Source of the DNA: Chitinophaga pinensis
GTDB taxonomy: Bacteria > Bacteroidota > Bacteroidia > Chitinophagales > CAMDFR01
Direction of reading: 5' to 3'
NCBI GenBank assembly: GCA_945860705.1
Contig: CAMART010000022.1
Span: forward strand, 1-50,761
DNA length: 50,761 bases
Within the stretch, counting starts at the first letter, position 1; each line of letters opens with the position of its first letter. Below the pieces are notes generated by a model, which saw only the letters and a list, made by a program, of their open reading frames with translations, searched no databases and was not told the DNA's origin. Both the position numbers and the translations under genes were made by a program. Below are positions 1-50,761 of this stretch, one piece after another.

Positions 1-19
1 AAAAATGAACAAAAAATAA

Positions 20-538
20 TTGATAGAAAAACTATATATAGAAAAAGATAGCTTAATCAACTTTATTAATTCTATAGATGAAAAATCTTTTACATACAAA
101 CCATCAATAGAGAAATGGAGTTGTGCCGAACAAGCAGTACATCTTATCACCTCTACTGGTTCATCTATTTTACCTTATAAGCTTCCTGGCTTTCTAGTGA
201 AACTTTTATTTGGCACCTATAAACAAAATATAAAATCATATGATGAGTTAGTAGCTCTATATAACAGCAAACTAAATAATGGAGCTAAGGCTAGTGGCAA
301 ATATGCCAATACGGATAAAGCAAAATCATATGATAAAAAATCAATCACCTCTAAGCTAGATAATACCTATAAAAATTTTATACAAGCAGTAGAAAAATGT
401 GAAGATACAAAACTTGACAGATGTCAAGTACCTCATCCACTTCTAGGAAAAATATCCTTAAGAGATTTAATTTATTTCACCATCTACCATACTGCGCATC
501 ATACGGAGAATATGAAAGAAATGCTAAGACTTAAATAA
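20..538 (+). CDS. DinB-like four-helix-bundle protein
   Basis: The 172-residue product resembles the DinB/YfiT superfamily, small helical-bundle proteins that often bind a metal through spaced histidines and in some members act as thiol-dependent transferases. The N-terminal half has the family-like 'KWSCAEQAVHLI' helix and the C-terminus has 'YHTAHHTENM', which supplies the expected late histidines. Substrate is unknown. The start is uncertain: the reading frame opens with TTG at 20 right after an in-frame TAA at 17-19. An ATG at 5 lies in the same frame but gives only four codons before that stop. No in-frame ATG lies nearby downstream, so TTG is the best available start. Family assignment is by motif resemblance only. 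Confidence 0.65.
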   Translation: MIEKLYIEKDSLINFINSIDEKSFTYKPSIEKWSCAEQAVHLITSTGSSILPYKLPGFLVKLLFGTYKQNIKSYDELVALYNSKLNNGAKASGKYANTDKAKSYDKKSITSKLDNTYKNFIQAVEKCEDTKLDRCQVPHPLLGKISLRDLIYFTIYHTAHHTENMKEMLRLK

Positions 539-602
539 TTATATTAGACTAACCAGATAAGTCACAAATACCCATTTATATAAGCCTTTCGTCATTGAAT
601 AG

Positions 603-746
603 TTTTATCTACAAAACAAGTTTACTTATATGCTAGGGAAAATGCATCATTAAAATGGTGTGGCAGTTAAATTGGCTAAAAAAGATATACAGTGATGCCA
701 CACCTTATTTTAATGGGCATAAGTAAATGTAGTTTTGTAGATAAAA
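603..746. repeat. long imperfect inverted repeat
   Basis: The left arm 603-633 is the near reverse complement of 717-746: the outer 15 bp (TTTTATCTACAAAAC) are perfect, followed by about 10 more paired bases. An inner arm 650-665 pairs with 696-713 (TTAAAAT and GGTGTGGCA blocks, 2-base bulge). About 30 bases form the central loop. No ORF is inside. Confidence 0.75.
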
Positions 747-769
747 GGATTCAAAGACTTGATTTTTTG

Positions 770-795
770 TTTCTTTTGTTTCAAGACAAAAGAAA
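770..795. repeat. 9 bp stem-loop, probable dispersed repeat
   Basis: TTTCTTTTG (770-778) and CAAAAGAAA (787-795) form a perfect 9 bp stem with an 8-base loop. From memory, similar stem-loops preceded by 'GATTTTTTGT' recur between genes in Bacteroidota; I could not check copy number here. Confidence 0.5.
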
Positions 796-879
796 TCGCC
801 GAAGGCAAAAAATGCAGATAGTCTAAAGTATTTTTATAATTTACAAAGAAAATTGTAGACTAAATGGGTATTCATATAA

Positions 880-2970
880 TTATTTATTCAAAGCTCTCCT
901 GTATGCTTGAATGAAAATTGCTCCTAGGTTTTTGTAGGGAGGAATATAATCTGCAAATCGATCGTACGCACTTGGACTAGACTTAATAGATTTATCTAGT
1001 TGTACCCAAAACTTTATCCAATCAATATCTTTTCTTGAATTGATATTATTGGCCATTTGAAGGAGCAATGGATTATTGACAAACATAGTTCCTATTTGCT
1101 TGGTTGCTATGATTTGAACATCTGGCGATCTATCTAATATCTCATTGAGATTGTTATATCCTCCACAGCTTCCAAGAAAAACGATTTTGGTTTTAGAGTT
1201 TACTTTATCAATAGTTTTCATTGCATAATAGCTATGTCCTCTATGTACGATTATTTGTGGAGATTGTTTACTTGTATCGCAGTACATAATCATATCCTCA
1301 TGTCCTCCAGTTTCTTCGCTTTCTGGATAGTTTGCTATTATTTTCACCAATTTATTTTTGCTCACTATTTCTACTATTTTTTCATGACGAATAATAGTCC
1401 ATCCTGCACTAGAGAAAGTTTCAATATACGTTTTGAAAGATGCTTTGCCATCATCATCATCAAAGAAAAAATGAAGTTGGAGATTTACGCTATCTTTATT
1501 TATCAAATCTGCATAACTTACTTTATCTATCACAGGCAATTCAAATTTAGAAGCTGTTTTTTCAAAAAATGCTTTTTGATTGACTGCTTTATCTTTAAAC
1601 AAAGTCATAAGCAAACCATAAATAGCTATTCCTTCTTTATTATTACTATATTCTACTCGAGCATATTCTTTGATGAGTGAGTATTCAATAATTGCTAATG
1701 AAGATGAATCTTTGATACTGCCAAATGCATCTGCAACTTGAACAGGAGCTGAAAGATTTCCTCTGTTTTTTTCTAAGTTTGAAACAAAATTTTGGAGCAT
1801 TTCATTCCTTGCTTTTATATCCATAGTTTTTAGAAATCTATCCAGCGTGTTAAATCCAGCGCATAGTTTTATAAAAGTTCTAAATCTATTGTATCCAACT
1901 TGTTCGAGTAAAACATCACCTTTTAATGCTGCCATGCGGGTAATCATACGATCAAACAAGCCTAAAAAAGTAGATGTGAATATTTCATTTTCACTATAAA
2001 CCATAAGTGTATACAACTCAGCTGGCGTGAGATTATCTACTATACCAAAACGCACTTTAGGGTCTGAAACATCATGCAGTTCGTTTACATTTCTTACATA
2101 CTTAAGAGAATAATATTCTAGTTCGTTGTCTAGTGAATAGTTGGCAAAAGGATCTGATTTTTTTCTAACTTTCAACATATTGATTAAGTATCGTAAATCT
2201 ACAGAGCCTACACTATCTGCTTTTTCTAAACTAAATGTATTATTATATATACCATCTATCAAGGTATACGCATTGGTTTTTACTCCATATTTTTTATAAA
2301 TACCAAGTATCAATTTCACTATCGTATCATTACTACTATTTAATACTTGCCTGATGGGATGATAGGAGCTTAAATATTTTTTAACAGACAATGGAGCATT
2401 CTTAGCGGTTTCTTCTACCAATTTTTTTGCCCAAACTTGGTCTGAATAGTCACCATAATTTTTAAAAACTTCGTCTGGATATACTTTTGATGCATCTAGT
2501 AAAAATGTATTGGCAATTGCATTATTTTTATAGTATGGTATCACTTGAAGTGATGCAAAAATATTTTTATACAATTCTATTTCAAGATTTTGACCTGTAT
2601 CTGCTTTTATAACATGATATATTTGTTGAAATACTTTTTCATAATATGATATTAAGTACACATTCCGTTCACCAATATATCGTAGGCTTATATTCAGATT
2701 GCCCATTAGTGAACTTTTTTGTTGGTCGGAATAGGTAGGCGAATGTATAATAGCTTGCTCAATAGAATCTACCAAGTCTAAATAAATAAAAGTTGCTTTT
2801 GCTGTAGCATCATCATTATTCATTTGCACTTTATGGTCAAATACACCATCAAGTGTATCTATTCTATCCTGCTCTCTATTTGTAAAAAATAAGATTCTAT
2901 CGTTTATATTTTGTGCAATACAAAAGCTAGGTAGAAAAAAGTAAATGATATATAGTATATACTTTTTCAT
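880..2970 (-). CDS. secreted protein with HRGHS...GSCGGY signature (short paralogue)
   Basis: I do not recognise a named family. The 696-residue product begins with a signal peptide (about 1-19, ending 'CIAQ'). Residues about 130-400 are a helical region homologous to both halves of the upstream 1076-residue neighbour ('YPDEVFKNYGDYSDQVW', 'APLSVKKYL'). The C-terminal domain carries 'HFFFDDDDGKASF', then 'HRGHS' (576-580) and 'LGSCGGY' (C602), with H579 and C602 23 residues apart. A His-Gly followed by a Gly-Ser-Cys strand end recalls clan CD (caspase-like) cysteine peptidases, an inference from pattern only. The ATG directly follows the neighbour's stop codon with no spacer, so translational coupling is likely. 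It has no T9SS sorting tail. Confidence 0.75.
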   Translation of the reverse strand: MKKYILYIIYFFLPSFCIAQNINDRILFFTNREQDRIDTLDGVFDHKVQMNNDDATAKATFIYLDLVDSIEQAIIHSPTYSDQQKSSLMGNLNISLRYIGERNVYLISYYEKVFQQIYHVIKADTGQNLEIELYKNIFASLQVIPYYKNNAIANTFLLDASKVYPDEVFKNYGDYSDQVWAKKLVEETAKNAPLSVKKYLSSYHPIRQVLNSSNDTIVKLILGIYKKYGVKTNAYTLIDGIYNNTFSLEKADSVGSVDLRYLINMLKVRKKSDPFANYSLDNELEYYSLKYVRNVNELHDVSDPKVRFGIVDNLTPAELYTLMVYSENEIFTSTFLGLFDRMITRMAALKGDVLLEQVGYNRFRTFIKLCAGFNTLDRFLKTMDIKARNEMLQNFVSNLEKNRGNLSAPVQVADAFGSIKDSSSLAIIEYSLIKEYARVEYSNNKEGIAIYGLLMTLFKDKAVNQKAFFEKTASKFELPVIDKVSYADLINKDSVNLQLHFFFDDDDGKASFKTYIETFSSAGWTIIRHEKIVEIVSKNKLVKIIANYPESEETGGHEDMIMYCDTSKQSPQIIVHRGHSYYAMKTIDKVNSKTKIVFLGSCGGYNNLNEILDRSPDVQIIATKQIGTMFVNNPLLLQMANNINSRKDIDWIKFWVQLDKSIKSSPSAYDRFADYIPPYKNLGAIFIQAYRRALNK

Positions 2971-5900
2971 TTATTCAATTTGGATTGATTTATCAATAGC
3001 TTTATAATATGCATTTAAAAATAAAGAGCCTAAATTTTTATTGGGTGGAACATAGTCATAAAACATAGCTGTTTTGCTAGTGGCATTTTCTATCATCGTC
3101 CAAAAATCTGTCCAAATGATATCTTTACTTAGTCGAATATTTTCGCATACATTTTTAATAATAGGATCATTGACTCTCATAGTACCTATTTGCTTGGTAG
3201 AAATAATATGAGCATCTGGGGCACGTTCAATAGCTATTGGCAATTTGTAGTATCCACCACAACTACCCACTATCAATAGTTTTGTAGAAGATGGTATCAC
3301 ACTTAGTGTTTTTTCTGTATGAAAACTATGCCCTCTATGCACCACAACTGAAACTATATACTGATTAGTAGAAATAAATTTTTGTATATCATTCATTCCA
3401 TTTTGTTCGTATTCTGGTTTATTTGCAAGAACGATTACTTTATTGCCCGAAGTAGAATTTATCTGAACATATGTTTCGTGTGGTATTATTTCCCAATTAG
3501 TCATAGACTTGAAAGTAGAAATAAAATTGCTATATGAGCTTTTGCCATCATCATCATTATAAAAAAAATGTTGTTGTACAACTATGTTATTTACTTTGAG
3601 TTCTGCTATGTTTATTCTATCAATATTAGGCAACTCAAAATTCGTTTTTATTTCTTTATACCAATCTACTTCTGCTACTGCATCTTTCTCAATAATGGAT
3701 GCGAGCAAACCATACATAAGCATACCTGTGCCCGAGTTGTCTGCTTGCAATCGTTCAAATTCTTTTCGAATCATCGTATTGATCACAGCTCTATCGTTCA
3801 TTATTTTAAATCCAGGTATTGCTTCAGCTACATAGATTACTTCACTAGGATTGTATTTTTCTAATTCTAAATTTTTAACTAATTTGCTTATCAGTTGTAG
3901 ACGCTGATCGGCAGTCATTCCATTTAAGAAGTCTTCCGTTTTATTAAAATTAGCAAGAATTTTTAAAAAAGTTCTAAAGTGTAAATAATCAATACTACTT
4001 AAAAACTCATAGGTATTCCTGCCTGCCAATCTTGATTTAAATCTACTGTAGATTCCGTTAAATGACGTATTGAACAACTCATCTTCACCATATATCATCA
4101 GCACATAAAGCTCTTCAGATGAATAATCTTTAACAACACTGTATTTAATATCATCAGAGGATGCGACAATATCATTTATAGTTCTTACAGTATAAAGAGA
4201 ATTGTTTTCTAATTCTTTTTCTATAGAATATTTACCCAAACAATTTTTTTGAGTAATAATACTCATCATCTCTTTGAAAGCCGCATTTTTATCTTTGCTT
4301 ATCGAATCTAGACGAATACAAGAAGTGTTTGATTTTACTATTTCATTTATAAAACTATATACATTAGATTTATATCCAAAAGTTTTATACAGATCATTTA
4401 TTTTTAAAATAGTGCTATCTGTACTGTTGTTAAGTATGTATCTAACTGGATGATTTTCATTTGGCAAATATTTTTTATAAGCCAGAGGTGATTGTTTAGT
4501 AGCATTTTCTAAAATTTCTTTTACCCAATATTTAGATTGTATATTTTTTACTTGCCTAAATATATCATCTGGATGCATTTCTGCAACAGTATTCAATACT
4601 GATTTTGAATATTTTTTATCAAGAAATGTAGAGGCGTAATTTATATTCCCTATAGTATTATCTATGTTACGTAAAATCTCATACGTATATTTTTCATCTT
4701 GTCTTATCCTTATAATGATAGGTACTTTTATTTGTTTTATTTCTTTTTCTATTGTTGGAGTTAGAGACAATTGTATATTATCTGATTTGTTTATTGAAAT
4801 AATTTCGTCTTTTTTAATAATTATATTTACATCTGATGGTATTTTTAATTGACTATTGGAAGATAATTCTGAATCGATTTTTTTCAAATCTATTTTACTA
4901 TCAGGCAATGTATTCGTTTTTGCAGAGGCATTATATATACCATGCGTTTGTGTTAAGTCATTAAAAAAGCTATTTAAGTAAGTAGAGAAATCTGTCTTAG
5001 CTTCCTCATCACTAGAAATAAGTGCAAGTAAATTTGGCTTATAACTCTCTTCTGTTATTGCTAGGATTTCATTCGTTTTATTGAATTGTTCGGCAGTTTT
5101 TATAAAATTTGCCAATTCTACTTTAGTGATACTTTGATAAAAATCTTTTGTATACAGACTACTACTTTTTTCTTTAATTAATTGTAAATATGCACTAAAA
5201 GAAAACGTATTTGCATTTTGATAGCCATATATAAAAATCAGATAAAGTTCTTCATTAGTAAATGAAGACAATATAGAATTTACATTATTTTTATAACCAT
5301 TGCTATAATAATAATTTAGCTCTCGAATGATATCTGCTGACAATAATGATATCTCTCTATCTATTGAGTATTTTCCTATAGCATTTTTATCAAAATGAAT
5401 CTTACTTAATTCCTTTAGATAGGTGATTTTATTGTTCTGAATAGTATTAGTAAATACAGGAATAGCATTATTTTTTACCACTTCATTTAAAAATAGAAAA
5501 TTGACATGCCTATTAGTTTTTGTACTGTCTAATTTCACAACTGCTTTAGCGATTGGGTTGTCATTTGTTTTTAAAATTCTATTAATTGTATTAAAGCCAC
5601 CTAAATATCTTTCTGCGCTCAAGGGAGAATAAGCAGTTAATTTCAATAATATTTCATTTACATAACTTGCATCAGAAAACTCATCGATATTTCTAAATAT
5701 CTCGTCTGGATTTTCATAAATATATTCATCTAAAAATATTTTTGCTGTAGGGTCGTTTCTATAAAATCTAATTGATTTTAATGCTAATAATTTATTCTGA
5801 TTGAGCAAGTCTAATAGCCTTCCTTGTTCATTATAATCAATAATAGCAGGAAAAAACTCTAGGCAGGCCTTATATCTTCCAGAATTAAAAAAATTTTGAG

Positions 5901-6201
5901 CTACTGGCTTATCTATGTTTATTAAAAAAGAATAGAGATAGTTTAAGTATGTGTATTTTTTAAATTTGTCTATATTTTTTATCTCAACATAAATTTGAAT
6001 ATCATTTACTTGGTTATTTATGCTAGTTAGGTTTATATCCGGGAAATATTTGACAATAGAATCTTGTCTATTGTCTATTTTTTTATGCAAAGATGAGTTT
6101 GGGCTTGTTTCCAATAAAGAATCTATATTTACTTGATAAGCAAACGAACTAAGACTCGATAATAAAAAGCCTAGAAATAATAATTTATATTTTAAATACA
6201 T
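2971..6201 (-). CDS. secreted two-module paralogue with HRGHS...GSCGGY signature
   Basis: The 1076-residue product has a signal peptide (about 1-21, ending 'SSFAYQ'). It contains two diverged copies of the roughly 350-residue helical module found once in the downstream 696-residue protein: compare 'ENPDEIFRNIDEFSDASYV' with 'MHPDDIFRQVKNIQSKYWV', and 'SPLSAERYL' with 'SPLAYKKYL'. Only the second copy is followed by the C-terminal domain, with 'HFFYNDDDGKSSY', 'HRGHS' (955-959) and 'VGSCGGY' (C981). The His-to-Cys spacing of 23 is identical in both paralogues. A cysteine-peptidase role is possible but unproven. It is first of a two-gene unit; the lipoprotein gene at 6293 is divergent. Confidence 0.75.
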   Translation of the reverse strand: MYLKYKLLFLGFLLSSLSSFAYQVNIDSLLETSPNSSLHKKIDNRQDSIVKYFPDINLTSINNQVNDIQIYVEIKNIDKFKKYTYLNYLYSFLINIDKPVAQNFFNSGRYKACLEFFPAIIDYNEQGRLLDLLNQNKLLALKSIRFYRNDPTAKIFLDEYIYENPDEIFRNIDEFSDASYVNEILLKLTAYSPLSAERYLGGFNTINRILKTNDNPIAKAVVKLDSTKTNRHVNFLFLNEVVKNNAIPVFTNTIQNNKITYLKELSKIHFDKNAIGKYSIDREISLLSADIIRELNYYYSNGYKNNVNSILSSFTNEELYLIFIYGYQNANTFSFSAYLQLIKEKSSSLYTKDFYQSITKVELANFIKTAEQFNKTNEILAITEESYKPNLLALISSDEEAKTDFSTYLNSFFNDLTQTHGIYNASAKTNTLPDSKIDLKKIDSELSSNSQLKIPSDVNIIIKKDEIISINKSDNIQLSLTPTIEKEIKQIKVPIIIRIRQDEKYTYEILRNIDNTIGNINYASTFLDKKYSKSVLNTVAEMHPDDIFRQVKNIQSKYWVKEILENATKQSPLAYKKYLPNENHPVRYILNNSTDSTILKINDLYKTFGYKSNVYSFINEIVKSNTSCIRLDSISKDKNAAFKEMMSIITQKNCLGKYSIEKELENNSLYTVRTINDIVASSDDIKYSVVKDYSSEELYVLMIYGEDELFNTSFNGIYSRFKSRLAGRNTYEFLSSIDYLHFRTFLKILANFNKTEDFLNGMTADQRLQLISKLVKNLELEKYNPSEVIYVAEAIPGFKIMNDRAVINTMIRKEFERLQADNSGTGMLMYGLLASIIEKDAVAEVDWYKEIKTNFELPNIDRINIAELKVNNIVVQQHFFYNDDDGKSSYSNFISTFKSMTNWEIIPHETYVQINSTSGNKVIVLANKPEYEQNGMNDIQKFISTNQYIVSVVVHRGHSFHTEKTLSVIPSSTKLLIVGSCGGYYKLPIAIERAPDAHIISTKQIGTMRVNDPIIKNVCENIRLSKDIIWTDFWTMIENATSKTAMFYDYVPPNKNLGSLFLNAYYKAIDKSIQIE

Positions 6202-6292
6202 GCTATTGACAACCTATTAATACTAATGCATAAAATTAATTCAATTTTTAATTGTATATGTTTATTTTTACTTTTCATCTTTGATTATAAAC

Positions 6293-6793
6293 ATGTTTAA
6301 CAAAAATTTACTTTTTATCTTTTTGCTAATAATAGGAGTGCTAAATGCATGCCAACAAAGAAAAACGTCTGCCAAACAATATCATAACGAAATAAACACC
6401 GCTCTAGATACGATTATACCTTATTTTATAAGTTTAGATGATGATATAGCTTTAGATTCTACATCAAAAGCCAAAACACATTTCAAGCAACTACAAAACG
6501 TAGTAAATTCTACAGAAGCGTTTATTTCATCTAAGAGTTCTTTTCCAAATGAAAGCACCTATTATGAAAACGCTCATAATCTATCTTTATTTTACAAATC
6601 TTATACAGATAATGAAATAAAAAAAGTGTTAGAACAAATAAATCTACATCCTAATGATCCAGTGCTTAAAGAGTCTGCAAGAGTTGTGTTTGTTAAATTT
6701 TATGAAAAAGAACAACTGATTTTAAACGACTATAATAAGTCATCTATAGACTTTACATATAAGTATAAAATATATAAAGCTAATGCTCAATAA
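6293..6793 (+). CDS. small secreted lipoprotein, function unknown
   Basis: A 166-residue protein begins at the ATG at 6293; a TTG four codons earlier is less convincing because it only lengthens the n-region of the signal peptide. Residues 1-20 form a lipoprotein signal ending 'GVLNAC', so C20 would be lipidated. The mature part is predicted to be mostly helical and charged, with no transmembrane segment and no motif I can name. It is divergent from the 1076-residue secreted protein, 91 bp apart, and upstream of the trmN6-like gene on the same strand. Confidence 0.7.
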   Translation: MFNKNLLFIFLLIIGVLNACQQRKTSAKQYHNEINTALDTIIPYFISLDDDIALDSTSKAKTHFKQLQNVVNSTEAFISSKSSFPNESTYYENAHNLSLFYKSYTDNEIKKVLEQINLHPNDPVLKESARVVFVKFYEKEQLILNDYNKSSIDFTYKYKIYKANAQ

Positions 6794-6852
6794 ATTATCT
6801 GATTTTTAAATAATATTTTCTTATTTTCGAGTTATCAAATTAATAATTTTTT

Positions 6853-7578
6853 ATGGAGAGCACTACAAGGCCTTTTCATTTTAAAAAATTTACAATAAAT
6901 CAAGAAAAATGTCTGATGAAAGTCAGTACAGATAGTGTATTGCTAGGTGCGTGGGCAAACATAGTTGGTTGCAAAAAAATTCTAGATATAGGAACTGGCA
7001 CTGGTATTCTTGCTCTTATGATAGCTCAAAGAAATGAACTCGCAGAAATTCATGCAGTAGAAATAGACGACTTGGCCATTGATGATGCTAAAAATAATAT
7101 CAAAAACTCTCCATGGGAAAATAAAATCACCTTGTTTCATAAATCTATACAGGATTTTAGCAAACTACGATTAGATACCTATGATCATATCATCTCCAAT
7201 CCCCCATTTTTTATTAATAGTACACTAGGACCAGATAAATCTAGGAATAATGCACGACACACGCTTTCATTAAGTTTTGAAGAAATATTAAAATCATCAG
7301 ATATTCTCCTAAAAAAAGAAGGTAAATTATCTATAATACTTCCTCCAAATGAGGCTAAAGAATTTCAAGCAGTAGCTATCAATTTTGGATTTTATTGCAA
7401 TAGAAAATTGGAAATCTACCCAAAAGAAAACAAAGCTGTGGAACGAGTATTGTTAGAATATAGCAAGATTCAACAGGTTTGTATCAAAGATACACTCACC
7501 ATCCAAAAAAGTGATGAAAACAATGACTATACTGAGCCCTATAAAGAGCTCACTAAAGATTTCTATAAGTTATTCTAA
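6853..7578 (+). CDS. trmN6: tRNA1(Val) (adenine(37)-N6)-methyltransferase
   Basis: The 241-residue product matches the YfiC/TrmN6 family, which methylates N6 of A37 next to the anticodon of tRNA-Val using S-adenosylmethionine. The N-terminus 'FHFKKFTINQEKCLMKVSTD' region is characteristic; the SAM-binding loop is 'ILDIGTGTGILAL' (about 43-55), followed by the acidic ribose-binding position 'AVEIDD', and the N6-adenine methyltransferase motif 'SNPPFF' is present near 115-120. Length fits the family (about 240-250). It ends 2 bp before the convergent OmpA-family gene with no terminator between. Confidence 0.9.
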   Translation: MESTTRPFHFKKFTINQEKCLMKVSTDSVLLGAWANIVGCKKILDIGTGTGILALMIAQRNELAEIHAVEIDDLAIDDAKNNIKNSPWENKITLFHKSIQDFSKLRLDTYDHIISNPPFFINSTLGPDKSRNNARHTLSLSFEEILKSSDILLKKEGKLSIILPPNEAKEFQAVAINFGFYCNRKLEIYPKENKAVERVLLEYSKIQQVCIKDTLTIQKSDENNDYTEPYKELTKDFYKLF

Positions 7579-7580
7579 GA

Positions 7581-9851
7581 TTATTTAATCTCTTCTACTA
7601 CTATAAACTCTACCCTTCTGTTTAAAGCTCTTCCATCAGGATTGTCTTTTCCATCAGGTAATTTGTTTGGAGCTAAAGGCATTTTCTTACCAAATGCTTT
7701 TACTATAGTATTATTTGAACTGATGTCTTTAGATAAGATATATCTATTTACAGCAAATGCTCTTTTTTGTGCTAGAGAATCGTTATATGCATCTGGTCCA
7801 ATATCATCTGTATGTCCACCAACTTCTATTCTTAAGTTTGGAAATTGTTTCATAAATGCAACTACTTTATTCAAAGTATCTGGTGCATCTGGTTTCAACC
7901 TAAACTCGTTATAATCAAAAAACACTGTACCAATTCTTGTTCCAACATATGTAAATGTTCTTTTAAGAGTAAGAGTAGTGATCATACTTTGCTCTTTATA
8001 GTCTCCGATATTCAAGTTAACTTTTGCTGTTTCAAACTCTCTTTTTCTGCTACTTAAATATACATTTTCATTTTCTCTATCTACATCAAATGTAAATCTG
8101 CCATCTACAACTGTAGCTTCAGCAAGTTTTGTATTATTATCAGCATTAAATAAATCCACTTTTGCATCAGTAGAATTATTTACTACACCATTGATATCTT
8201 CTTTCACAGTACCCATGATAAGTACATTGCCTTTTTTGATTTTAGCCATGTATATATCATCTGTACATGTAGCACATTTTACAGCCTGTCCTCCAGCTCT
8301 ATTACTTGCAAAATATGCAACGCCTTGCTCTATATTTGGTCTGAAATAATAATCATCAGCACTAGAATTTACCTCTACTCCTAGATTATATGCATCGCTC
8401 CATTCTGTACCATCAGAGTTTAAAGTAGATTTGAAAACGTCCATTCCACCCATATTTACCAAGCCATTAGATGAAAAATAAAGAGTGTTAGTAGTATTAT
8501 CAAAATATGGAGTCGCTTCATCACCAGAAGTATTGATAGAACCTCCAGCGCTTTTTGCTCTCCCAAACTCACCACTTTCTCCTTTTACTGCATAGTATAT
8601 ATCATATCCACCTTTTCCAGTGATTCTATTACTTGCAAAATATAATACTTCTTTTCCATCAGTATTCGTAGTGATCATTGGTTGTTTACTATTGCTAAGT
8701 AAATCATTTACATTTTCATTTAATGGTCTACCAACATTCCAACCATTACCGTCATTTTCACTTACATATATTTTGCTTTGTACTATTCCTTTTACATCTT
8801 CAGATGTTCTAGTATAATACATATTTTTACCATCTGGGCTTATATATGCATCTTTCACGCTTGCATCTTGTTTAGATATTGCATTTAAATTAGGAACACC
8901 AAATGACCAATCTCCTACATTATTACTAGATTCGTAGATAGAATAGTATGATTTTTTTGAAGAAGCTTGTCTCAAATCATTCATATTACCTGTATTTCTA
9001 GTTGTGTAATACATTTTATTTCCAAATATAAAAGGAGCAAATTCTTCATATCCTGAATTTACAGCAGCACCAAGTGCTTGAATTTTATACATCGGTTTTC
9101 TGAGTGATAATGTATCTAGCATTTCAATACCTGCTATTTCTCTACGCGCAAATCTTTTTAATGCTATCGCAGATTCTACAGTTGTTTCTTTTTTAACAAA
9201 TGCTTCTAAAGTATCTTTTGCAGCAGAATAGTTGCCCATTTCTTTCAGAGCAATACCTTGTTTGTATTTAGTGATTGGAAATTTCTTTAAACCTTTTTTT
9301 GTTTGGCTCAGCTGATTGTAATAATTTGCTGCTGCTTCGTAGTTTCTAGAATACATATTCGCTTCAGCTAGTCTCCATAGCATTTTCCATTTTTTAGGCT
9401 TATCAGATAATGCAGATTGATAGTAATCTGTTGCATCAAAATAATATGATTTAGCCATAGCTTTATCACCTAGTTTTCTTTTCTTGCCAAATTTTAGCTT
9501 AGATAATTCTACATCAGCTACCTTTTCTACTTTTGCTACTGTGTTAGTTGAAGTAACAGATGACTTAACTACTTTTTCCGTTTTTACTTTTGCTACTTTA
9601 GCTGGTTTTACTTTTGCTTCTTTAACTGTTTTTACTTTAGCTTCTTTAGCTGGCTTACTAGCTTTCGTAGTAGCTTCCTTTACTGGTTTATCTGAAGGTG
9701 CGCTTGTCGTTGTTTTTGGAGCTTTTTCTTTTTTTACTTTAGTGACTACTTCTGTACTATCATATACGCTTGTTTGAGAAAAAACAGGATTTGAATAGGC
9801 AACAATAACAATAAATGCTATTAATGAGTAAATGCTAAGATTTTTTTTCAT
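7581..9851 (-). CDS. PorE-like OmpA-family protein (TPR, WD40-like, OmpA-C)
   Basis: The 756-residue envelope protein has a signal peptide (about 1-25, ending 'VFSQ'), a Lys/Ala/Val-rich low-complexity linker (about 38-110, units such as 'KEAKVK'), a TPR-like stretch (about 120-230, 'SYYFDATDYYQSAL'), a PD40/WD40-like propeller (about 255-540, 'AYISPDGKNMYYTR' and 'LYFSSNGL' blades), a carboxypeptidase-regulatory-like beta domain (about 545-630) and a C-terminal OmpA domain with 'VGGHTDDIGPDAYND' for peptidoglycan binding. The order matches PorE, which tethers the T9SS to peptidoglycan. A second copy of this architecture lies at 25.1-27.5 kb next to a PorP/SprF gene. This copy is monocistronic. 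Confidence 0.85.
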   Translation of the reverse strand: MKKNLSIYSLIAFIVIVAYSNPVFSQTSVYDSTEVVTKVKKEKAPKTTTSAPSDKPVKEATTKASKPAKEAKVKTVKEAKVKPAKVAKVKTEKVVKSSVTSTNTVAKVEKVADVELSKLKFGKKRKLGDKAMAKSYYFDATDYYQSALSDKPKKWKMLWRLAEANMYSRNYEAAANYYNQLSQTKKGLKKFPITKYKQGIALKEMGNYSAAKDTLEAFVKKETTVESAIALKRFARREIAGIEMLDTLSLRKPMYKIQALGAAVNSGYEEFAPFIFGNKMYYTTRNTGNMNDLRQASSKKSYYSIYESSNNVGDWSFGVPNLNAISKQDASVKDAYISPDGKNMYYTRTSEDVKGIVQSKIYVSENDGNGWNVGRPLNENVNDLLSNSKQPMITTNTDGKEVLYFASNRITGKGGYDIYYAVKGESGEFGRAKSAGGSINTSGDEATPYFDNTTNTLYFSSNGLVNMGGMDVFKSTLNSDGTEWSDAYNLGVEVNSSADDYYFRPNIEQGVAYFASNRAGGQAVKCATCTDDIYMAKIKKGNVLIMGTVKEDINGVVNNSTDAKVDLFNADNNTKLAEATVVDGRFTFDVDRENENVYLSSRKREFETAKVNLNIGDYKEQSMITTLTLKRTFTYVGTRIGTVFFDYNEFRLKPDAPDTLNKVVAFMKQFPNLRIEVGGHTDDIGPDAYNDSLAQKRAFAVNRYILSKDISSNNTIVKAFGKKMPLAPNKLPDGKDNPDGRALNRRVEFIVVEEIK

Positions 9852-9889
9852 TGTATGAATTAAACTAGATATATTATAAAATTAGGATG

Positions 9890-9897
9890 CAAAAGTA
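9890..9897 (-). promoter_or_regulatory. -7 element (TACTTTTG) for the PorE-like gene
   Basis: On the minus strand this reads TACTTTTG, a perfect match to the Bacteroidota -7 consensus TAnnTTTG, 39 bp before the ATG at 9851. I see no clear -33 TTG at the usual spacing. Confidence 0.5.
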
Positions 9898-10036
9898 ATA
9901 CAAACAAAGCATAAAAGATTGATTTAATAGCTTAAAAAGAATACAAAATCAGAATTCTTGTTAAAAGCAACTAAAATCTGTACTTTATCAAGTATACGCT
10001 GTTGATTAGTTCGGTATAGAATAAAGCTAGTCCATC

Positions 10037-10044
10037 TACTTTTG
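10037..10044 (+). promoter_or_regulatory. -7 element (TACTTTTG) for the OmpA lipoprotein gene
   Basis: This perfect TAnnTTTG match ends 19 bp before the ATG at 10064, predicting a very short leader. It has the same core as the divergent promoter at 9890-9897, so the two OmpA-family genes could share regulation. There is no strong -33 box. Confidence 0.5.
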
Positions 10045-10063
10045 TAGTTAAAATTATTGCAAA

Positions 10064-11029
10064 ATGAAAATTATTCAAAAATCAATTTTATTGATATCAT
10101 TATCTGTTTTTCTATTTTCATGCGTGAGCACAAAGAAATTTAATGAACAAAAAGCTCTAGCTGATAAATACTTGACAGAAAGCAATGACTGCAATGAAAA
10201 ATTATCTAAAAAGAAGCTCGAACTTGAAGAATTAAATGCCAAACTCGAAACAATGACTAATGAAAATAATTCATTAAGCAATGAAAAAGAACAGCTTCTT
10301 TCTCAAAAGGCAAAACTCACTAAAGATATAGAAGCACTCAGCGAGCAAGTGGAAAAACTAGGTGCGCAAAATAAAATATTACTTGCACAATCTAGCGAAG
10401 ACAGGGAAAGACTCAACGCATCTCTACTTCAAAAAACAGCCGACTTACTTCGTAAAGAAGGTGAAATAAATAAATTATCTAGAGATCTAAAAGAAAGAGA
10501 AACTAGAATTCAAGATTTAGAAGCAATATTAAACAGACAAGACTCCGCAACTAATTATTTAAAAACAAAATTACTTGAAGCACTTACAGGATTCAATAGC
10601 AACGAACTCAGTATTGTACAAAAGGACGGTAAAATTTATGTAAGTATGAGTGATAAACTTCTTTTTAAATCTGGCTCATATGAAATAGATACAAAAGGAA
10701 AAGAAGCTTTGGCTAAAGTTGCCTCAGTACTAAAAAAACAAACATCATTTAATATAGTAGTGGAAGGACATACAGATAATGATGCATTTATAAGTCCTAT
10801 TGGCTCTGTGAAAGACAACTGGGATCTGAGTGTGATGCGTGCTACTACCATAGCAAAAATACTTGTAGGTGAAAATAAACTCGATGCAAAAAAAGTAATA
10901 GCATCTGGACATGGACAATATAATCCGATAGTGAAGAATGATAGTGCTGATAATAAAGCTAAAAACAGGAGAACAGAAATAATCCTGTCTCCTGATTTGA
11001 ACGACCTATATAAGATTCTTGCTAAATAA
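10064..11029 (+). CDS. OmpA/MotB-domain lipoprotein with coiled coil
   Basis: The 321-residue product has a lipoprotein signal ending 'FLFSC' (C20), a long charged coiled coil (about 30-165) and a C-terminal OmpA/MotB peptidoglycan-binding domain (about 190-315) with 'LLFKSGSYEIDTKGKEAL', 'VEGHTDND' and 'KAKNRRTEI'. This is the layout of outer-membrane lipoproteins that clamp the outer membrane to the cell wall. It is transcribed away from the PorE-like gene and ends 2 bp from the stop of gldM (convergent), so both genes must terminate inside each other's 3' end. Confidence 0.88.
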   Translation: MKIIQKSILLISLSVFLFSCVSTKKFNEQKALADKYLTESNDCNEKLSKKKLELEELNAKLETMTNENNSLSNEKEQLLSQKAKLTKDIEALSEQVEKLGAQNKILLAQSSEDRERLNASLLQKTADLLRKEGEINKLSRDLKERETRIQDLEAILNRQDSATNYLKTKLLEALTGFNSNELSIVQKDGKIYVSMSDKLLFKSGSYEIDTKGKEALAKVASVLKKQTSFNIVVEGHTDNDAFISPIGSVKDNWDLSVMRATTIAKILVGENKLDAKKVIASGHGQYNPIVKNDSADNKAKNRRTEIILSPDLNDLYKILAK

Positions 11030-11031
11030 AT

Positions 11032-12642
11032 TTATTTGGCAATATAACTAATACTATTTATTGGTCTTCTTTCATTGCCTGGCATCAATACATTGATACT
11101 TTCTACTATTAATACATCATCTTTTTTAATATTTTTCAATCCTGACAATATTTTATTGCTAATTACTGGACCTGTAATTACATCTTCAATTACAGCATCT
11201 TTTTTTACTAATGTAATTCTATAACTAATTATAGTTGGTTTTACTTGATATTCAAAATCTGGAGGCATTTGTGCTACTAGCCCAGTTAAAGTCTTCATTT
11301 TACTAATTGATACAGTTCCAACTGGCACTCCATTCAAGGTAACAAAAGGCGTTGGTACTTTTTTTACTTTAAAATTTTGAGTTCCCATATCAAAAACTTT
11401 ATCTCCTACTTTAGCCTTTACCTGAATAGTAGCTGTTCCGGTTGAAGTAAATCTTGCATTATACTTTCCATTTGAGGTCTTGTTTAATGAACCCATGCTG
11501 ATACTTGGTATGATTTCGCTTCCAGTAGCGCCTACAGCTATATCTACAGGATTGTCTACTCCTATATAAAACACATTCATCAATGTAGGTGAAACACTCG
11601 AAAGCTTTGGAGCTACCTCATAAGAACCCTCAAAAGGATAGTAATCAAATCCTTCTCCATCTGGTTTTTTCACTTCTACCACACCAGTATATCGCTGATT
11701 TCCTACTGTAGAAGCATCCATATTTATTTTTCCTATTCCTTCATTTACATCTATTTTTCTAGGATTTACAAGTGGTATACTACTTGCATTTTCGATTTTT
11801 GGATATGTACCATCGCTATTCTTTTTTATAGTATTATTGAATGAGCCTAAATAAATGGATGGACTTTGAGTAGAGCTATATGCTGCTACCATAATAGATG
11901 CTTCATATTTATCTCCTTGTAAAAGTCTATTGCTGGGCGATATAACGCAGGCTTTCATGGCATCAACTTTATAATCTGCTTCATCTATTGATTTGTATAA
12001 ATTCTCTAAAATTTTTGCTTCTACATTTTTCAAATCATTTTGGTATTTGCTCAATACAGTGATAGCTGCAACAGCTGGCATATGATTAAATTGATTGTAC
12101 TCCCATGGTTTATTTGGCTCTGTTGATTTTGTATCAAGGTCGAGTATTTTTTCTATTTCTTTTCTTTCGTTTGCATCGCTTACTATACTTCCAAGTAGCT
12201 TTCTACTCTCTTCCAGTTTATTTCGTAGCTCTTTACCATTCTTTCCATTTTGCTCTACAAAATATCGAGTAGCTATATTGATATCATCTGCATTTTTTAT
12301 CATACCTGTTGCTAAATCATAGCCCCCTGCTTCTTGTACGATTTTTTGTTTGAGAGTTTCCAGATAATCATACGTTGACTGACTTATCTGTTTTGCCTGA
12401 AGGGCTTTCGCATGAATGGGGGCTACTTTTTTTGGATCATTCTGTAGTCGTTGGTCAAATTTTGAAATCAACAAACTATTGGTTTTTGCAAGTGTATTAT
12501 TTGATTGTGCGATGCTTTCATTTACAATTTTAAAAGCTTTTAGTACTTCAGCAGATACATTGAGTGCTAGCAATGCTGTGAGCACTAAATACATCATATT
12601 AATCATTTTTTGACGCGGTGTAGTAGAAGATGATGATGACAT
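11032..12642 (-). CDS. gldM: GldM/PorM, T9SS and gliding motor subunit
   Basis: The 536-residue product matches GldM. The N-terminus 'TPRQKMINMMYLVLTALLALNVS' region is the family signature, containing the single transmembrane helix (about 14-32) that packs with GldL to form the proton-driven motor. The rest is the long periplasmic shaft: helical D1 (about 35-215) followed by three beta domains that reach toward the GldK/N ring. Length is normal. The usual neighbours gldK, gldL and gldN are absent: recQ lies upstream beyond a 567 bp structured region and the convergent OmpA gene lies downstream. It is either a split locus or a second gldM. Confidence 0.88.
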   Translation of the reverse strand: MSSSSSTTPRQKMINMMYLVLTALLALNVSAEVLKAFKIVNESIAQSNNTLAKTNSLLISKFDQRLQNDPKKVAPIHAKALQAKQISQSTYDYLETLKQKIVQEAGGYDLATGMIKNADDINIATRYFVEQNGKNGKELRNKLEESRKLLGSIVSDANERKEIEKILDLDTKSTEPNKPWEYNQFNHMPAVAAITVLSKYQNDLKNVEAKILENLYKSIDEADYKVDAMKACVISPSNRLLQGDKYEASIMVAAYSSTQSPSIYLGSFNNTIKKNSDGTYPKIENASSIPLVNPRKIDVNEGIGKINMDASTVGNQRYTGVVEVKKPDGEGFDYYPFEGSYEVAPKLSSVSPTLMNVFYIGVDNPVDIAVGATGSEIIPSISMGSLNKTSNGKYNARFTSTGTATIQVKAKVGDKVFDMGTQNFKVKKVPTPFVTLNGVPVGTVSISKMKTLTGLVAQMPPDFEYQVKPTIISYRITLVKKDAVIEDVITGPVISNKILSGLKNIKKDDVLIVESINVLMPGNERRPINSISYIAK

Positions 12643-12670
12643 TGGGTTTAGTTTTTTTGAGTTAATAAAT

Positions 12671-12795
12671 AAGTTTCGTTGGTTTTATCCCATATTCAGT
12701 ATTAGATAATACTGAATCGTCAAAGTGTTTGTATTTTAATAAATCTTAATTTATTGAAACAAACACTAATACGGGATTAACCCAACTAACTTGTT
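12671..12795 (-). ncRNA. candidate structured 5' leader of gldM (three-way junction)
   Basis: Three helices are seen directly. P1 is 12678-12691 with 12773-12786 (12 of 14 pairs). P2 is 12694-12703 with 12708-12717 (10 perfect pairs, 4-base loop). P3 is 12724-12732 with 12759-12767 (9 perfect pairs), continuing after an internal loop as 12738-12744 with 12749-12755 (7 perfect pairs, 4-base loop). It ends 28 bases before the gldM ATG. I recognise no known riboswitch family. Strand is inferred from gldM. Confidence 0.45.
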
Positions 12796-12798
12796 AGA

Positions 12799-12855
12799 AT
12801 TTTCGTTCCTCAAATCCTATCAAGTAATTTGGGTTTATATGCTATGAACGAAAAT
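12799..12855 (-). repeat. second hairpin in the gldM leader
   Basis: ATTTTCGTTC (12799-12808) and GAACGAAAAT (12846-12855) are perfect 10 bp complements, with an inner 5-7 bp stem (around 12809-12815 with 12827-12833). Confidence 0.5.
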
Positions 12856-12902
12856 CATTTTAAGAATATTGTATAACTCAAAAAAAGAAAAGAAAAAACG
12901 GT

Positions 12903-12941
12903 TTGAAAAAAGAAAAGTCCGTTCAAGAATGAACGGACTTT
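12903..12941 (-). terminator. terminator-like hairpin with T-run upstream of gldM
   Basis: AAAGTCCGTTC (12914-12924) pairs perfectly with GAACGGACTTT (12931-12941) around a 6-base loop. On the minus strand it is followed by TCTTTTTTC, the shape of an intrinsic terminator. It lies about 50 bases after a predicted start site and 260 bases before gldM, so it could end a short RNA or attenuate gldM. Confidence 0.6.
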
Positions 12942-12998
12942 AAAACAACCCCATGAAAAAATAACCGAGGTAAAGTAAAAAAATATTTTTGAGTTATG

Positions 12999-13006
12999 CA
13001 AATTTA
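12999..13006 (-). promoter_or_regulatory. -7 element (TAAATTTG), candidate gldM/sRNA promoter
   Basis: This is a perfect TAnnTTTG match on the minus strand. The predicted start (about 12993) falls at the outer arm of the inverted repeat 12986-12997. No -33 TTG is seen. Confidence 0.4.
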
Positions 13007-13164
13007 TTTTTTACTTTTTTTTCGATAAAATTTTACTAATGTTTAGTGATTATAAATGAATAATTTATGAATATATTAATCATCTAATTAGTTGTACATT
13101 ATTATAGTCTTTGATAATACTAGAAAATAATTTATGTAGACGCACATCAGTAAATAAATGATTC

Positions 13165-13196
13165 TAAAAAATCCAAGGGGAATAAACCCCTTGGAT
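13165..13196 (-). terminator. recQ intrinsic terminator
   Basis: ATCCAAGGGG (13171-13180) and CCCCTTGGAT (13187-13196) form a perfect 10 bp stem with a 6-base loop, followed on the minus strand by a run of T. It sits 13 bp after the recQ stop. Confidence 0.85.
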
Positions 13197-13209
13197 AAAA
13201 TACTTTTTA

Positions 13210-15405
13210 TTAATTCCCCATCTCGCTCACAAACTTGATGCGAACCAGCTGAATATCTTCTACTGATATATCGTCGTCTTTAAATTCTTTGAATGCCTCA
13301 TCGAGTGAATCAGTAGGGCTATTCTTGAAATATTCGTAGATATCTTGTATCAAATATTCATCTAATAATTCATTGAGATAGTAATCTAGATTTACTTTTG
13401 TACCAGAGTGTACTATAGAATCTATTTCTTCTATCACTTCATTGCGAGTGATACCGATATTTCTAGAGATATCTTCTAGTGGTAGACGCTGGTCTATACA
13501 CTGAATGATTTTGATTTTATGATTAGATTTTTTTACTACACTTTTGATAATAATATCTTCTGGACGTAGTATTTCATTAGTCTCTACATATGATTTTATG
13601 AGGTCAGAAAACTTTTTGCCATATCTAGAATACTTGCCTTTGCTCACTCCTGTGACATTGCAAAACTCATCTTCTGAAATAGGGTATCGTATAGCCATCT
13701 CTTCAAGAGAAATATCTTGAAAAATAACATATGGAGGTAGATTACTTGCTTTTGCTACTTGCTTACGAAGGTCCTCAAGCATCTTGTACAACTTAGGATC
13801 AGTGATAGCTCTAGCAGATGGAATCGCTTCTCTTTCTTCTACCAGGTTATCAAAATCCGTATCTACAGCTACTGCTATCTCATAAGGTTTTTGTAAGAAT
13901 TCTTTTCCTTTGTCTGTTATCTTAAGCAATCCGTATTGTTCTATATCTTTTTTGAGCAATCCTTCTATCATAGCATTACGAATAATAGAACTCCAGAAAT
14001 AATCATCTTTATCTTTACCCATTCCAAACACTTCTAATTTGTCATGTCTAAATGCAATAACATCATTTGATTTTTTTCCTTTTAGAATATTTACGATATG
14101 GCTGAGTACATGATTTTCTTTTACTTCTTTTATTATATTCAATACTGAAGTAGTGAAAGCCGTCACATCTGATTTTGCTTTTGGATGCGAACAGTTGTCA
14201 CACATTTTATTACATTCTTCTATCAAGTCTTCACCAAAATAATGTAGTATATATTTTCTTCTACATTGAGAAGTTTCGCAGTAGGCTACTGTTTCATCAA
14301 TAAGTTGGTTTGATCTTTCTTTTTCAGCTACAGTTTTGTCTTTCATGAGTTTTTCAATTTTAGTCACATCTTTATGACTAAAAAATGTATAGCACTTACC
14401 TTCTAATCCATCTCTTCCAGCTCTACCAGTTTCTTGGTAGTAGTTTTCCAAACTTTTTGGCACATCAAAGTGAATAACAAATCGAATATCTGGCTTGTCT
14501 ATACCCATACCAAACGCAATTGTAGCAACAATTACATCCATATCTTGCATGAGGAATCTATCTTGAGTATTGGTACGAGTTTTATTATCCAATCCTGCAT
14601 GATATGGCGCTGCTTTGATTCCGTTTACAACTAGCTGTTGAGCTACATCTTCAGCTGTCTTTCTATTGGTCACATATACGATACCACTTTTACCAGTATT
14701 TTGTTTGATGATTGCTATTATAGATTTCACTGCCGCACTATCACTTTTCTTTTGTCTTATTTCATAGTATAGATTTGATCTATTAAACGAAGAAATAAAA
14801 ATATTTGGCTCTTGTAGGTCTAGAGTTTTAAGAATATCTGATTGTACTTTAGGTGTAGCTGTAGCTGTAAGAGCAATAATAGGAATACTATCATTGATAG
14901 CTTCTATGATATCACGTATTCTTCTATACTCAGGTCTGAAATCGTGCCCCCACTCAGAGATACAGTGTGCTTCATCTACGGCTACAAAAGATATTTTTAG
15001 TTCTTTAAAAAAATCTATATTCTCTTGTTTGGTCAAAGTTTCTGGTGCAACATATAATAATTTTGTATCGCCATTTACTATATCTGCTTTCACCGCTTTG
15101 ATTTGAGTTTTATTCAAAGAAGAATTTAGAAAATGAGCTAAATTATCTTTACTACTATAGTTTCTTATCAAGTCTACTTGATTTTTCATTAGCGCAATAA
15201 GAGGCGAAATAACTATAGCAACCCCTTCACTTAGCAATGCAGGCAATTGGTAACAGAGCGATTTGCCACCACCAGTAGGCATGATTACAAATGTGTCTTT
15301 GCCTTGTAGCAATGAGTTGATAATAGCTTCTTGGTCGCCTTTAAATTTGTCGAATCCAAAGTACTCTTGTAGTGATTCTTTTAGTGTCAATTGTGTTTCT
15401 ATCAT
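13210..15405 (-). CDS. recQ: ATP-dependent DNA helicase RecQ
   Basis: The 731-residue 3'-5' helicase acts in recombination and fork repair. Motifs visible in order: Walker A 'TGGGKS' (44-49), DEAH box 'VDEAHCISEWGHDFRP' (about 140), 'LTATATPKV', and motif VI 'QETGRAGRDG'. The RecQ zinc-binding cysteines follow ('CETSQCRRKY', 'CNKMCDNC'), then the winged-helix RQC region and an HRDC domain (about 510-590). A further roughly 110-residue C-terminal helix-turn-helix-like part ('LEDISRNIGITRNEVIEEI') is common in Bacteroidota RecQ and explains the length above the 600-residue E. coli protein. It is divergent from manC and has its own terminator. Confidence 0.95.
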   Translation of the reverse strand: MIETQLTLKESLQEYFGFDKFKGDQEAIINSLLQGKDTFVIMPTGGGKSLCYQLPALLSEGVAIVISPLIALMKNQVDLIRNYSSKDNLAHFLNSSLNKTQIKAVKADIVNGDTKLLYVAPETLTKQENIDFFKELKISFVAVDEAHCISEWGHDFRPEYRRIRDIIEAINDSIPIIALTATATPKVQSDILKTLDLQEPNIFISSFNRSNLYYEIRQKKSDSAAVKSIIAIIKQNTGKSGIVYVTNRKTAEDVAQQLVVNGIKAAPYHAGLDNKTRTNTQDRFLMQDMDVIVATIAFGMGIDKPDIRFVIHFDVPKSLENYYQETGRAGRDGLEGKCYTFFSHKDVTKIEKLMKDKTVAEKERSNQLIDETVAYCETSQCRRKYILHYFGEDLIEECNKMCDNCSHPKAKSDVTAFTTSVLNIIKEVKENHVLSHIVNILKGKKSNDVIAFRHDKLEVFGMGKDKDDYFWSSIIRNAMIEGLLKKDIEQYGLLKITDKGKEFLQKPYEIAVAVDTDFDNLVEEREAIPSARAITDPKLYKMLEDLRKQVAKASNLPPYVIFQDISLEEMAIRYPISEDEFCNVTGVSKGKYSRYGKKFSDLIKSYVETNEILRPEDIIIKSVVKKSNHKIKIIQCIDQRLPLEDISRNIGITRNEVIEEIDSIVHSGTKVNLDYYLNELLDEYLIQDIYEYFKNSPTDSLDEAFKEFKDDDISVEDIQLVRIKFVSEMGN

Positions 15406-15420
15406 AGTATATAAATTAAC

Positions 15421-15549
15421 TAACTATTATGAAATAGTTAAATTTTAAATAATTATTAAAAAGTAAAAATGCTATTGCTGTAAGATGAACAAAGAACATA
15501 TATAACAATCCTTAAATAAGATTGTTTTTTGGTATTACAGTAAAATAGC
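15421..15549. repeat. inverted repeats between recQ and manC
   Basis: TAACTATT (15421-15428) pairs with AATAGTTA (15433-15440). Further on, GCTATT/AATAGC (15471-15476 with 15544-15549) and CTGTAA/TTACAG (15478-15483 with 15535-15540) enclose AACAATC/GATTGTT (15504-15510 with 15520-15526), which is followed by a T-run on the plus strand. Confidence 0.5.
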
Positions 15550-15657
15550 TTGTAGAATTATATCAATAATCTAATATTTGACTTAAAATTACTTAGGTTT
15601 GCTAAACTTTCCAAAAAAATATTGAAATATTTAAATAGTTTTAAGAAAGTTTAATAT

Positions 15658-15665
15658 TAATTTTG
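15658..15665 (+). promoter_or_regulatory. -7 element (TAATTTTG) for manC
   Basis: Perfect TAnnTTTG match 25 bp before the manC ATG. No clear -33 element is visible. Confidence 0.45.
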
Positions 15666-15690
15666 AAATTGAGATTTTTTTATATATTTT

Positions 15691-16770
15691 ATGAGCAATA
15701 AAAACACATATGCAGTCATCATGGCTGGTGGAATAGGGAGTAGATTTTGGCCACTGAGTAGATCATCTAAACCAAAACAATTTTTAGACATATTAAATAT
15801 GGGTACTACACTCATACAGATGACCTATGAAAGGTATCTACCACTATGCCCAAAAGAGAACATATATATAGTGACTAATGAAGAATATGTGTCTTTGATA
15901 AAAGAACAACTTCCTGATATCACCGATAATCAGATACTCAAAGAGCCTAGTAGAAAAAACACCGCACCATGTGTGATGTACGCATGTCACAAAATACATG
16001 CGCTGAACCCTAATGCACAAGTGGTAGTAGCACCATCTGACCATGTGATACTCAAAGAACATAACTACTTAGAAGTAATAAAAACTGGATTTGATTTTTG
16101 TAGTAAAAATGATGCTCTAGTGACACTTGGCATAAGACCTACAAGACCTGATACTGGTTATGGCTACATACAATATATAGATAATGAAACTGAGGTAAAA
16201 AAAGTAAAAACATTTACTGAAAAACCGACAAGAGAAATAGCGAGTACGTTTTTAAAAAGTGGTGATTTCCTATGGAATAGTGGCATGTTTGTATGGAATA
16301 CCAAAACTATTTTAAAAGCATTTGAAGAACATTTACCAGAAATGATCGAAGCTTTTAAAGGTGCGGAAAATGTATATAATACAGATAAAGAATATGAATT
16401 TATATCAGAAGCATACTCACAAAGCACGAATATATCGATAGATTATGGAATCATGGAAAAAGCAAGCAATGTACATGTGATACCTTCAGAGTTTGGTTGG
16501 AGTGATGTAGGTACTTGGGGCTCTATATATGATATATACGAGAAAGATTATTTGCAAAATGCTGTAGATGGAAAGCTTGTAAAAATGTATGATGCTAGCA
16601 ATAATATGATATCTGTTCAGGATAATAAATTGGTAGTGATACAAGGTCTAGATGGCTATTGTGTGATAGATACAAAAGATGTTTTACTCATCATAAAAAA
16701 AGAAGAAGAACAAGAAATTAAACAAATCACTTCTGATATGAAACGTATCAAACTTGATAAATTTTTATAG
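15691..16770 (+). CDS. manC: mannose-1-phosphate guanylyltransferase
   Basis: The 359-residue enzyme converts mannose-1-phosphate and GTP to GDP-mannose, the donor for surface polysaccharide and protein glycosylation. The N-terminal nucleotidyltransferase signature 'GGIGSRFWPLSRSSKPKQF' lies at 13-31, 'APSDHVI' contributes the metal-binding aspartate, and 'TFTEKP' and 'NSGMFVW' are typical of the sugar-phosphate site. It is the short, monofunctional form without the C-terminal phosphomannose isomerase domain. The amine oxidase gene follows 43 bp downstream on the same strand with no terminator, so cotranscription is possible although no pathway link is apparent. Confidence 0.92.
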   Translation: MSNKNTYAVIMAGGIGSRFWPLSRSSKPKQFLDILNMGTTLIQMTYERYLPLCPKENIYIVTNEEYVSLIKEQLPDITDNQILKEPSRKNTAPCVMYACHKIHALNPNAQVVVAPSDHVILKEHNYLEVIKTGFDFCSKNDALVTLGIRPTRPDTGYGYIQYIDNETEVKKVKTFTEKPTREIASTFLKSGDFLWNSGMFVWNTKTILKAFEEHLPEMIEAFKGAENVYNTDKEYEFISEAYSQSTNISIDYGIMEKASNVHVIPSEFGWSDVGTWGSIYDIYEKDYLQNAVDGKLVKMYDASNNMISVQDNKLVVIQGLDGYCVIDTKDVLLIIKKEEEQEIKQITSDMKRIKLDKFL

Positions 16771-16813
16771 TATATTAAGATTAATTTTTTAAAAATAAAA
16801 ACTAAATATTAAC

Positions 16814-18202
16814 ATGATACAAAGAAGAAAATTTTTAAAACAGCTAGGTATAGCACTTCCAGGTACATTATTAATACCTTCTATTTTAAACTCATGCAAA
16901 AAAGAAATTGATTTTCCTACTACAGATTGGGCAGGAAAAATCATTATCATTGGAGCAGGTGCATCTGGTATATACAGTGCATATATTCTCAAAAAATACG
17001 CTAAAAACGCTACAATAGAAATACATGAAGCAAGCAATACCTATGGTGGAAGAATAAGAGAGCTGGATGGATTTGCAGATTTCAAAGTAGAACTTGGTGC
17101 AGAAGAAGTGCATGGCAAAAATTCAAAATGGTATGAAATAGTAGATAGTACCAATGCTACATATATAGATACAAAAAATGAATTAGATTTCATCATGCTG
17201 GATAGTACATTGAAAGATGAAGATGAAGCTAAAAATGATAGTGACTATAATAAAGCTGTTACTGTTGCAGAAAGTGCCGCTACATATTCTGGAGCAGAAA
17301 TAGATTGCGAAACATTTGCTCAAAACAATGGGGTACCAAATAGAACAATGCATGTATTAAATGCGCGCACTGGAAATGAATATGGCACTAGCGCATCAAA
17401 GCTTAGTGCAAATGGTATATCTGCAGAAGATGATTTATGGAGCAGTGGCGAACAAAATTACAACCTTGCAAATAGAAGTTATTATTCTATTTTGAATGAA
17501 AAATATAGTGATATTATATCTCAAATAAATTATAATTCACAAATCATAGATATAAATTACAGCAATGAGACAATTGTTTTAAAAAATCAAAATGGCTCTG
17601 AATTTTTTGCAGACAAAGTGATAGTAACTGTACCGATAAAAATTCTTAAAAAAGGTGATATCAATTTCATTCCTACTATTCCTGCTGAAAAAACTAATGC
17701 AATGAATAATATAGGCATGGATTCAGGTATGAAAATAATTATAAAATTTAGCACCCGATTTTGGGATGCAAATTGTGGCTCTATTATAGGAAATGGAGTA
17801 GTCCCTGAATATTGGTATTCATCCAAAGGACGAGGAAGCGACCCTGTGCTTACTTCATTTATTATGGGAGATAAAGCTACTTATTTAAGTACAGAAGGTA
17901 CAAATGCAATCAATCTAGTATTAGCAGATTTAGATACCATGTTTGGAAGTGGAGTAGCAAGTGGAAGTATGTTAAGCTATCACATATGCGACTGGAGCAA
18001 AGAACCTTTTATTGGTGGCTCTTATTCTTATGCAATGAATAAAGATATCATAGCACATAGAACTACACTTTCTAAAAATATCAATAAAAAAATATATTTT
18101 GCTGGCGAAGCAACACATACAAAAGGACATAATTCTACTGTACACGGCGCAATAGAAACTGCAGAAAATGTATCTAAAGAAATTCTTGATGAGTTAGCTT
18201 GA
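16814..18202 (+). CDS. exported FAD-dependent amine oxidase (Tat lipoprotein)
   Basis: The 462-residue product has a twin-arginine signal 'QRRKFLKQLG' (R4, R5) combined with a lipobox 'LNSC' (C28), so it is predicted to be folded with flavin in the cytoplasm, exported by Tat and lipid-anchored. The dinucleotide fold 'GAGASG' (47-52), the ribose-binding acidic residue in 'EIHEASNTYGGRIRE', and the C-terminal 'YFAGEATHTKGHNSTVHGA' are hallmarks of the flavin amine oxidase (MAO/PAO) family. The substrate (polyamine, aromatic amine or other) cannot be read from sequence. The next gene, 45 bp away, encodes a lipoprotein c-type cytochrome that is a plausible electron acceptor. A tatA gene lies at 45.4 kb. 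Confidence 0.85.
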   Translation: MIQRRKFLKQLGIALPGTLLIPSILNSCKKEIDFPTTDWAGKIIIIGAGASGIYSAYILKKYAKNATIEIHEASNTYGGRIRELDGFADFKVELGAEEVHGKNSKWYEIVDSTNATYIDTKNELDFIMLDSTLKDEDEAKNDSDYNKAVTVAESAATYSGAEIDCETFAQNNGVPNRTMHVLNARTGNEYGTSASKLSANGISAEDDLWSSGEQNYNLANRSYYSILNEKYSDIISQINYNSQIIDINYSNETIVLKNQNGSEFFADKVIVTVPIKILKKGDINFIPTIPAEKTNAMNNIGMDSGMKIIIKFSTRFWDANCGSIIGNGVVPEYWYSSKGRGSDPVLTSFIMGDKATYLSTEGTNAINLVLADLDTMFGSGVASGSMLSYHICDWSKEPFIGGSYSYAMNKDIIAHRTTLSKNINKKIYFAGEATHTKGHNSTVHGAIETAENVSKEILDELA

Positions 18203-18229
18203 TTTTGATATTTAATTTTTGTAATTTTG
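18199..18229 (+). promoter_or_regulatory. promoter for the c-type cytochrome gene (TTG-N20-TAATTTTG)
   Basis: TTG (18199-18201) and TAATTTTG (18222-18229) are 20 bp apart, a good match to the Bacteroidota promoter pattern. The -33 box overlaps the amine oxidase stop codon; the ATG follows at 18248. Confidence 0.5.
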
Positions 18230-18247
18230 ATTAATAAAATATTTACA

Positions 18248-18580
18248 ATGAAATTAAAATTATTAGCAATTGCATTATTATTAGTTACTACTATAGCAAT
18301 CACTAACTCTTGTGGAAGCAAAGTAGACAAAATAAGTTTTACTCACCCTACTATGAAACCTTGGTTTGATAGCAAATGTGCGAGCTGTCATGCATCAGGT
18401 GCCAGCGCGGCATCTAAATGGAAATATGATGCAAGTGACTATGATGGCTCTATTAAAACACATATAGACCATATATACGAAAATGTATATACACTTAAAA
18501 CTATGCCACCAACGGGATTAGACTCTACAAACCTTGCAAATTTCAAAGCATGGTATGATGCAGGATACCCTGCAAAGTAA
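18248..18580 (+). CDS. small c-type cytochrome lipoprotein
   Basis: The ATG at 18248 gives a 110-residue protein with a lipoprotein signal ending 'ITNSC' (C22). A TTG 21 bp upstream is in frame but lies inside the promoter-like box. A single heme-attachment motif CASCH (44-48) and a later 'TMPPTG' methionine give a classic monoheme cytochrome c with His/Met ligation. Size is typical. It directly follows the exported amine oxidase, suggesting it takes electrons from that enzyme in the periplasm; this is an inference from adjacency. Confidence 0.85.
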   Translation: MKLKLLAIALLLVTTIAITNSCGSKVDKISFTHPTMKPWFDSKCASCHASGASAASKWKYDASDYDGSIKTHIDHIYENVYTLKTMPPTGLDSTNLANFKAWYDAGYPAK

Positions 18581-18590
18581 TTTATTTTTT

Positions 18591-18615
18591 ATGTGTAGCT
18601 AATTCACATTTTTTT
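18591..18615 (+). terminator. weak terminator after the cytochrome gene
   Basis: ATGTG (18591-18595) and CACAT (18605-18609) form a 5 bp stem followed by a run of seven T. Confidence 0.4.
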
Positions 18616-18670
18616 GTATACAATTAGCAATTAGTATTTTCTGATTATAGTTTTAATTTGCATACTAAAT

Positions 18671-19891
18671 ATGGATTATACAATTCTGCTTTATATCATA
18701 GCAAATTCTGCTCTTTTGTTTTCTTCAATAGAAAATAAAAGCAGTATGAATAATGCAATCTTAGAAGAACATGCTGGCGAACTATTGCCTTGTATACTTG
18801 AAGACACATTAGACCAAGAATCTTATATAGAAGTTTCTAAAAAAATAAATAAAAAGACGCTAAGCTACCAACTAGACACATTTTTTACAAACAAAGCAAA
18901 GTGGAGCAATTTTAATGGTAGCTTACTAATAGAAAAAAACGGAGTAATACTCTATAACAAGACTTTTGGAATTGAAAATAATATTACTAAAATTCCATTG
19001 AGTGCAGATTCTAAATTTCAATTAGCATCTATATCTAAACAATTTACGGCATGTGCAATTTTACAATTGGTACAAGCAAAAAAAATAGATTTGAATGCCA
19101 CAGTAGATAAATACATTCCTGGATTTCCGTATGCTGGTGTTACAGTTCAAAGCCTACTATGCCATAGAAGTGGATTACCAGAATACATGCATGTGTTTAG
19201 TACCAAAATAAAAGATGCATATGTTACCGATAATGATGAAGTTCTTGACTGGTTTGCAAAAGAGAAACCTGTAATAGCAGCTAAACCAAATACTAAATTT
19301 GCTTACTGCAACACCAATTATTTAGTACTCGCTAGTATAGTAGAAAAAGTGAGTGGACAAGATTTTGCATCGTATATGCGTAAAAATATTTTCTTACCAC
19401 TTGGCATGGTCAACTCATTTATCATCACTACAGATAATGAAAATATAAATACACACAGAACTACTGGCTATACAGGCTCATGGCAAGAATATAAAACAGA
19501 TTTTTTTGATGGTGTAGTTGGTGACAAAGGTGTGTATACAACCACTCATGATATGCTACTTTGGAGTAAAGCCATATACTCTGAATGCTTTATAGATAAA
19601 TCATTGATGACTGAAGCTTTTATGCCTAGAAGTTTTGAGAAACCAGGTGAGAAAAATTATGGATATGGATTTAGATTATTGCATCCACAAAGTGATACTA
19701 ACAAAATTGTCTATCATAATGGATGGTGGAAAGGCTATAATACTTGTTTTTACACAAGCCCTTACCATAAATATACTATCATAGTATTTAGTAATAAATA
19801 TACAAGAACTGTATATGCTGTGCAACCTGTAGTTGATATTTTATTGGGAGTGAAATCTAATGAAGTAAAAGTAGAAGAAGGAGCAGACTAA
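18671..19891 (+). CDS. serine hydrolase of the beta-lactamase/PBP-like family
   Basis: The 406-residue product belongs to the class C beta-lactamase-related serine hydrolases (Pfam Beta-lactamase). The nucleophile motif SxxK is 'SISK' (S120, K123), the second motif is 'YCN' (Y212, N214), and a C-terminal 'HNGWWKG' supplies the HxG element. An N-terminal hydrophobic segment (about 3-19) looks like a signal or anchor, so the enzyme probably faces the periplasm. Members include D-Ala-D-Ala peptidases and esterases; the substrate cannot be assigned. It ends 6 bp before the convergent YCF48-like gene. Confidence 0.85.
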   Translation: MDYTILLYIIANSALLFSSIENKSSMNNAILEEHAGELLPCILEDTLDQESYIEVSKKINKKTLSYQLDTFFTNKAKWSNFNGSLLIEKNGVILYNKTFGIENNITKIPLSADSKFQLASISKQFTACAILQLVQAKKIDLNATVDKYIPGFPYAGVTVQSLLCHRSGLPEYMHVFSTKIKDAYVTDNDEVLDWFAKEKPVIAAKPNTKFAYCNTNYLVLASIVEKVSGQDFASYMRKNIFLPLGMVNSFIITTDNENINTHRTTGYTGSWQEYKTDFFDGVVGDKGVYTTTHDMLLWSKAIYSECFIDKSLMTEAFMPRSFEKPGEKNYGYGFRLLHPQSDTNKIVYHNGWWKGYNTCFYTSPYHKYTIIVFSNKYTRTVYAVQPVVDILLGVKSNEVKVEEGAD

Positions 19892-19897
19892 ACTATT

Positions 19898-20890
19898 TTA
19901 CTCTATATTCATCTTAAATATTTTGCCATTAGAACCTACAAGAATTAGTTGATTTCCTATTTTATCTATTGCTCTAAAATTTTCTTCAGTAAACTTAGAA
20001 ATCTGTTTCCATTTTTTACCTCCATTATTTGTATAGATAATATAGCCATTATCACCTACAATATATCCAGTATTGTCATCTATAAAATAAGCATCATAAA
20101 AATTTGATTTTTCATTAAATGAGAAATTTTCATTTAATATTTTTGACCAAGTTTCACCACCATCAGTTGTCTTTAGTATCATACCAAAATAACCAATAGC
20201 ATATCCGATATTATTTGAAGTAAAAATAATCTGTGTAAAAAAATCACCAGAGGCTTTTGTAGCTTTCCATGTGCGACCTTGATCTAGCGACTTATATATA
20301 ATACCATATGAACCCGCAAATCCAACACCATGATGAAAGACAATAGTTTTGATCGTTCTAGTGAATGTATCTATTCTAGCCCAACTTGAACCTTCGTTCG
20401 TAGAGTACAATATTTCTCCTCGTTCAAATCCATCACCTATTCCTACAAAAAATTCACCAATATCATTGAATGAAATAGAATTGAATCTCATCCAAACAGT
20501 GTATCCGGGCTGTGTCCAAGAATTACCATTATCTGCACTACTATAAAAAAAACCATCATATCCTGATGTATAAATTTTTTCTCTATATTGAGCAATATCA
20601 TAAAAAGTTTTTGGACCTTCAAAAGTATCAAGCATCCATGTATCACCAGCATTGGTAGTTTTCAATACTACTCCATGGTCATACTTTGTACCGCCTACAA
20701 TAAAACCAATACTATCATTTACAAAATGTATATCATTCAAATCTTCTTTTGTTGGGCTATTGATTTCTATAGCACTAGCATCTATCTTTTGCTTTATACA
20801 AGATGTAAAAAACAAAGGCACTACAAAAAATAATAAAAGAATTATTTTATTGAAGTTGATTGAAAGGAGTTTAGTGAAAAAAGTTTTCAT
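19898..20890 (-). CDS. YCF48/BNR-repeat lipoprotein
   Basis: The 330-residue protein has a lipoprotein signal ending 'FFTSC' (C31) followed by six to seven beta-propeller blades of the YCF48 type, each with the 'TTNAGDTW' or 'SxDxGxTW' turn ('STNEGSSW', 'SLDQGRTW', 'TTDGGETW', 'TNNGGKKW'). YCF48-like proteins act as assembly factors in phototrophs, but in Bacteroidota they are common surface propellers of unknown role. No T9SS tail is present. It is a single-gene unit, convergent with the serine hydrolase. Confidence 0.8.
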   Translation of the reverse strand: MKTFFTKLLSINFNKIILLLFFVVPLFFTSCIKQKIDASAIEINSPTKEDLNDIHFVNDSIGFIVGGTKYDHGVVLKTTNAGDTWMLDTFEGPKTFYDIAQYREKIYTSGYDGFFYSSADNGNSWTQPGYTVWMRFNSISFNDIGEFFVGIGDGFERGEILYSTNEGSSWARIDTFTRTIKTIVFHHGVGFAGSYGIIYKSLDQGRTWKATKASGDFFTQIIFTSNNIGYAIGYFGMILKTTDGGETWSKILNENFSFNEKSNFYDAYFIDDNTGYIVGDNGYIIYTNNGGKKWKQISKFTEENFRAIDKIGNQLILVGSNGKIFKMNIE

Positions 20891-20908
20891 TTATTAAATA
20901 TCTCTAAT

Positions 20909-20916
20909 CAAAAGTA
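20909..20916 (-). promoter_or_regulatory. -7 element (TACTTTTG) for the YCF48-like gene
   Basis: Perfect TAnnTTTG on the minus strand 18 bp before the ATG at 20890; no -33 box is obvious. Confidence 0.4.
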
Positions 20917-20951
20917 AAACAAATATTTAATAGAATAAAATGTACTTTGAT

Positions 20952-22196
20952 TTAGTGTAGTATTCCTGCAGCTACAGTATTATTGGTGTTTTCATTGATC
21001 AGAATAAAAGCTCCTGTTTTTCTATTTGTAGCATAAGAATCATAACTAATATTTTCAGCAGTTTTAATCGTAACATTAGTAAAGTCATTCAATTTTATGT
21101 CTATCACATCTTCAATATTTGCATAACTATGAATGTCTATTTTACTCAACACCTCTTTAATACTAGCTTTTGTCCTAAAACTATTTTGCTGTAGTAAAAA
21201 TTTTTGTCCCTTTAAATATTCTTTGTTATCCATCCAGCAGATAGTAGCATTTACTAAATTATCTATTGTTGGCATCTGGTATATGGGCACTATAGATGAA
21301 CCTCTACTTATATCAAGATCATCTTTCAAATGAATGATGATAGCATCATCAGCTGATGCTTCTTGTATTTCTATTCCGTTTTTTTCAATTTTAGAAATCT
21401 GAGTACTTATATCTAGTGGTAGCACTTGCACAAGATCTCCTACACTCAATTTTCCACTCAAAACACTTCCTGCATAACCTCTATAATCATGCAACTCTTT
21501 TGTTTGTGGTCGCACAACACATTGTACTTGAAAGCGAGTAGAATTATTTTGGTATTGCTCATCTATTCTTATATTTTCTAAATAAGTTAATAATGGTAAA
21601 TCCTTATACCATTTCATATTCGTAGAACTCTCTACTACATTATCACCTTCTAAAGCACTTACAGGTATAAATGTAATATTGTGCAAATTTAAAGGCTTAA
21701 TAAAATTTAGATAATCCTGTTTTATTTTATTAAAAATTTCTTCGCTGTATTCAACTAAGTCCATTTTGTTTATACAGACAAGCAGGTGAGGTATACCTAA
21801 TATACTAGAAATAATACTATGTCTTTTAGTTTGGTCAGTGAGTCCATTTCTTGCGTCTATAAGCACTATAGCCAAGTCTGCATTGGATGCTCCTGTGAAC
21901 ATATTTCTAGTATACTGTTCGTGACCAGGTGTATCTGCTATTATAAATTTTCTTTTGTCAGTAGAAAAATATTTATATGCAACATCAATAGTAATGCCTT
22001 GCTCTCGTTCTGCTCTTAGTCCATCTGTAAGCAAAGCAAGATCCAAGTCAGTGTCTGCTCCTTTTGTTTTGCTTTGTCTAGTGAGTACTTCTATGATATC
22101 TGTAGATATAGATTTACTATCATATAGCAATCGACCAATCAAAGTACTCTTCCCATCATCTACATTTCCAGCAGTAAAAAATTTTAATAATTCCAT
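20952..22196 (-). CDS. cysN: sulfate adenylyltransferase subunit 1 (GTPase)
   Basis: The 414-residue protein is the regulatory GTPase of ATP sulfurylase, which activates sulfate to adenosine 5'-phosphosulfate. Visible GTPase motifs are G1 'GNVDDGKS' (10-17), G3 'DTPGHEQYTRNM', and G4 'NKMD'; EF-Tu-like beta-barrel domains follow (about 220-410). It is the short form without a fused APS kinase (CysC). It follows cysD by 27 bp, the usual gene order. No other sulfate assimilation gene (cysH, cysC, cysI) is in the window. Confidence 0.95.
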   Translation of the reverse strand: MELLKFFTAGNVDDGKSTLIGRLLYDSKSISTDIIEVLTRQSKTKGADTDLDLALLTDGLRAEREQGITIDVAYKYFSTDKRKFIIADTPGHEQYTRNMFTGASNADLAIVLIDARNGLTDQTKRHSIISSILGIPHLLVCINKMDLVEYSEEIFNKIKQDYLNFIKPLNLHNITFIPVSALEGDNVVESSTNMKWYKDLPLLTYLENIRIDEQYQNNSTRFQVQCVVRPQTKELHDYRGYAGSVLSGKLSVGDLVQVLPLDISTQISKIEKNGIEIQEASADDAIIIHLKDDLDISRGSSIVPIYQMPTIDNLVNATICWMDNKEYLKGQKFLLQQNSFRTKASIKEVLSKIDIHSYANIEDVIDIKLNDFTNVTIKTAENISYDSYATNRKTGAFILINENTNNTVAAGILH

Positions 22197-22223
22197 TTAT
22201 AAACTTCTATAATTTGTTAATAT

Positions 22224-23120
22224 TTAAAAATAACCAGATTTTTTTCTATCTTCCATAGCTGCTTCACTCACTCTATCATCCATACGCGTTGCACCTCTTT
22301 CAGATATTTTTGTATTTTTAAGTTCTTCTATGATATCATCAACTGTATACGCTTCGCTTTCAACAGCTGCAGTACAGGTCATATCTCCCACGGTTCTATA
22401 TCTAACATTTTTTGTAATGATAGTATCAGTTTCTTCTAGTTGTACAAATTCATTTACATTCATCAACTGTCCATACTCAGTGAGAATACATTTTCGTTCA
22501 TGTGTGAAATAAATTGATGGCAATTCTATCTTCTCTCTTTTAATATAATTCCAGACATCCATTTCAGTCCAATTTGATATAGGAAAAACGCGTACGTTTT
22601 CACCTTTATCTATTTTACCATTATAGATATTCCATATTTCTGGTCGTTGTTTTTTAGGATCCCACTGTCCAAATTCATCTCGTATAGAAAATATACGTTC
22701 TTTAGCTCGTGCTTTTTCTTCATCTCTTCTAGCACCACCTATACAAGCATCAAATCCAAACTCCTCTATCACATCAAGCAAAGTATACGTTTGCAATCCA
22801 TTTCTACTTGGAAACTTACCTTTACCATCTTGCAGTTTCCTTTCTCTTATAGTATCTTCAACTTTTCTTACAATTAATTGTTCACCTATCTTGTTGACTA
22901 ATGCATCTCGATACTCGAGTGCTTCTACGAAATTATGACCAGTATCTATATGCACAAGTGGAAATGGAAATTTGCCTGGCCTAAATGCTTTGAGTGCTAA
23001 ATGAACTAAGCAAATGCTATCCTTGCCCCCACTAAATAATAAAGCTGGTTTATCAAACTGCCCTGCTACTTCTCTGAGTATATATATTGCTTCTGCTTCT
23101 AACTTATCTAAATAATCCAT
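22224..23120 (-). CDS. cysD: sulfate adenylyltransferase subunit 2
   Basis: The 298-residue catalytic subunit of ATP sulfurylase belongs to the PP-loop ATP pyrophosphatase family. The PP-loop 'SGGKDS' lies at 30-35, followed by 'HIDTGHNF', 'GGARRDEEKARAKERIFS' and 'VFPISNWTEMDVW', all typical of CysD. Length matches the family (about 300). It is the first gene of a cysDN operon. Confidence 0.95.
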   Translation of the reverse strand: MDYLDKLEAEAIYILREVAGQFDKPALLFSGGKDSICLVHLALKAFRPGKFPFPLVHIDTGHNFVEALEYRDALVNKIGEQLIVRKVEDTIRERKLQDGKGKFPSRNGLQTYTLLDVIEEFGFDACIGGARRDEEKARAKERIFSIRDEFGQWDPKKQRPEIWNIYNGKIDKGENVRVFPISNWTEMDVWNYIKREKIELPSIYFTHERKCILTEYGQLMNVNEFVQLEETDTIITKNVRYRTVGDMTCTAAVESEAYTVDDIIEELKNTKISERGATRMDDRVSEAAMEDRKKSGYF

Positions 23121-23162
23121 TTAATAAAATCTTATAGTAATGCCAATTTGCATCATATTCTA

Positions 23163-23170
23163 CAAAGATA
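23163..23170 (-). promoter_or_regulatory. -7 element (TATCTTTG) for cysDN
   Basis: Perfect TAnnTTTG on the minus strand, 42 bp before the cysD ATG. The -33 position is not recognisable. Confidence 0.45.
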
Positions 23171-23229
23171 GATATTTTTATATTAGGTCTTTAATTGAAG
23201 GATTTATATTATCTATGTACAATAATATC

Positions 23230-23589
23230 CTATTCACTTATTTCCATCAGACTATAATTTTCTGGACTAGCAATAAATCTAAATTTTCGAATTCTTTTGT
23301 CTGCATAAGGAAATCCAATAATGCAAGTAGTTTCGTCTATCCAAGTATAAGTGATATCTTCCGCTTTCAATGCTGAATTTTCGTGATTGAAAAACAAAGT
23401 GCCCTCCTCTAAATCATAAGCCTTTGCTTTCATCTCTATTTTCCATGGATTGAGAGGGGATGATTGAGACATATTGATATTTAAAAAAACCTTATCATCT
23501 TTAAATTTACGTTCTATTTTAAATTCTTTGCTTGTACAAGCACTTAATAAAACCACACTGCTTAGTATCAGTAAAATTATATGTTTCAT
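23230..23589 (-). CDS. small lipoprotein, function unknown
   Basis: The 119-residue product has a clear lipoprotein signal 'VLLSAC' (C18). The mature domain is short and strand-rich with no motif I recognise. It stands alone between cysD and another small envelope protein, all on the minus strand but separated by more than 100 bp each. Confidence 0.65.
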   Translation of the reverse strand: MKHIILLILSSVVLLSACTSKEFKIERKFKDDKVFLNINMSQSSPLNPWKIEMKAKAYDLEEGTLFFNHENSALKAEDITYTWIDETTCIIGFPYADKRIRKFRFIASPENYSLMEISE

Positions 23590-23626
23590 AGAAATTAGTA
23601 TTTTGAATAATGAAATTAAATCTATT

Positions 23627-23634
23627 CAAATATA
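23627..23634 (-). promoter_or_regulatory. -7 element (TATATTTG) for the 119-residue lipoprotein gene
   Basis: Perfect TAnnTTTG match on the minus strand 37 bp before the ATG at 23589. Confidence 0.4.
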
Positions 23635-23724
23635 CTTAATAAAAACGGTCCTAATAAATAATTCTAAAATGTATAGCTATACGCAAATCCGTTTCCTGTG
23701 AAACTTAGATTTCCTAGATATTTA

Positions 23725-24279
23725 TTATTTTTTTTGTTCGTGGTGCAGATGTGCAGTATACATGATGGCATCATAGAGCATCAAAAAACCACCTTGTAAA
23801 ATCAAAGATTCACCAAAACCTTTATTTCTATTGTATTTATTACTTTCAGGGTTTTTGCGTGCATGCTCCATCAGACCTATTCCTGCTCCTATGTATGCAA
23901 AATCTAAACCAAAATTGACAAGATAAGTCGTTTTTATTTTTCTTTGCTCTCGTAAAGTTTGCTCTACTGTATAGTTTTTCTTTTTTGCTTTGTAGACACT
24001 TATTATCCCAGGTGTAGCAATAGCTAGATTCACTACATTCCAAAATACATTCATCTGATGAAAATATTTATTGGAGTTATTTGCTCCTCTACTCCAACCA
24101 ATAGCACCTATTCCTATATTGGCTACTGACCAAGCACCAAGAGTATACATGCCTTTCTGAGTGATAGCTATTCTCTCTAGATTGTATTTTTTTAGCACAG
24201 AAGTATCTTGCAGTCTATTTTGACAATATGCATTGATAGTAAAAATAGAAAGTAGAATTATTAGTAAAAAGTTTTTCAT
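23725..24279 (-). CDS. small membrane protein, function unknown
   Basis: The 184-residue protein begins with a signal peptide (about 1-19, ending 'NAYCQ') and has three or four hydrophobic segments (about 45-60, 80-100, 125-140, 160-175) separated by short basic loops. Conserved-looking features are 'MYTLGAWSVANIGIGAIG' and 'YFHQMNVFWNVVNLAIA'. I have a weak recollection of an uncharacterised Bacteroidota family of this shape (possibly DUF6992) but cannot confirm it. No function can be given. It is probably monocistronic. Confidence 0.6.
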   Translation of the reverse strand: MKNFLLIILLSIFTINAYCQNRLQDTSVLKKYNLERIAITQKGMYTLGAWSVANIGIGAIGWSRGANNSNKYFHQMNVFWNVVNLAIATPGIISVYKAKKKNYTVEQTLREQRKIKTTYLVNFGLDFAYIGAGIGLMEHARKNPESNKYNRNKGFGESLILQGGFLMLYDAIMYTAHLHHEQKK

Positions 24280-24449
24280 TTTATGAATTTATACTAATAA
24301 CATCAAATAGTATTCATTGTTTAAAATAGGTAACTGTATAGATATCTAATATCAATATATTTAATCATTAGTCTACAACGCTCATGCCACCTCATCAGAC
24401 TAAGGATAGATGGAAAGTTACACTTCGCTATACTCCAATCAGGTGTACA

Positions 24450-24911
24450 TTAATTTTTAATTTTCATAATTGTTATAATATCATATGGATTGATATACTT
24501 TTTTATATTATTTGTATCAGTCGTAAAATTAGAATATAAATTAATTTCATAACCTACTTTTTCCAATTCCAAATCATTATAATAACAAAAAGATTGATTA
24601 TTAAAACAATATACTGTTTTACAATTTTTAATTTCTTTAAAACTAGTTGAAGTATAGAATAGATTATTTGTGCCTAATTCTACTATAAAATTCCCTATCG
24701 AATCTTTTCGTAGTGGTGGGCAATTATCTCTCTCATAAAATATAATAATTTCTTTTTCACTTAATTTATCCATCTTTAAATATATTTTTTTATCTTGATT
24801 ACAGGATAAAATTAGTATTAGAAAAAACAATGGAATTGTAATTTCTACTCGCTGTCGCACGCGTGTCGCGTGTGTCAAAATAGATTTATATGTTTCATTT
24901 ATTATATTCAA
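24450..24911 (-). CDS. small lipoprotein with repeat-derived N-terminus
   Basis: The 153-residue product contains a hydrophobic stretch ending in a lipobox 'LILSC' (C37), but the n-region before it is unusually long (about 22 residues) and includes 'THATRVRQRVEI', encoded by a GC-rich repeat-like patch (24848-24876) unlike the AT-rich surroundings. No alternative start lies between that patch and the hydrophobic core. The natural 5' end may have been replaced or interrupted by the repeat. The mature domain matches no family I know. Confidence 0.5.
   Translation of the reverse strand: MNIINETYKSILTHATRVRQRVEITIPLFFLILILSCNQDKKIYLKMDKLSEKEIIIFYERDNCPPLRKDSIGNFIVELGTNNLFYTSTSFKEIKNCKTVYCFNNQSFCYYNDLELEKVGYEINLYSNFTTDTNNIKKYINPYDIITIMKIKN
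24848..24876. repeat. GC-rich repeat-like patch in a coding 5' end
   Basis: This 29-base stretch is rich in CG dinucleotides, contains the palindrome CACGCGTG (24858-24865) and repeated GTGTC/GTCGC units, and stands out against the AT-rich flanks. It resembles a fragment of a dispersed repeat. Confidence 0.5.
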
Positions 24912-25040
24912 TGGTCGTTTTTTCTATAAGTAAAACTAATGAATTGCATTTAAAAAAAATGAATTTTATATTTCACGTCAGTGAAGACAATTACAAAGAC
25001 GAGAGAATTTTATATCTAACCCAATCAAATTCATAGCACA

Positions 25041-25069
25041 AAAAAACCGAAGCTTTAGACTTCGGTTTT
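25041..25069 (-). terminator. terminator of the PorP/PorE-like operon
   Basis: AAAACCGAAG (25043-25052) and CTTCGGTTTT (25060-25069) form a 10 bp stem with a 7-base loop. On the minus strand the stem runs into a T tract, 18 bp after the OmpA-family stop. Confidence 0.85.
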
Positions 25070-25087
25070 CTATATTTTATTCTAAGA

Positions 25088-27466
25088 CTATTTTTTTACA
25101 TTATCTTTTTCTTCGTAGCCAACTTTTACATTGTCTTTTAGTTCGCCTAGTATCTTAAACTCTGTACGTCTATTCTTAGCTCTTCCATCTGGGTCATCAG
25201 AGCCGTCTGGTTTGGAGTTTGACACAACTGGTTTGCTTTCACCATATCCTTTTGGCACTAGTCTTTCACGAGCTACACCTTTACTAATTAGATAGTTTAC
25301 ACAACTCTCTGCTCTTCTTTGAGAGAGTGCCATATTACGCTCATCAGTACCATTATTATCTGTATGTGCACTTAGCTCTATCACTATTGTAGGATTTTCA
25401 TCAAGTAGTTTTTTTAGTTCATCTAGCACACTTTGAGAAGTGATCGTCAAGTCAGCTTTTGCAAACTCATAATAAATATTTGAAAGCGTGTATGCTTTAT
25501 CTTTTTCCATTTCAGTGATAGTCAAGTCTTTTCTTGCAGTAGTCACATCACCAAAATCTCTAGGATTGATATCGTATGTTTTTGCAAAGAAACCATCTTT
25601 TCTGATATTCACTTTATACTTTTTTTCTTTGTCTAAGTCTACATTAAACAATGGGTTTTCTGCGGTAGTTGTGATTGTTTTGATAGTAGAATATTTTCCT
25701 GTTTGAGGATCTTTTTCTTGAATAGTGATAGTCGCATTTGCAAGTGGAGTATTAGTTGCATCGCCTTCTTTCAATACATTACCACTTGTAAGTATAATAC
25801 CTTGTTTGATCTTAAAATCTTGATTGATGGTATCTTCCATAGGAAGATTAGCAGTACTTACCAATTCTTCTTTAGGCATAAATCCATTTCTATAAGCTAC
25901 TACTTTATAGTCTGCATCAGGTGCTAACTTAAAGAAATATGCACCATCTCCGCTGATAGTAGAATCGATAGCTACTAACGAATCTGTACCATTGATATCT
26001 TTACTAAATAATTTCACTATAGCTCCTTCCATCGGTGCGCCATCTCCACCATCTCTAGAGATAGTACCCTCTAGACCATATTTAAAATCTTCAAAATGAA
26101 AAATATCATCACTTGCTGTTTCACTATTGAGTACTGTAGTACCTTTTCTATTAGACACTAAATATCCACTCGTGCTATTGCTTACTTTTGTATAATATAT
26201 ATCATCAAATTGGCTATTGATAGGTCTCAATAGATTTTCTGGTTTGCTCCAATCTAAGTTTTCTGCTGGTACCGTTTTATATACATCAAATCCGCCAAAA
26301 CCAGGCAGTCCATCAGAACTATAATACAATACTTTTTTGGTATCATCCCAGCTAGGTGTAAATTCGTTACCTACAGTATTCAAAGATTTTACATTATTGG
26401 GGCCTTTGATATTTCCTTTGGCATCTCTTATAAAAAACCAAATATCCATATCGCCTACTCCACCAGGTCTATCAGATATGAAATACACCATTTCACCACC
26501 ATTATCCATAGGACGAACTGTTGGTTGAGTAGTAGTATAGTTTTGGCTATTTACAGGCTCTGGAAGCAGTTTGGGCTCACCCCATTTTCCACCAGTATTT
26601 TCACTTACATATAATTCGCAGATTACTTCATCTTCCATCGGATGATGACACTTCGTAAAATACATTCTTTTTCCATCTGGAGTGATAGCACAATTACCTA
26701 TTTCAAATCCTGATGTATTTATATTTTCAGGCAATGCCACTGGAGTAGTCCACTGTCCATCTACTCGTGTAGTTTTAAATAGTTTTGCTTTTTTTACTCT
26801 TTTCCAATTATTGATTTGTATCAATTTATTTTGTGGTAGTGATGTGAAATACAATTCATTTTCTCCTACTGGGAAAGGTGCAGATTCTGTATAGGCATTA
26901 TTTACCATTTTGTTCATCTCTGTCACTCTCACTTTTTTCACTTCTGGATGTTCTTTAGCAAAATTGCATCCTTCTATATGTGCTTTAGCGAGTTTTTCCA
27001 TAGATGCTTTATCATCTCCTTCATAGCTTTTAATAAATGAAGTAAATTTTTCTATAGCCTCATCATACATGCCATTCATTTGCAAACTCACTCCATAGTC
27101 ATAATTAAATTGACTAAAATATTTGCTATTTTGTTTTTCAAATTTTTTAATCTGATTATCTTTTTTCGCTTTTGTTTGAGTAAATTTTTGATACCAAGCC
27201 ACTGCTTTTTCGTAGTCTCTACTCATGTAGTACGACTTAGCCAACCAATACATTGCATATCTATTATCTCCCTTTACCATCAAGGCTTGCTTGTACATAT
27301 CAGCAGCATTGTAGTAATAAGATTCTGCGTATAATCTATCGCCGAGTTTTATGGCAGTAGCAGGTCTTATTTTAGTTTCTTTATCTATGATTACTTTGCC
27401 TTTGGCAAATACATTTAAAGACAAAGAAGTGAATAATATAAAAATAAAAAATACAGAATTTTTCAT
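25088..27466 (-). CDS. PorE-like OmpA-family protein, operon partner of PorP/SprF
   Basis: The 792-residue product has a signal peptide (about 1-21, ending 'NVFA'), a TPR region (about 35-165, 'ESYYYNAADMYKQAL'), a PD40-type propeller (about 185-450, 'ITPDGKRMYFTK' and 'VYFISDRPGG' blades), two carboxypeptidase-regulatory-like beta domains (about 460-640) and a C-terminal OmpA domain (about 660-775) with 'ELSAHTDNNGTDERN' and 'KNRRTEF'. The closing 15 residues are charged. The domain order fits PorE-like T9SS accessory proteins. It follows the PorP/SprF-like gene by 59 bp and shares its terminator. It is a paralogue of the protein encoded at 7.6-9.9 kb. Confidence 0.88.
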   Translation of the reverse strand: MKNSVFFIFILFTSLSLNVFAKGKVIIDKETKIRPATAIKLGDRLYAESYYYNAADMYKQALMVKGDNRYAMYWLAKSYYMSRDYEKAVAWYQKFTQTKAKKDNQIKKFEKQNSKYFSQFNYDYGVSLQMNGMYDEAIEKFTSFIKSYEGDDKASMEKLAKAHIEGCNFAKEHPEVKKVRVTEMNKMVNNAYTESAPFPVGENELYFTSLPQNKLIQINNWKRVKKAKLFKTTRVDGQWTTPVALPENINTSGFEIGNCAITPDGKRMYFTKCHHPMEDEVICELYVSENTGGKWGEPKLLPEPVNSQNYTTTQPTVRPMDNGGEMVYFISDRPGGVGDMDIWFFIRDAKGNIKGPNNVKSLNTVGNEFTPSWDDTKKVLYYSSDGLPGFGGFDVYKTVPAENLDWSKPENLLRPINSQFDDIYYTKVSNSTSGYLVSNRKGTTVLNSETASDDIFHFEDFKYGLEGTISRDGGDGAPMEGAIVKLFSKDINGTDSLVAIDSTISGDGAYFFKLAPDADYKVVAYRNGFMPKEELVSTANLPMEDTINQDFKIKQGIILTSGNVLKEGDATNTPLANATITIQEKDPQTGKYSTIKTITTTAENPLFNVDLDKEKKYKVNIRKDGFFAKTYDINPRDFGDVTTARKDLTITEMEKDKAYTLSNIYYEFAKADLTITSQSVLDELKKLLDENPTIVIELSAHTDNNGTDERNMALSQRRAESCVNYLISKGVARERLVPKGYGESKPVVSNSKPDGSDDPDGRAKNRRTEFKILGELKDNVKVGYEEKDNVKK

Positions 27467-27525
27467 ACAAAAATTTATTTGGGAGTTATATTATAATTTT
27501 AGAAAATGTGCTTCTTATAGATTTA

Positions 27526-28584
27526 TTAGAATCTACGAGCAGGCAATGTTTTATTTGCTTTGTACGAACGAATACTTTCGCCAGTATATACCATACATAC
27601 TTCAAATGCACCTTGTCTTCTGTTTGAAGCTCTAAGATTTGAAAGTGTGATATCGTATGCTGCACCAATTTTGAAGTTTCTAAACTCAACACTTAATGTA
27701 GGTATTACTGCATCTTTCACTCTGTATTTTGCGCCTAGCATTAGATTAGTATTATTTCTAAATCCAGTATTAAATTTATAACCCAACATCAATCCTACTA
27801 AGATTTCTTGCATCTGATTGATTTTAGATGTAGGTCCTTGCATAGAATACAATCCTTGTGGAGCTATCACATATTTATCTTTTAGTGTAAACTCAAAACC
27901 TAAGTCTGTTGTGATTCTAGGGTAAAGAGGACTAAGATTGTTATTGGTGATTAAAAACGCTTGATCAGTAGCACCAAAAAATGATTGTAAATGATTTGCA
28001 GATACTCCTAATTGAGTTTTTACTACTTTACTAAATTTACTTTTCCAATATAAGCCTGTAGCAAAATCGCCATAATAAAATGAAGTACGAGTAAGATTTT
28101 CTGTAGTAGAATTAAATCCACTCCAACTTACTTCATCAAATTGATCGAAAAATGTAACACGATTTGGATCAATTCTTTTTTGTACAAATGCGCCTTGAAA
28201 ACCAAGAGATATTTGATGTTGATTAGTTTTACCAAAAGCTAAATGATAAGCGAGATTGCCTCCCACTGTTAGATTGGTAAGACCTGCTGCACCACTTATA
28301 TCATTGTATGCAAAAATACCAGTACCTATTTTATCTCCTCTCAAAAGCCCTTCAAACAAAGGTAAATCTACAAATGCACCTGGAGTAACGTAGGCATATT
28401 TTTGTAGATTTGAGCTCCACTGATTTCTATAAATTGCTGCTACTCGATAGCTTCCATCATAGTTTCCTGTCAAAGCTGGATTGAGGTTTGGTGCAAAATC
28501 ATAATACTGTGAAAAGTGCACATCTTGAGCCGATAAAAAAGTACTAAAAATAGTTAATAGTACTAATGAGTATAAATTTCTCAT
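27526..28584 (-). CDS. PorP/SprF family type IX secretion outer-membrane protein
   Basis: The 352-residue protein belongs to the PorP/SprF family of outer-membrane beta-barrels linked to T9SS substrate delivery and anchoring. A signal peptide (about 1-19, 'FLSAQ') is followed by the family opening 'VHFSQYYDFAPNLNPALTG' and 'YRVAAIYRNQW'. The barrel has alternating strands throughout. Pairing of a PorP/SprF gene with an OmpA/PD40 gene is a very common Bacteroidota arrangement. Two overlapping promoter-like sequences lie upstream. Confidence 0.92.
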   Translation of the reverse strand: MRNLYSLVLLTIFSTFLSAQDVHFSQYYDFAPNLNPALTGNYDGSYRVAAIYRNQWSSNLQKYAYVTPGAFVDLPLFEGLLRGDKIGTGIFAYNDISGAAGLTNLTVGGNLAYHLAFGKTNQHQISLGFQGAFVQKRIDPNRVTFFDQFDEVSWSGFNSTTENLTRTSFYYGDFATGLYWKSKFSKVVKTQLGVSANHLQSFFGATDQAFLITNNNLSPLYPRITTDLGFEFTLKDKYVIAPQGLYSMQGPTSKINQMQEILVGLMLGYKFNTGFRNNTNLMLGAKYRVKDAVIPTLSVEFRNFKIGAAYDITLSNLRASNRRQGAFEVCMVYTGESIRSYKANKTLPARRF

Positions 28585-28621
28585 ATATGTTAGGTTTATT
28601 TAGGTTTATTTTGTGTGTAAA

Positions 28622-28651
28622 CAAATTTAAGCAAATCTAACAGATAAACAA
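28622..28651 (-). promoter_or_regulatory. proximal promoter of the porP-like operon (TTG-N19-TAAATTTG)
   Basis: On the minus strand TTG (28651-28649) and TAAATTTG (28629-28622) are 19 bp apart, matching the Bacteroidota consensus. Confidence 0.6.
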
Positions 28652-28661
28652 GTTTTTTCAA
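28632..28661 (-). promoter_or_regulatory. distal promoter of the porP-like operon (TTG-N19-TAGATTTG)
   Basis: A second match, TTG (28661-28659) and TAGATTTG (28639-28632), also with a 19 bp spacer, is offset by exactly 10 bp from the first. Confidence 0.55.
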
Positions 28662-28680
28662 TAACTAACTTTTAAAAAAT

Positions 28681-30168
28681 ATGAAATATTCAAAATTTGA
28701 GCGATTAATGAAGAAAATAGCCGATGTAAATTATGCAACGGCGGTACTTATGTGGGACCAAGAAACCTATATGCCAGTAAAAGGCGATGCGCTTCGTAGC
28801 CAACAAATTGCGACACTTTCCGGCATTTCGCATGAACTTACTATCAGTAATGAGCTAAGTGACCTTCTAAATGAACTAAACAATGATACTACTCTTACTG
28901 AAAACCAGAAAATAAATGTAAGAGAAACTAAAATAGCCTTAGACAAAAAGAAGAAATTTGACACTGAATTTGTCATGAATATGAGTAAAACCATATCAAA
29001 CACATTTATTGCATGGCAAAAAGCGAAAAGTGAAAACAAGATAGAATTGTATTTGCCTCATCTAGAAAAAATAATAGTACTAAAACAAGAAGAAGCTAAA
29101 ATACTTGGTTACAAAGAACATATATATGATGCGCTTATAGATCAATACGAACCAGATATGACCGTAGCTGTGCTCGACAAACTTTTTATTGATGTAAAAA
29201 ACCAATTAAAACCACTACTAGACAATATCAATGCACAGACTCAAGTAAGCGATGCTTGTCTTTCACAGCATTTTGATAAAGATGCTCAATGGAAAATGGG
29301 CTTGGAAATACTTAAAAGAATGGGCTATGATTTTGAAAAAGGTAGACAAGATATTTCTAGTCATCCATTCACCACTTCATTTAGTGCTGAGGATGTGCGT
29401 GTGACAACACGATTAGACGAAAACGATCTAGCAAATATGGTATGGAGTTGTATACATGAGGGAGGTCATGCATTATACGAACAAGGATTGCCAATCGCCG
29501 AATATGCGATGCCTCTTGGTGAAGCGATATCATTAGGTATTCATGAATCACAAAGCAGACTATGGGAAAACAATGTAGGCAGAGGATTTGCATTTTGGAA
29601 ACATAACTATCAGCTTGTTCAAGATACTTTTCCAACTCAGTTTAGTAATGTACCATTAGAAGATTTTTATAAAGCAATGAATAAAGTTCAATCTTCATTT
29701 ATTCGCACAGAATCTGATGAACTCACCTATCATTTTCACATCATGATAAGATACGAAATTGAGAAAAAATTAATTGAAGGATCTCTTTCTACAACTGATT
29801 TAAAAGAGACATGGAATAGTATGTACAAAGAATATTTGGGAGTAGATATAATAGATGATAGAAAAGGTGTATTACAAGATGTGCATTGGAGCCATGGTAG
29901 TTTTGGGTATTTCCCAACTTATTCTTTAGGCAGTTTCTATGCCGCACAGTTTTTTGATCAGGCAAAAAAAGACATACCAAATCTAATAACTCAAATAGAA
30001 AATGGAGACAACAGCAATTTGCTACAATGGCTAAGAACGAATATACATCAGTATGGTAGAAAATATAAAGCCAATGAACTTTGTAAAAAAATCACAGGCA
30101 ATGAACTGGAGCTAAGTCATTTCATGAACTATGCTACAGATAAATATAAAGCTATATACGGATTCTAA
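28681..30168 (+). CDS. M32 family carboxypeptidase
   Basis: The 495-residue enzyme matches the carboxypeptidase Taq (M32) family, cytoplasmic zinc metallopeptidases that remove C-terminal residues from peptides. The zinc motif is 'HEGGH' (259-263) and the third ligand lies in 'HESQSRLWEN' (E289). Other family blocks include 'VLMWDQETYMP' near the N-terminus, 'IRTESDELTYHFHI', and 'DVHWSHGSFGYFPTYSLG'. There is no signal peptide and the length is typical. It is divergent from the porP-like operon and ends at a strong bidirectional terminator. Confidence 0.93.
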   Translation: MKYSKFERLMKKIADVNYATAVLMWDQETYMPVKGDALRSQQIATLSGISHELTISNELSDLLNELNNDTTLTENQKINVRETKIALDKKKKFDTEFVMNMSKTISNTFIAWQKAKSENKIELYLPHLEKIIVLKQEEAKILGYKEHIYDALIDQYEPDMTVAVLDKLFIDVKNQLKPLLDNINAQTQVSDACLSQHFDKDAQWKMGLEILKRMGYDFEKGRQDISSHPFTTSFSAEDVRVTTRLDENDLANMVWSCIHEGGHALYEQGLPIAEYAMPLGEAISLGIHESQSRLWENNVGRGFAFWKHNYQLVQDTFPTQFSNVPLEDFYKAMNKVQSSFIRTESDELTYHFHIMIRYEIEKKLIEGSLSTTDLKETWNSMYKEYLGVDIIDDRKGVLQDVHWSHGSFGYFPTYSLGSFYAAQFFDQAKKDIPNLITQIENGDNSNLLQWLRTNIHQYGRKYKANELCKKITGNELELSHFMNYATDKYKAIYGF

Positions 30169-30187
30169 GAAGATCTATTATTTCATA

Positions 30188-30219
30188 AAAAAAACTCCTT
30201 TAATCAAAGGAGTTTTTTT
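30188..30219. terminator. bidirectional intrinsic terminator
   Basis: A perfect 14 bp stem (30188-30201 with 30206-30219, core ACTCCTTT/AAAGGAGT) with a 4-base loop has A/T tracts on both sides. It lies between the convergent carboxypeptidase and dehydrogenase genes and can serve both. Confidence 0.92.
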
Positions 30220-30221
30220 AT

Positions 30222-31424
30222 TTAGTCGTTCACAAAATCACTTAAGTATTCAAAATAAGAAGTCAACTTACCATCTTGTACAATGGTAGCTCTTTGGAGC
30301 ATTTCATCACTATTATGAGTAAGTGCTGGTATTATTCTTTCCACAAATAAATCTCCAAAATTTTTAGATGCATCTCTTGGCAATTCGTTGGGCAGATTAT
30401 CTACCGCCATCACATCTATACTATATAAATTATAAGGCTCACATTCACATTCTTTTATGGGATGATAGCCATATACAGGGTCTTGTATCGTAGAAGCTCT
30501 AATTGTAGATGGGACTGATGATATAGGTGCAATATCACAAGTGATATCAGCTATTACTTTTATTTTAAAATCTGGAGACTTCATTTCTTCTTTGGTGAAA
30601 AAAGCAGGAATTCTTTTGTCCCAATAAACTCCATTGATAAAAACATCCGTACATTTTGTAAACAATCCAAACTTAGATTTATATTCTTCTGGGTGTGCAT
30701 GATAGTGCAGATTATCAAAATGAGTTGCTCCGTTTGTATAATACAAATGTGAATTATTCAATTGAGTATAGACTGGCTCATCAAATGTTTCGTGCAAGTA
30801 CTCGTTATGAGTTACATTTCGTATACCCATAGTATCAAGTACTTCTACACATCCACTACTTACTCTACCTGTGCCTGTGAGTGCTATTTTTATGTTACCC
30901 AATTTTATATCATCATAGTCTTTAGTAGCGTCTTTCAGGTTTTTGCATTGATGAAGTGGTTTTAGATTATTAGTTCCTTGTCTTTTGAGCCATGTCATGA
31001 TACCATTATGCGCACCTACAATTCCAGCCCATCTACCAAATGCAATCACACGTATTCCGTTATTATCGGTGAGTGTTTCCCAATCTATTAGTCTAATATT
31101 TTTTGATAGTATAGCTTTTAATAATTTTTTATTATGAGCTTGTTTTTTGATAGTATGTGAAAAGAAAAAGTAAGTTTTATTTGCTATTAAATTTTCTACT
31201 GGTACTTCTTTCACACCTAATAATATATCACAATCCTCAAGATTTTCGGTAAGCTCTATTTGATAGTCTTCGTATTCAAAATCTTTGTAGCATCGGATAT
31301 TAGATGGCTGAACTACTATAGTGAGCTGAGGATAGAGCTCCATAAGTGCTTTGCATTGTTTTGGTGTAAGCGGTACTCGAGCATCTACAGGTATTTTCCC
31401 TTCTCTTATTATCCCTATTTTCAT
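30222..31424 (-). CDS. NAD-dependent dehydrogenase, alanine/saccharopine dehydrogenase superfamily
   Basis: The 400-residue protein starts 'MKIGIIREGKIPVDARVPLTPKQ', the signature of the AlaDH/PNT N-terminal domain, and has a Rossmann segment 'IKIALTGTGRVSSGCVEVLDTMG' (split here: 'IALTGTGRVSSG'). Overall it resembles the lysine-forming saccharopine dehydrogenase (LYS1-like) branch, with 'FGRWAGIVGAHNG' and 'VIADITCDI'. Bacteroidota genomes often carry this protein without a lysine-degradation operon, so the physiological substrate is uncertain. It is monocistronic, with a TAGCTTTG -7-like box upstream. Confidence 0.8.
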   Translation of the reverse strand: MKIGIIREGKIPVDARVPLTPKQCKALMELYPQLTIVVQPSNIRCYKDFEYEDYQIELTENLEDCDILLGVKEVPVENLIANKTYFFFSHTIKKQAHNKKLLKAILSKNIRLIDWETLTDNNGIRVIAFGRWAGIVGAHNGIMTWLKRQGTNNLKPLHQCKNLKDATKDYDDIKLGNIKIALTGTGRVSSGCVEVLDTMGIRNVTHNEYLHETFDEPVYTQLNNSHLYYTNGATHFDNLHYHAHPEEYKSKFGLFTKCTDVFINGVYWDKRIPAFFTKEEMKSPDFKIKVIADITCDIAPISSVPSTIRASTIQDPVYGYHPIKECECEPYNLYSIDVMAVDNLPNELPRDASKNFGDLFVERIIPALTHNSDEMLQRATIVQDGKLTSYFEYLSDFVND

Positions 31425-31452
31425 ATCCGTTTTTAATAAAATTATTGAAATA

Positions 31453-31460
31453 CAAAGCTA
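31453..31460 (-). promoter_or_regulatory. -7 element (TAGCTTTG) for the AlaDH/saccharopine-type gene
   Basis: Perfect TAnnTTTG match on the minus strand 28 bp before the ATG at 31424. Confidence 0.4.
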
Positions 31461-31529
31461 AATATATTTACTGAACAATGAGTTAAATGATTGATACGAA
31501 TAGATTTAAAACTTAAAAAACAATAAATA

Positions 31530-31560
31530 TTTGCAGAAAAAATTAATATTTGTATCTTGC
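31530..31560 (+). promoter_or_regulatory. promoter-like sequence for the response regulator gene
   Basis: TTTG (31530-31533), a 19 bp spacer and TATCTTGC (31553-31560), a slightly degenerate -7 box, precede the ATG at 31616. Confidence 0.35.
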
Positions 31561-31615
31561 AAAACGATTATTGAATTAATCTAAAAAAAATTAGCAAATC
31601 AAACAATCACACACA

Positions 31616-32035
31616 ATGAATTTATTACTTGTAGAAGACAATCCTGGCGATGTAAGACTTACACAAGAAGCTTTGATGCAAAATGAGCTGGACTTAAAAC
31701 TTCATGTAGCATTTGACGGAGAGCAGGCTTTGGATTTTTTATATAAAAGAGCTGGATACGAAAATTCTCCTAGACCAGACTTAATTCTTATGGATATAAA
31801 TATACCTAAATATTCAGGTATAGAAGTATTAGAAAAAATAAAAGGGGATCCTGCACTCAAAAAAATTCCAGTAGTGATGCTCACAACATCTGACACTAAC
31901 AATGATGTATCTAAGTGCTATGAACTAGGCGCAAATGCATATACTATCAAACCATTAGATTTTGAAAACTTTATCACTATGATAAATTCAATCTACAATT
32001 TTTGGTTCATGAATGTAAAACTCCCTAAAGATTAA
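31616..32035 (+). CDS. single-domain response regulator (CheY/Rcp1-like)
   Basis: The 139-residue protein is a stand-alone receiver domain. The acidic pocket is E7-D8, the phosphoacceptor is D60 in 'LILMDINIP', the conserved threonine is in 'VVMLTTSD' and the lysine in 'YTIKPLDF'. The opening 'LLVEDNPGDVRLTQEAL' is typical of Rcp1-type regulators that partner with phytochrome-like or PAS histidine kinases. No kinase or output domain is encoded nearby, so its partner lies elsewhere. The stop codon overlaps that of the convergent oxidoreductase by 4 bp. Confidence 0.93.
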   Translation: MNLLLVEDNPGDVRLTQEALMQNELDLKLHVAFDGEQALDFLYKRAGYENSPRPDLILMDINIPKYSGIEVLEKIKGDPALKKIPVVMLTTSDTNNDVSKCYELGANAYTIKPLDFENFITMINSIYNFWFMNVKLPKD

Positions 32036-33006
32036 GCAGGTCTTTCTCCTGTTATTTTTGATATTATTTGATAAGCTACTTTCATAGCATTATATCCTTC
32101 TTGTATAGTCACAGCAGTAGGTTTATCATTTACTATTGAATCCAAAAACATTTCCATTTCCATTTTTATTGCATTGACTTCAGAAACTTCTGGCATTTCA
32201 AATTGCACATACTTAGTTTCTCCTTCTGGAGTACTTATCTCCATAAAATTAAATCGCTCATCTGGCTTGTGGTGTTGAAGGCTGATTATTTCTGTTTTCT
32301 TTTCTAAAAAATCTATACCTATATAACAATCGTGCTGAAACAATCTAGTCTTGCGCATATTTTTCATAGAAATTCTACTTGCTGTTACATTTGCTACGCA
32401 TCCATTATCAAATTCTATTCGTGCATTTGCTATATCTGGCGACCTAGAAATAATAGGCACACCACTTGCACTGATTTTTTTTACATTAGTTTTCACAATA
32501 CTTAGTATGATATCAATATCATGTATCATCAGATCGAGCACCACACTCACATCTGTACCTCTTGGATTAAACTGAGCCAATCTATGTGTTTCTATAAACA
32601 TGGGATTTAGCTTTCTATCTTTTATAGATAGGAATGCAGGGTTAAAACGCTCTACATGTCCGACTTGTATTTTCAAATTTGCTTCATGCTCTAGATGCAA
32701 TAATTTTTTAGCTTCATCAAGATTGCTTACCAATGGTTTCTCTACAAAAAAATGCTTACCTGCTTTGATTACTTTTTTTGCTAATGCAAAATGCGTGACA
32801 GTAGGTGTAACAATATCTAGCGCATCTACATCCGCTATCAATTTATCTATATCCGTATATCTTTTAATCCCAAATTTTTCAATAGCTTGATTTGCATTAT
32901 CATCATCTGGGTCATAAAATCCTACAATCTCCCAACCACTGATTTCTTGTATTACTTTTATATGAACCTTTCCTAAATGTCCTGCACCTAATACACCAAT
33001 CTTCAT
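32032..33006 (-). CDS. Gfo/Idh/MocA family NAD(P) oxidoreductase
   Basis: The 324-residue protein has an N-terminal Rossmann fold 'GVLGAGHLG' (4-12), the family active-site segment 'FFVEKPLVSNLDEA' near 90-103 with the conserved EKP lysine, and a C-terminal alpha/beta domain with 'LDLMIHDIDIIL', typical of sugar-modifying dehydrogenases. A nucleotide-sugar or inositol-type substrate is possible; no neighbouring pathway helps. Its 3' end overlaps that of the response regulator by 4 bp. Confidence 0.88.
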   Translation of the reverse strand: MKIGVLGAGHLGKVHIKVIQEISGWEIVGFYDPDDDNANQAIEKFGIKRYTDIDKLIADVDALDIVTPTVTHFALAKKVIKAGKHFFVEKPLVSNLDEAKKLLHLEHEANLKIQVGHVERFNPAFLSIKDRKLNPMFIETHRLAQFNPRGTDVSVVLDLMIHDIDIILSIVKTNVKKISASGVPIISRSPDIANARIEFDNGCVANVTASRISMKNMRKTRLFQHDCYIGIDFLEKKTEIISLQHHKPDERFNFMEISTPEGETKYVQFEMPEVSEVNAIKMEMEMFLDSIVNDKPTAVTIQEGYNAMKVAYQIISKITGERPA

Positions 33007-33194
33007 AAGTTATTACTCATTTTATAAAGTGTGAAATTAAAACACCCTATGGCATCTTATGTATCCTTATTTCAACTAGCTTTATAGAAGTGTATAGTAG
33101 AGTGGAATTATTTGAATATCAGCTGTTTAAAAACACATTATAATAATTTTTCATAAATCTGTAGCTATTTATCATATTCAATAAGATATAGATT

Positions 33195-33202
33195 TATATT
33201 TG
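33195..33202 (+). promoter_or_regulatory. -7 element (TATATTTG) for the GNAT-like gene
   Basis: Perfect TAnnTTTG match 34 bp before the ATG at 33237. Confidence 0.45.
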
Positions 33203-33236
33203 TAATCATTAAAATAAGCAAGTAATTTAGTTTTTT

Positions 33237-34400
33237 ATGCAAATACAAGAAGTAGTAAGCAAAAGCGATAAGCGGGAATTTATAGAAATGCCAGTGAGTA
33301 TATATAAAGGCAACAAAACTTATGTAAGACCTATAGATGCTGATATTGAAAATGTGTTTGACCCAACTAAAAACAAGTATTTTTCACATGGAGAATGTAT
33401 TCGATGGATATTATGGAATGATGAGCATACAAAAGTTATAGGACGGGTAGCAGCATTCATTAATCATCGCACCGTTAAAGAAGATTTGCCTACTGGAGGA
33501 ATGGGTTTTTTTGAATGTATAAATGATATAAAAGCAGCAACTTTACTTTTTGATACCTGCAAAGAGTGGCTAAGTAGCAAAGGAATGCAAGCCATGGATG
33601 GGCCAATCAATTTTGGCGAGCGAAATAACTGGTGGGGACTATTGGTAGATGGCTATGATGAACGACCTACCTATATGATGAACTATCATCCTCCATACTA
33701 TAAAACACTTTTTGAAACATATGGATTTCAGGTATACTTTTACCAATATTCATATGGACTAGTGGTTCAACAACCCAGACCTGAAAAGTATGAACGCCTC
33801 TGGAAAATCATCAAAACCAATAAAGATTATGAATTTACACATGCTAAAAAAAATAATCTAAAAAAATACGCTAATGACTTCCGAGAGATACTCAATCAGG
33901 CTTGGAAAAACCATGATGGGTTTAAAGAAATGACTGAAGAACAGGCTATGAAAATTATGAATGCCATGAAACCTATTATGGTAGAGCATTTATTACAATT
34001 TGCATACTATAAAGGCAGACCAATAGCCATGTATATAAGCATTCCAGAGCTCAATCAATACTTTCAACATGTAAATGGCAAACTCAATTGGATAGGTAAA
34101 CTTAAATATCTGTGGTACTCAAAAACTATGAAATACCAAAAATTTGTAGGTATAGTATATGGTGTGATACCAGAGTTTCAAGGCAAAGGACTTGAGGGAA
34201 TGATGGTGATGAATCTGCACGACTTAGTACATGATAAGGATTGGTGGCGAGATATAGAACTCACTTGGATAGGAGATTTCAATCCAAAAATGATGAATGT
34301 AGCACAAAACTTAGGGACAACAATCATAAAAACTCATGCTACTATGCGCTATCTTTTTGATAGAAATAGACCATATAAAAGATGCCCAATTATTCATTAG
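33237..34400 (+). CDS. conserved GNAT-like protein
   Basis: The 387-residue cytoplasmic protein looks like two GNAT-type acyltransferase folds. The N-terminal half contains 'VIGRVAAFINHR' and 'GGMGFFECIND', a pattern of strand plus acceptor loop, and the second half has 'GVIPEFQGKGLEGMMVMNL', which resembles the acetyl-CoA-binding Q/RxxGxG/A loop. Tryptophan- and tyrosine-rich stretches ('GERNNWWGLLVDGYDERP') are distinctive. I know similar proteins in Bacteroidota as uncharacterised N-acetyltransferase-like proteins; no substrate can be proposed. It is convergent with rpsT across a bidirectional terminator. Confidence 0.7.
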   Translation: MQIQEVVSKSDKREFIEMPVSIYKGNKTYVRPIDADIENVFDPTKNKYFSHGECIRWILWNDEHTKVIGRVAAFINHRTVKEDLPTGGMGFFECINDIKAATLLFDTCKEWLSSKGMQAMDGPINFGERNNWWGLLVDGYDERPTYMMNYHPPYYKTLFETYGFQVYFYQYSYGLVVQQPRPEKYERLWKIIKTNKDYEFTHAKKNNLKKYANDFREILNQAWKNHDGFKEMTEEQAMKIMNAMKPIMVEHLLQFAYYKGRPIAMYISIPELNQYFQHVNGKLNWIGKLKYLWYSKTMKYQKFVGIVYGVIPEFQGKGLEGMMVMNLHDLVHDKDWWRDIELTWIGDFNPKMMNVAQNLGTTIIKTHATMRYLFDRNRPYKRCPIIH

Positions 34401-34416
34401 AACAAATGCAAACATA

Positions 34417-34452
34417 AAAAATCCCCGACATGAAATCATATCGGGGATTTTT
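34417..34452. terminator. bidirectional intrinsic terminator
   Basis: AAAAATCCCCGA (34417-34428) and TCGGGGATTTTT (34441-34452) form a perfect 12 bp stem with a 12-base loop between the convergent GNAT-like gene and rpsT. Confidence 0.9.
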
Positions 34453-34474
34453 ATTATAACGAATAAACTAAATA

Positions 34475-34807
34475 CTATTTAGCTTTCTTAGTTGTTTTTT
34501 TAGCAGTAGTGCTTTTACCTTTAGTAGATTTTTTAGCTTTCTCTTCTTTCACTTCATTCATTTTAGCAACGAATTTAGTCAATTTAGATTTTAAATTACC
34601 TGCTTTATTTTTATGAATTTGGTTAGACTTAACCAATTTATCTATCATAGAAACTACTGATGGAAGTTGCTTAGAAGCTTCTCCTTGCTCTTTAGTTGCT
34701 CTTAGCGCTCTCAATGCATTACGCATTGTTTTTGCATGATATCTATTTCTCAATCTGCGTGTAGCAGTTTGTCTTATTCTTTTCTTTGCCGACTTGTGAT
34801 GTGCCAT
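34475..34807 (-). CDS. rpsT: 30S ribosomal protein S20 with extended tail
   Basis: The N-terminal roughly 86 residues are a standard S20 ('[20 protein letters not shown]', '[12 protein letters not shown]'), an rRNA-binding helical bundle of the 30S subunit. The protein is 110 residues because of a Lys/Thr/Ser/Ala-rich tail ('[20 protein letters not shown]') that most S20 proteins lack. It is monocistronic with a strong promoter and terminator. Confidence 0.95.
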
Positions 34808-34840
34808 TACTTAAATCTATATGTTTTTTAAAAAGGATTG

Positions 34841-34872
34841 CAAAGATAATTACATTTTTGCTTGTTTGCAAA
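34841..34872 (-). promoter_or_regulatory. rpsT promoter (TTTG-N20-TATCTTTG)
   Basis: On the minus strand TTTG (34872-34869) and TATCTTTG (34848-34841) are separated by 20 bp, an excellent match to the Bacteroidota consensus, 33 bp before the ATG. Confidence 0.7.
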
Positions 34873-34935
34873 TAATATCTAAAACCTTTGTAAAAATAAT
34901 GATAAAATCATCTTACTTTTCAGCTAAAATTGCCC

Positions 34936-34943
34936 TAAATTTG
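34936..34943 (+). promoter_or_regulatory. -7 element (TAAATTTG) for sucA
   Basis: Perfect TAnnTTTG match 26 bp before the sucA ATG. The -33 position is T-rich without a clean TTG. Confidence 0.5.
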
Positions 34944-34969
34944 CAAACAATTTCAAACTAAGTTCTCTT

Positions 34970-37681
34970 ATGGATAAATTTTCGTATATCTCTAATGCAC
35001 ACCCCGACTATATAGAAAACCTATATAACGACTTTAAAAAAGACCCTAAAAATGTAGATGAAGAATTTAAAAAATTCTTTGAAGGTTTTGAATTTGCCTC
35101 TACTAATTTTAATGGAAAACTAAAAGACGGTGGAGCTTCCGTAGATGAACTAAAGGTACTCAATCTAATTGTAGCGTATAGAAATAGGGGACATCTTATA
35201 GCTAATACCAATCCGCTAAAACCTCGTAAAGATAGACATGCCAATCTAGATTTAAGTTATTTTGGACTAAGCGAAAAAGACCTTGATAGAAAATTTCATG
35301 CAGGTGAAGAGGTAGGTATAGGCGTAGTGACACTCCGAGAAATAATAGATACTTTGCAAAAAAGATATTGCAAAACTATGGGCTTTGAGTTTAACTATGT
35401 GCGTGACGTAGAAGAATGGAAATGGCTAAGAAGTAAAATAGAAGTAAATCCGAATGTAGTACAATTTAGTATAGAAAAGAAAACTCAAATACTCCGTAAA
35501 CTCAATCAAGCAGTAGTTTTTGAGCAGTTTTTGGGTAAAAAATTTATTGGTGAAAAAAGATTTTCTATAGAAGGTGGTGAAGCTACCATCCCTGCCTTAC
35601 ATTATATAATCAATGCAGCATGCGACAATAAAGCCGAAGAAGTAGTGATAGGTATGGCGCATAGAGGTAGACTCAATGTACTTAGCAATATCATGGGCAA
35701 AACCTATGAGCAAATATTCAGTGAATTTCAAGGAAATGAACCTGCAGATAAATCTACTATGGGTGATGGTGATGTAAAATATCACTTAGGTTTTTCATCT
35801 AACTATAAAACGGATTCTGGAAAAGATGTATATGTAAATCTAACTCCAAACCCATCGCACCTTGAGGCTGTAGACCCTATCATGCTTGGCTATACAAGAG
35901 CACAAGCAGATTCTATTCATGATTCTAACTATGACAAAATACTTCCGCTCATGATACATGGCGATGCGGCAGTGGCAGGACAAGGAATAGTATATGAAGT
36001 AATTCAAATGGCCAATCTTAAAGGCTACAGAACTGGTGGTACTATTCATTTTGTAGTCAATAACCAAATAGGTTTCACTACAGATTTTGATGATGCTCGT
36101 TCATCTGACTATTGCACCTCTATTGCAGCTACTATTCAAGCACCCGTGGTGCATGTAAACGGAGATGATATAGAAGCTGTAGTTTTTGCAGCAGAAATGG
36201 CAGCAGAATATCGTCAAAAATTTCATAAAGATATTTTTATAGATTTAGTTTGTTATAGAAAACATGGACACAACGAAAGTGATGACCCTAAGTTTACACA
36301 ACCTAGTTTATACAAATTGATTTCTGCTCACGAAAATCCTCGTGACTTATATTCTGCAAAACTTGCTTCAACAGGTGAAGTAGGAGCAGATATTGCAAAA
36401 AAACTAGATGAAGAATTTTGGTCAGAACTTCAAAAAAGATTAGACATGGTAAAAGAAAAATCTTTACCATATGTACCACAACCTCTAAAACTAGAATGGC
36501 AAAAACTTAAAAAAGCTACCCAAGCAGATTTTGAAACTTCACCAAAAACTGCTATTGACAAAAAAACTGCAAAAACAATCATAGATGGACTTTGCAAAGT
36601 TCCAGAAGGATTTACACCACTCAAAAAAGTAGACTCTTATCTAAAAGATAGAAGAATACTCATGCAAGAAAATAAATCAGTTGATTGGGCAGCTGCAGAG
36701 CTTATGGCTTATGGCTCTTTATTGCTTGATGGTGTTGGTATCCGTTTGAGTGGAGAAGATGTGAAACGTGGTACTTTCTCCCATAGACATGCCTGCATAT
36801 TCGATGAAAATACGAATGCAGAATATAATAGACTATCTCAACTTAGCGATAAACAAGCTACATTCAATATATATAATTCACACTTATCCGAATATGGCGT
36901 TTTAGGTTTTGATTATGGATACTCACTGAGCAATCCTCATGCACAAGTAATCTGGGAAGCACAGTTTGGTGATTTTGCAAATACTTGTCAAGTGATCATC
37001 GATCAATTTATAGCTAGTGCAGAAAGCAAATGGAATAGAATGAGTGGATTGGTGATGTTACTTCCGCACGGATACGAAGGACAAGGCCCTGAGCACTCTA
37101 GTGCAAGACTAGAGAGATACCTCCAACTTTGTGCAGAGCTCAATATGGTAGTCGTAAATATCACCTCTCCTGCAAATTTCTTCCATGCTATACGTCGTCA
37201 ACAAGCTTGGAATTTTAGAAAGCCACTTGTGGTGATGAGTCCTAAATCATTGCTTAGAGGAGTGCAAGACCCGATAGAAAAATTATTTGAAGGTGGCTTT
37301 AAAGAAATAATAGATGATGAAAATATCACTGGTAAAAAAGTAAGAAAAGTGATTTTGTGTAGTGGTAGGCTGTATGTAGATTTGCTCAAAAAACAAACGG
37401 ATGAAAAAATAAATGATGTAGCTATAGTGCGACTAGAACAGCTCTATCCACTAGCATACGGACAGATAGATGCCATCATGAACAAATACAAAGGTGCATC
37501 ATTTGTGTGGGTACAAGAAGAGCCAGCTAATATGGGTGCGCTAATGCATATCATGTGTGAGCTAGGCACAAAATATTCTCTCAGCTATGTAAGCAGAAAA
37601 GCAAGTGCGTCTCCAGCTACAGGATTTAAACAACAACACAAAGATGAATTATATGATATTTTAAATAAAGCGTTTAGTTAA
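34970..37681 (+). CDS. sucA: 2-oxoglutarate dehydrogenase E1 component
   Basis: The 903-residue thiamine-diphosphate enzyme decarboxylates 2-oxoglutarate in the TCA cycle and passes the succinyl group to the E2 lipoyl arm. It has the short N-terminal E2-docking segment ('YIENLYNDFKKDPKNVDEEF'), the substrate-site block 'GMAHRGRLNVL', the thiamine-diphosphate/metal motif 'HGDAAVAGQG...NNQIGFT', and the C-terminal pyrimidine-domain 'LPHGYEGQGPEHSSARLERY'. Length is typical. The E2 gene sucB follows, but 607 bp away because an IVS-type gene with its own flanking repeats sits between. Confidence 0.97.
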   Translation: MDKFSYISNAHPDYIENLYNDFKKDPKNVDEEFKKFFEGFEFASTNFNGKLKDGGASVDELKVLNLIVAYRNRGHLIANTNPLKPRKDRHANLDLSYFGLSEKDLDRKFHAGEEVGIGVVTLREIIDTLQKRYCKTMGFEFNYVRDVEEWKWLRSKIEVNPNVVQFSIEKKTQILRKLNQAVVFEQFLGKKFIGEKRFSIEGGEATIPALHYIINAACDNKAEEVVIGMAHRGRLNVLSNIMGKTYEQIFSEFQGNEPADKSTMGDGDVKYHLGFSSNYKTDSGKDVYVNLTPNPSHLEAVDPIMLGYTRAQADSIHDSNYDKILPLMIHGDAAVAGQGIVYEVIQMANLKGYRTGGTIHFVVNNQIGFTTDFDDARSSDYCTSIAATIQAPVVHVNGDDIEAVVFAAEMAAEYRQKFHKDIFIDLVCYRKHGHNESDDPKFTQPSLYKLISAHENPRDLYSAKLASTGEVGADIAKKLDEEFWSELQKRLDMVKEKSLPYVPQPLKLEWQKLKKATQADFETSPKTAIDKKTAKTIIDGLCKVPEGFTPLKKVDSYLKDRRILMQENKSVDWAAAELMAYGSLLLDGVGIRLSGEDVKRGTFSHRHACIFDENTNAEYNRLSQLSDKQATFNIYNSHLSEYGVLGFDYGYSLSNPHAQVIWEAQFGDFANTCQVIIDQFIASAESKWNRMSGLVMLLPHGYEGQGPEHSSARLERYLQLCAELNMVVVNITSPANFFHAIRRQQAWNFRKPLVVMSPKSLLRGVQDPIEKLFEGGFKEIIDDENITGKKVRKVILCSGRLYVDLLKKQTDEKINDVAIVRLEQLYPLAYGQIDAIMNKYKGASFVWVQEEPANMGALMHIMCELGTKYSLSYVSRKASASPATGFKQQHKDELYDILNKAFS

Positions 37682-37687
37682 AGTAAT

Positions 37688-38282
37688 GTTGAGTTTTGAG
37701 TTTTGAGTTTTGAATGTTGAATAGAAAACAATTCTGAATCTTTGAATTTTGAATTTTGAGTAAAATAGTTGTTTTGATTATAGAAAATAGAAAATTTAAA
37801 TACTCTTTAATAAATAGATAAAAGATGGCAAAAGAGAATATTATTAGAAATAAAGCATTTGATTTTTCTTTACAAATTATAGAACTTTATAAAATACATA
37901 TTCAAAATAAAGAATTTATAATTAGCAAACAACTTTTAAGAAGTGCAACAAGTATTGGAGCAAATATAGAAGAGGCAACTGGAGGAATAACAAGAAAAGA
38001 ATTTATATATAAATTATCATTATCACTAAAAGAAGCTAAAGAAACAAAATATTGGTTAATGTTATTAGACAAAAGTAAATTAGTAGATTATGATTATAGT
38101 GTTTGTTTAAATAATTTGGAAGAGATATTAAAAATTTTAACATCAATAATAAAGACAGCGCAAGAAAAAAATATTCAAAATTCATAAAAACACAAAGAAA
38201 TTAAACTATAGAAATAAATAAAACTTAATTACAAATTAGATTATTAAACTATTCAAAATTCATAATTCAAAAATTCAAAATT
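37688..38282. mobile_element. putative IVS-type element between sucA and sucB
   Basis: A 595 bp segment is bounded by arrays of a 7-base unit in opposite orientation. On the left are three GAGTTTT-type units (37688-37722) and TTTGAATTTTGAATTTTGA (37741-37759); on the right is TTCAAAAATTCAAAATT (38266-38282). The 14-mer ATTCAAAATTCATA also occurs twice (38173-38186, 38251-38264). It fills the whole sucA-sucB gap apart from 6 bp on each side, and its only gene is the four-helix-bundle protein. Confidence 0.5.
37825..38187 (+). CDS. four-helix-bundle protein (23S rRNA IVS / Avd-like)
   Basis: The 120-residue protein matches the four-helix-bundle family first described as proteins encoded by intervening sequences within bacterial 23S rRNA genes and related to the Avd accessory proteins of diversity-generating retroelements. 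Signature blocks are 'NKAFDFSLQIIELYK', 'QLLRSATSIGANIEEA' and 'YKLSLSLKEAKETKYWL'. Such proteins form basic oligomers that bind nucleic acid, but a cellular role is not established. Codon use is more TTA/ATT-rich than in sucA or sucB, consistent with arrival from elsewhere. Its last codons overlap one copy of a repeat found again downstream. Confidence 0.85.
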   Translation: MAKENIIRNKAFDFSLQIIELYKIHIQNKEFIISKQLLRSATSIGANIEEATGGITRKEFIYKLSLSLKEAKETKYWLMLLDKSKLVDYDYSVCLNNLEEILKILTSIIKTAQEKNIQNS

Positions 38283-38288
38283 AAATAT

Positions 38289-39542
38289 ATGTTAAATGTA
38301 GTTATACCGAATGTTGCCGAATCGATCACAGAAGTGACACTATCAAAGTGGTTAGTAAAATCAGGTGATTATGTAAAAATGGATCAAGCAATCTGTGAAA
38401 TAGAAACAGAAAAAGCTGGTCAAGAGTTATTTGCTGAAAAAGCTGGAACCATAGAGCTCATAGCTGGTGAAGGCGACGATATAAAAGTAGGCGAACTCAT
38501 AGCAAAAATAGATACGGATGCAAAAGCACCAGCAGTGACAGAAAGTGCTCCAGCTCCTGTAGCAGAGAAAAAAGCAAGTCCTGCTCCTGTTGCAACTGCT
38601 CCTGTAGTAGAAGAAACAAAAAGCTATGCAAGTGGAGTACCAAGTCCTGCATCAGCTAAAATCATAGCAGAGAATAATCTAGACCCATCAAAAATAAAAG
38701 GCACTGGTGCAAAAGGCAGAATCACTAAGGCCGATGTACTAGATGCTGTAGCAAACGGAACTGCACACATGAGTGGCGGTATCAAAACTCAATTGGCGGA
38801 GATGAATGCCTATAGCCGAGGAGAAAACAAAGAGAAAATGAGCCGTATGCGTAAAACTATTTCTGAAAGATTGGTTTTTGCAAAAAACAGCACAGCGATG
38901 CTTACTACTTTTAATGAAGTAGACTGCTCTGCTATGATGGCTCTTCGTACAAAATATGCAGATAAATTTAAAGAAAAACATGGTATAGGACTTGGATTCA
39001 TGTCGTTCTTTACCAAAGCATGTGCATTGGCATTGATGAAGTTTCCTGCTGTAAATGCTTATATAGAAGATGAAAGCTTGGTATATCATGACTATGCTGA
39101 TATTTCTATCGCAGTGAGCACACCAAAAGGACTTGTAGTACCTGTGATAAGAAATGCTGAAAGCCTTACTATGGCTGGCATAGAAAAAACTGTAAAAGAA
39201 TTAGCTCTCAAAGGTCGTGATGGAAAACTCACTATGGAAGATATGACTGGTGGTACTTTCACTATCACTAATGGTGGTGTATTTGGTTCACTGATGAGTA
39301 CGCCTATCATCAATGCACCGCAGAGTGCAATACTCGGTATGCACAAGATAGAAGATAGAGCTATGGTAGTAAACGGACAAATAGTAGCTCGACCTATGAT
39401 GTACTTGGCACTAAGTTATGACCACAGAATTATCGATGGTAAAGAGTCTGTTTCATTTTTAGTAATGGTAAAAGACTTACTAGAAAATCCTCATAAACTA
39501 TTATTGGGTGAAGATCCTATCGAGTTATTATTACAAGTATAA
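38289..39542 (+). CDS. sucB: 2-oxoglutarate dehydrogenase E2, dihydrolipoyl succinyltransferase
   Basis: The 417-residue protein has one N-terminal lipoyl domain with the modified lysine K42 in 'IETEKAGQE', an Ala/Pro-rich linker (about 80-115), a peripheral subunit-binding domain ('[20 protein letters not shown]', about 118-150) and the catalytic acyltransferase domain ending '[17 protein letters not shown]' with the active-site histidine. This is the standard SucB layout. It forms the core of the complex with SucA; the E3 lipoamide dehydrogenase is not in the window. A terminator follows. Confidence 0.96.
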
Positions 39543-39569
39543 ACTTTAATAAAAATATAATTTATTATG

Positions 39570-39602
39570 AATCCGATATAGTTAAACTGTGTCAGATTTT
39601 TT
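39570..39602 (+). terminator. sucB intrinsic terminator
   Basis: A stem of up to 14 pairs (39570-39583 with 39585-39598, including two G-U pairs and one mismatch; practical loop about 7 bases) is followed by six T. Confidence 0.65.
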
Positions 39603-39724
39603 ATTTATTAGTTATGATTAATATAACATAAATTAAATTCTGAATTACTAATAAAAATAATGTATCCTTTCCCTCGTTCATAATATTATTTGTTTTTTAT
39701 CTTGCTTATGTTGAAATTTGTAGG

Positions 39725-40753
39725 ATGAATGAACACTTGAATGCAGACAAAAGCAGATTGAATAAAGAAGATAGCGAAATAGACAGAGCGCTTCGTCCCA
39801 AGAAGATACGAGATTTTCAAGGGCAAGCTCATATCATCGAAAATCTAGAAGTGTTCATAGGTGCCGCTAAGCAACGAGGCGATGCACTCGACCACGTACT
39901 ATTGCATGGCCCTCCAGGTTTGGGCAAAACTACTTTGTCAAATATTATCTCTAATGAACTTGGCACAGGTATCAAGCTCACCTCTGGTCCAGTATTAGAA
40001 AAACCCGCAGACCTAGCAGGACTGCTTACCAATCTTGAAGAAGGCGATGTACTTTTTATAGATGAGATACATAGACTCAGCCCAGTGATAGAAGAATATT
40101 TGTATAGCGCTATGGAAGACTATCGTATCGACATCATGATAGATAGTGGCCCCAGCGCACGAACTGTGCAGATAGATCTAAATCCTTTCACATTGATTGG
40201 TGCTACTACTCGTAGTGGTTTATTGACATCTCCATTGCGTTCTCGATTTGGTATCACACTGCGTATGGAATACTACGATGCCAAAACACTCTGTGGCATC
40301 ATACAACGAAGTGCTAACATACTAGAAGTACCTATACACGAAGCAGCAGCATACGAAATCAGTAGAAGAAGTAGAGGCACACCTCGTATTGCCAATTTAT
40401 TATTGCGTAGAGTGCGCGATTTTGCTCAGATAAAAGGCGATGGCACCATAGATGTTGAGATTGCAAAATTTTCGCTAAAAGCATTGAATGTAGATGAAAA
40501 TGGTCTAGACGAAATGGACAATAGAATACTGATGGCTATCATAGAAAAATTTTCTGGAGGACCTGTAGGTATCACTACCATAGCTACTGCTGTAGGCGAA
40601 GAGCCCGGTACTATAGAAGAAGTATATGAACCATTTTTGATACAAGAAGGTTATCTAAAACGCACACCTAGAGGAAGAGAAGCTACTTCACTTGCATACA
40701 AACATATTGGCAAAATACCACCAGCAGAAGCAGGTACGCTATTTGGAGGATAG
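39725..40753 (+). CDS. ruvB: Holliday junction branch-migration helicase RuvB
   Basis: The 342-residue AAA+ motor drives branch migration of Holliday junctions with RuvA. Walker A 'GPPGLGKT' lies at 62-69, Walker B '[11 protein letters not shown]' follows, sensor 1 is in '[10 protein letters not shown]' and the arginine finger region in 'PLRSRFGI'; the C-terminal winged helix ends 'RTPRGREAT'. Length and motifs are canonical. ruvA and ruvC are not adjacent. Its last 15 bp overlap the 3' end of the convergent DUF2490-like gene. Confidence 0.97.
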
Positions 40754-41497
40754 TTTATTTTTATGCACTTGTATTTTATGAAATACTGCAACACGTATGA
40801 TATCTCTGTTATAAAAATCTAAGCCAGATGGTCTTTGTTGATACCAATTCATATAACCCGCCTCAACTGCTAAATTTGGTAATACATCGACATTCAATCC
40901 TACAAAAATTCGATTATGATCAAAGATATTTTTAGTAATACTTTCACCTGTATTTACAAACACTTCATCAAATATTTTAAGTTTTAAAAACTGATTATTG
41001 GCGATTTTAACTAAAGGAATAGTAAATTGAGCTTGATATCTAAATCTATAATTCCCAAATGCATATCCATCTTCTAACTGATTATTCGCTTTGTTTACTT
41101 CATGAAAATAACGAAGTTCAAAACGAAATCTATTCTCCCAAGTAAAATACTTAAACTTTTTTTTATAATTTATTTCAGCATGAGGTCTCAATTCAGGCAC
41201 CGTAAACTTATCCTTATTAAAAGGATCATTTCTATCTTGTAATAGATAACAAAATCCTAATGCCACATCAAATCCATTAAATATTGTCCTATGCAAATGA
41301 GTTCTTAATAATAATTGATGTTGAGATGTAGGATTAATAAAAAATCTTTCTTGAACTTCTGTTATCAAAAACCATTTTTTATTAAACTCAATAGTATTTA
41401 CATATACATACCAACCTAATTTTTGATTGGTTATATTTTTTTGAGCAAACACATTACTACAATAAAAAACTACAAATAGAAATAATATTTTTTTCAT
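40739..41497 (-). CDS. DUF2490-like outer-membrane protein
   Basis: The 252-residue product has a signal peptide (about 1-18, 'NVFAQ') and a run of amphipathic beta strands ('[27 protein letters not shown]', abbreviated here as '[15 protein letters not shown]') ending in a strand-like C-terminus. This matches the DUF2490 family of small predicted outer-membrane barrels of unknown role. It begins 7 bp after the M1 peptidase-barrel gene and is probably translated from the same message. It overlaps the 3' end of ruvB by 15 bp. Confidence 0.75.
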
Positions 41498-41504
41498 GTA
41501 TTTT

Positions 41505-44500
41505 TTAGAAAGCTCTACTCACTCCTATCATCCATCGAAACATAAAATTATTTTTTTCTGCAAAAGGCACATCACTTAGGTATAATGGAAAATCACATCT
41601 TATTGTAAATGGTTGTGTATTTTGAAGTGCGCCCCATCTTTTGATAGTAAGTGCTAATCCTAATCCTGCGTCAGCTCTCAGTTTCGAATTTTGAATTTTA
41701 CCTAAACTATTTCTATATTGGATAGTACCTGCATCTGCAAATAGATATGCATCAAATCCTATTTTTTCACTTATTTTTTTAGGTCTCCAATTGATAATAT
41801 TATCAAACTCCAACTCCACATTGATACTTGCTCCACCTGTTCCTTGATAAGCTTTTATTGCATTTCCTGCCTTATCTTTTTCTACTACATAGTATCCAGA
41901 ATATCCTCTCAAATTGAGCCCACCACCATAGTGAAAATGATTTGTTACTACATCATAACCCAGCCATTCTTGTGGGAAAAATGCTTTAGCTCTAGTATAT
42001 TTATTAGCCAACATATCTTCAGGACTAGCTCCTGCAAAATATAAAGATGATGCTCCTGCCCAATTTTTACCACTACCTATTTGCCCAAATAATCTAGTAC
42101 GAAGTTTCAGTCTCCATAGTTGAAAATTATTTTTGATAGTAGCATTCAACAAATGAAAATCATAATCACTCATCAATGCTGTAGTTCTAAAATTGATAGC
42201 AGAAGAGCCAGACATAATACCTCTTGCATATTCTCTACTAGCTCCTAAGTTGAGTGTACGATTGTACTTACCTGCATCCCATGCATCTGGATTCATATCG
42301 TACTCAATGTCGAATGCATCTTTTCTATACAATGAAAAAAAACTAATATATGTATTAACTCCATACTTAGGAAAAGATTTATTGAGTGTGAAATAGTATC
42401 GCTGTAGACCATCTAAAAATCTATAACCAAAACCAATAGAACTATTTTTGAGTATCTTATCTGTAGCTGTGCTATAATCAAAATCTATGCTCCATCTGTC
42501 ATTTTTAAAAGCCAAAGGTTCTGTTTTTGCATATTGATTCCATCTACCAATTCTAGTATTATACCAGATTTTTAAATTGAATATATGTTTATAATTCAAA
42601 TAATTTCCACGTAGTGAAATACCGGCTTTGATACCATCAAATGCATTATACCAAGCATTTGGAGCCATATACAACATATAATGATTTCTATCTGGAAAAT
42701 TATTGATTCTAGAATCAAACTTAAATTTGATAGGTAGTTTTTTGCTATTGTTGAGCGCATCTATATCAGCTAATTTTTTTGAAGGATCTATTTCTACATT
42801 TTTTATTTTATTTGGAATAGTCACAGTAGCAGTATATACTGGTTTTAGTTTTTCGCCCCAGCCAATCCATCTTGGAAGTATAGTAGTGCTGCTATCCATT
42901 TTTTTTTCAAACCATGTATTTGGTATATAAAAATTATGTACTTGATTTTTTTTGTCTGTCACTGTAAAATCAATAGGCATCTGCGCTTCACCTATTCTTC
43001 TAAAAGTGATTTTATATTGATTATCTACTTTGCTTTTTTTAATTTTTTCTATAGAGTAATCAATATTTTTACTTGTTTCCATCCATTCATCAAAAAACCA
43101 ATTCAAGTCTACATGTGTAAATTGTATGATGCTATTTCTAAAATCTTCTGGATACGGATGTGCAAATTTCCATTGATTGAAATAATGTTTCATAGCAGCA
43201 CTAAACAAACTATCGCCTAGTACGTACTGCATATTGCGAAGCATCGTAGATGTTTTTGAATATACATGTCTGTAGCCACCACCATGCCCAACAGCACCAC
43301 TGAAATCATCACTATGTGTATTGATCATTGGGTCTTCGCCTCGTATAGCATCTCGCATATATCCCCAGTATACACTACTCTCCCACACGTTTACACTATC
43401 CGTAAAATACTTTACATATTTATTTTTGATTGGGTCAGTCACCGGATATTTTCCATCTATTCTTTCCAATCCCCATGCAGTGATAAACTGGGTAAATCCT
43501 TCATCGAGCAAAGCTCTATAAGTTTCATTATTGCCTATCATTCCATAAAACCAGTTATGTCCTACTTCATGCACAAGCAGACTTCTATATCCAGGATCTT
43601 TACCTCCATCCATAGTGAGCATAGGATATTCCATGCCATCGCTCGCATCGGCTACTATCATTTTTGGATAGCCATACATACCAAAATCTTCAGAGAATAC
43701 TTGAATGATTTTAGCTGTATAATCTGCAGCATTCTTCCAACCACTAGCATGCTGTTCGAGCACTACAGCTATCGTTTTTATACCATTCCATTCGCTCTCA
43801 CCTAATCTAAAATGTGGCGAAGCTACATATGCAAAATCATGTACATTTTCTGCATGATAGATCCATGTTTTTCGTTCCCCTTCTTTGTATGGTATGATTA
43901 CACTGGGCTTTTCACCCCAAGGTTTATTTTCAAAATTTTTAATGTCTAATTTTTTTCGAAGTGTATCTGGCAAAACCTCTTGTTGATTTTGCAAAGTTCC
44001 TGTTGCTTCAACTACGTAATTAGATGCAAAAGTAAGTGCTACATCAAATGTACCAAAGTCTCCATAAAACTCATGATTCAGATGTTGCTGTACATCCCAA
44101 CCAAACTTAGCATCATATACACTCAACTTTGGATACCACTGTGCACCATTATATTCTTTTGTACCAAAGGAATTTACTATTTTCATTCTTCTTCTCAAAC
44201 CTCCTGCATCATAGTAGGTTTTAAATTTCAAGTGCAATGTAGTCTTGCTATTTGGTGCTAGTGCTTTTGTAAGATATACTTTTAAAACAGTATTATCTAT
44301 TTCAGTTTTTAGCAAAATATTATTTTCTTCTATACTCTCTACAGATGTTCCCAAACCTGAACTTTCGTACTTTCCATACTTAGGTTTTATGTCATTATTT
44401 TTATTCAAGTTATCAAAATAAGAACCTGGCTGAAACGCATTTTGGTATAAATGAAAAAATACAAATGGCAACTCATCAGGAGAATTATTGGTATACTCCA

Positions 44501-44726
44501 GCCACATTTCACCAGATACGATATCTGTTTTTTCGTCAATATTGGCTTCTATGATATAGTGCACGTCTTGTTGCCAGTATGCGGCATGTGGTTTTCTATT
44601 TTTCCAATACAATGGGTTTTCTGCTGTAGCAAAATTATTGATGGGTATTTCAAAACTCTGAGCCTCTAGATTAATAGCTAATGAAGTAGAGATAAAAAGA
44701 ATAATAAAAAGTATATTTTTTTTCAT
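41505..44726 (-). CDS. M1 metallopeptidase fused to an Omp85-like barrel
   Basis: The 1073-residue protein has a signal peptide (about 1-22). Residues about 45-600 are an M1 aminopeptidase-type domain with 'GMEYPML' (364-370, equivalent of GAMEN) and the zinc site 'HEVGH' (386-390) plus E409, exactly 18 residues later. Residues about 640-1073 are beta-rich and read like an Omp85/BamA-type barrel: 'GGGLNLRGYSGYY' (cf. the VRGF/LRGY motif), 'AYLFADAGTI', 'LRADAGLGLAL', 'IRCDFPLYL', and a C-terminal phenylalanine. The fusion would place a peptidase on an outer-membrane barrel. The DUF2490-like gene is 7 bp downstream. Confidence 0.85.
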   Translation of the reverse strand: MKKNILFIILFISTSLAINLEAQSFEIPINNFATAENPLYWKNRKPHAAYWQQDVHYIIEANIDEKTDIVSGEMWLEYTNNSPDELPFVFFHLYQNAFQPGSYFDNLNKNNDIKPKYGKYESSGLGTSVESIEENNILLKTEIDNTVLKVYLTKALAPNSKTTLHLKFKTYYDAGGLRRRMKIVNSFGTKEYNGAQWYPKLSVYDAKFGWDVQQHLNHEFYGDFGTFDVALTFASNYVVEATGTLQNQQEVLPDTLRKKLDIKNFENKPWGEKPSVIIPYKEGERKTWIYHAENVHDFAYVASPHFRLGESEWNGIKTIAVVLEQHASGWKNAADYTAKIIQVFSEDFGMYGYPKMIVADASDGMEYPMLTMDGGKDPGYRSLLVHEVGHNWFYGMIGNNETYRALLDEGFTQFITAWGLERIDGKYPVTDPIKNKYVKYFTDSVNVWESSVYWGYMRDAIRGEDPMINTHSDDFSGAVGHGGGYRHVYSKTSTMLRNMQYVLGDSLFSAAMKHYFNQWKFAHPYPEDFRNSIIQFTHVDLNWFFDEWMETSKNIDYSIEKIKKSKVDNQYKITFRRIGEAQMPIDFTVTDKKNQVHNFYIPNTWFEKKMDSSTTILPRWIGWGEKLKPVYTATVTIPNKIKNVEIDPSKKLADIDALNNSKKLPIKFKFDSRINNFPDRNHYMLYMAPNAWYNAFDGIKAGISLRGNYLNYKHIFNLKIWYNTRIGRWNQYAKTEPLAFKNDRWSIDFDYSTATDKILKNSSIGFGYRFLDGLQRYYFTLNKSFPKYGVNTYISFFSLYRKDAFDIEYDMNPDAWDAGKYNRTLNLGASREYARGIMSGSSAINFRTTALMSDYDFHLLNATIKNNFQLWRLKLRTRLFGQIGSGKNWAGASSLYFAGASPEDMLANKYTRAKAFFPQEWLGYDVVTNHFHYGGGLNLRGYSGYYVVEKDKAGNAIKAYQGTGGASINVELEFDNIINWRPKKISEKIGFDAYLFADAGTIQYRNSLGKIQNSKLRADAGLGLALTIKRWGALQNTQPFTIRCDFPLYLSDVPFAEKNNFMFRWMIGVSRAF

Positions 44727-44818
44727 ATAAAATATCTAAAATTGAAAAGAAGTATAAAATTACATTTTTAGTAGATATTTATAGAAAATACTTTCAGAAT
44801 TTCCTTAAAACCTATTGA

Positions 44819-45319
44819 TTAAAAGCCTATTTTATTTCGTTTTTTTTGAATGGTTTCTACCTCGTCTTTTTTCAATAAATAATCTAATACTTCATAAACA
44901 TCTATAAACTGTTTATCATATTTATTTTCCAATTTTAAAAGATGCTCTTTTACATCTTTATGACTTATTGCATAATGCCTTATCATTACAAATGCTCTTA
45001 TTATTGAGATATTTACTAAAATAGCTTTTTCACTATTTAATATACTAGATAGCATCGCTACACCTTGTTCTGTAAAAGCATAAGGAAAAGCTCCACCTAA
45101 TTTACTTTTTGATGGTATCACAGATTGTGATACCAAGTTATTTATTTCTTCATTATTTAACTGAAACATAAAATCATCTGGAAACCTAGTGATATTTCTT
45201 TTTACAGCTTGCTTTAAGGCTCTTGTTTCAATTTCATAGAGTTCTGCAAGATCAAAATCTATCATTACTTTTTGACCTCTAATGCTATAAATCTTATTTT
45301 GGATAACATCAATTTTCAT
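44819..45319 (-). CDS. ORF6N domain protein
   Basis: The 166-residue protein carries the ORF6N (KilA-N-related, Pfam PF10543) DNA-binding domain: 'IRGQKVMIDFDLAELYEIET', 'KRNITRFPDDFMFQL', 'YAFTEQGVAMLSSILNSEKA' and 'NISIIRAFVMIR'. The C-terminal 50 residues are helical and charged. The domain is best known from phages and is scattered widely in bacterial chromosomes without a settled function. No other phage gene is near, so it is an orphan. It has its own promoter-like box. Confidence 0.93.
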   Translation of the reverse strand: MKIDVIQNKIYSIRGQKVMIDFDLAELYEIETRALKQAVKRNITRFPDDFMFQLNNEEINNLVSQSVIPSKSKLGGAFPYAFTEQGVAMLSSILNSEKAILVNISIIRAFVMIRHYAISHKDVKEHLLKLENKYDKQFIDVYEVLDYLLKKDEVETIQKKRNKIGF

Positions 45320-45339
45320 TTGAAAAATGCAATTGTAGA

Positions 45340-45347
45340 CAAATGTA
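45340..45347 (-). promoter_or_regulatory. -7 element (TACATTTG) for the ORF6N gene
   Basis: Perfect TAnnTTTG on the minus strand 20 bp before the ATG at 45319. Confidence 0.45.
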
Positions 45348-45394
45348 AAAAAACATTTTTAATATAAATTAATAATAAAACATATACATTTTCG

Positions 45395-45402
45395 TACCTT
45401 TG
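45395..45402 (+). promoter_or_regulatory. -7 element (TACCTTTG) for tatA-gatA
   Basis: Perfect TAnnTTTG match 21 bp before the ATG at 45424. It also excludes the upstream in-frame TTG (45400) as the tatA start, because that codon lies within the promoter box. Confidence 0.55.
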
Positions 45403-45423
45403 TGGTACAAAATTTTATTCAAA

Positions 45424-45648
45424 ATGAATATATTACTTTTAGGAATGCCGGGTGGTTTTGAATGGGTACTTATTATTGGTGCAGTAGTATTATTATTTGG
45501 TGGTAAAAAAATTCCAGAATTGATGCGTGGCGTTGGTCAAGGCATCAGAGAATTTAATACTGCTAAAGGTACTATCAAAAGCCAAATAGAAGATGGTATG
45601 AAAGAAAAACCTACTTCTGAAGAAAACTCAAACGAAGCAACTAAATAA
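45424..45648 (+). CDS. tatA: Sec-independent protein translocase TatA
   Basis: The 74-residue protein has one N-terminal transmembrane helix (about 10-27), the hinge 'FGGKKIPELMRGVGQGIREF' and a charged amphipathic tail, all standard for TatA, which oligomerises with TatC to pass folded proteins across the inner membrane. The ATG at 45424 is preferred because a -7 box overlaps the only longer start. tatC is not adjacent. gatA follows by 11 bp and is probably cotranscribed. At least one likely Tat substrate, the amine oxidase at 16.8 kb, is in this window. Confidence 0.94.
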   Translation: MNILLLGMPGGFEWVLIIGAVVLLFGGKKIPELMRGVGQGIREFNTAKGTIKSQIEDGMKEKPTSEENSNEATK

Positions 45649-45659
45649 GCATTCTCTTT

Positions 45660-47081
45660 ATGGATTTTAGCAATTATTCTTCTATTCAAGCATCTCTTTT
45701 GAATGGTACTACTTCTTGTGTATCAGTTGTCAATCATTTTTTATCGAATATAGAAAAACAAAAGCACTTAAATGCTTTTCTAGAAGTATTTGACCAAGAG
45801 GCGATAGAAAGGGCTAAAATGCTCGATGCAAAAACAGGAGATAAAGGTAAACTTTACGGCATGGTCATAGCACTCAAAGACAATATCTGCTATAAAAATC
45901 ATAAAGTAAGTGCCTCTTCTAAAATCTTAGAAAATTACATATCTATATACAGCTCTACAGTGGTGGAAAGGCTGCTGTGCGAAGATGCCATCATCATAGG
46001 CAGAACCAACTGCGATGAATTTGCGATGGGAAGTAGCAATGAAAATAGTGCTTATGGAAATGTACTCAATGCACTAGACAATAAAAAAGTACCCGGTGGA
46101 AGCTCTGGAGGAAGTGCTGTAGCAGTGCAAGCTGATATGTGTATTCTTTCTTTAGGAAGCGATACGGGAGGTTCTATTCGACAGCCTGCATCTTTTTGTG
46201 GCCTTGTAGGATATAAGCCTAGCTATGGACTAGTATCTCGCTATGGGTTGATAGCCTATGGTTCATCATTTGATCAGATTGGTCCTTTTAGTAAAAATAT
46301 TGAAGATACTCGACTACTCATGCATGTTATCAGCGGTGCAGATGAACATGACGCAACCATGCTTCAAAAAAATATTTCTTTTGATAAAACAGCTGTCAAT
46401 ACAAAAACTAAAATTGCATATATAAAAGACACAATATATAACGATGCACTAGAACCTCAAGTAAGAGAAAAAACTATTGCATTACTTGAAAAACTAAAAG
46501 CTGATGGACACGAATTAGAAGCAGTGGGATTTGATTATATGGATTATTTAATCCCTGCCTATTATGTTTTGAGTACTGCAGAGGCATCATCCAATCTTTC
46601 TAGATTTGATGGGGTACACTATGGCTACAGAAGTACCAATGCTCAAAATATGGATCAAGTATATACCAAAAGTCGTACAGAAGGATTTGGCAAGGAAGTG
46701 AAAAACAGAATCATGCTAGGCACGTTTGTATTGAGTAGTGGCTACTATGATGCATACTATGGCAAAGCACAAAAACTAAGAAGATTACTTACAGATAATA
46801 TCAATCAAATTTTTAGTAAATATGATTATTTGATCATGCCTACCTCTCCTACTACAGCATTTGAATTTGACGCAAAAGGAGATGACCCAGTAGCTATGTA
46901 TCTTGCAGATATATTCACTGTTTTGTCTAATCTTACAGGTACTCCTGCTATCAGTTTACCATTGTTTAAAAGCAATGAAAACAACATGCCTATTGGCATT
47001 CAATTGATGAGTAAAAAATACAGCGATGCTTCATTACTTGATTTCTCTGAGTATTTCATAGAGCAATATCAAGAAAAATAA
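45660..47081 (+). CDS. gatA: Asp-tRNA(Asn)/Glu-tRNA(Gln) amidotransferase subunit A
   Basis: The 473-residue glutaminase/amidase subunit of GatCAB converts misacylated Glu-tRNA(Gln) or Asp-tRNA(Asn) to the correct amide. The amidase-signature Ser-cisSer-Lys triad is visible: K73 in 'ALKDN', S148 in 'PGGSSGGS' and S172 in 'GSDTGGSIRQPA'. Length matches GatA. gatB and gatC are not in the window, so the complex is encoded at separate loci. It is downstream of tatA by 11 bp, a pairing seen in other Bacteroidota to my recollection. Confidence 0.95.
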   Translation: MDFSNYSSIQASLLNGTTSCVSVVNHFLSNIEKQKHLNAFLEVFDQEAIERAKMLDAKTGDKGKLYGMVIALKDNICYKNHKVSASSKILENYISIYSSTVVERLLCEDAIIIGRTNCDEFAMGSSNENSAYGNVLNALDNKKVPGGSSGGSAVAVQADMCILSLGSDTGGSIRQPASFCGLVGYKPSYGLVSRYGLIAYGSSFDQIGPFSKNIEDTRLLMHVISGADEHDATMLQKNISFDKTAVNTKTKIAYIKDTIYNDALEPQVREKTIALLEKLKADGHELEAVGFDYMDYLIPAYYVLSTAEASSNLSRFDGVHYGYRSTNAQNMDQVYTKSRTEGFGKEVKNRIMLGTFVLSSGYYDAYYGKAQKLRRLLTDNINQIFSKYDYLIMPTSPTTAFEFDAKGDDPVAMYLADIFTVLSNLTGTPAISLPLFKSNENNMPIGIQLMSKKYSDASLLDFSEYFIEQYQEK

Positions 47082-47083
47082 AA

Positions 47084-47117
47084 TCGCTGACTCATATTCA
47101 AGAATATAAATCAGCGA
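47084..47117. terminator. hairpin between gatA and the convergent lipoprotein gene
   Basis: TCGCTGA (47084-47090) pairs with TCAGCGA (47111-47117), with an inner ATATT/AATAT stem. T-rich sequence on both sides makes a bidirectional terminator likely. Confidence 0.65.
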
Positions 47118-47140
47118 CTTAAATTATTTATAATTAAATA

Positions 47141-47344
47141 CTATTTATTCTTACAGTCGTATCCTTGTAGTTCTGCATCTTGCATAGCTTGCCAGTATTT
47201 GATGCTGTTATCTCCGTAGTCTTCTCTACAAACATCCATATTTTCTGCTCCTTCTTTAGAACAAACCTGACATTTTTTGATGCATGATGAAAGTGAGATA
47301 GAGATGCTTAAAAAAGCGATAGCAATAAGTATATTCTTTTTCAT
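47141..47344 (-). CDS. very small cysteine-rich lipoprotein
   Basis: The 67-residue product has a lipoprotein signal 'SLSSC' (C21) and a mature part of only 46 residues with cysteines in 'CIKKCQVCSKEG', 'DVCRED' and 'GYDCKNK'. The spacing suggests disulfides or a metal site. I do not recognise a family. A TATATTTG -7 box lies 25 bp upstream. Confidence 0.65.
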   Translation of the reverse strand: MKKNILIAIAFLSISISLSSCIKKCQVCSKEGAENMDVCREDYGDNSIKYWQAMQDAELQGYDCKNK

Positions 47345-47369
47345 ATTTTTTTATTTAAATTTTGTAAGT

Positions 47370-47377
47370 CAAATATA
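47370..47377 (-). promoter_or_regulatory. -7 element (TATATTTG) for the 67-residue lipoprotein gene
   Basis: Perfect TAnnTTTG match on the minus strand upstream of the ATG at 47344. Confidence 0.4.
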
Positions 47378-47413
47378 GGAATTTTTAGATTAATAAATAC
47401 TTTGTTTTATCCT

Positions 47414-47546
47414 TTGTGAGATTGCCTCTTCAGTATTGCAGAAATCTATGCAATACTGCCTCGCAATGACTCATGCTTCTTGATGTGAGGCGAAGCCTCA
47501 CACTCCACACCGGCTCGTCATTGCGAGGAACGTGGCAATCCCACAA
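47414..47546. repeat. composite palindromic repeat element
   Basis: Outer arms TTGTGAGATTGCC (47414-47426) and GGCAATCCCACAA (47534-47546) pair with one mismatch. CCTCGCAATGAC (47459-47470) pairs perfectly with GTCATTGCGAGG (47517-47528). Two internal hairpins are perfect: 10 bp (47431-47440 with 47449-47458) and 8 bp (47484-47491 with 47495-47502). The GTCATTGCGAGGAACG core resembles a dispersed repeat known from many bacterial genomes. Confidence 0.85.
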
Positions 47547-47626
47547 TAAGAATATCACATATTGATTTTTTATCCTTGAACCTAACTTTCACTAGACAGT
47601 CTTAGAACTTTCAACTATCAAAAGCA

Positions 47627-49060
47627 TTAGTTTTTAATAAACCTCGCATTGCCTATCACTCTATTTTCTTTACCAATTACTTTTATAAAATATATGCCTT
47701 TACTTAGCTCACTAATATTTATCTTGTAGTTTATCTCTTTGCCTGTATTTGAGATTCCTCCTTCGTCGGAATGACAAAGTCCACTAACAATATTTCCTAC
47801 TGCATCATAAATTTCAATTTGCATTTCTGCTGGATTTTCATTTTCATCCCGAATATTCGGGATGCTAATTTTCAAATTGATTAATTGACTTGCTGGATTA
47901 GGATAAATAGTAATATTATTATATGTACTTGCACTAGGGTCATTGATACCTACATTGGTGCGTATATGATACCTCACTGTGCTATCACAGCCGTATATAT
48001 TGGTATATCGCTCATCTATAAAGGTATCGGGAGTAGTCCAGAGATATTGTAATCTAAAACAAGAGCCTGATGTAGAAAAAGAATCACAATAAATAAAAGG
48101 AGCTTTTACTGTATCACTATAGCAAAACTCTCTCATCCCTATCTTTACGGTATCTCCTCTATGATAGGGTACATCTACCTCTCTAAAGCTAGCATATTGT
48201 GGTCGCATCTGCACATAAGTCCTTGCTATAAGCCCCTCCACAGTATCATAGTACATGCCAGTGCTAGATGCATATATATCTCCTATCTGTATGCTATCAC
48301 TGAAGCAAAGACTTATTGTATCTATAAGAGAGGTATCTATGAGTGAGACATCATCTACATATATGTATATATCTGAATTTGAAATACCTAAACCAAAACA
48401 ATCTTGTTTATTTGTATTGGTATTATTTTGAAAATTTCCGATTGTTATAAATTTTTCACCTCCATTAGCGGTTAATCTACCTTCTATTCTTTGCCACCCA
48501 ATTTTTGCATTCATCCAATTACCCGCATGATTTTGCAAAGTGGGCACTAATGGTATATTTGTATTTAATGTTGGATAATATAATTGTGTATCACTTAAAT
48601 ACACTCCAATATTATCAATACAAAACTTATTAAAATAATATATATCGCTTAAACTAATAAAATATTTTACAATATATGATTGTCCTACTTTTAATGTATC
48701 ATATAAAATACCCTGTATATATTCTCTATAACTTGGACTTGGAAAATAATAAATAATAAATCCTGCATATGCATTACCTGTTCTAGCATATTCAAACCCT
48801 GCAAAATTAAGTGGTACATCTGCTGTAACATCTAAATCACAACTATTATAATAATCAGTAGATCCATCAATTGGCGAATTCCAATAATTACAATATCCTT
48901 GATATATGCCTCCAGCCCACAAAGGACAAGTATTATATTCTTCAAATGAAGGATTAATTACTAGATTACTTCTTTGTGCCATTAGTGTATTATTACAAAA
49001 TAATACACTAATGAAGTAAATATATGCAAGTAATTTAATATTTAACAATCTCTTTTTCAT
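47627..49060 (-). CDS. secreted protein with T9SS C-terminal sorting domain
   Basis: The 477-residue product has a signal peptide (about 1-28, 'TLMAQ'), a long beta-rich part (about 30-245) that begins 'NLVINPSFEEYNTCP' like carbohydrate-binding or cell-surface domains of T9SS cargo, a middle Cys-containing region ('CFSDSIQIGD', 'YGCDSTVRYHI'), and a type A sorting domain at about 380-477 ('ITIYPNPASQLINLKI', 'SELSKGIYFIKVIG'). It should be exported by the T9SS and attached to the surface. Its sorting domain contains two in-frame repeat-derived insertions, about residues 399-406 and 428-437. Function unknown. Confidence 0.85.
   Translation of the reverse strand: MKKRLLNIKLLAYIYFISVLFCNNTLMAQRSNLVINPSFEEYNTCPLWAGGIYQGYCNYWNSPIDGSTDYYNSCDLDVTADVPLNFAGFEYARTGNAYAGFIIYYFPSPSYREYIQGILYDTLKVGQSYIVKYFISLSDIYYFNKFCIDNIGVYLSDTQLYYPTLNTNIPLVPTLQNHAGNWMNAKIGWQRIEGRLTANGGEKFITIGNFQNNTNTNKQDCFGLGISNSDIYIYVDDVSLIDTSLIDTISLCFSDSIQIGDIYASSTGMYYDTVEGLIARTYVQMRPQYASFREVDVPYHRGDTVKIGMREFCYSDTVKAPFIYCDSFSTSGSCFRLQYLWTTPDTFIDERYTNIYGCDSTVRYHIRTNVGINDPSASTYNNITIYPNPASQLINLKISIPNIRDENENPAEMQIEIYDAVGNIVSGLCHSDEGGISNTGKEINYKINISELSKGIYFIKVIGKENRVIGNARFIKN
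47751..47778. repeat. dispersed-repeat fragment inside coding sequence
   Basis: On the minus strand this encodes 'CHSDEGGISN' and contains GTCATTCCGACGAAGGAGG, which resembles a repeat common between genes in Bacteroidota and other bacteria. Confidence 0.65.
47845..47864. repeat. 20 bp perfect palindrome inside coding sequence
   Basis: CATCCCGAATATTCGGGATG is its own reverse complement. It encodes 'IPNIRD' in the sorting domain of the cargo protein. Confidence 0.85.
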
Positions 49061-49115
49061 TCAAATGTTTATTTAATAATAGCTTTCATAATATGAAGAT
49101 ACAAAAAAATGGCAT

Positions 49116-49147
49116 AAAAAAAGGGCGTGAGATCGAAACTCACTCCC
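49116..49147 (-). terminator. rpoA-rplQ operon terminator
   Basis: GGGCGTGAG (49123-49131) pairs with CTCACTCCC (49139-49147) with one mismatch and a 7-base loop; on the minus strand seven T follow. It lies 38 bp after the rplQ stop. Confidence 0.88.
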
Positions 49148-49184
49148 CTTAATAAAGCCATGAAAACAAAACGTTTTTTGAAGC

Positions 49185-49706
49185 TTATGCTTCTGTATTG
49201 TCAGTTGCATCTTCTGATGCAGTATTTGTATTATCTGTAGAAGTATCAGACGCTTTTTTTGTTGTAGTTCCTGCGCCTCTTCTGCTTCTTTTTTTCTTAG
49301 TTTCAGTTTTTGCACCTCCACCTGTCACATACACTTCATTGAAGTCTACTAATTCCATATAACATATTTCAGCGTTATCGCCTAGTCTGTTATCTAGTTT
49401 TATGATTCTAGTGTATCCACCAGGTCTTGTTGCTACTTTTGAAGAAACTGTACCAAATAATTCTTTGATAGCTTCTTTACTCATTTTATTTGAGCCCAAG
49501 TGACTAAACACTGTTCTTCTAGAATGTGTAGTATCATTTTTTGATTTTGTGATCAATGGTTCTACAAATATTCTTAGTGCTTTAGCTTTAGCCAAAGTAG
49601 TTTTTATTCTTTTCGATAGTATCAAAGAACACGCCATATTTGATAGCATGGCTTCTCTGTGTGCCTTTTTTCTTCCTAGGTTATTTACCTTATCTCCGTG
49701 TCTCAT
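49185..49706 (-). CDS. rplQ: 50S ribosomal protein L17 with extended tail
   Basis: The first roughly 120 residues are canonical L17 ('[20 protein letters not shown]', '[20 protein letters not shown]'), a protein near the peptide exit tunnel of the 50S subunit. The 173-residue total reflects a C-terminal extension: a basic segment ('[20 protein letters not shown]') followed by an acidic Thr/Asp/Asn-rich end. Extended L17 tails are usual in Bacteroidota. It follows rpoA by 54 bp and ends the operon. Confidence 0.96.
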
Positions 49707-49760
49707 TTTATTCTATGATAAATTTATATAAAAAAATTGAAATTCCAAATTTATTTTTAA

Positions 49761-50753
49761 TTATTCTTCGATTCTTAACTTAGAAATGTCCATTCCAAAA
49801 GAAAGACCTTTTTCGTGAAGTAAAGCTTCAATCTCATCTAGTGACTTTTTACCAAAGTTTCTAAATTTCAAAAGCTCATTTTTATTGAATTGAACTAATT
49901 CTTCTAAACTATTAATTTTAGCTGCTTTTAAGCAGTTATATGCTCTTACAGACAAATCTAAATCTTCAAGATTTGTATGAAGTAATTTACGCATATGAAG
50001 TACTGTTTCGTCTACTACTTCTTCTTCTTTGCTTTCAAATGTATCGAATGTGATATTTTCGTCAGTCACCAACATCAAATGTTGAATCAAGATTTTTGCA
50101 GCTTCTTTTACAGCATCTTCTGGATGTATAGTACCGTCTGTTTTCAAATCTAAGATTAGTTTTTCATAATCTGTTCTTTGCTCCACACGAGTATTTTCTA
50201 TCAAGTATTTTACATTTCTGATAGGTGTATAGATAGCATCTATTGGAATATATCCAAGTGGTGCATCTTTAGGAGTATTATCTTCTGCTCCTACGTATCC
50301 TCTACCTTTTTGTATAGTAAGCTCTAGTGAAAGGTCTACCATTTTCTCCATATTGCAAATCACCATATCTGGGTTCATCACTCTGAATACATTGGTATGT
50401 TTTTCTATATCACCTGCTTTGAAACTTTCTTTATCTTTAAGAGAGATAAATATTTTTTCTACGTGATTATCTAGATCTATTAATTTTTTAAGACGAACTT
50501 GTTTTAAGTTCAAAACTATTTCAGTCACATCTTCTAATACACCACGAATAGTAGTGAACTCGTGATCTACACCAGATATTTTTACACCAGTGATGGCATA
50601 TCCTTCTAGTGAAGAAAGTAATACTCTTCTCAAAGCATTACCTATAGTAACACCGTAACCTGGCTCTAAAGGTTTAAATTCAAAAGTACCTTCAAACTCG
50701 GTAGCTTTTTGCAATAAAATTTTCTCTGGCTTATGATATGCTAATATACTCAT
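49761..50753 (-). CDS. rpoA: DNA-directed RNA polymerase subunit alpha
   Basis: The 330-residue subunit has the N-terminal assembly domain ('[20 protein letters not shown]', about 30-50) and a C-terminal helix-hairpin-helix domain (about 255-325, '[19 protein letters not shown]', '[16 protein letters not shown]') that contacts upstream promoter DNA and regulators. Length is standard. It sits immediately inside the window end; upstream genes of the ribosomal protein cluster are expected beyond it but cannot be seen. It is cotranscribed with rplQ. Confidence 0.97.
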
Positions 50754-50761
50754 TATTATTA

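Follow-up and report, generated by a model that had tools for sequence, protein, structure and literature searches.

The 607-nt insert that separates sucA from sucB in this genome probably belongs to a family of minimal mobile elements, in which a single gene of the PF05635/TIGR02436 family lies between inverted arrays of a seven-nucleotide word, REPIN-like gene-less hairpins accompany it, and spread depends on the encoded protein (IVP). We favour this reading because of the structure of the loci, their element-specific words, the inheritance of protein and word together, the presence and absence of elements between species, and the occurrence of hairpins built from resident words, and also because sampled genomes free of IVP genes contain no arrays and the protein is under purifying selection. 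The family is apparently widespread and undescribed: literature searches outside subscription journals found no description of heptad arms around an IVP gene. PF05635/TIGR02436 is common in Bacteroidota as a 'four helix bundle protein', and its role has been obscure ever since its discovery in rRNA intervening sequences. A link to an element with inverted heptad arms of its own would give this protein family a purpose and account for many spacer heptad repeats that are otherwise puzzling; it also makes the question of the protein's role directly testable through binding of its own word and through movement or processing of the element.

An AT-rich insert between sucA and sucB

The insert lies in the window, by which we mean the whole 50,761-nt stretch of DNA that was analysed, and comprises the following features together with its two host genes.

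34970-37681, + strand: sucA (2-oxoglutarate dehydrogenase E1), upstream host gene; ORF call and family match
37682-38288, + strand: whole insert, sucA stop to sucB start, 607 nt, GC 0.198
37688-37724, + strand: outer left heptad array, TTTTGAG/TTTTGAA words; lag-7 period, 0/3000 shuffles
37730-37762, + strand: inner left heptad array, TTTGAATTTTGAATTTTGAG; pairs best, in inverted orientation, with the right array, 33 nt, 88%
37825-38187, + strand: IVP gene (23S_rRNA_IVP / four helix bundle protein), 120 aa; family profiles and AF2 model
38168-38187, + strand: array-like unit that makes up the final codons of the IVP gene; 95% identity to 38246-38265
38249-38282, + strand: right heptad array (ATTCAAA), inverted in orientation relative to the left arrays
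38289-39542, + strand: sucB (E2 acyltransferase), downstream host gene; ORF call and family match

A first-pass annotation, made from the letters alone, had described an IVP gene that fills the sucA-sucB gap between inverted TTTTGAR arrays some 6 bp from either neighbour, and these coordinates were confirmed, with array ends about 6 nt from sucA and from sucB. The 14-mer that it had noted at the end of the gene, AAATATTCAAAATT, is present in three copies, at 38169, 38247 and 38269; the first of these is the end of the ORF, so that the last codons of the IVP gene are themselves array-like. The greater AT-richness that it reported also holds, GC content being 0.198 in the insert, against 0.360 in sucA, 0.388 in sucB and 0.317 in the window as a whole.

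The best inverted pair in the insert joins 37730-37762 to the right array over 33 nt, at 88% complementarity. In a lag-7 shuffle test, the seven-nucleotide period was equalled by 0/3000 shuffles on the left side and 20/3000 on the right. The inverted match of the two spacers, taken for the sucAB copy alone, was reached by 78/3000 shuffles and is only moderately unlikely, because both sides are very AT-rich; the strong evidence for inverted arms is the population of related loci, rather than this copy. An Rfam search of the insert region gave no match above the gathering score, and a sub-threshold match of SNORD113 to the arrays (E 0.011) was taken as chance.

The IVP protein: family, fold and selection

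The window protein exceeds the cut-offs of both PF05635 (84.2 bits, cut-off 33.8) and TIGR02436 (97.9 bits, cut-off 24), and PF05635 is the sole family found for it, which bears out the earlier assignment to the same gene family as rRNA IVSs. Matches to PF05635/TIGR02436 occur in 50/60 related genomes of the same order. The AF2 model of the protein (pLDDT 89) has four helices, and the folds closest to this predicted structure are those of BT_0352 (2rld) and XCC0516 (2gsc), followed by Avd (4dwl), with a TM of about 0.75-0.81 to the best 4dwl chain. Across nine IVP gene pairs, some of them at different sites, dN/dS ranges from 0.04 to 0.18, and the protein is under purifying selection. When divergent IVPs are aligned, E52 and E75 are invariant and Q38, R41, S45 and N49 nearly so (L005 numbering); five of these six residues lie on helix 2, a pattern suggesting that this protein, usually regarded as structural, has a functional face.

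Inverted heptad arrays around IVP genes

Flanks peculiar to the sucAB copy were ruled out by a genome-wide check: this genome holds four PF05635 genes, and 4/4 lie between inverted heptad arrays, so the pattern is not unique. Each has a different word, these being AGTTCAA (sufB-sufC), AGAACCA/TTGGTTC, TAATTAAGAATTAC and TTTTGAR (sucA-sucB).

Two sets of IVP loci were compared with swapped pairings of their flanks. In the first (93 loci, 90 usable), the left flank of each locus was scored against the reverse-complemented right flank of that locus, and 50/90 own pairs fell above the 95th percentile of swapped pairs, compared with 18/90 in direct orientation. The second, independently gathered set comprises 80 named loci from Bacteroidota together with Ignavibacteria, Desulfobacterota, Acidobacteriota and others, assignments in which MAG bins may err; it came from a genome scan with a narrow alignment, a broader alignment having had no conserved stretches, and 43/79 of its own pairs fell above the same percentile. 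Both flanks peak at lags 7, 14 and 21 in the first set and in the second. When only the spacers were used, at 151 loci from both sets, the median inverted-match score was 18 for own and 8 for swapped pairs, with 101/151 loci beyond the 95th percentile of swapped pairs and 61/151 beyond the 99th; about a third of the 151 loci are without clear arms by these tests. Left spacers of IVP loci are C-poor and right spacers G-poor.

The first-pass annotation had envisaged a general family of IVP elements with heptad ends. Inverted ends are indeed widespread in the family, but the word itself is specific to an element lineage and many copies are gene-less. One heptad common to the whole family was ruled out: there is only a weak shared core (ART) with a strong strand bias, and the information content of the heptads is 3.6 bits, against 3.1-3.4 after column permutation. 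The period is not strictly seven, since words of 8 nt or of mixed 7/8-nt length (AGTTATAA) occur in some IVP elements, as in the left flanks of L199 and L179.

Placement, orientation and predicted pairing

The IVP gene has the same direction as both neighbours at 141 loci and is opposed to both at 6. The most reused site is the fadB-fadA spacer (34 loci), which is used by many genera, and other recurrent sites include thiolase-acyl-CoA dehydrogenase, nuoA-nuoB and other metabolic operons. The sucAB insert fits this pattern: it occupies an operon spacer, and its IVP gene is flanked by inverted arrays of one word and runs in the sense direction. Predicted MFE folds pair the left with the right arm over a mean of 24.2 nt, against 10.4 nt with swapped right arms, in agreement with the earlier suggestion that the arms could pair in the mRNA; by these predictions the inverted ends would form a stem around the ORF, as the ends of a 23S rRNA IVS do.

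Protein and word are inherited together

Arm similarity tracks IVP identity even at unrelated sites, with host kinship contributing to the similarities. Among IVP pairs at different sites, mean arm scores (left/right) are 9.1/9.1 at 30-40% protein identity, 13.4/13.9 at 60-70% and 19.8/16.4 above 70%. Families of elements that use one word can be recognised, among them TGTATAA (L223, L228, L236 and L242, with proteins 81-91% identical) and GAGATTT (L164, L171, L172, L185 and L204). At the fadB-fadA site of Flavobacterium, two loci (L236 and L242, IVPs 81% identical to each other) use TGTATAA and four others (L170, L177, L220 and L225) use AAGTATT; between these groups the IVPs are only 41-46% identical, yet fadA is 88-91% identical. 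Divergence of the IVP and a switch of word despite similar fadA indicate that replacement affected the gene together with its two arms, as one unit.

Gene-less arrays carry the words of resident elements

A sample of about 450 kb of this genome (399 kb of stretches plus the window) contains 22 arrays with a lag of 7; the other lags tried gave 0-3 each, apart from 14, which is twice 7. Nineteen of the 22 do not adjoin an IVP gene; these score 24.5 against the four resident words and 16.1 against sets of four foreign AT-rich elements (0/2000), and the corresponding values for array segments only are 21.2 and 13.5 (0/2000). Gene-less copies therefore match the flanks of resident genes, as in REPIN/RAYT systems. 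The TTTTGAR word has 40 matches here, compared with 10 for a reversed control pattern and with 1, 4 and 1 in three congeners. One gene-less copy (L253) is a pure hairpin. In another (L245), both arms survive and enclose what looks like the C-terminus of an IVP, so that it would be an internal-deletion derivative.

Within the genomes sampled, arrays depend on the presence of IVP genes: none was found in 657 kb from seven genomes without PF05635 matches, and 26 were found in 939 kb from six IVP genomes, both being small samples that differ in GC. This genome accounts for 20/26, the other IVP genomes sampled having few.

Gain, loss and persistence of elements

A self-contained insertion, as first proposed, is supported, and neither of the outcomes that the first-pass annotation had named as counting against it, conservation of the gene and arrays at this position across distant genera and flanks peculiar to this copy, was observed. 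The sucAB spacer of 607 nt is only 60 nt long in congener G003 and 52 nt in G001, gene-less in both, and the (incomplete) assemblies of these two congeners contain no PF05635 gene anywhere. Apart from three that were not resolved, the sucA ends displayed for other genomes also show no IVP gene, some having a tiny spacer and some other gene-less arrays. The spacer of G003 retains a one-sided array of the TTTTGAR word, so that the element may equally well have been lost in the congeners or gained in this genome.

Two other, closer congeneric species (G033 and G045) have six IVP genes each, with two sites in common. At three sites compared individually, an element of 435 nt faces a spacer of 27 nt, one of 517 nt faces a 78-nt hairpin that lacks the gene and is built from another word, and one of 451 nt faces a different insert, which carries a GxxExxY (PDDEXK_3) gene. 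These comparisons, in which the spacers have diverged, yielded no recognisable target-site duplication or conserved junction; at empty sites the spacer differs instead of being plainly interrupted. At murE-mraY, in two close species whose loci are about 95% identical, the IVP gene is intact in one and stop-broken in the other (L147, G033:C23), an element in decay.

Several IVPs at the same site are sisters in the protein tree, and the fadBA copies are scattered. Descent of the latter as a single vertically inherited gene was not supported, as the copies do not group into a clade (8 changes on the protein tree). The distances of IVP and fadA are nonetheless correlated (0.39), which points to inheritance as well as replacement. 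At the nuoAB, moxR and kdpBC sites, related hosts carry IVPs that are themselves related, an indication that many copies have been vertically inherited for long times.

Proposed mechanism and alternative explanations

The element that we envisage would consist of a left heptad array, an IVP gene and an inverted right heptad array, about 450-600 nt in all, placed in the sense direction between two co-transcribed genes. We infer that the protein binds its own word and takes part in movement: it may recognise the heptad array of its own element, in a nucleic acid that is either single-stranded or paired, its predicted fold being near those of S23p/Avd proteins, whose crystals hold five chains, and it would be needed for the spread of the element and of its gene-less hairpins, with cutting and joining supplied by host or other resident enzymes. 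A likely route would be through a single strand of RNA or of lagging-strand DNA that is kept folded by pairing of the arms; the C-poor left and G-poor right arms would fold little alone and pair with each other. The strong sense-strand bias favours RNA or a transcription-linked step, or else selection against antisense copies. Only tentatively would we extend this to PF05635 as a whole, as a phylum-spanning class of mobile elements without a recombinase of their own, in which the protein reads a seven-nucleotide word, about one per ring subunit, on a folded single strand and spreads its gene and hairpins through operon spacers, perhaps in an RNA-linked manner, and of which rRNA IVSs would be a branch settled in rRNA.

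Several observations count against the mobile-element reading, namely the lack of a recognised target-site duplication together with the differing spacers at empty sites, the long vertical inheritance of many copies, a fold for which we know of no catalytic function, the origin of 20/26 arrays in this one genome, and the third of loci without clear arms; the use of fadB-fadA by many genera could also mean a host-useful function. Such a function might be that of a regulatory module, the IVP being a cis-acting RNA-binding regulator of its operon, with the arms as its binding sites, and spread being due to ordinary recombination and transfer. Purifying selection on the IVP, repeated placement in fadB-fadA, thiolase-acyl-CoA dehydrogenase, nuoA-nuoB and other metabolic operons, and long persistence at some sites are in line with this, but the target operons are functionally diverse, few sites are common to close species (2/6) and gene-less arrays with the same words are located elsewhere, and we regard it as distinctly unlikely. 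An mRNA intervening sequence, by analogy with rRNA, is possible, if somewhat doubtful: the arms would pair in the polycistronic mRNA and RNase III would cut the stem, separating the upstream and downstream messages, and the insert would persist as harmless in spacers or as useful for uneven expression. Own arms pair far more than swapped ones in predicted mRNA folds, orientation is sense by 141:6, and the protein family and stem-forming ends are as in the Coxiella IVS, which RNase III excises (PMC4990558); fold pairing, however, follows from inverted DNA alone and is no proof of RNA function, and the joint change of protein and word and the gene-less copies of resident words are left unexplained. 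Cutting of mRNA at the stem would be compatible with mobility, and both may hold. The interpretation in the first-pass annotation, of an IVS-like element in a protein-coding operon whose arrays could be processed in the mRNA, is thus partly supported.

The two remaining alternatives assign the IVP a smaller part. Movement by another resident enzyme, a reverse transcriptase or a Y1/HUH transposase, with the IVP as an accessory, would suit a genome with two reverse transcriptase genes and about five Y1 transposase genes and a fold that resembles Avd, the partner of diversity-generating reverse transcriptases. We consider it rather unlikely; the displayed reverse transcriptase and Y1 loci, four Y1 genes among them, are without heptad flanks, and these genes were also rejected as hidden owners of the arrays. 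If instead the arrays came first, arising by slippage of heptads through replication error, IVP genes would have landed in them or be tolerated beside them. Gene-less heptad arrays are common in this genome and heptamer arrays are known elsewhere without an IVP (PMC4679880), but arrays were found only in IVP genomes (0 in 657 kb without), their words follow the IVP lineage across sites and match resident elements, and the two arms of one locus match in inverted orientation, all of which makes this origin very improbable.

Comparison with known systems

In REPIN/RAYT systems a single small gene is flanked by repeats, and hairpins that share its word but lack the gene are found in intergenic spacers in greater numbers and depend on the resident gene. 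The present elements appear analogous in all these respects. They differ in that the protein is a four-helix protein rather than a Y1/HUH tyrosine nuclease, the Y1 genes of this genome lying elsewhere, away from the IVP element, and in that the repeats are 7-nt tandem arrays instead of the REP palindromes of REPINs (PMC3116915). With MITEs and insertion sequences they share terminal inverted repeats, presence/absence polymorphism and, in L245, a putative internal-deletion derivative, but there is no transposase inside the element and no target-site duplication was recognised.

The 23S rRNA IVSs of Leptospira and Coxiella, with their S23p/IVP gene, belong to the same family (PF05635/TIGR02436), have inverted ends capable of forming a stem and measure about 430-600 nt; they are considered selfish, and that of Coxiella is excised by RNase III (PMC4990558). 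The sucAB insert, in contrast, lies between sucA and sucB rather than within a 23S rRNA gene, and has tandem heptad ends with an element-specific word and dispersed gene-less derivatives. Avd of diversity-generating retroelements has, judging from the model, the same four-helix fold, but at the sites read neither a reverse transcriptase nor a template or variable repeat was seen next to the IVP; in the window its neighbours are sucA and sucB, and the reverse transcriptase genes are on another contig. The heptamer arrays (TAACTGA and others) of Beggiatoaceae, Cyanobacteria and some Bacteroidetes are likewise seven-nucleotide tandem words in intergenic spacers, but, as described in PMC4679880, they are one-sided direct repeats, whereas the arms here are inverted around a gene; no mention of four-helix proteins or intervening sequences was found in that paper.

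Other resident genes and spacer inserts

The two reverse transcriptase genes of this genome lie about 16 kb apart on one contig (L324 and L325, G000:C16) and look retron-like by eye. GxxExxY/PDDEXK_3 genes between repeats are possibly a second family of one-gene spacer elements. One such gene, with a ACACGGATT-type flank, occupies about 948-1500 of the reverse complement of L158 (G033:C113), at a site where the sister species holds an IVP element. The only GxxExxY gene of this genome (L263, 1250-2150, G000:C2) has tandem AGCCCGCAGATAACGCAGATAAGCGCAGA...AATCAGCGGG palindromic units on both sides.
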